Shown piece after piece: positions 1 through 37,043 of a stretch of 37,043 nt of DNA (positions are counted from its first letter, which is position 1; every line of letters starts with the position of its first letter). The notes under the pieces are model-generated. The model was not told where the DNA came from. It ran no database searches and saw only the letters and a program-made list of their open reading frames with translations. Source of the stretch: Halanaerobium salsuginis (GTDB lineage Bacteria; Bacillota; Halanaerobiia; Halanaerobiales; Halanaerobiaceae); the NCBI RefSeq assembly GCF_900114545.1, contig NZ_FOTI01000029.1, positions 1 through 37,043 of the forward strand, in the 5' to 3' direction. The position numbers were made by a program, and so were the translations under genes.

Positions 1-150
1 AACTAGATTAAAATCATTCATATCAAGATATTTATTAATTGTTTTGCGATCATGACCTGTTTTTCTCATTATTTCAGCCACATTTAGACCTTTCTTAAAG
101 TACAGTTTTTTGATATCATTAATATCAGTCATTGCTAATGTCATCTCCAT
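1..150 (-). CDS. istA: IS21-family transposase (IstA), N-terminal 50 residues only
   Basis: Only the first 50 codons are in the window; the gene runs off the left edge. The translation contains an N-terminal helix-turn-helix of the IstA type (KKLYFKKGLNVAEIMRKTGH followed by DRKTINKYLD), which binds the element's terminal repeats. A purine-rich AGGGAGGA lies just before the ATG at 150. The second ATG at 144 is better spaced from it and may be the true start. The catalytic DDE domain and the partner ATPase gene istB are not visible. Confidence 0.75.
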   Translation of the reverse strand, partial: MEMTLAMTDINDIKKLYFKKGLNVAEIMRKTGHDRKTINKYLDMNDFNLV

Positions 151-174
151 TTTCCTCCCTTATATAAGTTGTGG

Positions 175-202
175 TTGACTTAATATAAGGGTACGGTATT
201 TT
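175..202 (+). promoter_or_regulatory. Possible outward-reading promoter in the IS end
   Basis: TTGACT (175-180) and TATTTT (197-202) are separated by 16 bases and point out of the insertion sequence towards the MATE remnant and merR. If active, it could transcribe the MerR gene, whose native promoter was probably lost with the 5' end of the MATE gene. The -10 box is weak. Confidence 0.35.
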
Positions 203-305
203 GGGGGTGACTGCAATGACTTTTTTATTCTGCAATAATAGGGAATTTTAGTTTGCAACTTTCGGGAATACTACATTGCAATTCCCGGTAATTTTAGTAT
301 ACAAC

Positions 306-1277
306 AAATATGCGGCTGTTTCGGGAACAATTTATTATCTTTCAATTTGCTTCATTGGGATTCCTTTTATTACAGCTTATAATATTATTAGCTCCATTTT
401 TCGTGGCATGGGTGATTCTAAAAGTCCAATGTATTTTATAGCAGTTGCTTGTGTTTCAAATATTGCTCTTGATTATATTTTAATAGGTATGTTGGGGCTT
501 GGTGCAGTTGGTGCTGCATTGGGAACAACGCTATCCCAGACAATAAGCGTTCTTATATCTATTATCGTAATTATTAAACGAAAGACAGGAATAACTCTCA
601 AATTGAAAGATTTTAAACCACACAAAAAAATAATGAGTGGGTTGTTGAACATTGGTATACCTATTGCATTACAGGATGGATTCATCCAGGTTTCATTTAT
701 TGTAATTACCGTAATTGCAAATCAACGAGGTTTAAATGATGCGGCTGCAGTTGGAATTGTGGAAAAAATTATTGGTGTCTTATTTCTCGTTCCATCGTCC
801 ATGACATCAGCAGTGTCCGCTCTTTCCGCACAAAATATTGGAGCCGGAAAGCATGATAGAGCACGTCTTACTTTACTTTATGCCGTTATCATATCCGTTG
901 CATGGGGAACAATTGCGGTAATTGCTATGCAATATACTGCTGAACCTTTTATTGGATTATTTTCTAATAACACAGATGTTATATTACTTGGGAGTCAATA
1001 CATGAGAGGTTATGTGTGGGATTGCATCCTTGCGGGGATTCACTTTAGTTTTAGTGGCTATTTCTGTGCTTACGGCCTATCCTCTATCTCATTTTTTCAC
1101 AATTCATTGTCAATTGTATTTGTTCGTATTCCACTTTCCTATTTTGCCTCAAAGTATTTTACAAATACACTTTTCCCAATGGGACTTGCTTCCCCTAGTG
1201 GATCTGCGTTATCTGTTATAATTTGTGTAATAGTCTTTATCTGGATTAATAAGCGGCATACGAAAGCTAAATACTAA
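306..1277 (+). pseudogene. MATE-family multidrug/Na+ antiporter, 5' end removed by the IS
   Basis: About 323 codons of a MATE efflux transporter remain, against a usual length near 450. The surviving part starts around the fourth membrane helix (IGIPFITAYNIISSIFRGMG is the conserved G-PF...RG-GD region) and runs through the second six-helix bundle to a natural stop. The first three or four helices are missing and the reading frame continues straight into the IS terminal repeats, so the loss coincides with the insertion. The only upstream in-frame start is a TTG inside the IS repeats without a Shine-Dalgarno site, so a functional product is unlikely. The MerR gene 30 bases downstream was probably its co-transcribed regulator. 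Confidence 0.8.
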
Positions 1278-1307
1278 GAAAAGATTGCAAGAAAGGAGTT
1301 AAAAGAT

Positions 1308-2135
1308 ATGGAGAAACAAGAATTGTTTAAAATTGGAGATGTAGCAAAGATGTTTCATATAAGCGTAGGTTCTTTACGCCATTATGAAAAATTTGGGTTG
1401 CTAAAACCTGAATATACTGATCAAGAAACTGGATATCGTTATTACAGTACAAGACAATTTGAATGTTTGAACACAATTCGATATCTACGTGTGCTAGATA
1501 TGCCCCTGGATCAAATTGCTGAATTCTTAAGAAATCGTGATGTGAAAAAAATACAAGAAATGCTTCAGCAACAAAAAAAAAGAGTTGTCATGAAGCAAAA
1601 CGAATTGCAAATTATTGAAAAGAAGATCGAAAACCGATTACAGCAGTTGCAGGATACACTGTCCTCAGAGTTGGATACAGTACGTATCATACAAACAGGT
1701 CCACGTCGTATTACCTGGATACGTAATAAACTTAGACCAAAATCTTACCTCGATCTGGAAACCTCTATTCGGCAGTTGGAAAAGCAGCAGGAAAATACAG
1801 TTGTGTTTCCTGGAAAAGTTGGTATTGGTATTACAAAAGAGCGATTGCTAAAAAAACAGTATGAAACCTATGATATAGTTTTTCTGGTTCTAGATCAGGA
1901 AGATAACTATAACGGAATTGTAGAAGAATTACCTAATGAAACGAGCGTTGCAATACGCTTTTGTGGTAGCCATGCAGATGCACCTGTATATTACGCAAAG
2001 CTTGCCAATTTTATACTAGCGCACAAGCTAACAATAACAGGTTTTTCAAAAGAAATTACTATGATTGATTATGGAATAACAAATGATATAACTAAGTTTG
2101 TCACAGAAATACAAATACCGGTTGCAGCCATTTAA
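1308..2135 (+). CDS. MerR-family regulator with GyrI-like effector domain (BmrR type)
   Basis: A 275-residue regulator. Residues 1-75 form the winged helix-turn-helix (FKIGDVAKMFHISVGSLRHY, then YEKFGLLKP and GYRYYS), followed by a long coiled-coil dimerisation helix (about 78-120). A C-terminal domain of about 150 residues looks like the GyrI-like effector-binding fold of BmrR-type multidrug sensors. These proteins bind cationic drugs and activate efflux genes from promoters with long spacers. AAGGAG lies 11 bases before the ATG. It sits 30 bases after the truncated MATE gene, its likely former target. It looks intact but has lost its original operon promoter. Ligand unknown. Confidence 0.85.
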   Translation: MEKQELFKIGDVAKMFHISVGSLRHYEKFGLLKPEYTDQETGYRYYSTRQFECLNTIRYLRVLDMPLDQIAEFLRNRDVKKIQEMLQQQKKRVVMKQNELQIIEKKIENRLQQLQDTLSSELDTVRIIQTGPRRITWIRNKLRPKSYLDLETSIRQLEKQQENTVVFPGKVGIGITKERLLKKQYETYDIVFLVLDQEDNYNGIVEELPNETSVAIRFCGSHADAPVYYAKLANFILAHKLTITGFSKEITMIDYGITNDITKFVTEIQIPVAAI

Positions 2136-2219
2136 CATGAAAAAAATCGCCACTGAAAGACTTTATAGATTATCAGGATAATGAATACTCATAAATAAAG
2201 GAGTAAGAAAAACTGTTGT

Positions 2220-2280
2220 GATTGTAGAAACAACTAGCAATATTATCTGATTGGTCCATAATAATAGCTTTTTGCTTCAT
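2220..2280 (-). pseudogene. Possible N-terminal remnant of a UxaA/SAF-domain hydrolase
   Basis: Read on the minus strand from an ATG at 2280, the first 18 or so residues (MKQKAIIMDQSDNIASCF) resemble the start of UxaA-family SAF-domain proteins, which typically begin MKKKAI...DNVA. The similarity then stops and the frame soon ends. It is best seen as debris beside the IS-disturbed region. The match is short and may be chance. Confidence 0.25.
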
Positions 2281-2363
2281 AAAATATCTCTGCTTTCTAA
2301 TTTGTACCTAAAAAGTGAGCCAAAACATTTATTCTGGGCACAAAAAACAGACTAGCTGTTTTA

Positions 2364-2537
2364 ATGACTGAAAATGAAATTAAAACTATGACTAATTTAA
2401 GTGATAAAACTGGATATGATAAAAATACTGTTTCTAACTGATATAATCAAAAGTTAAGTAGGTTTTAAGATAAAATTTTAGATACTTTTTGTGAAATTTT
2501 TAATTATCAACTAGGAGATATCATTGTTTATAAATAA
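2364..2537 (+). pseudogene. Cro/CI-type helix-turn-helix regulator (YozG-like), two in-frame stops
   Basis: Reading from 2364 gives a small XRE-like repressor. Its first helices are intact (MTENEIKTMTNLSDKTGYDK then NTVSN), followed by a TGA at 2439-2441, YNQKLSRF, a TAA at 2466-2468, then the characteristic end DKILDTFCEIFNYQLGDIIVYK and a natural TAA at 2535-2537. The family normally continues through the first stop as SNLYN-K and through the second as D-ILDKIC, so both stops interrupt a once continuous gene of about 65-70 codons. No frameshift is needed. The open frame extends to 2319 without a better start. Confidence 0.7.
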
Positions 2538-2631
2538 AAATAATGTTTTTTAATTTTATTTAAAATAATAATTAAGTATAATTTCATTACTACTTATATA
2601 TTTAATGATTTTATAATATACAAAAAAATAT
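2538..2631. other. A+T-rich spacer after gajB
   Basis: Ninety-four bases of nearly pure A+T between the end of the Cro/CI-like pseudogene and the stop codon of gajB. I see no G+C-rich stem that would make a convincing terminator. Confidence 0.4.
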
Positions 2632-4452
2632 CTATAATGCAAAATTATTCTTAGGGTATATTATTTCCACTTCTTTTTTCGCTCGTGTACATGCAGTATG
2701 AAATAGATTTTGATGTTCATCGTTATTCATATCCCACTGATATCCATAGTTAATGCTTTCCCATGGAATATCTGCAAACCATGGTATTATTACAAAATCA
2801 AACTCACGTCCTTTAGATTGATGAACTGTCATTACAGAAATATCACTATTAAATTTATTCTTACAAATAACCTCATATTGTAAAATTATATTATTAATTA
2901 TAGCTCTTTTTTCGAGCAAATCTCCGTTAATCAAATTATTACTATAAATAATTAGTTTATGTTTAACATAAGAAATGCAACTTAAAGTCATTCTATCACA
3001 AATATAACTATTTCTTTTTTCTTCTTTAAAACATAGATCAATAAATAAATTTAATCCTTGGATAAAGTCTTTCTTTATTTTGGTATAAACATTATTTGCA
3101 TCAGTCCATCTCTTTATATATATGTCCTTTCTGCTCCTATTTGAGACTTTATGTAATGATAACGGAAAGAATATTTTGTTTACTATTTCGTTAGCTATTT
3201 TACTTGTTGATAATTCTTTCATATTGATTAAGTTAATACAAATCGATTTTGCTTGTTCATATGGCGAATAATTAGACCCAATTCTTCTACAACTTAACCC
3301 TTTAAAACAACCTCCACTATTAAATGTGTTTTTCTTTCTTATAAAGCTCGTTATTTCATTAGCTTGTTTATTTTCTAAGCATAATACAGCTATCGACTTA
3401 TAAGAATTTAACTTTTTAAATATACTTTTTTTAACTTCAAGTTTAGTTTTATATTTAGCTTTATTATGTTTTACTGTATCAAAAATATTTATTTTTAAAG
3501 ATCTTTGATTAAGATTATTAATATTAGAAAAATCTATATTGGATCTATGTTTTTTTATTAGTTCCTTATGTATGTATGCTTTATAAATATCTTTTGAAAA
3601 TGTTTCCAATTGATTAAACCGTTCTGGGTCAGCGCCCCTCCATTTATGAATTGTTTGGGCAGCGTCTCCCATTGCAATTAATGTTTTTGGTTCTATCATT
3701 TTAATAATTTCCCATTGTGCTATATCAGAATCCTGAAATTCGTCAATTATTATGATAGGATATTTAGCTCTTAAAATAGATAATATATTAGGGTGCCTTA
3801 GTAACAATTTATTAACCCAATATATTGTTTCATTATGAGAAAAAATACCTTTTCTATTTCTGGACATAATTATATTACTTATTTCATTTAAAAAATCCAT
3901 CTTCCCTTTAAATTTTCTTCCATTCTCTCCGAAATTTTCTGGACCGTAATCGTTATAAATTAATGCAGACCCTTTTAATATATGCAATAATGAATCTTTT
4001 TTATTTTTATTAATTGTACCATTATTAGTAATATAATCTGAAGGAATTTTTAAATTTGCCTTTAAATTTTCCAATTCTTCTTGAGATTGAATTTCAAGTT
4101 CTTCATCAGTTAATAATATTGGATCTTCTGGTATATTTAAAAAACCTTTATAACGACAGATTAAATTCCACCATAATGAATGATAATTATTCACTTCAAC
4201 TATTTTCATCAACTGTTTATCAATTACATTTTTTTTTATTAATTCGTTTAATCTATCTGAAATTTGGTATTTAGCTAAATTAGAAAATGTGAGATATAAG
4301 ATTCGTTGATTTTTATTTATCTTATTACTTAACTTATTTCCAATCATACATCCTAAAGTAGTTTTCCCAGTTCCTGCACTACCAGTTATCAGAAAACACT
4401 TATTAATGTCTATTTCATTGAGTATTTCTTCTTTATCTTTTGATAATTCCAT
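2632..4452 (-). CDS. gajB: Gabija protein GajB, UvrD/Rep-like (SF1A) helicase
   Basis: 606 residues with the full superfamily 1A motif set: Walker A GSAGTGKTT (24-32), motif II IDEFQD (236-241), motif III GDAAQTIHKWRG (262-273), an arginine-containing KKHRSN motif, motif V VMTVHQSKGREFDF and motif VI HTACTRAKKEVEI near the end. In Gabija, GajB assembles around a GajA tetramer and is activated by nucleic-acid ends, and the complex blocks phage infection. Its identity rests on the motifs and on lying directly behind an OLD-type nuclease gene: the gajA stop is 8 bases before this ATG, so translation is probably coupled. It is longer than the roughly 494-residue Bacillus cereus protein. A+T content is visibly higher than in the housekeeping genes to the right, which fits transfer. 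Confidence 0.88.
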   Translation of the reverse strand: MELSKDKEEILNEIDINKCFLITGSAGTGKTTLGCMIGNKLSNKINKNQRILYLTFSNLAKYQISDRLNELIKKNVIDKQLMKIVEVNNYHSLWWNLICRYKGFLNIPEDPILLTDEELEIQSQEELENLKANLKIPSDYITNNGTINKNKKDSLLHILKGSALIYNDYGPENFGENGRKFKGKMDFLNEISNIIMSRNRKGIFSHNETIYWVNKLLLRHPNILSILRAKYPIIIIDEFQDSDIAQWEIIKMIEPKTLIAMGDAAQTIHKWRGADPERFNQLETFSKDIYKAYIHKELIKKHRSNIDFSNINNLNQRSLKINIFDTVKHNKAKYKTKLEVKKSIFKKLNSYKSIAVLCLENKQANEITSFIRKKNTFNSGGCFKGLSCRRIGSNYSPYEQAKSICINLINMKELSTSKIANEIVNKIFFPLSLHKVSNRSRKDIYIKRWTDANNVYTKIKKDFIQGLNLFIDLCFKEEKRNSYICDRMTLSCISYVKHKLIIYSNNLINGDLLEKRAIINNIILQYEVICKNKFNSDISVMTVHQSKGREFDFVIIPWFADIPWESINYGYQWDMNNDEHQNLFHTACTRAKKEVEIIYPKNNFAL

Positions 4453-4460
4453 ATATACAC

Positions 4461-6392
4461 CTACTCACACCAAGGAACCAAAGTACCTTCATTATTTAAC
4501 TGATATTGTCCCAATCCTTTATTATCTTCCCAAATTTCTTTTAATCCATTTAAAATTGTAATTACTGTCTCTGGTATTATATTATTATTTATAAACTCTA
4601 AAGCTATAGCTTCATAAACTCTACGACCTTTATAATCTTTTATAAATTTTATTAAGTCTTCTGGTACAGAATTAGAATCTAGTTCTTTATATGCTTTTAT
4701 TATTTCTTCGGTATCACCCTTATCAGGATATCCTTTTGGATGTTTAGGAAATAAACCTAAGATTTGAGGCCAATATTTTTTTAATGACTTTTTAGGTGAT
4801 ATTTCTCCTGTAATTCCTATACATGATAATAATATATTTGCTCTTTTTTCTTTGTCTAATTTCAGTAAACCCTCTTCAATAATAGATTCTAGAGCTTTCC
4901 CATCTGATAAAGCTATGAAAGGAATGTCATTTTCTTTTAAATCCACTAAAGGGTCAACCTCATCTCCATCCAATACAACAAGAATATTATAACCTGCTTT
5001 TTTAAACCAATATGGTAATAAATCCTTCCCGCCATCTCCTCCATTAATTCCACTTAACCATTCTGCCGGATAATCAGGATTATTCCTCATAAATGTATTA
5101 TATAAACCAGCTTCACTATCCCCTTCCCAAATAATAACTAGTCTTGAAAATAAAGCCTCAAGTAGTTCTAGATCATGTGTTACTTTCTTTCTTAATAATA
5201 TAAAGTCTTTCTTTTTATACATTACACTCTCCAAAGACTTACCATATAGATTTTTATCATCTTCAACATATATCCTTTGAACACCTTCCAAATTTAATAA
5301 TGGAGATAAAACATATGGGGAATGAGTTGTAAATATAAATTGAGTATTTTCTTGAGATATTCTTTTTGTAATATTAATAATATTTCTTTGTAATTGTGGC
5401 TCTAGATTTTGTTCAACTTCCTCTAATAATAATATGTTTCTTTCATTAGTTTTTTCTTTTTCATTACTTATACTAAGTATAATAGAAGTAATATTTTGCA
5501 TACCTCTACCTTGTCTAGAAAAAGGTAAAAACCATTCATTTTCTTCTACTTTATTTAATTGCCCTAATTCTATTTGCCTGAATATATCGTTTTTATTTAT
5601 ATCTCCCACACCAATATTAATGCTTCCATTATTTAATTGCAAATCTTTAGTTAATCGATTAATACTCTCAATTATTTCAGATCCTAAATCTGTACTTGTC
5701 AGTTCTTTAGTCTTAGGACTTATCGACTGTTTAAATTCATCAATTAATTCTTTTTTCCATATATCAAGATTACCCAAGGCACGTGTTAGTAAAGAATATT
5801 TCTGTAATCTCATCTCTCTATCTATATTTCTTCTGTATGATAAAAACGTACATCCTATCCATTCTTTTATTGACCTAGTTAAGGGTTTTATTTGTTCACC
5901 CAATTCATTTAAAATATTTTGCTCGACTTCGACATAGCCATCTTCTGAATTATATGTAGCGGTTAAAAATAATCTAACTACATTTTCAGGATTAGAAACC
6001 TGTTCTATATTATCTATATTAATATAATCTTTTGTATTATTTCCATCATTATCTACTATGATTGCGTACTCAGCTAACTTACATATTTCAATTTCACCAT
6101 CATTTTCACTTTGAAAAAAACAACAACTTTTATCACAAGGAAAATTATTGCATCCTAACACAAGTTCTATTTCAATATTATTTTTTATTTCACCCTGCCA
6201 AAAATCGAATTCATTTAAATAATCTCTTTTCCACCACTGTATGTATGGGTTTAGAACCATATCAATTGCATTTAGTATTGTTGTTTTACCAATATTATTC
6301 TTCCCTATTAATATATTTAAACCTGGTTTAAAATCAAATTCACCGCTTTTTATCCCCCTATAATTATTTATTTTAAGATGTTTAACATACAC
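4461..6392 (-). CDS. gajA: Gabija protein GajA, OLD-family ATPase with TOPRIM nuclease
   Basis: 643 residues from a GTG at 6392, chosen because GAGGAGG sits 8 bases upstream and the protein then opens with VYVKHLKINNYRGIKSGEF, the usual start of OLD/SMC-like ATPases. The frame stays open to an ATG at 6434 without a ribosome site. ATPase motifs: Walker A GKNNIGKT (about 30-37), signature-like RQGRGMQN (about 293-300), Walker B LLLEEVEQ (about 321) and the H-loop TTHSP. The C-terminal TOPRIM domain has WEGDSE (glutamate about 423) and VLDGDEVD (aspartates about 475 and 477), the Mg2+-binding set. GajA nicks or cuts DNA and is restrained by nucleotides. Odd: a cysteine cluster GCNNFPCDKSCC in the ATPase half could bind a metal. 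About 147 bases separate it from res, with only a lone TTGACT as a promoter hint. Confidence 0.88.
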   Translation of the reverse strand: MYVKHLKINNYRGIKSGEFDFKPGLNILIGKNNIGKTTILNAIDMVLNPYIQWWKRDYLNEFDFWQGEIKNNIEIELVLGCNNFPCDKSCCFFQSENDGEIEICKLAEYAIIVDNDGNNTKDYINIDNIEQVSNPENVVRLFLTATYNSEDGYVEVEQNILNELGEQIKPLTRSIKEWIGCTFLSYRRNIDREMRLQKYSLLTRALGNLDIWKKELIDEFKQSISPKTKELTSTDLGSEIIESINRLTKDLQLNNGSINIGVGDINKNDIFRQIELGQLNKVEENEWFLPFSRQGRGMQNITSIILSISNEKEKTNERNILLLEEVEQNLEPQLQRNIINITKRISQENTQFIFTTHSPYVLSPLLNLEGVQRIYVEDDKNLYGKSLESVMYKKKDFILLRKKVTHDLELLEALFSRLVIIWEGDSEAGLYNTFMRNNPDYPAEWLSGINGGDGGKDLLPYWFKKAGYNILVVLDGDEVDPLVDLKENDIPFIALSDGKALESIIEEGLLKLDKEKRANILLSCIGITGEISPKKSLKKYWPQILGLFPKHPKGYPDKGDTEEIIKAYKELDSNSVPEDLIKFIKDYKGRRVYEAIALEFINNNIIPETVITILNGLKEIWEDNKGLGQYQLNNEGTLVPWCE

Positions 6393-6539
6393 AACTAATC
6401 CCTCCTCAAGACACCTCTTCTGAAATAAACACAATTTATTCTACTGAGTGGTTAATTTGCTTCTTATAGAAATATTAAAGGCTACAACTATAAATTTTAT
6501 TAGTCAATTAGCTTTTTATCTGGTTTCAAAAACTATATA

Positions 6540-9500
6540 TTACGTGAATAAAATCTTTCTAAACATCCGAGCTATTATATCCCTGTCTTCAACAAATAAG
6601 ACATTATTCTCTTCGAGTTCTTTTTTCGTCCGGCCCCATTCTTTTCTGATTGTTTTACTATCTGTATTGGAGATAATAAATGAATTTAATATGACTTCAT
6701 CATCTACAGTTTCCTTTAAGTCATCCTGAATACCATTCAATATTTCATATAATTTGATTTTTGGATTCTCCAGGTAATGGAGCATTAGAATTCCTTTCGG
6801 ATCTATGAAATTAATATACTGTTTCTTTCCATCTTTAATCCAGAGAATAAAGTCCGGATAGAAGTTGCCGGCTGCATAAAAGCCTACCCCTTTCCCCCTG
6901 GTTAGATTTCTAAGAATATATATTTCTTTATCTTTAAGACCTGAACTTTCTTTATTCTGAATGAAGAATTCTTTTAAATCCTCAATAAAAGTCTTTTCAT
7001 CTTTATTTAAACCAACAGGTGTAGATTTTAGCTTTCCACCCTGTACCAGTAAAGGCTGGAATAAATGACGGTCAAAATATACGTTGGGAATGAATTTTAT
7101 TCCCTTAAGACGTTGATCATATATTTCATCCTTTTTATCGATTAGGTTTTTAATTTCTTTTATTAATTTCTTGTTTTTCTTCTCAACTTTTACCACATAG
7201 TCCTGAAAATTACCATCTTCTCTGCTTAGTGGAGTATATTTTAGATGTGTATTTTCATATGCTAATCTCTGTGACTGGTAAAATTGAGAGATATATTTCT
7301 TTAGAATTTTGATTATTATATCTTCAATTTCAGCCAGTTTTGCAAATGAGTTAACTGCAAGAGTACTTTTATTACAGTACAATGTGTACAGTTTATTTTC
7401 AATAATTTCTTTAAGTAATTCTTTTTTTATAAGAAGATTACTAAACTGTCTCTGTTTTTTATAGTTAATCATTTCTAGATAAAGTTTATCCCAATCCACA
7501 TAATTAAAGATATCCTTTTCAACCTCGTCTAGATAATATTTTTGTTCAACTGTCAATTCATCCTCTTCCTGCTTTGAAGAACTACTTAATTGTTCTAGTT
7601 TTGGTCTGAGATCAATAGTTACATCAATATCCTTATCTACTTCAAGTTGGATAAATCTATCATCCTGAAAATTATAACCCTCTTCTAGTTTTATAGTTAA
7701 AAGATCATTGCCCAGGAATTGCTTATCTGGTTTGATTGGCAAATCAATTTCTTCGTATCCTGCAGTATCGATTCCTTCTTTTTCTAGATACTCCCGGAAT
7801 TTTTCCATATAATCTGCCTTAATACCAAAGATATTAAGTGTTTCCAGTAGTTTTATAAATGCAGGATGGTCCCTGTCAGTAAAGACTGTACTTCTCTGTA
7901 GAGAATTATTTAATCCTTTTAAGCGAACACCTCTACCAAAGAGCTGTATTATCTGTGAACCCTCGCTTCTACCAATATTCAACAGTCCTATGCTGGAAAC
8001 CCGATAGCTATTCCAGCCCTCTGTAAACTTCCGCGATCCAATTAAAATATTAATATCTGAATTATGACTATTTATCCTGGTAAAAAAGGAATCAGAGAAA
8101 TTATCTTCAAGAATAGTAATACCTGCCTTCTCCAATCGTTTAGTTAAACGGGAGACATCACCAATATTGATTAAAGCAAAATAATCTTTTCCCTTCAGCT
8201 TTAAACCAATCTCACCCTCTGCATTTTTGATCTCATATAATTCTAGATTAGCAGAGCCTATAGAAGAAGTGTTAAATACCTTCAGCAAAAGATCATTATA
8301 GATATCTTCTGCAGACAGATCTTTCTCCTTTAGATAAGAGAATCTACCAGCAAATACATCCTGGCCATCTTTATCTTTAAAACTATGATTATAAATAATA
8401 TCATCAATAGAATTAATAATATCAGTTCGATTATTTAAAAAGTTATTTAGGAATTGAATAACAAATTCAACATCACTAATACTGGTCTTATCGTCAATTG
8501 TTAAACTACCAGAAGCACTAACAGTATGTCCTACAAATAGTAACAAAGGATTCTCCAGATTATATTCAGCAAGTTCCTGTTCTTCATCCTGGTATAAAAG
8601 TTTCTGTTCATAGAAAGAAACAAGATTAGCAAGCAAGAAATTATTATTATATTCTTTAAGCTGACTCTCTTTCAAATTCAAAATATCGTAATCTTTACCA
8701 TACCCATCTTCATAGAAAAATTTATATGAATAATCAAAGATAATTGCCTTTGAGTATTCTTCCAGCAGATTGTTATATAAACTCTTAATACGCTCCTGCT
8801 GTATCTCTAAAAGATTATATTCCTTCATTTTCTTTTCAAGCTGGAAGAGAGACATATTGATATAGGTTTTATTTTTATTGATATTAAAGATTTCATCTCT
8901 CACATTTTCATCTAAACCTATTTCATTAACCTTTTTATTTAGATAATCAGTTTCATTGTCCCATTTTTCAGAACGATCAACACGGGAACCAACAGCCTGT
9001 CCAAAGGTAGCACTATATTCAAAGATAAATCCATCCCGGGCCAGCATCTCGCGATTATCTTTCCAGACATCACCACCACTACCTCTATGTCCTTCATCAA
9101 CCAGGACTAGATTATGCCCTTCAAAACTACCTACCTCTTCACTATCACCCTCACCTGTTTTGGTTTCTACCAGTTTAGTAATTTCAATTACCTCTATCTG
9201 TCCTTTATTAAACATACTACCCTTTAAATTAATAAAGAGATCAGACTCTATGTTACTTAAACGAAATTCTTTAATATGCTGCTGACTTAGGCCACTATTT
9301 GGTGTAACCAATATGATATTATCAATTTCCCGGTCAGTATAGTTTAAATACTGTAAGTAATTAATATGCATAATCAGAGTCTTACCTGAACCAGTAGCCA
9401 TATAATAGGCCAGCTTATGTAAGTCGCTTTCGTTAAAATGGGAATAGCGTTCCTTCTCTTTTTTTACCTTCTTATTTTCTTTATCAATAAAACTATTCAA

Positions 9501-9875
9501 GTTATTTAGAAACTTATCTCTATGATTGAAATATCTGTCCAGGTAAATTTCTGTGAATAAGACCGCCAGATATTGAAAATACTTCAAAATAATTGGATTA
9601 TCTCGTTTTGTATTAATATGGTCAAGATATGATTTTATATTTTGATCATATGTCTCTAGATTATTTAATAAATTATCTTCTATTTCTAAGTTAGCTATTA
9701 GATTACTCATAAAATAGCTTTTACCCTCTTCATTAAAACCTTCATGAGAATTAATTAAAACATCCCTTAAGGTTTTATTATTAAATAAATTACTGTTTTC
9801 AATTGAAGCAAATCTTTCTACTCCAAAAAGAGAGAGCAAATATTTATTTAAAATTAGTCTGTTCTCTAGCTTCAT
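6540..9875 (-). CDS. Type III-like restriction subunit: DEAD-type helicase with C-terminal PD-(D/E)XK nuclease
   Basis: 1111 residues from the ATG at 9875, which has GAGGTG nine bases upstream. The frame also opens with GTG at 9887. Superfamily 2 motifs: I ATGSGKT (about 160-166), II DEGH (about 260-263), III SAT (about 288-290), and a VI-like region LNIGRSEGSQIIQLFGRGVR. The C-terminus carries a nuclease motif, YPDFILW followed by NFIDPKG (aspartates about 1008 and 1025, lysine about 1027). In type III systems the Res subunit consumes ATP on Mod-bound DNA and cuts unmodified phage DNA. Here it follows mod, mntA and the hepT remnant and precedes Gabija on the same strand. Sequence similarity to EcoP1I-class Res looks distant, so a type III-like subgroup is the safer label. 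Confidence 0.85.
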   Translation of the reverse strand: MKLENRLILNKYLLSLFGVERFASIENSNLFNNKTLRDVLINSHEGFNEEGKSYFMSNLIANLEIEDNLLNNLETYDQNIKSYLDHINTKRDNPIILKYFQYLAVLFTEIYLDRYFNHRDKFLNNLNSFIDKENKKVKKEKERYSHFNESDLHKLAYYMATGSGKTLIMHINYLQYLNYTDREIDNIILVTPNSGLSQQHIKEFRLSNIESDLFINLKGSMFNKGQIEVIEITKLVETKTGEGDSEEVGSFEGHNLVLVDEGHRGSGGDVWKDNREMLARDGFIFEYSATFGQAVGSRVDRSEKWDNETDYLNKKVNEIGLDENVRDEIFNINKNKTYINMSLFQLEKKMKEYNLLEIQQERIKSLYNNLLEEYSKAIIFDYSYKFFYEDGYGKDYDILNLKESQLKEYNNNFLLANLVSFYEQKLLYQDEEQELAEYNLENPLLLFVGHTVSASGSLTIDDKTSISDVEFVIQFLNNFLNNRTDIINSIDDIIYNHSFKDKDGQDVFAGRFSYLKEKDLSAEDIYNDLLLKVFNTSSIGSANLELYEIKNAEGEIGLKLKGKDYFALINIGDVSRLTKRLEKAGITILEDNFSDSFFTRINSHNSDINILIGSRKFTEGWNSYRVSSIGLLNIGRSEGSQIIQLFGRGVRLKGLNNSLQRSTVFTDRDHPAFIKLLETLNIFGIKADYMEKFREYLEKEGIDTAGYEEIDLPIKPDKQFLGNDLLTIKLEEGYNFQDDRFIQLEVDKDIDVTIDLRPKLEQLSSSSKQEEDELTVEQKYYLDEVEKDIFNYVDWDKLYLEMINYKKQRQFSNLLIKKELLKEIIENKLYTLYCNKSTLAVNSFAKLAEIEDIIIKILKKYISQFYQSQRLAYENTHLKYTPLSREDGNFQDYVVKVEKKNKKLIKEIKNLIDKKDEIYDQRLKGIKFIPNVYFDRHLFQPLLVQGGKLKSTPVGLNKDEKTFIEDLKEFFIQNKESSGLKDKEIYILRNLTRGKGVGFYAAGNFYPDFILWIKDGKKQYINFIDPKGILMLHYLENPKIKLYEILNGIQDDLKETVDDEVILNSFIISNTDSKTIRKEWGRTKKELEENNVLFVEDRDIIARMFRKILFT

Positions 9876-9930
9876 AAAACTAAACACCTCATTATCATAT
9901 ATGCAACAAATAAACCTTTAAAGTCATATC

Positions 9931-10041
9931 TTAGATTTTACTATAAATATCTTTCACATATTTTTCTACTTCTACCAGATCCACTTTTATAGTTTCCCAG
10001 ACTATTTCTAGATCAATTCCGTCATACTGATGGATTAAGAC
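9931..10041 (-). pseudogene. hepT remnant: C-terminal 36 residues of a HEPN/DUF86 toxin
   Basis: Directly after the mntA stop and in the same frame, 36 codons read VLIHQYDGIDLEIVWETIKV, then DLVEVEKYVKDIYSKI and a TAA at 9931-9933. This is the C-terminus of HepT (DUF86), where the toxin normally reads R-N-L-IHxY-DIDLEIVW. The His-x-Tyr half of the RX4-6HXY RNase motif is kept (H-Q-Y), but the catalytic arginine and the 90 or so residues before it are gone and no start codon remains. An internal deletion appears to have joined the end of mntA to the end of hepT. The fragment should have no RNase activity. Confidence 0.75.
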
Positions 10042-10335
10042 TTATATTATTATCATGTGTTCTTTTAAAACACCTTCCTTAAACTCAGCATCCCGGGAAT
10101 AATTCAGGCCATTATATGTCAGTACATCGAATTCTTTATCCAGGGCCTTTTCTAAATCCATTTTTATACCGGCAATTTCAAAGAGACTTTTTTTGGCAGG
10201 TTCAATTAGCAAATCGATATCACTATTATCACTGGCATCTCCCCGGGCATAAGAGCCAAAGATGCTGGCCTTCGAAACATTTCTTTCCCTTAATACTTTC
10301 TCAATCTTATTAATCATTTCTTTAGATAACTGCAT
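10042..10335 (-). CDS. mntA: MNT-type minimal nucleotidyltransferase, MntA antitoxin
   Basis: 97 residues, normal length for the family. The nucleotidyltransferase motif is complete: GSYARGDASDNSDIDLLIE holds GS, then DID as the two metal-binding aspartates, with a third acidic position in the strand EFDVLTY. MntA antitoxins inactivate HepT RNases by adding AMP units to the toxin's tyrosine. AAGGGGG about ten bases before the ATG resembles the AGGGGG site of mod, whose stop is 22 bases upstream, so the two are likely co-transcribed. Its toxin partner survives only as a C-terminal scrap immediately downstream, leaving an orphan antitoxin inside a restriction operon. It may be neutral baggage or may act on another HEPN protein. 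Confidence 0.85.
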   Translation of the reverse strand: MQLSKEMINKIEKVLRERNVSKASIFGSYARGDASDNSDIDLLIEPAKKSLFEIAGIKMDLEKALDKEFDVLTYNGLNYSRDAEFKEGVLKEHMIII

Positions 10336-10357
10336 ATAACTAGACCCCCTTAACTAA

Positions 10358-13300
10358 TTAATCAAAAAGCAACTTACTAAACTGATCTTCAATCAAGATA
10401 GCGTTATTAAGATAATTATCACCATTAAGATATAGTCTATCTATCTTCTTATTTTTAATAATTTCTTTCTCTATAAATTCCTTATCTTTTTTCAGGTCAA
10501 GGTCCTCTATATTTCTCCAGATAATCATAATTTCCTGATTATCTGTTTTACCCAATATTACTTTATATTTCCTATCCTCATAACTATATATTTTATTCTG
10601 CTTAATATCCAGACCAAGTAAGTAATTAAAAGTTTCAATAAGGTTAACCTTCTTCTTAATCTTCTCTTTATTCTCTGTTATCTCCAGATAATAATTAAAG
10701 GGATCAGTAAATTTATCTATATCCAGTAGTGAATCTCTGGTTTCATAATCCAATATATAATTAATTAAATAATCATCAAATTTATTGAAGAGATTTAATT
10801 CCTCTTTTTCCTTAGCGAAACGAATATTATCAAGGGTATCTTCATATTGTTCCAGGCGTTGATATTTAAAGAAATGACTATAGCCATCATTATCCTGAGG
10901 CTTACCGTCTTTCCATTCCTGAGAATACATAACCTTTTTTATACGGGGTAACATGGTAGTATAAAAGTAATCACCTAATTCAACCTGAATGTATTTTCTC
11001 TGTCCTTCATCTTCTCGATTTAAATCCAGACAGGCATGGCCGGTGGTACCAGAACCTGCAAAGAAATCCATTACAATATCGTTTTTATTAGAACCTATCT
11101 GTAAAATCCTTTTTATTAATCTAAGTGTCTTAGGAGTATCAAATACATCATCTTCGTCTTGTAATAAATTGATCAAATTTTGTTTTGCCTCTTGGTTATG
11201 GCCTACTTCTTCATATGTCCAAATGGTCATTGGTGTAATTCCATCTTTAACTTCAGATAAAAATCTTTTTACTGAAGGAACATTATTACCATCTTCGCCA
11301 AACCAAATACGATTATCTTTGACCATTTCTTCAAACTTTTCACTAGAAACCACCCAACTTCTTCCTTGAGGAGGTAGAATTTTTCTTCCACTTGGTGTTG
11401 TTATTTCATAAATATCTTTTGGTGTTACTCTTTTGACAGACAAATCACTCGATTTCCATGGCCCTCTTTCATCATTATCAGGATTTTGATATCTTGCATT
11501 CATTTCATCAGTTCTTGGCAATAGATATGGTCTCCAGATATCTTTATTTTTACTATAAGTAAGAATAAAATCGTGATTATCACTAAAGTATCGAGCATCA
11601 TTTTGAGGTGAATACTTTTTTTGCCAGATAATATTTGAAACAAAATTATTAACACCAAATATTTGATCAGATAGTTCTTTTAAATTAGAATGTTCATTAT
11701 CATCAATACTAATAAATAAAATACCGTCGTCACTTAATAGTCTTTTGGCCAGTTCAAGCCTATTCTCCATCATAGTTAACCAGCTAGAATGTTGATAGTT
11801 ATCTTTATAAACAAAATCATCTCCACCTGTGTTATATGGTGGGTCAATGTAGATACACTTAACTTTACCTTTATATTTTTCTAGCATAAGACTAAGGGCC
11901 TGGAAGTTTTCGCTATTAATCATCAAACCTTTTATTTCTTCTTCCAGATTTTCAAAGGCTGCTAAAAGTTCTTCTTTAAATTCTTGATCATAGTGCCTGG
12001 TATCAATGACCAGCTTCTTGAATGATTTTTCATCAAAAAGATTAGAATCATTTAGATATAGATCTTCTTTTTCACTAATCTTTTCATTATATAGATTTTC
12101 CCATTCCTCCAATTGGTTCTTGTTATTTAGTACTAAGTTTAGAATATTTTCTCGAATCTTTTCTGGAACCCTATCAAGGGTTAAACAATACTCATCCTGT
12201 AATACAAATTTTTTCTTCTCAAAAAGTTTCTTCTGAAAATTCTCTATTTGGGCCAAGAAGTTAATAATTTTTTGAGTAACAGCTTTAATTACCCTTACTC
12301 TGGTAATGTATGTACTAATATTCCTTTCAGTTGCAGAACCAATGGTATCGACATCCAATATTTCATTTTTTATAAAGAAATCCAATTCTCTTTCCAAGAA
12401 ACCCTTTAAATCTTTATGAATAAAGTAGTCTGATTTGTTTTTTATTGTGTATTTATATAGATGTTTAGCCAGTATAGATTTTACTTTATTATTATCACTT
12501 AATAACCAGCTTAAATCCTGGAAAAGCTCTGTATCTTTTTTTATTGTGTTACTGATATCCTTTTCTATGTATTCTCTAATATCTGACTGAGTATTTCTAG
12601 TCTTATACTTCTTCTTTTCCTTACTTGTTAGATTACGATATTCAAAATATATATTTAAGATTTTTAACTTGTCATCATAATTGAGATAATCTTTTTCTTT
12701 AAGAACGAAATAGCGATCTTCATCAGATTTATTATTATTTTTGTCTACCTCTGCATTTTTAATTTTAAAATTCACTGTTATATTGTTTTTATTAAAACTA
12801 TAGTTATTAAAATCTTCGCTTGTTTTAATATAGTATTGGTCATAATTAGCCCAATGCAAATGTACCTCTTCACCATTATAGGGAATAGCATATTTGTCTT
12901 TGCTGGAATAACGTCGTTTTGATAGGAAATCACCATTATCATAATATCTTTTGAAGAAAGTATAAATATCATTATATATTTCAGATTCCAGATTCTCCCC
13001 TATTTTATACTGGGCCATCTTTTCTTTTATATTTAAATATTTAGGGGACTGGGTATAGTCAAAACCTAAATGACTTGCTTCTTCTTTAATTTTTTCCAAT
13101 TCAGTTTCTAGGTCTTCTTTATCTTTGCTTTCAATTTGGGATAATTGATCCTCTATATAATCAATTAATTCTTTATTAATAAACTCTTCTATTTCATCAT
13201 GTTTTTGATTCATAATTCTATATATGCCAAAGTCCAGATCAGCATTATCAAACTGAAATAGTTCTTTAAGCAGTTTCTGTAATCTTATTTTATTCTCCAT
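10358..13300 (-). CDS. Type III-like DNA methyltransferase (Mod), beta class, long N-terminal extension
   Basis: 980 residues. Motif IV DPPYNTGG (486-493) comes before the AdoMet-binding motif I FFAGSGTT (746-753), the beta-class order expected for N6-adenine or N4-cytosine methylation. The target recognition region lies between (about 560-700). It would protect host DNA and direct the Res subunit at 6540-9875. Unlike EcoP1I/EcoP15I Mod (about 645 residues, motif IV near residue 120), roughly 480 charged, helix-rich residues precede the catalytic core, and about 170 follow it. AGGGGG lies just upstream of the ATG. First gene of the island's minus-strand run. The role of the extension is unknown; it might hold accessory DNA contacts or a Res docking surface. 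Confidence 0.87.
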   Translation of the reverse strand: MENKIRLQKLLKELFQFDNADLDFGIYRIMNQKHDEIEEFINKELIDYIEDQLSQIESKDKEDLETELEKIKEEASHLGFDYTQSPKYLNIKEKMAQYKIGENLESEIYNDIYTFFKRYYDNGDFLSKRRYSSKDKYAIPYNGEEVHLHWANYDQYYIKTSEDFNNYSFNKNNITVNFKIKNAEVDKNNNKSDEDRYFVLKEKDYLNYDDKLKILNIYFEYRNLTSKEKKKYKTRNTQSDIREYIEKDISNTIKKDTELFQDLSWLLSDNNKVKSILAKHLYKYTIKNKSDYFIHKDLKGFLERELDFFIKNEILDVDTIGSATERNISTYITRVRVIKAVTQKIINFLAQIENFQKKLFEKKKFVLQDEYCLTLDRVPEKIRENILNLVLNNKNQLEEWENLYNEKISEKEDLYLNDSNLFDEKSFKKLVIDTRHYDQEFKEELLAAFENLEEEIKGLMINSENFQALSLMLEKYKGKVKCIYIDPPYNTGGDDFVYKDNYQHSSWLTMMENRLELAKRLLSDDGILFISIDDNEHSNLKELSDQIFGVNNFVSNIIWQKKYSPQNDARYFSDNHDFILTYSKNKDIWRPYLLPRTDEMNARYQNPDNDERGPWKSSDLSVKRVTPKDIYEITTPSGRKILPPQGRSWVVSSEKFEEMVKDNRIWFGEDGNNVPSVKRFLSEVKDGITPMTIWTYEEVGHNQEAKQNLINLLQDEDDVFDTPKTLRLIKRILQIGSNKNDIVMDFFAGSGTTGHACLDLNREDEGQRKYIQVELGDYFYTTMLPRIKKVMYSQEWKDGKPQDNDGYSHFFKYQRLEQYEDTLDNIRFAKEKEELNLFNKFDDYLINYILDYETRDSLLDIDKFTDPFNYYLEITENKEKIKKKVNLIETFNYLLGLDIKQNKIYSYEDRKYKVILGKTDNQEIMIIWRNIEDLDLKKDKEFIEKEIIKNKKIDRLYLNGDNYLNNAILIEDQFSKLLFD

Positions 13301-13329
13301 TTAATTCTGCCCCCTAAATTACAATATAC

Positions 13330-13347
13330 ATATATAAATTTATATAT
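13330..13347. repeat. 18-base perfect A/T palindrome upstream of mod
   Basis: ATATATAAATTTATATAT is a perfect palindrome 30 bases before the mod start codon, where a promoter or an operator would lie. A+T-rich sequence makes chance palindromes likelier, so the role is speculative. Confidence 0.4.
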
Positions 13348-13370
13348 AAAGTGAAAAAAACCTTTACTTC

Positions 13371-13394
13371 TTAAATTTTAATATTAAAATTTAA
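13371..13394. repeat. 24-base perfect A/T palindrome between cls and mod
   Basis: Two exact 12-base arms (TTAAATTTTAAT and its complement) with no spacer lie 4 bases after the cls stop codon. As RNA it would form an all-A/U hairpin, followed about ten bases later on the minus strand by seven T residues, so it could be a weak cls terminator. It could equally be an operator at the left shoulder of the island. Confidence 0.5.
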
Positions 13395-13397
13395 CCT

Positions 13398-14825
13398 CTA
13401 CAAAATCGGAGAAAGCAGTCTGGAAACAGACTCTCTGACTTTAATTGTCCAGCCACGATTTTCAAAATCTTCCACAGTAATTTCCGAAGAATTCTCCAGA
13501 TCCTGCTGAAAAATTTCATCATGGGACCGGGCCACCTCTCGATTATAGATAAAAGCATTTATCTCAAAATTAAGTTTAAAACTGCGCACATCCATATTAG
13601 TAGTGCCAATCGAAAGCACCCGACTGTCAATACAGATTGTCTTACTATGCAAAAATCCCTTTCGATAACGATAACAGCGGGCTCCTGCCTCCAATAACTG
13701 ACCAACAAAAGAATTATTAGCCGCATAAACAAAAGGGTGATCACCCCGATCAGGAATCATAATCCGGACATCAACTCCTGCCCGGGCAGCCAACTTAATC
13801 GCTTCCAGCACCGATTGTTCCGGGATAAAATAAGGGGTCTGAATATAAATAGTCTTTTCGGCTTCATAAATCATCTTTAAGAAAACTGATTTAATTTCTT
13901 CCTCCCGGGAGTCAGGTCCACTGCTAATTATCTGTACAGCAGCCTTCCCACTAAACTCTTTTTCCGGAAAATACTTTTTCTCATGGACTAGATCTTTATC
14001 AGAAGCAAAATCCCAATCCAGCAGAAAGCGGTACTGCAGACTATCCACGTTCTGCCCTTTTAAGCGCAGATGAGTATCACGCCAATCTCCAAAACGATCG
14101 GAACGACCAACATACTCGTCACCAACATTTATCCCCCCCAGATAACCAATTTGACCATCAATAATTACATTCTTACGGTGATTACGATAGTTAATATCAA
14201 TCACAAAAGGAGCAAAAGGAACTGCCTCTCCTCCCGCTTCTTCCAGACGAGTAATAACAGACTGAGGAAGTTTACGGCAGCCCATTTTATCATACAGCAG
14301 CCGGACCTCCACCCCCTGAGCAGCCTTTTCTGTCAACAAATCCATAAACTCATTACCCAACTGATCATCATTTATAATATAATAATTAGCATGAATAAAA
14401 GCTTTAGCTGCCTTAATATCTGCAAATAAATCAGCAAACTTATCCCGCCCACTAGTATAAATTTTAAGATCATTATAGCCAATTCTGGCCGGTAAATCAT
14501 TTTCAAAGCCGAGTTTAAGAATACTCTCTTCCATATGACCAAAGCAGCATTCCTCTTTAAGCGCCTGATTAACCTGCTCAAAATTATTATGTGACACTTT
14601 ATTGCGCAGCTTATCTTCTTCTCGTTTACGCTGGAACAGAGCTCTTTTCTTCGGAGTCAGTCCTAAAAACAAATAAAGAATAAAGCCCAGCACAGGGATC
14701 AAAGTTAAAATTAAAACCCAGGCCCAGGTTACTGTTGGATCTTTTCTTTCAAAAAAAATCAATAAAATAATAAAAATTATATTTAACAAAATTATCCCGG
14801 AAAGTAAAAAGGATAAAAAATTCAT
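13398..14825 (-). CDS. cls: Cardiolipin synthase (phospholipase D superfamily)
   Basis: 475 residues, the usual length. Two N-terminal membrane helices (about 3-25 and 33-56) anchor it in the membrane. The two HKD catalytic motifs are intact: HRKNVIID (H216, K218, D223) with GxxGG following, and LHSKTICID (H393, K395, D400). It condenses two phosphatidylglycerol molecules to cardiolipin plus glycerol. GAGGGGATGTC precedes the ATG. It stands alone on the minus strand just upstream of the defence genes and has housekeeping base composition, so it probably marks the right boundary of the inserted island. Confidence 0.93.
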   Translation of the reverse strand: MNFLSFLLSGIILLNIIFIILLIFFERKDPTVTWAWVLILTLIPVLGFILYLFLGLTPKKRALFQRKREEDKLRNKVSHNNFEQVNQALKEECCFGHMEESILKLGFENDLPARIGYNDLKIYTSGRDKFADLFADIKAAKAFIHANYYIINDDQLGNEFMDLLTEKAAQGVEVRLLYDKMGCRKLPQSVITRLEEAGGEAVPFAPFVIDINYRNHRKNVIIDGQIGYLGGINVGDEYVGRSDRFGDWRDTHLRLKGQNVDSLQYRFLLDWDFASDKDLVHEKKYFPEKEFSGKAAVQIISSGPDSREEEIKSVFLKMIYEAEKTIYIQTPYFIPEQSVLEAIKLAARAGVDVRIMIPDRGDHPFVYAANNSFVGQLLEAGARCYRYRKGFLHSKTICIDSRVLSIGTTNMDVRSFKLNFEINAFIYNREVARSHDEIFQQDLENSSEITVEDFENRGWTIKVRESVSRLLSPIL

Positions 14826-15096
14826 GACATCCCCTCTAATCTAATAAATTTAAAACAATTATCTATTAACTATTATTCTAGATTTGACCTTGATTACCTG
14901 CCTGAGCCAGAAACTTTAGTAAGCTAACCGGTTATAACTAACTCCAGGCTAAATTAGACATCCAGCAGCTTTTGAGATAAGATGATAATAAAGAAGAGCA
15001 GTTAACTCAACAATAAAATTATATTTTTAACAATTAAATTAAACTAACTTTCTCTGTAAAATTAGGTTGTACAATCTAAAAGGAGGTTTTAAAAAA

Positions 15097-15477
15097 ATGG
15101 ATTTAAAAGAAAAAACAATGAACCTGAAAAACTGGGCAGTAGTTGGAGCAACTGACAAAGAAGATCGGATGGGTTATAAAATTGTAGAACGTTTAAAAGA
15201 AAATGGCTACAATGTTTTTCCAGTTCATCCTAAATTAAAAGAAGTAGCTGGTCTGCAGTGCTATGCTGATCTCAGCCAGATAGAAGCCAAAATAGATGTA
15301 GTAGATATTGTAGTTAATCCTCAAATAGGCATTAAAGTAATGGAAACTATCCAAAAAGAAGGAATTAAATATGCCTGGCTGCAGCCCGGCACCAGAAGTG
15401 ATGAAATTAGAGATTATGCAGCTGAAAATGATATCGAACTAGTCGAAAACTGTATTTATGCCAGTCTGGGAGCATAA
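15097..15477 (+). CDS. CoA-binding (YccU-like) Rossmann protein
   Basis: 126 residues from the ATG at 15097, chosen because AAAGGAGG lies directly upstream; an in-frame TTG 30 bases earlier would place that site inside the gene. The protein is a single CoA-binding Rossmann domain: WAVVGATDKEDRMGYKI near the start, then the VFPVHPK strand and WLQPG-RS region typical of the YccU/succinyl-CoA synthetase alpha N-terminal family. These small proteins bind CoA, but their cellular role is unsettled. It has its own terminator downstream and is probably monocistronic. TACAAT at 15070-15075 could be its -10 box, without a clear -35. Confidence 0.8.
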   Translation: MDLKEKTMNLKNWAVVGATDKEDRMGYKIVERLKENGYNVFPVHPKLKEVAGLQCYADLSQIEAKIDVVDIVVNPQIGIKVMETIQKEGIKYAWLQPGTRSDEIRDYAAENDIELVENCIYASLGA

Positions 15478-15508
15478 TCTAATATTTAAAACAAATAGCT
15501 AAACACAA

Positions 15509-15540
15509 AATACTTCAGGCAATTTGCCTGAAGTATTTTT
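15509..15540 (+). terminator. Intrinsic terminator of the CoA-binding gene
   Basis: AATACTTCAGGC pairs with GCCTGAAGTATT across a 5-base loop and is followed by a T run. Strong 12-bp stem 30 bases after the stop codon; its symmetry also allows function on the other strand. Confidence 0.85.
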
Positions 15541-15672
15541 AATTAACTAATTTATTTTTTTACAAAAAGAACCTAATCGTGGTCTCAATTACTAAAATTA
15601 TACTGACAAACTTTTAATCAACAAGCTCCAGCTGTACAAACTATCTTAAATTTCTCGCCAAAATAGCCAAAA

Positions 15673-16542
15673 TCAACTAAGTTCTAAAATAGCCTTAAGC
15701 TGCTGCCAGATCTCTTCTAGAGCCAGAAAAGCCTTACTCTCTGGTTGATAATCACTGAGCAATTGCTGATCATGAAGTGCAGCAACAACTGTGCTGTCAA
15801 AGGGTATTTTGCCAATTACCTGGTGCCCTTGCTGCTGACAAAAATCAATTATAGCAGCAGTTAGTTCCTCATTTAAATCAAACTTATTAATTACAATCAA
15901 AGCAGTTAATTTAAAATGAGTAATCACCTGCAGCAGACGTTTAAGATCAGCCAGACCAGATTGAGTTGCTTCTGTCACAATTAGAGCAGCATCAACTCCA
16001 GTCAGAGAAGCAATTACCGGACAGCCAATCCCCGGTGAACCATCAATTAAGAGCAGTTCTTTTTGACTCTCAGCTGCCAACTTAGCTGCCTGGCTGCGTA
16101 CTTCACTAACCAATTTACCAGAATTATCACTCCCTACCCGCAAACTAGCATGGACCAGCGGGCCAAACTCTGTCTCAGCCTGAAAAATATCGCCTGTAAT
16201 CTGTTTAACTAACTGCAGAGCCCCAGTCGGACATTTTTCTACACAAAGCTTACAGCCTTCACATTTAAAACGATTAATACTAAAATCTGCTGCAACTGCT
16301 TCAAAACGACAGACCTGATAGCAAAGACCACACTCTATACAGCGACTCTCATCTTTAACTGCCAGCTGAGCACCCTGAAAATTATCCTGGTCTTTAGTTA
16401 CTGCTTTTAACAATAGTTTTAAATTAGGAGCATCAACATCACAGTCAGCCAGCATTAAATTTCCAGCCAGCTGGGCCAGATTAGCAGTTACAGTAGTCTT
16501 ACCAGTTCCACCCTTCCCACTAATTACTGTTACTTTTTTCAT
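15673..16542 (-). CDS. MinD/Mrp-type P-loop ATPase with inserted 2x[4Fe-4S] ferredoxin domain (second copy)
   Basis: 289 residues from the ATG at 16542, which has GAGGAGG seven bases upstream, all inside the end of the preceding gene (overlap about 23 bases). The deviant Walker A GKGGTGKTT opens the protein. Two cysteine clusters, CIECGLCYQVC and CEGCKLCVEKCP, form a bacterial ferredoxin insert, then LLIDGSPGIGCPV is the Walker B/switch region. This is the COG1149 family, found in pairs with NifX-like proteins in anaerobes and in the Desulfovibrio orange protein complex. It probably couples ATP hydrolysis to assembly or electron delivery for a metal cofactor. The partner ATPase is immediately upstream, so a heterodimer is likely. 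Confidence 0.87.
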   Translation of the reverse strand: MKKVTVISGKGGTGKTTVTANLAQLAGNLMLADCDVDAPNLKLLLKAVTKDQDNFQGAQLAVKDESRCIECGLCYQVCRFEAVAADFSINRFKCEGCKLCVEKCPTGALQLVKQITGDIFQAETEFGPLVHASLRVGSDNSGKLVSEVRSQAAKLAAESQKELLLIDGSPGIGCPVIASLTGVDAALIVTEATQSGLADLKRLLQVITHFKLTALIVINKFDLNEELTAAIIDFCQQQGHQVIGKIPFDSTVVAALHDQQLLSDYQPESKAFLALEEIWQQLKAILELS

Positions 16543-17389
16543 CACTGACCCTCCTCACTATTGTCTGATAAAGTTGGCTAAATTTAGCCTGCCAGCCTGG
16601 CATTTCCCTGACAAAAGGAATTCCCCGGGCATATAGTTCAGCAATCTTACGTTCAAATGGAATCTTCAGCAGTATCGGCAGCCCAACTTCTGCTGCATAA
16701 TCTATAATTAAACTATCATAAACTGGCTCCGAACGATTAATCACCAGACCCGCTTTAAGTCCCAGCTGTTTAACTAATTCCACAGCCAGCTTTAAATCGC
16801 TCAAACCAAAGGGGGTTGGCTCTGTTACTAACAGACAAAAATCACTACCAGCTGTTGCCTCAATAGTAGGACATCTAATCCCTGGTTGAGCGTCAATAAT
16901 CACCTTTTTTTCTACTTTACTTAGTTTTAAAAGCTGATTTACTACCGGCACTGCCTGCTCTTCTCCAGGATTTAATTCTCCCTGCCAGAACTCTAGCTCA
17001 CTATAGCCAGGAATAACTCCCTGACTTATTTTACCAAGCGAACGGCCAACTTCTTTAATTGCTCCAGTTGGACAGATCTGACTGCAGCCCCCACAGCTAT
17101 GACAAATTTCGGGGAAAACAAGCAGTTGATCAAGCATTAAGGCAAGTGCATTATACTGACAAAAATTCACACATAATTTGCAGGCTGTACATTTATCCTG
17201 GTCAACAGTTGGAATCAATTTTTCTACTGACTGGGCAGGGCTTTTAAACTCTGCTCCTAAAAGTAAATAGTCATTTGGTTCTTCAACATCAGCATCAAGC
17301 AGCTGTACATTCTGCAGTGAAAGTGCTAAATTAACAGCAACTGTAGTCTTGCCAGTTCCACCTTTACCACTTAAAATAGTCAGCTGCAT
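16520..17389 (-). CDS. MinD/Mrp-type P-loop ATPase with inserted 2x[4Fe-4S] ferredoxin domain (first copy)
   Basis: 289 residues. GKGGTGKTT sits at about 8-16, cysteine clusters CTACKLCVNFC (about 67-77) and CHSCGGCSQICP follow, and VIIDAQPGIRCP is the Walker B/switch. Same fold and order as its downstream partner but clearly diverged, so the pair is an old duplication. Its ATG begins directly after the stop codon of the NifX-like gene, with GGCAGG as ribosome site, and its end overlaps the second ATPase. Tight spacing of all three genes points to one mRNA and a stoichiometric complex, as in the ORP system, where such ATPases accompany a Mo/Cu-cluster protein. Confidence 0.87.
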   Translation of the reverse strand: MQLTILSGKGGTGKTTVAVNLALSLQNVQLLDADVEEPNDYLLLGAEFKSPAQSVEKLIPTVDQDKCTACKLCVNFCQYNALALMLDQLLVFPEICHSCGGCSQICPTGAIKEVGRSLGKISQGVIPGYSELEFWQGELNPGEEQAVPVVNQLLKLSKVEKKVIIDAQPGIRCPTIEATAGSDFCLLVTEPTPFGLSDLKLAVELVKQLGLKAGLVINRSEPVYDSLIIDYAAEVGLPILLKIPFERKIAELYARGIPFVREMPGWQAKFSQLYQTIVRRVSDEKSNSN

Positions 17390-17773
17390 TTAGAAACCTG
17401 CCTTATTAGCTAACCCAGGTTTTTTACTTACAGTAAGCTGCACTAATTTGCCTGCCTCAAAAGCTGCTACAGCTTCAGCCAGAGTCTTTTCTGCTGCGGT
17501 TAGCTGATAAATGTTAAGCTGCCCCGCCTTTAATGCCTGCCAGGCTTTAGGTCCTACACTACCTGTTAACAGCACTTCTCCCTGCAGTGGAGGTTCAACA
17601 ACTGCCTGAGCTGCGGCAACTCCCGCACCACTCTGCTTACTTTGACCAGGGTTAACAATAATTCTGGCTGGTGTTTTGTCTGCTTTAACCCCCAGATAAC
17701 TAGCTCTCCCGAACTGTAGAGCAACTTTACTCGTTTCTCCTTCATTTTCTGCTAAACTAATTACAATTCTCAT
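17390..17773 (-). CDS. NifX/NafY-family (dinitrogenase Fe-Mo cofactor biosynthesis domain) protein, ORP-like
   Basis: 127 residues forming one NifX/NafY (DIM) domain: MRIVISLAEN start, a GRASYLGV strand, the flexible QSGAGVAAAQAV segment and LLTGSVGPKAWQAL. Family members carry metal clusters or their precursors; the ORP protein holds a Mo-Cu-S cluster. A typical ORP-family histidine or cysteine ligand set is not evident, so the cargo cannot be stated. AAGGAGGATTTGAG precedes the ATG. It sits between the DUF5320-like gene and the two ferredoxin ATPases and is therefore probably their substrate or partner. Confidence 0.8.
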   Translation of the reverse strand: MRIVISLAENEGETSKVALQFGRASYLGVKADKTPARIIVNPGQSKQSGAGVAAAQAVVEPPLQGEVLLTGSVGPKAWQALKAGQLNIYQLTAAEKTLAEAVAAFEAGKLVQLTVSKKPGLANKAGF

Positions 17774-17834
17774 CTCAAATCCTCCTTTAAATAAAGAGGC
17801 CCAATCGGATTAACCGATCAGACCTGTTTCCAGC

Positions 17835-18170
17835 TTATTCTACTGTTTTAGCCTTTAAATCACTTAAACTACTGCGGGCAGCTGATAATTCTGCTTCCAG
17901 ACGGCTAACTACTGCCTGTAAATAATCTTGTTCAGCCGTTAATTCTGCAGCTGAGTTGAATTCAGCTGTTTCTACTGTATAAGCAAAATGTCTATCTCCA
18001 CCGCGACCATGTCGACAAAAATAACCTCGTCCAGCTCCACTACCATGTCTCATTCCAGCAAAATCAGCAGAATGATGAGAAGCAAATTTTCTTCCATCAG
18101 CACAGTAACCTCTTCTATGACCGGTCATTGGACCTCTACCAAATGGCCCTGTTTGATCTCTACCTGGCAT
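17835..18170 (-). CDS. DUF5320-like Gly/His/Cys-rich small protein
   Basis: 111 residues from the ATG at 18170, which has AAGGAGGT eight bases upstream. The N-terminus MPGRDQTGPFGRGPMTGHRR then GYC is the hallmark of DUF5320-type proteins that sit beside NifX-like and MinD-ferredoxin ATPases in anaerobes. The middle is rich in Gly, Arg and His with two further cysteine/histidine points (CRHGRGG), possibly metal-binding. The last 40 residues are a likely coiled coil (LTAEQDYLQAVVSRLEAELS). First gene of the four-gene cluster. Function unknown; metal binding and complex assembly are inference. Confidence 0.78.
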   Translation of the reverse strand: MPGRDQTGPFGRGPMTGHRRGYCADGRKFASHHSADFAGMRHGSGAGRGYFCRHGRGGDRHFAYTVETAEFNSAAELTAEQDYLQAVVSRLEAELSAARSSLSDLKAKTVE

Positions 18171-18191
18171 TTCTGCCACCTCCTTAATAAG

Positions 18192-18240
18192 CATATGTTC
18201 ATTACTGCTTAAGTATAACTCTTTTCTGAACATATGTCAA
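18192..18240 (-). promoter_or_regulatory. Promoter and split inverted-repeat operator of the ORP-like cluster
   Basis: On the minus strand TTGACA (18240-18235) and TATACT (18217-18212) are 17 bases apart, one mismatch from consensus. A perfect 9-base inverted repeat brackets it: GAACATATG at 18228-18236 touches the -35 box and CATATGTTC at 18192-18200 lies just past the expected start of transcription. Two sites 36 bases apart suggest repression by one protein bound at both. The regulator is unknown. Confidence 0.8.
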
Positions 18241-18285
18241 TAAAATAATTAATAAAGTTAGCACAATTTAAACTTCTCTTATTTT

Positions 18286-18338
18286 GTTGACAAATCAACT
18301 AAATTAATTTATACTTTTATTAAAGTTGACAAATCAAC
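18286..18338 (+). promoter_or_regulatory. Promoter with duplicated GTTGACAAATCAAC operator for the MarR-MATE operon
   Basis: The 14-base sequence GTTGACAAATCAAC, itself an inverted repeat (GTTGA-CAAA-TCAAC), occurs exactly twice, at 18286-18299 and 18325-18338. The first copy contains the -35 box TTGACA (18287-18292), followed after 17 bases by TATACT (18310-18315). The second copy covers the region just after the start of transcription. Binding of the MarR protein encoded 96 bases downstream would block its own operon. Confidence 0.8.
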
Positions 18339-18433
18339 CAATTTATAATAATTTTTTATACTTAATTAACTTAAGATTAATTTAATTAACATAATAAGCA
18401 TGGAAATATTAAGGAAGGAGAAAATAATTATTT

Positions 18434-18886
18434 ATGAGTAGAGATAGTATCGGTAAATATCTGGGCATTACCAGACGAGCACATATTAAACTTCTAGATC
18501 AGAAATTAAAACCTTATCATCTCTCACACAGCCAAATTTTTCTACTGGCAAGTCTTTATCAAAAAGAGGGGATTATTCAGCATACCCTCTGCGAGATTCA
18601 TAATATTGATAAAGCAGCAGTAGGTAGAAGTATTGATAAACTAGCCAAACTCGGTTATCTTAAAAAAGAACCAAGTTCTAATGATCGGCGTAAAAAAAAT
18701 ATTTATTTAACTAAAAAAGCATATGCTTTTCAAGCTCGTTTTTTTGAGATTTTAGATGAAGTTGAGGCACAGCTGCGAGCTGATATCAGTCCGGATGCAA
18801 TAGATTCTTTTCGCAGCACAATTAAGCAGATGGCAGCTAATCTTAAACAAGGAGGAGCTAAGCATGGCAAGCAAAAACAAATCTAA
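18434..18886 (+). CDS. MarR-family transcriptional regulator
   Basis: 150 residues with the MarR winged helix: LASLYQKEGIIQHTLCEIHN, recognition helix region IDKAAVGRSIDKLAKLGYLKK, and the wing EPSSNDRRKKNIYLT. These dimers repress drug-efflux operons and release DNA on binding small phenolic or other toxic ligands. GGAAGGAGAAAAT lies upstream of the ATG. Its 3' end overlaps the start of the MATE transporter gene by 23 bases, so it almost certainly controls that gene. A duplicated palindrome overlapping the promoter is the likely operator. Confidence 0.9.
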   Translation: MSRDSIGKYLGITRRAHIKLLDQKLKPYHLSHSQIFLLASLYQKEGIIQHTLCEIHNIDKAAVGRSIDKLAKLGYLKKEPSSNDRRKKNIYLTKKAYAFQARFFEILDEVEAQLRADISPDAIDSFRSTIKQMAANLKQGGAKHGKQKQI

Positions 18887-20246
18887 TCGCATGGGGGAAG
18901 AAAAAATAGCTCCTCTGCTCTTTAAATTATCAGCTCCCGCTATTATCGGGATGTTAATTCAGGCTTTATATAATATCATTGATAGTATTTACGTCGGAAG
19001 ATTGAGTACAGATGCTTTATCTGCTCTCTCGCTTGCTTTTCCGATCCAGACAATTTTAATTGCTTTTGGAGTTGGAACAGGTGTCGGAGCAAGTTCATTA
19101 ATTTCCCGTCTTTTAGGCCAGGGCAAAAATGAAAAAGCTAATAATGCAGCTGAGCATGTCTTTTTTATTGCCATCTTATATGGTGGCCTGGGAGCAATTG
19201 CTGGTTTATTTTTCAGCAGTGACATTATTCATATTTTTACCAGCAATCCTACCCTAATTGATCTGGGTCATCAGTATATCCGGATTATTTTAATTGGTTC
19301 ACTAGCAGTATTTGTCCCGGCAACCTTTAATTATATACTAAGGGGAGAAGGTAATACCTTTTTGCCAATGTTAACTATGCTGCTGGGAGCAATTTCGAAT
19401 ATTATCCTTGATCCTTTTTTAATCTTCGGAATTGGGCCTTTTCCTCAGCTTGGTGTCGCTGGAGCAGCCTATGCAACTATTATTTCTCGCCTCTTAGGTG
19501 GTATTTTTATTACTGCTATTTTATTTAGTGATAAAAATGAAATTAAACTTAATCTACACCGTTTTAATTTTGATTTTCAGATTATCCGGGAAATATTTAC
19601 AGTTGGCCTGCCTGCTATCATGAATCGCCTGCTCTTTAGTGTTACTCTAGTAGTTATCAACCGCATTCTGGGCAGCTTTAATATCACAGCTATTGCAGTT
19701 ATGGGTATTATTTTCCGACTGCAGTCTTTCTTTATGATGCTGGTCTTTGGTCTCAATCAGGGTTATCTGCCGCTAGTCGGCTATAACTATGGTTATAATA
19801 AGCCTGCCCGGATGAAAAAAACTATTTATCTTGGTGGAGCAACTGCCTTCTGTTTTGGTCTGCTAGCTTTTTTAAGTTTTCAGCTTTTCCCCGAGCCCTT
19901 AATTAGGTTGTTTAACAGCAGCCCTGAACTACTTAAAATCGGTATTCCTGCTTTAAAACGAGTCAGTCCTGCTTATTTATTTATGGTGATTAATATTATT
20001 GGAGTGGCTACTTTTCAGGCAATTGGGCAGGGTCTGCCTAGTCTAATTATTACTTTTCTACGTCAATTCGTTCTTTTGCTGCCCAGTATGTATTTACTCT
20101 CTAATTTTGGTGGTTTAATGAAAAGCTGGTTTGCTTTTCCACTGGCTGAAGGATTAACTTTCTTTTTAACCGTTGGCTGGCTTTTTTATGTAGCAAGAGC
20201 AGCTGTCCAGGAAATGCGGCAGGAAGAAGCAGGTAGTTCTTTTTAA
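18864..20246 (+). CDS. MATE-family efflux transporter
   Basis: 460 residues with twelve predicted membrane helices and both MATE halves: FKLSAPAIIGMLIQALYNII at the start, the RG-GNT motif (ILRGEGNTFLPM), IFGIGPFPQLGVAGAAYAT, and NQGYLPLVGYNYGY opening the second bundle region. Exports organic cations or drugs in exchange for Na+ or H+. AAGGAGGAGC is well placed before the ATG, inside the end of the marR gene, so translation is coupled. Intact, unlike the MATE remnant at the left end. Substrate not predictable. Confidence 0.92.
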   Translation: MASKNKSNRMGEEKIAPLLFKLSAPAIIGMLIQALYNIIDSIYVGRLSTDALSALSLAFPIQTILIAFGVGTGVGASSLISRLLGQGKNEKANNAAEHVFFIAILYGGLGAIAGLFFSSDIIHIFTSNPTLIDLGHQYIRIILIGSLAVFVPATFNYILRGEGNTFLPMLTMLLGAISNIILDPFLIFGIGPFPQLGVAGAAYATIISRLLGGIFITAILFSDKNEIKLNLHRFNFDFQIIREIFTVGLPAIMNRLLFSVTLVVINRILGSFNITAIAVMGIIFRLQSFFMMLVFGLNQGYLPLVGYNYGYNKPARMKKTIYLGGATAFCFGLLAFLSFQLFPEPLIRLFNSSPELLKIGIPALKRVSPAYLFMVINIIGVATFQAIGQGLPSLIITFLRQFVLLLPSMYLLSNFGGLMKSWFAFPLAEGLTFFLTVGWLFYVARAAVQEMRQEEAGSSF

Positions 20247-20278
20247 ATTTAACTAAAAAACGAATATTGAGCCAGCTT

Positions 20279-20345
20279 GAGGGCCTAAACTGCTTTAATT
20301 TATAGCTATTTTACTTTCAGTAAATTTAAGCGGGTTAAGGCCCTC
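20279..20345. repeat. Long imperfect inverted repeat between MATE and phosphatase genes
   Basis: GAGGGCCT at 20279-20286 pairs exactly with AGGCCCTC at 20338-20345, and the pairing continues imperfectly inward for about 15 bases. No T run follows on the plus strand, so it is not a standard terminator. It may help end the MATE transcript or stabilise its 3' end. Confidence 0.5.
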
Positions 20346-20425
20346 TATTAATAAGTTAAGAGGAGTGCTATACTAAAAGTAGCTTTTTAGCTATATTTTA
20401 AAAAACAATTACCTAGGAGGAAATT

Positions 20426-22588
20426 ATGCAAAGAATTAGAAAAAGTCTTGTTATTTTAACTATCTTAATGGTGTTAACTTCTCTTTCTTTAACAGCAGTA
20501 GCAGATAACTATCCTGGCTTAACTGCTTCAGTCCAGGAAATCCAGAAATATGGGAATCTAACTCTTGATTTAAAACCAGCTGCTTTTTATGACGCAGGTT
20601 ACGAACTGGGTGATCTGCTGACAGTAACTGTTGGTAAGCAGAAACTTGAGCTGCCATTTGTCAGTTCTTACAGTGATGTTAAAACCAAAGATTTACTGCT
20701 CAGAGATGATCAGGATTCTAATCTGGCAGTTGTAGCAATTAATATGGGCGATTTTGCCAAAACATATCAGGTTAAAGTCGGTGATCGGCTAACCTTTACG
20801 CTGGCTGAAAAAGAAGGTTATCTTGATCAGTACTTACTCCATCAGCTGAGTCGTTCTAATAAACGATCTGATTACAGCACTGATTCGGTTTATGCTAACT
20901 TTAGAACAATTGCTACCACTGGCATTAAGCCCGGAGTAATCTACCGCAGTTCTAGTCCGATTAATAACGAATTTAACCGGGCCAAATATGCCGATCAATT
21001 AGCAGCAGCAGTTGGTATAAAAACTGTTGTCAATCTAGCTGATTCTCCAGCCGAAGCCGCAGATTATCTGACTAAACAGGGAGCAGATGCTGACTATTAT
21101 GCCGCGCTTTACCAGCAGAATCAGGTAATTACTCTCAATATGGGAGTTGACTTCTCCAGTCCCGAATTTGAAGCTAAACTGGCCCGGGGGCTTAAGTTTT
21201 TAGCTAAACAACCAGGTCCTTACTTAATTCACTGCACTGAAGGTAAAGATAGAGCTGGCTTTACAAGTGCACTGCTGGAAGCATTTATGGGTGCCTCTGT
21301 TGACGAAATTGTTGCTGATTATATGACTAGTTTTGAAAACTATTTTAAAGTAGAAGCCGGCAGCAAACAGTATCAGGCAATTGTTAAAAATAATATTATG
21401 GTAACTCTGCATAGTATAGCTGGTCAGCCTGCTGGCAGTGATCTGAACAGCATTGATTTAGCACAGGCAGCCGAAAAATATTTGAGCAGAATTGGATTAA
21501 CCCCAACTGAAATCCTTATCTTAAGAGCACGACTAAGTGTTGACCCAGCAATCTATTATAAACAACCAGCAGTTAGAGCTGAGGTAGAAAAAATTGAGAA
21601 ATATGGTCATGCTTCTACAAATATCAATATTGATGATTTTTATCAATTGGGCTTTGTCAAAGGTGATTTAGTTACAGCTGTTTTTGATAATGGCTTTGTT
21701 CTAGAAGCACCTTTTTTAGATGGCTACTATGTTGATAAAGGCGATCCTCTGGTGAGAGCTTATCCTGGTCACCAAAAGATTGCTGTTTGCATTAATTATG
21801 GTAAATTGTATCAAATAGCAGACCTTAAACCAGGTTCAAAACTCACCCTAATGCTCAGTCAGAAAGAAGGTTACAAAACTCAATACGAAATTCGTAAATT
21901 AAGCCGAACAAAAAACAGAGCTGATTATAGCTCTGATGCAGAATTTGCTAATTTCCGCAATATATCTCTGGGCAAAATTGCTCCTAATTGGCTGTATCGC
22001 AGTTCCAGTCCAATTAATAATGAACTCGGACGAGCAGCCTATGCTGATCAATTAGCTCAAGCAGCTGGTATCAAGACTGTTGTTAATTTAGCTGACTCAG
22101 CTGCTGATATTACTGATTATCGCACAGCAGATGATTTTAATTCTCCTTATTATGCTGATCTATATGATCATGATCAGGTAATAACTCTGGCGATGGCAAT
22201 TGATTTTAGCAGTAACAGCTTCCGCAGTAATATTATTAAAGGATTGCGTTTTATGCTACAAAATGACGGCCCTTATCTTTTCCACTGCACCGAAGGTAAA
22301 GATAGAGCTGGCTTTATGGCAGTTCTTCTTGAATCACTAATGGAAGCTGATCGGCAAGCGATTACTGCAGATTATATGCTTAGCTATCAAAATTATTATG
22401 GAGTAAAAGCTGGCAGCAAAAAATATCAAGTAATTACCGGTGATCTGAATGCTATGCTGAAGGTAATTAGTGACAGCAATGACTTAAGCCAGGTTAATCT
22501 GGCCCAGGCTGCAGAATCATATCTGCTAGCTGGTGGTATGACTCAAACAGAAATAACTCAGCTAAAAACAAAACTGAGCACTAAATAA
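20426..22588 (+). CDS. Secreted tandem tyrosine-protein phosphatase (two repeat units)
   Basis: 720 residues. A signal peptide (about 1-26: RIRK, then a hydrophobic core, ending TAVA-DN) sends it out of the cytoplasm. The mature protein is two homologous units of about 350 residues (about 30-375 and 380-720). Each has an N-terminal beta-rich domain of about 110 residues (KYG...GD-LTV...AEKEGY) and a phosphatase domain with YRSSSPINN, KTVVNLADS and the P-loop HCTEGKDRAGF (Cys270/Arg276 and Cys621/Arg627). The CX5R loop with KDR places it with bacterial tyrosine/lipid phosphatases of the IphP/LipA type. Both active sites are intact. Candidate substrates: phosphoproteins, inositol phosphates or lipids at the cell surface. 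AGGAGG precedes the ATG; TATACT (20369-20374) may be the -10 box. The beta domain recalls the C-terminal domain of SAM hydroxide adenosyltransferases, a tentative match. Confidence 0.82.
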   Translation: MQRIRKSLVILTILMVLTSLSLTAVADNYPGLTASVQEIQKYGNLTLDLKPAAFYDAGYELGDLLTVTVGKQKLELPFVSSYSDVKTKDLLLRDDQDSNLAVVAINMGDFAKTYQVKVGDRLTFTLAEKEGYLDQYLLHQLSRSNKRSDYSTDSVYANFRTIATTGIKPGVIYRSSSPINNEFNRAKYADQLAAAVGIKTVVNLADSPAEAADYLTKQGADADYYAALYQQNQVITLNMGVDFSSPEFEAKLARGLKFLAKQPGPYLIHCTEGKDRAGFTSALLEAFMGASVDEIVADYMTSFENYFKVEAGSKQYQAIVKNNIMVTLHSIAGQPAGSDLNSIDLAQAAEKYLSRIGLTPTEILILRARLSVDPAIYYKQPAVRAEVEKIEKYGHASTNINIDDFYQLGFVKGDLVTAVFDNGFVLEAPFLDGYYVDKGDPLVRAYPGHQKIAVCINYGKLYQIADLKPGSKLTLMLSQKEGYKTQYEIRKLSRTKNRADYSSDAEFANFRNISLGKIAPNWLYRSSSPINNELGRAAYADQLAQAAGIKTVVNLADSAADITDYRTADDFNSPYYADLYDHDQVITLAMAIDFSSNSFRSNIIKGLRFMLQNDGPYLFHCTEGKDRAGFMAVLLESLMEADRQAITADYMLSYQNYYGVKAGSKKYQVITGDLNAMLKVISDSNDLSQVNLAQAAESYLLAGGMTQTEITQLKTKLSTK

Positions 22589-22603
22589 ATTATAACTAAA
22601 AAC

Positions 22604-22638
22604 AAAAGGCCAGCTCCCGCTAATGGGACTGGCCTTTT
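22604..22638. terminator. Bidirectional intrinsic terminator
   Basis: AAAAGGCCAG...TCCC pairs with GGGA-CTGGCCTTTT, with T-rich sequence after the stem on both strands. It lies between the convergent phosphatase and MarR genes and can serve both. Confidence 0.88.
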
Positions 22639-22640
22639 AT

Positions 22641-23084
22641 TTATTCATGCCGCAGCTCACTGACAACACCATAAATATTGTCTGTCATTCGGGCCAGCAA
22701 TTTACGCAGCAACTTTTCCTGTTCTGCAGTAATTCCAGCTGTTAAAAGAGCAGCAGTCTCTGTCAAAATATCTGTCAGTACAGACTGAATCTCTTCGCCC
22801 CGGGTAGTTAGATAAATTTTCTTAATCCGACCATCTTCGCTGCTCTGTCTTTTTTCTATATAACCAGCTTTAACTAGCCCCTTTAACCGCTTAGTAACTG
22901 TAATTTTATCCAGCATTAGTTCAGTTCCCAGCTGCTGCTGAGAAATCCCTCCTTGATGATAAAGATGATGTAGAATTTCAATCTGATTTTTACTAATCTG
23001 ATAATCAGCCAGCTGACGATCAAGATAATATCCCATACTTTTATCCAGGACTTTAATATATTTAGCAATTGATTTTGTTTTCAT
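22641..23084 (-). CDS. MarR-family transcriptional regulator
   Basis: 147 residues with a standard MarR fold: ILHHLYHQGGISQQQLGTEL, the recognition helix MLDKITVTKRLKGLVKAGYI and the wing RQSSEDGRIKKIYLTTRG. GCAGGAGGT precedes the ATG. It is transcribed away from the permease pair at 23354-24377, and the 270-base gap between them holds promoters for both directions with inverted repeats. It therefore probably represses the permease genes and itself. Inducer unknown. Confidence 0.9.
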   Translation of the reverse strand: MKTKSIAKYIKVLDKSMGYYLDRQLADYQISKNQIEILHHLYHQGGISQQQLGTELMLDKITVTKRLKGLVKAGYIEKRQSSEDGRIKKIYLTTRGEEIQSVLTDILTETAALLTAGITAEQEKLLRKLLARMTDNIYGVVSELRHE

Positions 23085-23117
23085 TTTTTACCTCCTGCTT
23101 AAAATAACTCTCTTTTA

Positions 23118-23175
23118 ATTATATAGTTTAATTAGTTATTCTACAAACTCAAGCAATCTTATAACTGTAGAATAA
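23118..23175 (-). promoter_or_regulatory. marR promoter with inverted repeat
   Basis: On the minus strand TTGTAG (23146-23141) and TATAAT (23123-23118) are 17 bases apart. A perfect 10-base inverted repeat, TTATTCTACA (23136-23145) and TGTAGAATAA (23166-23175), overlaps the -35 box and extends upstream. Probable operator, but not the same sequence as the repeat in front of the permease genes. Confidence 0.65.
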
Positions 23176-23213
23176 ATTATCTCCCTCTGATTTAAATATT
23201 TCTTCAAAAAAAG

Positions 23214-23266
23214 TTGCAAAAAGAAACTAATTTGTTTATAATAATATTAGTTTCTAGTCGAAACTA
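23214..23266 (+). promoter_or_regulatory. Permease-operon promoter with MarR-type operator
   Basis: TTGCAA (23214-23219) and a perfect TATAAT (23237-23242) are 17 bases apart. Arms AGAAACTAAT (23222-23231) and ATTAGTTTCT (23246-23255) are exact complements bracketing the -10 box. A third half-site, GAAACTA (23260-23266), mirrors TAGTTTC (23248-23254). Binding of the divergent MarR protein here would occlude the promoter. The untranslated leader is about 100 bases. Confidence 0.78.
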
Positions 23267-23353
23267 TTTTATTGAAAGCTAACTAGCTTGATCTTGGTAT
23301 GAATAAATTGACTACTCTGCTGCTTAAATATAGACTTTTAAAAGGAGGAATTT

Positions 23354-23830
23354 ATGACTGCAATTTTTTTATATGGCTTAGTCTTGGTTTTATTTATTAT
23401 CTCAACTTTTAAAGATCCTCATAAAAGTAAGCAGGCACTTAAAATTAGCTTACAGACTTTGATTAAACAAATGAGTCGGGTCATCCCGATGATGTTTTTA
23501 GTTGGTATTATACTGGCAGTTTTAAATCCGGCTGTAATTAGCCTGATGATCGGTAAGCAATCTGGTTTCTTAGGAATTTTACTAGCCTTAGTTACTGGTG
23601 CAGTTGCTCACTTGCCCAGTTTTGTTGCTTTCCCGTTTGGAGCTAGTCTCCTGGCTCAGGGAGCTGGTTATGCCCAGATTGCTGCTTTTGTCAGCAGTTT
23701 AATGGCGGTAGGAGTTGTTTCACTTGGTATGGAAATTGACTATTTTGGTAAAAAAGTAGCTTTACTGAGAAATTTATCTGCTGTAATAGTTTCACTTGTT
23801 TTCGCCTTAATTATTGAGGGGATGGTTTAA
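23354..23830 (+). CDS. Permease, first half (YraQ/DUF318-like membrane protein)
   Basis: 158 residues, about five membrane helices. The conserved block is AHLPSFVAFPFGASLLAQGA, the P-x-x-AFP helix typical of the COG0701/DUF318 permeases. Full-length members of that family have two such halves in one chain of about 300-350 residues; here the halves are separate proteins, with the second gene starting one base after this stop. AAAGGAGGAATTT precedes the ATG. Transported substrate unknown; relatives have been linked to metalloid or small-ion transport, which is not testable here. Confidence 0.75.
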   Translation: MTAIFLYGLVLVLFIISTFKDPHKSKQALKISLQTLIKQMSRVIPMMFLVGIILAVLNPAVISLMIGKQSGFLGILLALVTGAVAHLPSFVAFPFGASLLAQGAGYAQIAAFVSSLMAVGVVSLGMEIDYFGKKVALLRNLSAVIVSLVFALIIEGMV

Positions 23831-23831
23831 A

Positions 23832-24377
23832 ATGTCAAAATCAAAACTTAAATCTATCCTGAAAGCTTATAAATGGGCTTTTATTTTGCCATTTATTCTG
23901 GTATTAATTTATCTTTTTAATCATGAAATGGGGACAACTGCCGCTAAAGCAACAGCAAAAAATTTCCGATCGATGCTAACTGTACTGCCACCAATCTTAA
24001 TGCTAATCGGACTGCTGGATGTCTGGGTACCAAGAACAACTATGATTAAATACCTGGGCCATGGTTCTGGAATAAAGGGGATTTTAATTGCTCTTTTTCT
24101 CGGTTCTCTTTCAGCAGGCCCACTTTTTGCTGCTTTCCCAGTTGCTGCAATTCTACTTAAAAAGGGAGCTCGTCCGGCTTATGTAATTTTCTTTTTAGGT
24201 ACCTGGTCAAGTTCTAAATTACCAATCTTAATTTACGAATTAGCTTCTTTTGGAAAAATGTTTACTTTAATTCATGTAATATCTAATCTAATTCTTTTTC
24301 TGGCCAGCTCATTTCTAATTGAAAAATTACTTTCCCATTCAGAAATTCAGCAGTTAGCGGCTGTTGAGAACAGCTAA
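23832..24377 (+). CDS. Permease, second half (YraQ/DUF318-like membrane protein)
   Basis: 181 residues from the ATG at 23832; GAGGGGATGG, the end of the preceding gene, supplies the ribosome site. An in-frame TTG further upstream overlaps the first gene and is less likely. About five membrane helices, with SLSAGPLFAAFPVAAILLKK repeating the AFP motif of the first half, then GTWSSSKLPIL. Both halves together would reconstitute a family-type permease. The clean stop, one-base gap and own ribosome site argue for two genes, not a frameshifted one. Confidence 0.75.
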   Translation: MSKSKLKSILKAYKWAFILPFILVLIYLFNHEMGTTAAKATAKNFRSMLTVLPPILMLIGLLDVWVPRTTMIKYLGHGSGIKGILIALFLGSLSAGPLFAAFPVAAILLKKGARPAYVIFFLGTWSSSKLPILIYELASFGKMFTLIHVISNLILFLASSFLIEKLLSHSEIQQLAAVENS

Positions 24378-24433
24378 GTTGTCTTAATTTATAATTAAAT
24401 TTCTCACTAAAATATGTTACTATATTAAGCTAA

Positions 24434-24464
24434 AGCAGGCTGCCTCATTCTAAAGCAGCCTGCT
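24434..24464. terminator. Hairpin between convergent permease and sstT genes
   Basis: AGCAGGCTGC and GCAGCCTGCT form a perfect 10-bp G+C-rich stem with an 11-base loop. T-rich but interrupted tracts follow on both strands. Probably a shared terminator. Confidence 0.65.
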
Positions 24465-24491
24465 CAATTAGACTATTTAATTTTAATATTA

Positions 24492-25736
24492 TTAAACTAA
24501 TTCCAAATTCTGATCTTCTCCCTGTCTGCGTTTTTTAGCAAATTCAGCTGTCGCTGTAAAGAGTACATCAGTAGATGAATTTAAGGCAGTCTCACAAGAA
24601 TCCTGAATTACTCCAATAATAAATCCTACCCCTACAACCTGCATCGCAACTGCATTTGGAATGCCAAACAGACTGGCTGCAAGCGGAATTAAAAGGATTG
24701 ATCCACCAGCAACTCCTGAAGTACCACAGGCACTAATAGCTGCAATTATACTCAAGATGACTGCTGTATATATATCAACAGTTATTCCTAAGGTATGAGC
24801 TGCCGCCAGAGTCATCACAGTGATAGTAACTGCTGCTCCTGACATATTAATAGTTGCACCAAGTGGTATTGAGACAGAATAAGTATCTTTATTCAGCTCT
24901 AATTCTTCACACAAATTCATATTTATGGGAATATTTGCAGCAGAACTTCTGGTAAAAAATGCAGTGATTCCACTTTTCTTTAAGCATTTGAAAACCAGTG
25001 GATAAGGGTTTTTTCTTACACTTAAAAATACAATTAAAGGATTAGTAACAAAAGCTACAAAAGCCATACAGCCCAGTAATAACAAGACTAACTTACCATA
25101 ATTTTGTAAAGCACTCAATCCATTTGCAACAATCGCATTAAAAACTAAACCCATAACTCCTAAAGGAGCAAAGTTAATAACCCATTTTACCAATTTAGTT
25201 AAAGCATCTGAAAAATTAGCAATCAAATTTTTAGTTGTTTCTTTACTATTTTTTAAAGCTACTCCTAATAAGATGGCCCAGGATAAAATACCTATGTAAT
25301 TAGCTGTAGAAAGAGCCTCAATTGGATTATCTACTATATTTAATAATAAGTTCTTTAGTACTTCAACCAATCCCTGGGGTGGTTTTATATTGCTAACACT
25401 ATCACCAAGAGTTACTGTTACAGGAAAAAGAAAACTTCCCGCCACTGCAACTAAGCCAGAGATTACTGTACCGACAAGATATAAAATAATAATAGATTTC
25501 ATATTAGTTTCCTGACCGCTTTTATGTTGAGCTATAGCTGACATAACTAAGAAAAAAACTAACAGAGGAGCAATGGCTCGCAGAGCTCCCACAAATAATG
25601 AACCAAAGATAGTCACAAATCTTGTTTGCTCAGGTATTAATACAGCTAATAAGATGCCAATTATTAAACCAATAATAATTCTTTGAACTAGACTTATTTT
25701 ATTCCACTTTTTTAATAACCCACTTAAAAAATCCAT
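24492..25736 (-). CDS. sstT: Serine/threonine:Na+ symporter SstT
   Basis: 414 residues, DAACS (glutamate/dicarboxylate:cation symporter) fold. Start [15 protein letters not shown], the tip-loop serine motif [32 protein letters not shown] (the NMxG cation-site motif) and the second hairpin [16 protein letters not shown] followed by [18 protein letters not shown] match SstT specifically. It imports L-serine or L-threonine with Na+. It is the last gene of the serine operon, 62 bases after ridA, and would feed the serine dehydratase encoded upstream. Na+ coupling suits a saline or anaerobic lifestyle. Confidence 0.93.
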
Positions 25737-25798
25737 AAATTATATCCCCCTAATTGTTTTATAAAAGTACTTTTCTTAAACTAACTTCCTCAATTAAA

Positions 25799-26185
25799 TT
25801 AAGATTCTTTAACTGCCAGAGCAGCTATTTCCAGCTGAACATTTCTGGGTAAACGAGCTACTTCTACACAGATACGTGCTGGTTGCTTTGCAGTAAAATA
25901 TTCAGCATAAACTCTATTAACTAACTCAAATTGATCTAAATCTGTGAGAAAGATTTCTGTTTTAACTACATCTTTTAACTGGTAACCAGCTTTTTCTAGT
26001 ATAGCTATTAGATTGTCTAACACCTGTTTAGTCTGAACAATCATATCTGAGCTAACTAATTGACCTGTAGCTGGATTTATTGGTATCTGACCTGAAATAA
26101 AAAGCATTCCGTTTACATCGACTGCCTGAGAGTAGGGTCCAATAGCAGCAGGTGCCTGTTTTGAATTAATAATATTTTTTGCCAT
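25799..26185 (-). CDS. ridA: RidA family 2-iminobutanoate/2-iminopropanoate deaminase
   Basis: 128 residues from the ATG at 26185 (AAGGTG upstream). Family marks: APAAIGPYSQAV, MLFISGQIPINPATGQLV, and RICVEVARLPRNVQLEIAALA, which contains the active-site arginine. RidA hydrolyses reactive enamine/imine products of serine and threonine dehydratases to pyruvate or 2-oxobutanoate plus ammonia. Its position between the serine dehydratase genes and the serine transporter makes that role direct here: it would clear 2-aminoacrylate made by SdaAA/AB. Confidence 0.92.
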   Translation of the reverse strand: MAKNIINSKQAPAAIGPYSQAVDVNGMLFISGQIPINPATGQLVSSDMIVQTKQVLDNLIAILEKAGYQLKDVVKTEIFLTDLDQFELVNRVYAEYFTAKQPARICVEVARLPRNVQLEIAALAVKES

Positions 26186-26256
26186 TATATTCACCTTGTC
26201 CTTGCTAAAATTATAGTATCTATCCGCTTAATATAGTTTATTGATTTTAAAATTAT

Positions 26257-26937
26257 CTAGTCAGCAGCTTTTATTTCTTTTAAATAATTATAGATTGTAT
26301 ATTTGGATACTTTTAAATCTTCAGCAACAATATCAACTGATTTGGTAATCGTAAAAGCACCCCGCTGTTCTAGATATTCAATTATTTTTAGTTTATCTTC
26401 TTTAGTTAGAAAGGGAATTGGCTTATCTACCTGTGCTTTGGCCTGTTCAATTAAATTTGTGAGTACTTCATCCACATTTTTAGCAAAATTTTCTGACTGA
26501 CTGGAGCTATTATTTGTTTCCTTTTTGGTCAGAGCAGTAAAATTACCTAAAATATTTTTTGCCATTAATAATTCAGTAATATCATAATTTACACAAAGAC
26601 AGCCTACTACTTGCTGCTGATCATCCCGGATAAAAATCGTTGATGATTTAAAAATCCTACCATCAGCTGTTTCAATCCGATAATTGAGTAAATCAGCTGG
26701 ATCAGAATTATGTTTAATTGTTCTTAAAACTAAATCAGTAACTGGAGCTCCCAGATCTCGATCGGTCAATTCTCCGGCAATAAAAATTACTGAACTCTCT
26801 GGTTCTTTTAAATTATGAATGATTATTTCTGATTTTTCGCCCAGTATTTGATGCAAACTCTTAGCTATTCCTTTAATATTTTCCAGGGCAGGATCTACTT
26901 TTCTACTCTCTGCTTCTAAAACTCTCATCCTACTCAT
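26257..26937 (-). CDS. YheO/DauR-family transcriptional regulator (PAS-like plus HTH)
   Basis: 226 residues. The N-terminal half is the YheO-like PAS domain (IAKSLHQILGEKSEIIIHNL, then GCLCVNYDIT); the C-terminal half holds the helix-turn-helix (FTITKSVDIVAEDLKVSKYT then IYNYLKE). DauR, a family member, controls D-arginine catabolism; others are placed in amino-acid operons. The start overlaps the sdaAA stop by 8 bases (ATGAGTAG), with AAAGGA just upstream; the ATG three codons later is an alternative. Embedded in the serine operon, it likely senses serine or a product and controls the operon promoter. Confidence 0.85.
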   Translation of the reverse strand: MSRMRVLEAESRKVDPALENIKGIAKSLHQILGEKSEIIIHNLKEPESSVIFIAGELTDRDLGAPVTDLVLRTIKHNSDPADLLNYRIETADGRIFKSSTIFIRDDQQQVVGCLCVNYDITELLMAKNILGNFTALTKKETNNSSSQSENFAKNVDEVLTNLIEQAKAQVDKPIPFLTKEDKLKIIEYLEQRGAFTITKSVDIVAEDLKVSKYTIYNYLKEIKAAD

Positions 26938-27832
26938 TCCTTTCTGTTTTTAAAGAATTTTGCCTTAATTGACTTTTAATTTTACAGCCAGTTGGAGTTG
27001 TTGCCAGACCTCCCAGTGAAGTTTCTTTTAATTCACAGGGAAGAGCATCTCCTACTTTTTTCATCGCAACTATTACTTCATCAGCCGGGATTAAACTCTC
27101 TACACCAGCCAGGGCCAGCTCTGCTGAAGTTAGAGCATTACTGGTTCCAATTGCATTCCGTTTTATACAGGGTACTTCAACCAATCCAGCTACTGGATCA
27201 CAAACTAACCCTAGAATATTTTTAAGAGCAATTGCTGCTGCCGAAGTTATTGCTTTATTATCGCCCCCTAACAAATAAGAAATAGCTGCTGCTGCCATAC
27301 TTGAAGCTGAACCACATTCTGCCTGACAGCCTCCTGCTGCTCCAGAAACAGAAGCCTGCTGAGCAATAATTACACCAAAACCAGCAGCAACGAAGAGAGC
27401 ATCAACAATTTCAGTCTGAGTACAATTGTTATGATCAGCTATTGTTAGCAGAGAGCCCGGCAAAATACCACATGATCCTGCAGTTGGAGCAGCTACTATC
27501 TTACCCATAGCAGCATTTACTTCTGAAACAGCCAGTGTATTAGCCAGAGCACGAGAAAATAAGTCTCCAACTACTGTCTTGCCGGCCAGACGTGCCTTTT
27601 CAATCCGGCGGGCATCTCCTCCTGTTAATCCACTCATCGAGCTAATATCTTCCTGCAAACCCTTTTTAATAGCAGCTCGCATAACTTCCAGACTGCTGAT
27701 CATTTTAGCTCTAACCTGGGCTTCAGTTTGTTCTGCCAACTCCATTTCTCTCCTAATAACTATCTGGGCTAGAGAAACTTCATTTTTTTCAGCTAATTCA
27801 ATTAATTCTGCAACTGTCTTAAAATTATACAT
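26930..27832 (-). CDS. sdaAA: L-serine dehydratase, iron-sulfur-dependent, alpha subunit
   Basis: 300 residues, catalytic subunit of the [4Fe-4S] L-serine ammonia-lyase found in anaerobic Bacillota. It converts L-serine to pyruvate plus ammonia. The cluster cysteines lie in GKIVAAPTAGSCGILPG, in GGCQAECGSASS and in LVCDPVAGLVEVPCIKRNAI. The C-terminus ends with GLATTPTGCKIKSQL. AAGGAGATAGT precedes the ATG, 12 bases after sdaAB. The two-gene alpha/beta layout is that of Bacillus and Peptoniphilus enzymes, not the fused E. coli SdaA type. Confidence 0.95.
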   Translation of the reverse strand: MYNFKTVAELIELAEKNEVSLAQIVIRREMELAEQTEAQVRAKMISSLEVMRAAIKKGLQEDISSMSGLTGGDARRIEKARLAGKTVVGDLFSRALANTLAVSEVNAAMGKIVAAPTAGSCGILPGSLLTIADHNNCTQTEIVDALFVAAGFGVIIAQQASVSGAAGGCQAECGSASSMAAAAISYLLGGDNKAITSAAAIALKNILGLVCDPVAGLVEVPCIKRNAIGTSNALTSAELALAGVESLIPADEVIVAMKKVGDALPCELKETSLGGLATTPTGCKIKSQLRQNSLKTERNE

Positions 27833-27844
27833 ATTACTATCTCC

Positions 27845-28516
27845 TTATGCTATCGGATTGACTAATTTAATGGTTTCAATATCTGGAATAGCCGTCAGCA
27901 GTTCAATTACTTGTTCAGAAGCTGGTTGATCTAAATTGATAATTGCTGTCGCCAGATGACCTTTGTGCTCTCTTAAAACTTCCATTTCAGCAATATTTAA
28001 ATTATATTGCTGAAGAACTTCGGATATTCTAGCTATTATACCCGGCTGATCATGGTGCAGAGTAATTAAGGTATAATACTCTCCTTTAAGTTTAACTTTA
28101 ATCCCATTTAATTCTGTTACAATAATATTACCTCCCCCCACTGAGGATGCAATTAGAACTGTTTTTTTCTCATCTTGAGCAAAAAGTTCTAATTTGAGAG
28201 TATTGGGATGAACATCACTTAAATCAATGGGAAAAAAGCTGAACTCTATTCCAGCCTGTCTGGCCAGAGCAAAGGAATTTCTAATCTTGCTATTAGCTGT
28301 TGTTAAACCAAGCAATCCACCAATAATAGCTTTATCAGTACCATGGCCTTGATATGTTTCTTTAAATGAACCGTGAAAATAGATATTAGCCTTTTTAATT
28401 TTAGTTCCAACTATCTCTCGCACCAGATTTCCAATTCGAACTGCACCTGCTGTATGCGAACTAGATGGTCCAATCATAATTGGTCCCAGAATATCAAAAG
28501 CACTTAAATTACTCAT
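27845..28516 (-). CDS. sdaAB: L-serine dehydratase, iron-sulfur-dependent, beta subunit
   Basis: 223 residues. The N-terminal domain has the diagnostic SAFDILGPIMIGPSSSHTAGAV segment and the YFHGSFKETYQGHGTDKAI loop; the C-terminal 75 residues are an ACT domain (ITLHHDQPGIIARISEVLQQ), the likely site of serine binding and allosteric control. Pairs with the alpha subunit directly downstream. First gene of the five-gene operon sdaAB-sdaAA-regulator-ridA-sstT, with AAGGTGATG before the ATG and a near-consensus promoter about 105 bases upstream. Confidence 0.94.
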   Translation of the reverse strand: MSNLSAFDILGPIMIGPSSSHTAGAVRIGNLVREIVGTKIKKANIYFHGSFKETYQGHGTDKAIIGGLLGLTTANSKIRNSFALARQAGIEFSFFPIDLSDVHPNTLKLELFAQDEKKTVLIASSVGGGNIIVTELNGIKVKLKGEYYTLITLHHDQPGIIARISEVLQQYNLNIAEMEVLREHKGHLATAIINLDQPASEQVIELLTAIPDIETIKLVNPIA

Positions 28517-28617
28517 TAAAATTCATCACCTTTACTAATCACTTCAGGAGTGATTTAATAGTTAACTAAAAATCTACAACAAATCATTGGTTATTATTTA
28601 AAATAATTATTTAATTA

Positions 28618-28656
28618 TTACAAAATTATTGTAAATTATTTTTAAACAATTGTCAA
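28618..28656 (-). promoter_or_regulatory. Serine operon promoter with overlapping palindrome
   Basis: On the minus strand TTGACA (28656-28651) and TACAAT (28633-28628) are exactly 17 bases apart. A palindrome, TTACAA-AATTA-TTGTAA (28618-28634), covers the -10 box and the start of transcription and is a candidate operator for the YheO-like protein of the same operon. The remaining 28517-28617 leader is A+T-rich; I see no tRNA-binding or riboswitch structure there. Confidence 0.75.
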
Positions 28657-28730
28657 CCAAATTTTCAAAAAATTTTTTAAATAATAAAATTTTATTTTAA
28701 ATATAGCTGAATTTTACTGAAAAAATTAAA

Positions 28731-28762
28731 AACTGTCTGCACATTAAAATTGGCAGACAGTT
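28731..28762 (-). terminator. Intrinsic terminator of the padR gene
   Basis: AACTGTCTGC and GCAGACAGTT form a perfect 10-bp stem with a 12-base loop just after the padR stop codon. On the minus strand it is followed by a T-rich tract. Confidence 0.85.
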
Positions 28763-28775
28763 ATCGTTTAATAAT

Positions 28776-29318
28776 TTATTTAGCTATGTAACAACGTCTA
28801 ATTGATCTCTCCAGCCACTCAACATAAGCCTGTTCTCGCAAAATAGCACTTTCTAAAACTAAAAAGTCACCAAACTCTTTGCTGCCAAACTCAGGATCCC
28901 TATCCTGTTCGTCCATTTTAGCTTCCAACATTGCCAGTTTATCCTGGCGTTGTTTGAGCTGACTATTTAAAAGCTCAATTAAACGTTCTCGTTTAATATT
29001 ACTGGCAAAATACATTCTGAGTCGAAATTTGTCTTTAGCAGTTGGTACCATTTCTTCGTCAGTATTTAACCAGTCAATTAAGTCTTTTTCGCCAGCTGGT
29101 TTCAGATTATAGACTTTTTTTTCCATTGTTTCGCCGGCTATTTCGATTTCATATTCAATCAAGCCTTCTTCCAATAATCTTTTCAATTCAGGATAAATCT
29201 GGCTATGTCTTGCCCGCCAGAAATTTCCTAGCTCTGCTTTAAATTCTTTTGCAATATCATAACCTGTCCTGGGTTTTCTTTTTAAAAGGCCCAGTATAGC
29301 ATATTTTAATGTTCGCAT
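28776..29318 (-). CDS. PadR-family transcriptional regulator (group with C-terminal helical domain)
   Basis: 180 residues. The PadR winged helix is clear: MRTLKYAILGLLKRKPRTGY, DIAKEF, FWRARHSQIYPELKRLLEEG and the wing VYNLKPAGEKDLIDWL. The C-terminal half is a long helical dimerisation domain as in PadR itself, the phenolic acid stress repressor. AGGAGGATT precedes the ATG. It is divergent from the ene-reductase gene at 29561, whose promoter carries an exact PadR-type site, so it very likely represses that gene and responds to its substrate. Confidence 0.9.
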   Translation of the reverse strand: MRTLKYAILGLLKRKPRTGYDIAKEFKAELGNFWRARHSQIYPELKRLLEEGLIEYEIEIAGETMEKKVYNLKPAGEKDLIDWLNTDEEMVPTAKDKFRLRMYFASNIKRERLIELLNSQLKQRQDKLAMLEAKMDEQDRDPEFGSKEFGDFLVLESAILREQAYVEWLERSIRRCYIAK

Positions 29319-29464
29319 TTTCTGCCAATCCTCCTATTTATAAATATGCAGCAACTAACTGCTGCAAAATAGCTGCCAGAAATAAGCAATTTATATTATT
29401 ATATCATTTAATTAACAAAGTAACAGTTTTTTAAGCAAAAATTTAGTTTAATTATTTTTTAATC

Positions 29465-29502
29465 ATGTAAACATTGACATGTTTTTAGCTGCATGATATA
29501 TT
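29465..29502 (+). promoter_or_regulatory. Ene-reductase promoter with PadR-type operator
   Basis: TTGACA (29474-29479) and TATATT (29497-29502) are 17 bases apart. ATGT (29465-29468), eight bases, then ACAT (29477-29480) is the ATGT-N8-ACAT box known for PadR-like repressors, here extended to CATGT/ACATG and sitting across the -35 element. A wider repeat ATCATG/CATGAT (29462-29467, 29492-29497) reaches the -10 box. Confidence 0.82.
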
Positions 29503-29560
29503 TATAACAGAGATTGTGATTTTATATACTATTAATTTTTTAGTTAAGAAAGGAGTTAAC

Positions 29561-31555
29561 ATGCTTAAATACAAGAATTTATTTACCCCTACTAAAATTG
29601 GGTCTGTTGAATTAAAGAACCGTTTTGCTCTTGCTCCTATGGGACCACTGGGACTTGGAGATGCCGATGGTGGCTTTAACCAACGCGGAATTGATTATTA
29701 CACCGAGAGAGCTAAGGGAGGTACTGGTTTAATTATTACCGGTGTTACTTTTGTTGAAAATGAAATTGAAGGGCATGGCATGCCCAGCTGCCCCTGTTCT
29801 ACATATAATCCAGTTCATTTTATCAGAACTGCCAAAGAAATGACCGAAAGGATTCATGCTTATCAATCTAAAGTATTCTTACAACTTTCGGGAGGTTTTG
29901 GCAGAGTAACTATCCCGACTAATTTAGGAGAATATCCACCAGTTGCTCCTTCACCAATCCAGCACAGATGGCTTGATAAAACTTGTCGTGAGCTAACTGT
30001 TGCAGAAATAAAAACTATTATCAAAAAATTTGGTGATGGTGCTGCCAATGCTAAGCGAGCAGGATTTGATGGGATTCAGATTCATGCTGTTCATGAAGGT
30101 TATTTAATTGATCAATTTGCAATTTCGCTTTTCAATCACCGTACTGATGAATATGGTGGATCACTGGAGAATAGACTTCGTTTTGCCAGAGAAATTGTCG
30201 AAGAAATTAAAGATCGCTGTGGAGAAGACTTTCCAGTTACACTTCGCTATAGCCCTAAAAGTTTTATTAAGGGCCTAAGAGATGGTGCTCTACCTGGAGA
30301 AGAATTTACGGAAAAAGGTCGTGACATTGAAGAAGGTATAGCTGCAGCCAAAATGTTAGTTGATTATGGCTATGATGCTCTTGATGTTGATGTCGGTTCT
30401 TATGATTCCTGGTGGTGGAGTCATCCACCAATGTATCAGGCTAAAGGACTTTATAAACCTTTTGCTAAGTTAATGAAAGAAAATGTTGATGTCCCAATTA
30501 TTTGTGCAGGTAGAATGGACAACCCTGATTTAGCTGCTCAAGCTATTGAAGATGGTAGCTGTGACATTATTAGTTTGGGACGACCTTTACTGGCTGATCC
30601 CGACTATGCAAACAAACTCCGCCAGGGCAGAACTCAAGACATTCGCCCCTGTATTTCCTGTCAAGAAGGTTGTATGGGAAGAATTCAGGAGTATGCTATT
30701 TTAAACTGTGCAGTTAATCCCCAAGCTTGTCGGGAAAGAGTCACTGCCTACAACCCAATTTTAAATAAAAAGAAAGTTCTTATTATTGGTGGTGGTGTAG
30801 CTGGCTGTGAAGCTGCTCGAGTACTTGCTCTCCGAGGTCATCAAGTTAAATTACTCGAAAAATCAAATCAGCTGGGAGGTAATCTAATTCCTGGTGGTGC
30901 ACCTGATTTTAAAGAAGATGATCTTTTATTAGCTGACTGGTATGCTAATCAACTAAATAAATTAGACGTTGAGGTTGCTTATCATACAGAAGCTGATCGC
31001 GAAACAGTTCTCAAAGCTGAAGCAGATACAGTAATTGTTGCCACTGGTTCCAATCCAAGGACTATTTCGCTAGGCAATAATGAAAATGTTTATACAGCTG
31101 CTCAGGTTTTAAATAAAGAAGTAGATCCTGGTCAAAAAACAGTTGTTGTTGGTGGTGGCTTAGTTGGCTGTGAAACAGCTCTCTGGCTGGCTCAAAACGA
31201 TAAAGAAGTTGCAATTGTAGAAGTAATGGATGAGCTGCTAAAAAATAATGGACCGCTCTGTCATGCTAATAGCGAAATGCTAGAAAATTTAATTCCTTAT
31301 CATGGTATAGAAGTTATTACAGGTGCTGCTGCTGAAAAGTATCAAGCTGGTAGCCTGAAGCTGAAAGTTGGTAGTGAAGAGCAAGAAATAAATTGTGATA
31401 GTGTTATTCTTGCCGTTGGCTATCAAGAAGACAATCAGCTTTATGAAGAACTTAAATTTGATGTTCCAGATATTCATTTACTGGGTGATGCTAAAGAAGT
31501 TGCTAATATAATGTATGCTATCTGGGATGCTTTTGAAGTTGCTAATCATATTTAA
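29561..31555 (+). CDS. Old-yellow-enzyme-type NAD(P)H:flavin ene-reductase (2,4-dienoyl-CoA reductase/BaiCD family)
   Basis: 664 residues from the ATG at 29561 (GAAAGGAGTTAAC upstream; the frame opens 45 bases earlier without a ribosome site). Three parts: an FMN-binding TIM barrel (about 1-365; GSVELKNRFALAPMGPLG, the catalytic-type HAVHEGYLIDQF, CAGRMDNPDLA), a [4Fe-4S] cysteine set CISCQEGC...CAVNP, and FAD/NAD(P)H domains with VLIIGGGVAGCEAARVLALR and TVVVGGGLVGCETALWL. Such enzymes reduce activated C=C bonds of enoates, dienoyl-CoAs or bile-acid/phenolic compounds. Under a PadR-type operator, an aromatic or unsaturated acid substrate is plausible but unproven. Confidence 0.9.
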   Translation: MLKYKNLFTPTKIGSVELKNRFALAPMGPLGLGDADGGFNQRGIDYYTERAKGGTGLIITGVTFVENEIEGHGMPSCPCSTYNPVHFIRTAKEMTERIHAYQSKVFLQLSGGFGRVTIPTNLGEYPPVAPSPIQHRWLDKTCRELTVAEIKTIIKKFGDGAANAKRAGFDGIQIHAVHEGYLIDQFAISLFNHRTDEYGGSLENRLRFAREIVEEIKDRCGEDFPVTLRYSPKSFIKGLRDGALPGEEFTEKGRDIEEGIAAAKMLVDYGYDALDVDVGSYDSWWWSHPPMYQAKGLYKPFAKLMKENVDVPIICAGRMDNPDLAAQAIEDGSCDIISLGRPLLADPDYANKLRQGRTQDIRPCISCQEGCMGRIQEYAILNCAVNPQACRERVTAYNPILNKKKVLIIGGGVAGCEAARVLALRGHQVKLLEKSNQLGGNLIPGGAPDFKEDDLLLADWYANQLNKLDVEVAYHTEADRETVLKAEADTVIVATGSNPRTISLGNNENVYTAAQVLNKEVDPGQKTVVVGGGLVGCETALWLAQNDKEVAIVEVMDELLKNNGPLCHANSEMLENLIPYHGIEVITGAAAEKYQAGSLKLKVGSEEQEINCDSVILAVGYQEDNQLYEELKFDVPDIHLLGDAKEVANIMYAIWDAFEVANHI

Positions 31556-31605
31556 TTTCTGCATTCAATAATAATTACAAAATAAAAAAACATCTTGTAT
31601 TTAGT

Positions 31606-31641
31606 AAAAACCGGAGTTAAAGTCTTTAACTCCGGTTTTTT
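31606..31641. terminator. Strong intrinsic terminator
   Basis: AAAAACCGGAGTTAAAG pairs with CTTTAACTCCGGTTTTT around a tiny loop, with a T tract after it on the plus strand and, by symmetry, on the minus strand. Serves the ene-reductase and probably the convergent ABC-F gene. Confidence 0.92.
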
Positions 31642-31674
31642 ATATCCAATTTAAGATAATCAGAACTTTAAAAA

Positions 31675-33343
31675 TCATAATTCAGCCAATTCATTCTCTA
31701 ATTTTTTAATCTCAACAGGGTCAACTGCTTTTTCTAATCTAGCAACTAATTCTGCTCTTTTCATCCGCTTTAATTCAGTTTCAAAATTCGGACCAGCTGA
31801 AGCTTCAATCTCTTGCTGATCTAAATACTGCTGATAATTACCTGAAAAAATTTCTAATCCTGTCTGATCTAACTGCCAGATTTTATTTACCTGATTTTTA
31901 GCAAAATAGCGGTCATGTGTTACAGTCAAAAAAGCTCCATCATACTCAGCTAAAGCTGTTTCAATACGCTGACGAGACTCAATATCAAGATGATTTAAGG
32001 GCTCATCAAGCAGTAGAAAATTAGCCTGACTGAGTAATAAGATTGTAAAAGCCACTCTAACCCGTTCGCCAATACTCAAAACAGAAATTTTTTTAAATAC
32101 ATCTTCACCCCAAAAAAAGCATTGCTCCCAAAAAGGTTCTAATTTTTTCTTCTGTTAAATTTGGTAGATGCCTTTTTACTTCTGTCAGAATTGAATTTCT
32201 TTGCTCAAGATTTGCTAACTTTTGAGAGAAGTAAGCAATTTCAAGTTGAGAGTTTTTAAAAATTTCACCTTTAGTTGGAGTAATTTCACCTTTAATTATT
32301 TTTAAAAGTAATGACTTACCAGCTCCATTTTTACCTAACAAAGCAATTTTGTCTGTAGCCTGAATTTGAAAATTTAATTTACTAAAAATTTGCTGTTCTG
32401 CAAAACTTTTAGCAATATTCTTACCCTGAATAATAATCTGATCTGGTAAGTTTACAGCAGAAAAATCTATTCCAATTTTTCTGGATTGGTCTGGTTTTTT
32501 CTGCTCTGTTAATTGTTCTAATTGGGTCTGGAGAGCTTTTTGTTTCTTAGCTAAATTTGCTGCTCTTTTCTTATCTCTTACCTTTAAGAGTCTAGCAAAA
32601 GAGTCAGTTTTTTTACGGCCTTTATCTGCTTGATTAACAAATTTATTTTGCTGCCTAATTGATTTTTTTAATTTCTGTTTTCTCTTTTGATATTTTTGAT
32701 ATTCTCTTTGTCGCTGTTTTCTAGCTTGTTCTTTTTGCTGCTGATAGCTACTGTAGTTACCGGCATAAACTTTCATTTTCTTATTTTTAAGCTCCCAGAT
32801 TTGATCAACTACCTGATCTAAAAAATAGCGATCATGTGAAACAAGTAGTAGTGATCCCTTAAATTGATGATTTAAATAATCTGCTAACCAATCTCTCCCT
32901 GCCAGGTCAAGATGATTGGTTGGTTCATCTAACAATAAAAGTTCCGGTTCACTAATTAATATTTTAATTAGCTGTAATTTAGTCTGTTCTCCTCCACTGC
33001 AATTTACTATTTGCTGATCAAGTAGTTTAGTTGCAAAACCAAATTTGTTCATTAATTCCATAATAGTTGCATAATCATAACTTTCTGCAGTTAAAAACTC
33101 CTCCACAGTCTTTTTAGACTCATAATGATAGAACTGGGGTAAATAACCAGCAGAACAATTTAATTCAAAATTGCCCTGATCAGGCTCTAGTCGACCGATT
33201 ATTGTTTTTAGCAAAGTCGATTTGCCGCATCCATTACTTCCCACTAGACCAATTCTTTGCTCAGGATAAACAGCAGCTGATAAATCTTGAAAAATTTGCT
33301 TTTTACCTAGCCATTTGTTTAATTTATTCAATTCTAATAACAT
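31675..33343 (-). pseudogene. ABC-F ATPase (ribosome-protection/resistance type), broken by a one-base frameshift
   Basis: Two tandem ABC domains without membrane segments. Domain 1 is intact: Walker A GSNGCGKST, signature NCSGGEQTKL, Walker B LLLLDEPTNHLD, SHDRYFLD. A long basic linker follows (QREYQKYQKRKQKLKKSIRQ). Domain 2: Walker A GKNGAGKSLLL, then the frame hits a TGA after MLFLG (32105-32107). Dropping one base from the seven-A run on the plus strand (32112-32118) restores FWGEDVFKKISVLSIGERVRV, DEPLNHLD and THDRYFAK, giving one 555-residue protein. Such proteins expel antibiotics from the ribosome; the subgroup (Lsa/Vga/CplR-like) is a guess. Its long structured leader supports a resistance role. 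The break may be real or a homopolymer sequencing error. AGAGGAGAG precedes the ATG. Confidence 0.85.
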
Positions 33344-33347
33344 AAAA

Positions 33348-33527
33348 ATCTCTCCTCTTTAAAGCCATATTCTTCCAACAACCAGCTGGTTAGAATACCT
33401 TTAAAAAGCAGAGATTTAATAACAAATCCACAGCTATTTGTAAATATATGGTAATAAATATTTAGAATACTCTAACCAAGTCTGGCAAACTTTTAAATTA
33501 CTATCTGGTTAAAGTATTAATAATCAT
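33348..33527 (-). promoter_or_regulatory. ABC-F leader with sequestered Shine-Dalgarno and alternative pairings
   Basis: The ribosome-site region (33348-33364, minus-strand CTTTAAAGAGGAGAGAT) can pair with 33399-33415 over 17 positions with one mismatch and one G-U, hiding the AGGAG. Three upstream segments compete: A TACTTTAACCA (33516-33506), B TGGTTAGAGTA (33478-33468) and C TATTCTAACCA (33397-33387, in the loop of the sequestering hairpin). B can pair over 11 bases with either A or C. A perfect palindrome AACCAGCTGGTT (33380-33391) overlaps C. This is the layout of a translation-attenuation leader. Confidence 0.65.
33501..33527 (-). CDS. Possible leader peptide MIINTLTR of the ABC-F gene
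   Basis: ATG at 33527, eight residues, TAG at 33503-33501. Its last codons overlap pairing segment A, so a ribosome stalled here would free segment B. The nearest purine-rich site (AAAGGGTGA) is about 18 bases from the ATG, too far to be convincing. Confidence 0.35.
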   Translation of the reverse strand: MIINTLTR

Positions 33528-33568
33528 CGTTTTAAGTTAAATTTCACCCTTTCTTTAAAATCAACTTA

Positions 33569-33597
33569 ATTTTAACACAATTAGCTATATAAAACAA
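33569..33597 (-). promoter_or_regulatory. Candidate promoter of the ABC-F gene
   Basis: On the minus strand TTGTTT (33597-33592) and TAAAAT (33574-33569) are 17 bases apart. It would start an mRNA about 220 bases before the ABC-F start codon, just ahead of the possible leader peptide. It overlaps the GNAT gene end only marginally. Confidence 0.5.
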
Positions 33598-33600
33598 CTT

Positions 33601-34086
33601 TCAAATAACTAGATACTGCCAGTAAGCTACATCAAGCCATTGCTCAAATTTATAGCCAACTTCTTTGAAAACCGCAATCTTTTGAAAACCTAATTTTTTA
33701 TGAAGAGCAGCACTTGCCTGATTTGGTAAAGTTACTACACTAATAACAGAATGAATTTTCTGTTCTCTTAATAAATTTATAACATGTTTAGCTAGAATGG
33801 TTCCTACTCCCTGACCTTTCTGGTCTGGTTGAAGATAAATAGTTAATTCGGCGTTATAACGATAAGCAGTTCTGCTTTTCCAGCTTGAAGCATAGGCATA
33901 TCCAATAACTTGACCTTCTTGTTCGTAAACAAACCAGGGATATCTAGCAGTTATTTTTTCGATTCTAGACAGCATTTCCGCTGCATCTATACTCTGTTCT
34001 TCAAAAGTAATAGTAGTATTTTTAATATAATAATTATAAATATCAGCAATTATTGCTGCATCTGCTTTGCGCACTGCTCTAATCAT
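33601..34086 (-). CDS. GNAT N-acetyltransferase, phosphinothricin/amino-acid (PAT/MnaT-like) type
   Basis: 161 residues of the PAT/YncA family: MIRAVRKADAAIIADIYNYY, the FEEQSIDAAEM segment, PWFVYEQEGQVIGYAYAS, the acetyl-CoA loop DQKGQGVGTILAKHV, and NQASAALHKKLGFQKIAVFK near the end. Members acetylate the amino group of amino-acid analogues such as phosphinothricin or methionine sulfoximine. It starts 17 bases after the AraC gene in the LysE-AraC-GNAT run, a set suited to exporting and detoxifying unwanted amino acids or analogues. The exact substrate is unknown. Confidence 0.88.
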   Translation of the reverse strand: MIRAVRKADAAIIADIYNYYIKNTTITFEEQSIDAAEMLSRIEKITARYPWFVYEQEGQVIGYAYASSWKSRTAYRYNAELTIYLQPDQKGQGVGTILAKHVINLLREQKIHSVISVVTLPNQASAALHKKLGFQKIAVFKEVGYKFEQWLDVAYWQYLVI

Positions 34087-34103
34087 CTAATCGACTCCTA
34101 TTC

Positions 34104-34937
34104 CTAACTGCTCATAGCTGCTCGATATTTACCAGGTGTAATTCCATATACTTCTTTAAATCGACGATTCATATGGCTCTGATCAGAAAAGCCAACCTTT
34201 AAAGCTAATTCAGCCAGAGAATTAACCTCTAAAATCTCATTTTTTACCATTTCGATCCGCTGTTGATTTAAATAATTATGTGGAGAAAGTCCAGTTACCT
34301 GCTTAAAAATTCGGGAAAAATAATAGGGAGATAGGTTGACCTTACCAGCTATATCTGCTAGAGAAATATTTTGAGCAGCATTTTCAATTATATATTGGCA
34401 GGCCTGATCAACTAAAATATTATCCGGCCTAATCTGAACTGCTTTTTGTGAAAAAACACCATATTTTAACATTAAATTACTAACTGCCTGATAAAATTTT
34501 GTTTCAATTTCACAGCTATCATTCGAAAAGCTAATTGAATTAAATAAACTTAGCAAATTTAATGCTAGTGGATAATCATATTGAACTGTATCAGGAAAAT
34601 GAAAATAACTCAATTTATCTCCACAAATCTGACTGGCTAGTTCCTGCATTTTAGCCTGACTAATATAAATCATCTGATATTCTAGCCCAGTTTTCAATTC
34701 TGAATAGCCATCATGAACTTCTTCTGGATTAAAAGTAATAATTCCATATTTAGAAACTTTATAAAGAGAATTTTCACAGTGAAAACTCTGAATGCCTCTT
34801 CTCGTAACAGCTATCCCATACTCTCGATGACTATGACTTTTATAAGCAAAATCGTACATTTCAGCTTTTAAAAGTGAAGTCCCCTTTAATGCTTCTACTT
34901 CAGAAAAAGCAAAGTTTTTGTTCGGCTTTTTTGGCAT
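34104..34937 (-). CDS. AraC-family regulator with cupin sensor domain
   Basis: 277 residues from the ATG at 34937 (AGGAGTG upstream; a GTG three codons earlier overlaps that site). The N-terminal half is an AraC-binding cupin (SHSHREYGIAVTRRGIQSFH, FNPEEVHDG). The C-terminal 100 residues hold both helix-turn-helix motifs: ISLADIAGKVNLSPYYFSRI then FKQVTGLSPHNYL, and LAELALKVGFSDQSHMNRRF then KEVYGITPGKYR. This AraC subtype is commonly encoded beside LysE exporters, as here, and probably activates the operon when its amino-acid ligand accumulates. Confidence 0.9.
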   Translation of the reverse strand: MPKKPNKNFAFSEVEALKGTSLLKAEMYDFAYKSHSHREYGIAVTRRGIQSFHCENSLYKVSKYGIITFNPEEVHDGYSELKTGLEYQMIYISQAKMQELASQICGDKLSYFHFPDTVQYDYPLALNLLSLFNSISFSNDSCEIETKFYQAVSNLMLKYGVFSQKAVQIRPDNILVDQACQYIIENAAQNISLADIAGKVNLSPYYFSRIFKQVTGLSPHNYLNQQRIEMVKNEILEVNSLAELALKVGFSDQSHMNRRFKEVYGITPGKYRAAMSS

Positions 34938-35000
34938 TAAAATCACTCCTGACCTACTAAGACTACTCTAATTAAGACTACTCAGGTTTAATTAAGTTAT

Positions 35001-35621
35001 TCAATACTGATTAATGCCCACTAAAACTAAATAAACGTGATCTCGGATAATTGAAAAAGCTATCCAAAATAACAAAACTGCCATCAGTTTATTATAAATA
35101 TTGAAAAAAAGTTTATTTTTAATCAGTTTACTTAAAAATTTACCCAGGACTGCATAAGTGAAGGGAGCAAAAAAAGCAAGACCCGCTAGCAGAAACGAAA
35201 ATATGATAATTCTAAAGCCAGTTATATTACTGGCTGGAAAATGAATTGTTGCTATCGGCAGAGTAGCCAAAATCCCTTTAGGATTTAGGCTCTGCATAAT
35301 AAAAGCATCGTTAAAACTAAGCCCGACAGTTTTATCACTAGATGTAAGATCTGGATCTGGTACAGAACGCCAGAGCTTAATTGCCAGATAAATAATATAA
35401 ACTGAGCCAAAGAAACTAAAATAAATTAAATACTCTTTTTTTACTATTCTTTCTCCTGTAAAACCAAGCACAATAAAATACATGAATAAAGAAACAGCAA
35501 TTCCACTAAAAAAGCCAAGTGACTGTCTAATTCTATTCTGAAGACCAATGTTAATTCCCAGTAAATTAACTGGTCCAGGAGAATACATAATTCCTAATCC
35601 ATATAAAAACATTGCTAACAT
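35001..35621 (-). CDS. LysE-family amino-acid exporter
   Basis: 206 residues, about six membrane helices. The LysE signature is MYSPGPVNLLGINIGLQNRI near the start (the usual GxxPGP at the end of helix 1), followed by SLGFFSGIAVSL and FIMQSLNPKGILATL, the second conserved N-P-K motif. Exports excess amino acids or analogues by proton exchange. AAGGAGGCAAAAACTT precedes the ATG. First gene of a three-gene run with the AraC regulator and the acetyltransferase. Confidence 0.9.
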   Translation of the reverse strand: MLAMFLYGLGIMYSPGPVNLLGINIGLQNRIRQSLGFFSGIAVSLFMYFIVLGFTGERIVKKEYLIYFSFFGSVYIIYLAIKLWRSVPDPDLTSSDKTVGLSFNDAFIMQSLNPKGILATLPIATIHFPASNITGFRIIIFSFLLAGLAFFAPFTYAVLGKFLSKLIKNKLFFNIYNKLMAVLLFWIAFSIIRDHVYLVLVGINQY

Positions 35622-35747
35622 AAGTTTTTGCCTCCTTAAGATTATAATCTAGCAGTTAAACTTATTTTTATTATATTAGATTAGAATTTTTTTTATTGGA
35701 CAAAATTGCTCTTTATTTATCGAAAGAGAGTAAATTGTAGTTAAACC

Positions 35748-36212
35748 TTATTTTTTAGCTTTACCTGTTACATGCTGAAGTTCAATTTTAATAACCCGGG
35801 CAGCAGAACCACTTTCTGCTATGTACTCTATTCCCTCTTCAACATAGTCAGGAGAATATTTTTTTATTATTTCTAATAAAGCAACTTCTTTTTCATCTGC
35901 AGGAGCTTCAACTGCTTTGCCAAATAAAATGACACTTTCGTACTTAGTTGTAAATTTTGCCTGTAAAACCTCTGTTTTGGCTACAACTGTAAAGGATACT
36001 TTATTATTATCTGCTATATTATCTAATTTATGACCTTTAGTTGCACTATGGAAGTAAATTGCTTTATTGAAAAAAACATAACTTAAAGGTACCCCATAAG
36101 GATAACCGTCCGGGCTGATAGTTGTTAAAATACCATATTCACCATTCGCCAGAATTTCTTCCACTTCCTGGCTGGTTAATTTTCTATCTTTTCTTCTCAT
36201 TTCTCTAAACAA
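35748..36212 (-). CDS. Pyridoxamine 5'-phosphate oxidase-like flavoprotein (NimA type)
   Basis: 154 residues if started at TTG 36212, preferred because AGAGGTG lies six bases upstream and relatives begin MFREMRRKDR; an ATG four codons later lacks a good site. Single split-barrel flavin domain: VEEILANGEYGILTTISPDG, YPYGVPLSYVF, IYFHSATKGHKLDNI (histidine-containing cofactor loop) and SVILFGKAVE. NimA-like proteins bind FMN and can reduce nitro compounds including nitroimidazoles; physiological role otherwise unclear. Probably monocistronic. Confidence 0.83.
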   Translation of the reverse strand: MFREMRRKDRKLTSQEVEEILANGEYGILTTISPDGYPYGVPLSYVFFNKAIYFHSATKGHKLDNIADNNKVSFTVVAKTEVLQAKFTTKYESVILFGKAVEAPADEKEVALLEIIKKYSPDYVEEGIEYIAESGSAARVIKIELQHVTGKAKK

Positions 36213-36221
36213 TTTTATCAC

Positions 36222-36353
36222 CTCTAATTTATTTAAATATACAGTATTATAATATTTATATTTTGATTATAACATTGGTTATTTTGAAAAGAAAGCATAA
36301 AACTATGATTAAATAATCTTTTTAATTATAAATATAGCAATAACTGTTCCTGC
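36222..36353. other. A+T-rich divergent spacer
   Basis: The gap between the NimA-like gene and the crcB promoter is A+T-rich with several TATAAT-like stretches on the minus strand that could serve the NimA-like gene. No G+C-rich structure is visible. Confidence 0.3.
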
Positions 36354-36382
36354 TTGACTGTAAATATTTATTATTATAAAAT
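36354..36382 (+). promoter_or_regulatory. crcB promoter
   Basis: TTGACT (36354-36359) and TAAAAT (36377-36382) are exactly 17 bases apart. Transcription would begin near 36389, leaving a leader of about 146 bases before crcB, long enough for an aptamer and terminator. Confidence 0.75.
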
Positions 36383-36399
36383 TATTATTATAAAAATAA

Positions 36400-36483
36400 A
36401 TAGTGATGGAAATCATCTTTAACTATTGCTAGCTAGACAGTAATTAACGGCTTTTATCCGTAATTAAAGCGGATAGTTTTTTT
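36400..36483 (+). ncRNA. crcB leader, possible divergent fluoride riboswitch with terminator
   Basis: The leader opens with AGTGATGGAAATCATC then TTTAAC, close to the 5' part of the fluoride (crcB) aptamer (GGnGAUGG...nCnCC-nUnAAC). The expected 3' strand (UGAUGnCnCCUAC) is not clearly present; the nearest equivalent is UUUUAUCCGUA at 36452-36462, which overlaps the terminator stem as the aptamer's 3' strand does in Bacillus. ACGG (36447-36450) and CCGT (36458-36461) give an alternative hairpin that would exclude the terminator. Location directly before crcB supports the idea; the sequence match is only partial. Confidence 0.45.
36455..36483 (+). terminator. Terminator in the crcB leader
   Basis: TATCCG (36455-36460) pairs with CGGATA (36470-36475), followed by G and seven T residues. 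It lies about 50 bases before crcB and after its promoter, so it must be regulated or leaky. Confidence 0.8.
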
Positions 36484-36534
36484 ATTTTTAGCCGATAAAT
36501 ATCTACTACTTACTACAAAGAGAGGAATAATTTT

Positions 36535-36912
36535 ATGTTTAAATTAATTTTTATTGGTTGTGGTGGCTTTCTGGGAGCAATTAGCCGCTATCTTATCTCT
36601 AAATGGGTTGAAACCAGCTTTGAAAGCATTCTACCCTTTGGCACGCTTGCTGTCAATGTTCTGGGGTCTTTTTTGTTGGGTTTTTTAATGACTTTTTTCC
36701 TGACTAAAGCTCCGGTTTATCCTGAATTAAGAACAGCTATTACAACAGGCTTTCTTGGTGCTTTGACCACTTTTTCAACATTTGGTTATGAAACTGTTAT
36801 GCTGCTGGAAGATAAAAATATCTTTTTTGCCAGCTTAAATGTTCTATCCAATCTAATCATCGGCTTATTATTTATTACAGCAGGTATTATGCTGGCCCGG
36901 GCCATCAGCTAA
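36535..36912 (+). CDS. crcB: Fluoride ion channel CrcB/Fluc
   Basis: 125 residues, four membrane helices. Family marks: GCGGFLGAISRYLISKW, PFGTLAVNVLGSFLLGFL (pore asparagine), and TTGFLGALTTFSTFGYE with the phenylalanine-threonine fluoride track. Works as a dual-topology dimer that lets toxic cytoplasmic fluoride leak out. A single gene here, so a homodimer. AGAGAGGAA precedes the ATG. Controlled by a leader with a terminator. Confidence 0.95.
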   Translation: MFKLIFIGCGGFLGAISRYLISKWVETSFESILPFGTLAVNVLGSFLLGFLMTFFLTKAPVYPELRTAITTGFLGALTTFSTFGYETVMLLEDKNIFFASLNVLSNLIIGLLFITAGIMLARAIS

Positions 36913-36914
36913 AA

Positions 36915-36958
36915 GCTTAATTAAACTAAAAATAATAATCTTAGTTTAATAATTAAGC
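36915..36958. repeat. A/T-rich hairpin after crcB
   Basis: GCTTAATTAAACTAA pairs with TTAGTTTAATAATTAAGC with a three-base bulge, three bases after the crcB stop. No T run follows, so it may be a weak terminator or an mRNA-end stabiliser. Confidence 0.5.
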
Positions 36959-37043
36959 GAATTTCATAAAAATAAGCCTTGATATAACAAAGATTTTAAT
37001 GATATAAAAAGGGCTTCACCCCATCTTGTCGAATTTAATAGTA

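Follow-up and report, generated by a model that had tools for sequence, protein, structure and literature searches.

Exclusive pairing of strands 1:2 and 3:4 or of strands 2:3, coupled with a leader peptide, is the basis of erm-type attenuation. Among ABC-F genes, cplR of Clostridioides difficile has a leader with the uORF MRI whose transcript stops at the ABC-F start codon, and known leaders with such a layout respond to the antibiotics lincomycin and retapamulin (PMC10201436). In Bacillus subtilis, the vmlR leader, with the uORF MIN, shows the same order of elements with experimental support (PMC9226507). For ermC, the 1:2 / 3:4 versus 2:3 pairing has been described together with a leader peptide (PMC10219788). 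The leader described here, from Halanaerobium salsuginis, has the CplR layout with VmlR-like logic, a kind of switch that is already known in Bacillus and Clostridioides. Like cplR, it holds a uORF in a 5' hairpin, an antiterminator and one 3' hairpin that would act as both terminator and SD sequesterer, with a U tract at the ABC-F start codon (PMC10201436). The anti-antiterminator, antiterminator and terminator logic, with stalling on a short uORF, would be that of vmlR (PMC9226507), and the exclusive pairing and the leader peptide resemble those of ermC (PMC10219788). However, the present uORFs have 8 or 9 codons instead of the 3 of cplR, and their conserved TLT codons serve as a switch strand; no relation to the cplR leader was seen at the DNA level. 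In vmlR, the terminator (SL-3) and the SD-sequestering hairpin (SL-4) are separate, whereas one hairpin here seems to be both (PMC9226507). The vmlR leader also has a NusG-dependent pause hairpin (PMC9226507), whereas the NusG motif TTNTTT was not conserved in the present leaders when inspected by eye. In contrast to ermC, the last hairpin is followed by a U tract, which suggests transcription termination, and the controlled gene encodes an ABC-F protein, not a methyltransferase. We consider, with a probability of about 0.83, that this leader is an attenuator by which ribosomes control an ABC-F resistance gene and that a drug-stalled ribosome switches it on.

The leader of approximately 220 nt lies on the minus strand (33344-33562) of a 37,043-nt stretch of DNA that was analyzed as a whole (the window), between a GNAT-type acetyltransferase gene (33601-34086) and the start of the ABC-F gene at 33343. 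The upstream gene, also on the minus strand, scored 198.3 bits against arsinothricin N-acetyltransferase ArsN1 family B, which it resembles without reaching the cut-off of 210. The following features were located.

33569-33597, minus strand: candidate promoter read by eye, TTGTTT (33592-33597), 17-nt spacer, TG-T-TAAAAT (-10 at 33569-33574)
33544-33552, minus strand: ribosome site of the leader frame, AAAGGGTGA, at a distance of 16 nt from its ATG
33501-33527, minus strand: leader frame (uORF) MIINTLTR and stop codon, ATGATTATTAATACTTTAACCAGATAG, start and frame kept in all six leaders
33505-33517, minus strand: strand A, 5' strand of the putative anti-antiterminator within the uORF
33466-33480, minus strand: strand B, partner of A (predicted repressed state) or of C (predicted induced state)
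33386-33399, minus strand: strand C
33411-33429, minus strand: small hairpin tying up the anti-SD arm within the B:C fold
33346-33417, minus strand: SD-sequestering hairpin and probable terminator, anti-SD arm at 33408-33417
33350-33358, minus strand: SD AGAGGAGAG, buried in the preceding hairpin
33344-33348, minus strand: U tract immediately 5' of the ABC-F ATG
31675-33343, minus strand: ABC-F ribosomal-protection gene, with a +1 frameshift at 32105-32119

The SD hairpin consists of 8 and 10 lower pairs with one mismatch, followed by 7 and 5 further pairs. The candidate promoter was not called by a consensus scan; G009 and G003 carry like elements at the equivalent position (TTGTTT/TTGTCT, 17 nt, TATTAT). 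Between B and the anti-SD arm, the segment TTACCATATATTTACA (33435-33454, minus strand; TTCCATA.TTTAACA in the relatives) was conserved in all six leaders. No pairing partner for it held across the six, and the segment may serve in pausing or in protein binding. Upstream of the leader frame at L026, an inverted repeat (CTGTTCGAAAA...TTTTCGAACAG) was seen in G026 only.

Homologs were sought by protein and leader-DNA searches, first in the family and then in the class (59 genomes). ABC-F proteins 44 to 55% identical to that of the window were found in six other genomes, and the same leader was present in 6 of the 59 class genomes, including that of the window, each time immediately 5' of an ABC-F gene. 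A pattern search with the A and B cores in the same 59 genomes returned these six leaders and four extra matches; the one inspected, in G037, was rejected because it falls within a coding frame, and the remaining three (G021 and G057 among the genomes) were taken as chance matches. Two leader-DNA matches were likewise set aside as short AT-rich stretches, one inside an open frame (G008) and one intergenic with no adjacent ABC-F gene (G001). No leader of like sequence was found beyond the window in 398 genomes sampled across the phylum, nor was there any match to plasmids, and a scan of the genome contigs with the protein returned only distant ABC-F relatives. Rfam families, including riboswitches and T-boxes, gave no match at the gathering score in the window, and matches with E up to 10 were at chance level only. 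In a more distant relative (G038/L028; ABC-F protein 46% identical), the leader frame reads MRLWIELSAQI and is unrelated to the six. In its leader (1230-1510 of L028; z = -4.35), a separate 5' hairpin is present, and the SD lies in a 3' hairpin after which U's come at the start codon. Because this layout of hairpins, SD and U's is kept with a different leader frame, the arrangement seems to outlive its sequence.

The fold of the leader was far more stable than expected from its composition. The folding energy of the 261-nt leader was -66.3 kcal/mol, whereas shuffled sequences averaged -45.8 (z = -4.97) and none of 200 shuffles was as low. When partner strands were shuffled by dinucleotides, shuffles as good as the native pairing in the window numbered 0 of 1,000 for A:B, 4 of 1,000 for B:C and 0 of 1,000 for anti-SD:SD; in the relatives, the same test gave at most 42 of 1,000 for any of these pairings. 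The pairings are also conserved in evolution. The cores of A and B are invariant, and A:B is paired in all six leaders. The sequences of C and of both arms of the SD hairpin differ among the leaders with pairing retained. One B:C position appears as C-G, G-C and A-U, and one terminator position as U-A, U-G, A-U and C-G, although these changes were read from per-sequence folds and are partly circular. RNAalifold recovered both A:B and anti-SD:SD from a sequence alignment, and in four pairs both bases had changed. In an alignment-free strand swap among the six species, native B with native C gave the best total, ahead of 719 swapped assignments, and the native 5' and 3' arms of the SD hairpin were likewise the best of 720; relatedness can also favor native pairs, and this evidence is strong without being a formal probability. 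A chance fold in AT-rich intergenic DNA would agree with the AT richness of the region and with the loose patterns that match elsewhere without such a gene, but it is scarcely credible in view of the z score and is refuted by the homologs, which show compensatory changes with a conserved frame and position. These results bear out several claims of a preliminary description made from the sequence of the window, namely that a pairing hides the ribosome site of the ABC-F gene, that three elements A, B and C allow two exclusive folds and that the short frame MIINTLTR overlaps A. Covariation, proposed there as a check, is present as well: the five homologous leaders keep the frame and the pairings, and the variable helices co-vary.

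The exclusive use of B was examined in folding models. In RNA before C emerges, A:B forms with a probability of 0.84 to 0.95. In window RNA extending up to the SD, A:B formed at 0.95 with A free, and B:C formed at 0.90 with A masked. A ribosome footprint placed at codon 1, 2, 3, 4, 5 or 7 of the leader frame changed A:B to B:C in five of the six leaders; in G032 the change was weaker at codon 7, and G033 was the exception, in which B:C was not favored. The B:C fold encloses the small hairpin on the anti-SD arm in four of the six leaders (the window, G003, G033 and G032). In full-length RNA at equilibrium, the terminator hairpin was favored in all leaders even with A masked, and G003 alone retained some B:C (0.24). 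Since the complete SD hairpin beats B:C by energy, the models imply that the choice of fold must be made during transcription, in the manner of an attenuator.

The end of the SD hairpin is consistent with this timing. In all six leaders it ends with GATTTTT(A/T)TG, in which the stem is followed at once by U5 to U7, with the start codon at the tract; this U tract had been overlooked in the preliminary description. From this sequence, the hairpin is a probable intrinsic terminator, although it was not among the calls of a consensus terminator scan, and because it looks like one, the switch is probably mainly transcriptional, of the CplR type. Pure translational attenuation of the erm type, in which every transcript is full length and the only effect of stalling is to expose the SD through B:C, would agree with the SD lying within a hairpin in every leader. 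This explanation is very unlikely, because each of the six hairpins is followed by a U tract and the full-length SD hairpin beats B:C with A masked, so that a late decision would not free the SD. Thus, of the antibiotic-inducible logic of the ABC-F and erm type suggested earlier, the ABC-F attenuator layout is supported by the homologs, whereas an erm-like release of the SD at equilibrium is not predicted, since, by energy, B:C is unable to open the finished hairpin.

For the proposed attenuator, the precedents of CplR and VmlR lead us to infer that the leader is translated, that ribosomes stall on it and that termination and induction take place. Without drug, the leader frame would be read through or unoccupied, A would pair with B, and C would be left for the downstream hairpin, which would stop transcription at the start codon and mask the SD in any read-through RNA. 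With drug, a ribosome stalled on the leader frame would cover A and free B. B would then pair with C as it emerges, forming an antiterminator that removes the upper half of the terminator, so that RNA polymerase would pass and the SD would remain open.

The weakest step of this model is translation of the leader frame, because its ribosome site is distant from the ATG. GGTGA is present in all six leaders, 11 to 16 nt from the leader ATG, where the anti-SD was taken as standard, as no 16S 3' end was found in the window's assembly. Upstream starts (GTG and ATA) were inspected by eye and rejected, because in two or more of the six leaders they run into a stop codon or are not in frame. Pairing between the leader SD and the conserved mid segment was also considered, but it does not hold in the window and was discarded. 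The leader peptides are MIINTLTR in the window, MIINTLTIQ, MRINTLTIQ (twice), MRISTLTIQ and MFKYTLTIK, and five of the six follow the consensus M[I/R]I[N/S]TLT(IQ), with MFKYTLTIK standing apart. Four of the six begin with MRI or MII, and these first codons recall the published uORFs MR[I/M] of CplR and MIN of VmlR, as a resemblance only. The arginine codon is CGT in two leaders and AGG in a third, a mixture that may hint at selection on the peptide. Codons 4 to 8 double as strand A, and their conservation can therefore be explained by pairing alone. This point, together with the modeled ribosome that switches the fold wherever it is parked on the frame, start codon included, would suit a leader that senses a slowdown of translation or initiation in general, or some other physiological or small-molecule signal, instead of PLS-type antibiotics. 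Such a sensor is nevertheless unlikely, given that the product is an ABC-F ribosomal-protection protein and that known leaders of like layout respond to lincomycin and retapamulin. It is decidedly unlikely that M(R/I)INTLT(IQ), with its ribosome site far from the ATG, senses slowed initiation or a stall specific to the peptide, unlike the tripeptide sensors of cplR and vmlR; if true, this lineage would couple the same RNA logic to a trigger of its own.

For the ABC-F protein, the intact relatives scored 495 to 504 bits against NF000355, the NCBIfam model of ribosomal-protection ABC-F proteins, and passed its cut-off of 380 bits. None of the named subfamily models (among them Vga, Msr, Lsa, Sal, CplR and OptrA) was passed by the intact relatives, and their scores against the CplR model NF043038 were 335 to 367, below the cut-off of 780 bits. 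In the window, a single additional base in CTTTTTTTGGGGTGA (32105-32119, minus strand) causes a +1 frameshift at a point where the relatives are in frame, and the two pieces scored 369 and 109 bits against NF000355 because of the frameshift. The preliminary description had not remarked on this break. The G032 homolog (L029) is also frameshifted, elsewhere, between its two ATPase domains. These frameshifts may reflect assembly error, decay, homopolymer variation or something else.

Halanaerobium, ABC-F and antibiotic resistance were combined in none of the papers listed by a literature search in which papers containing all three terms rank first. The present leaders thus extend uORF-controlled, probably termination-based ABC-F regulation to a lineage without a report in the literature searched. 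They also provide a set for comparison in which the same RNA strand serves as peptide code and as switch, which helps in asking what the peptide adds beyond the parking of a ribosome.
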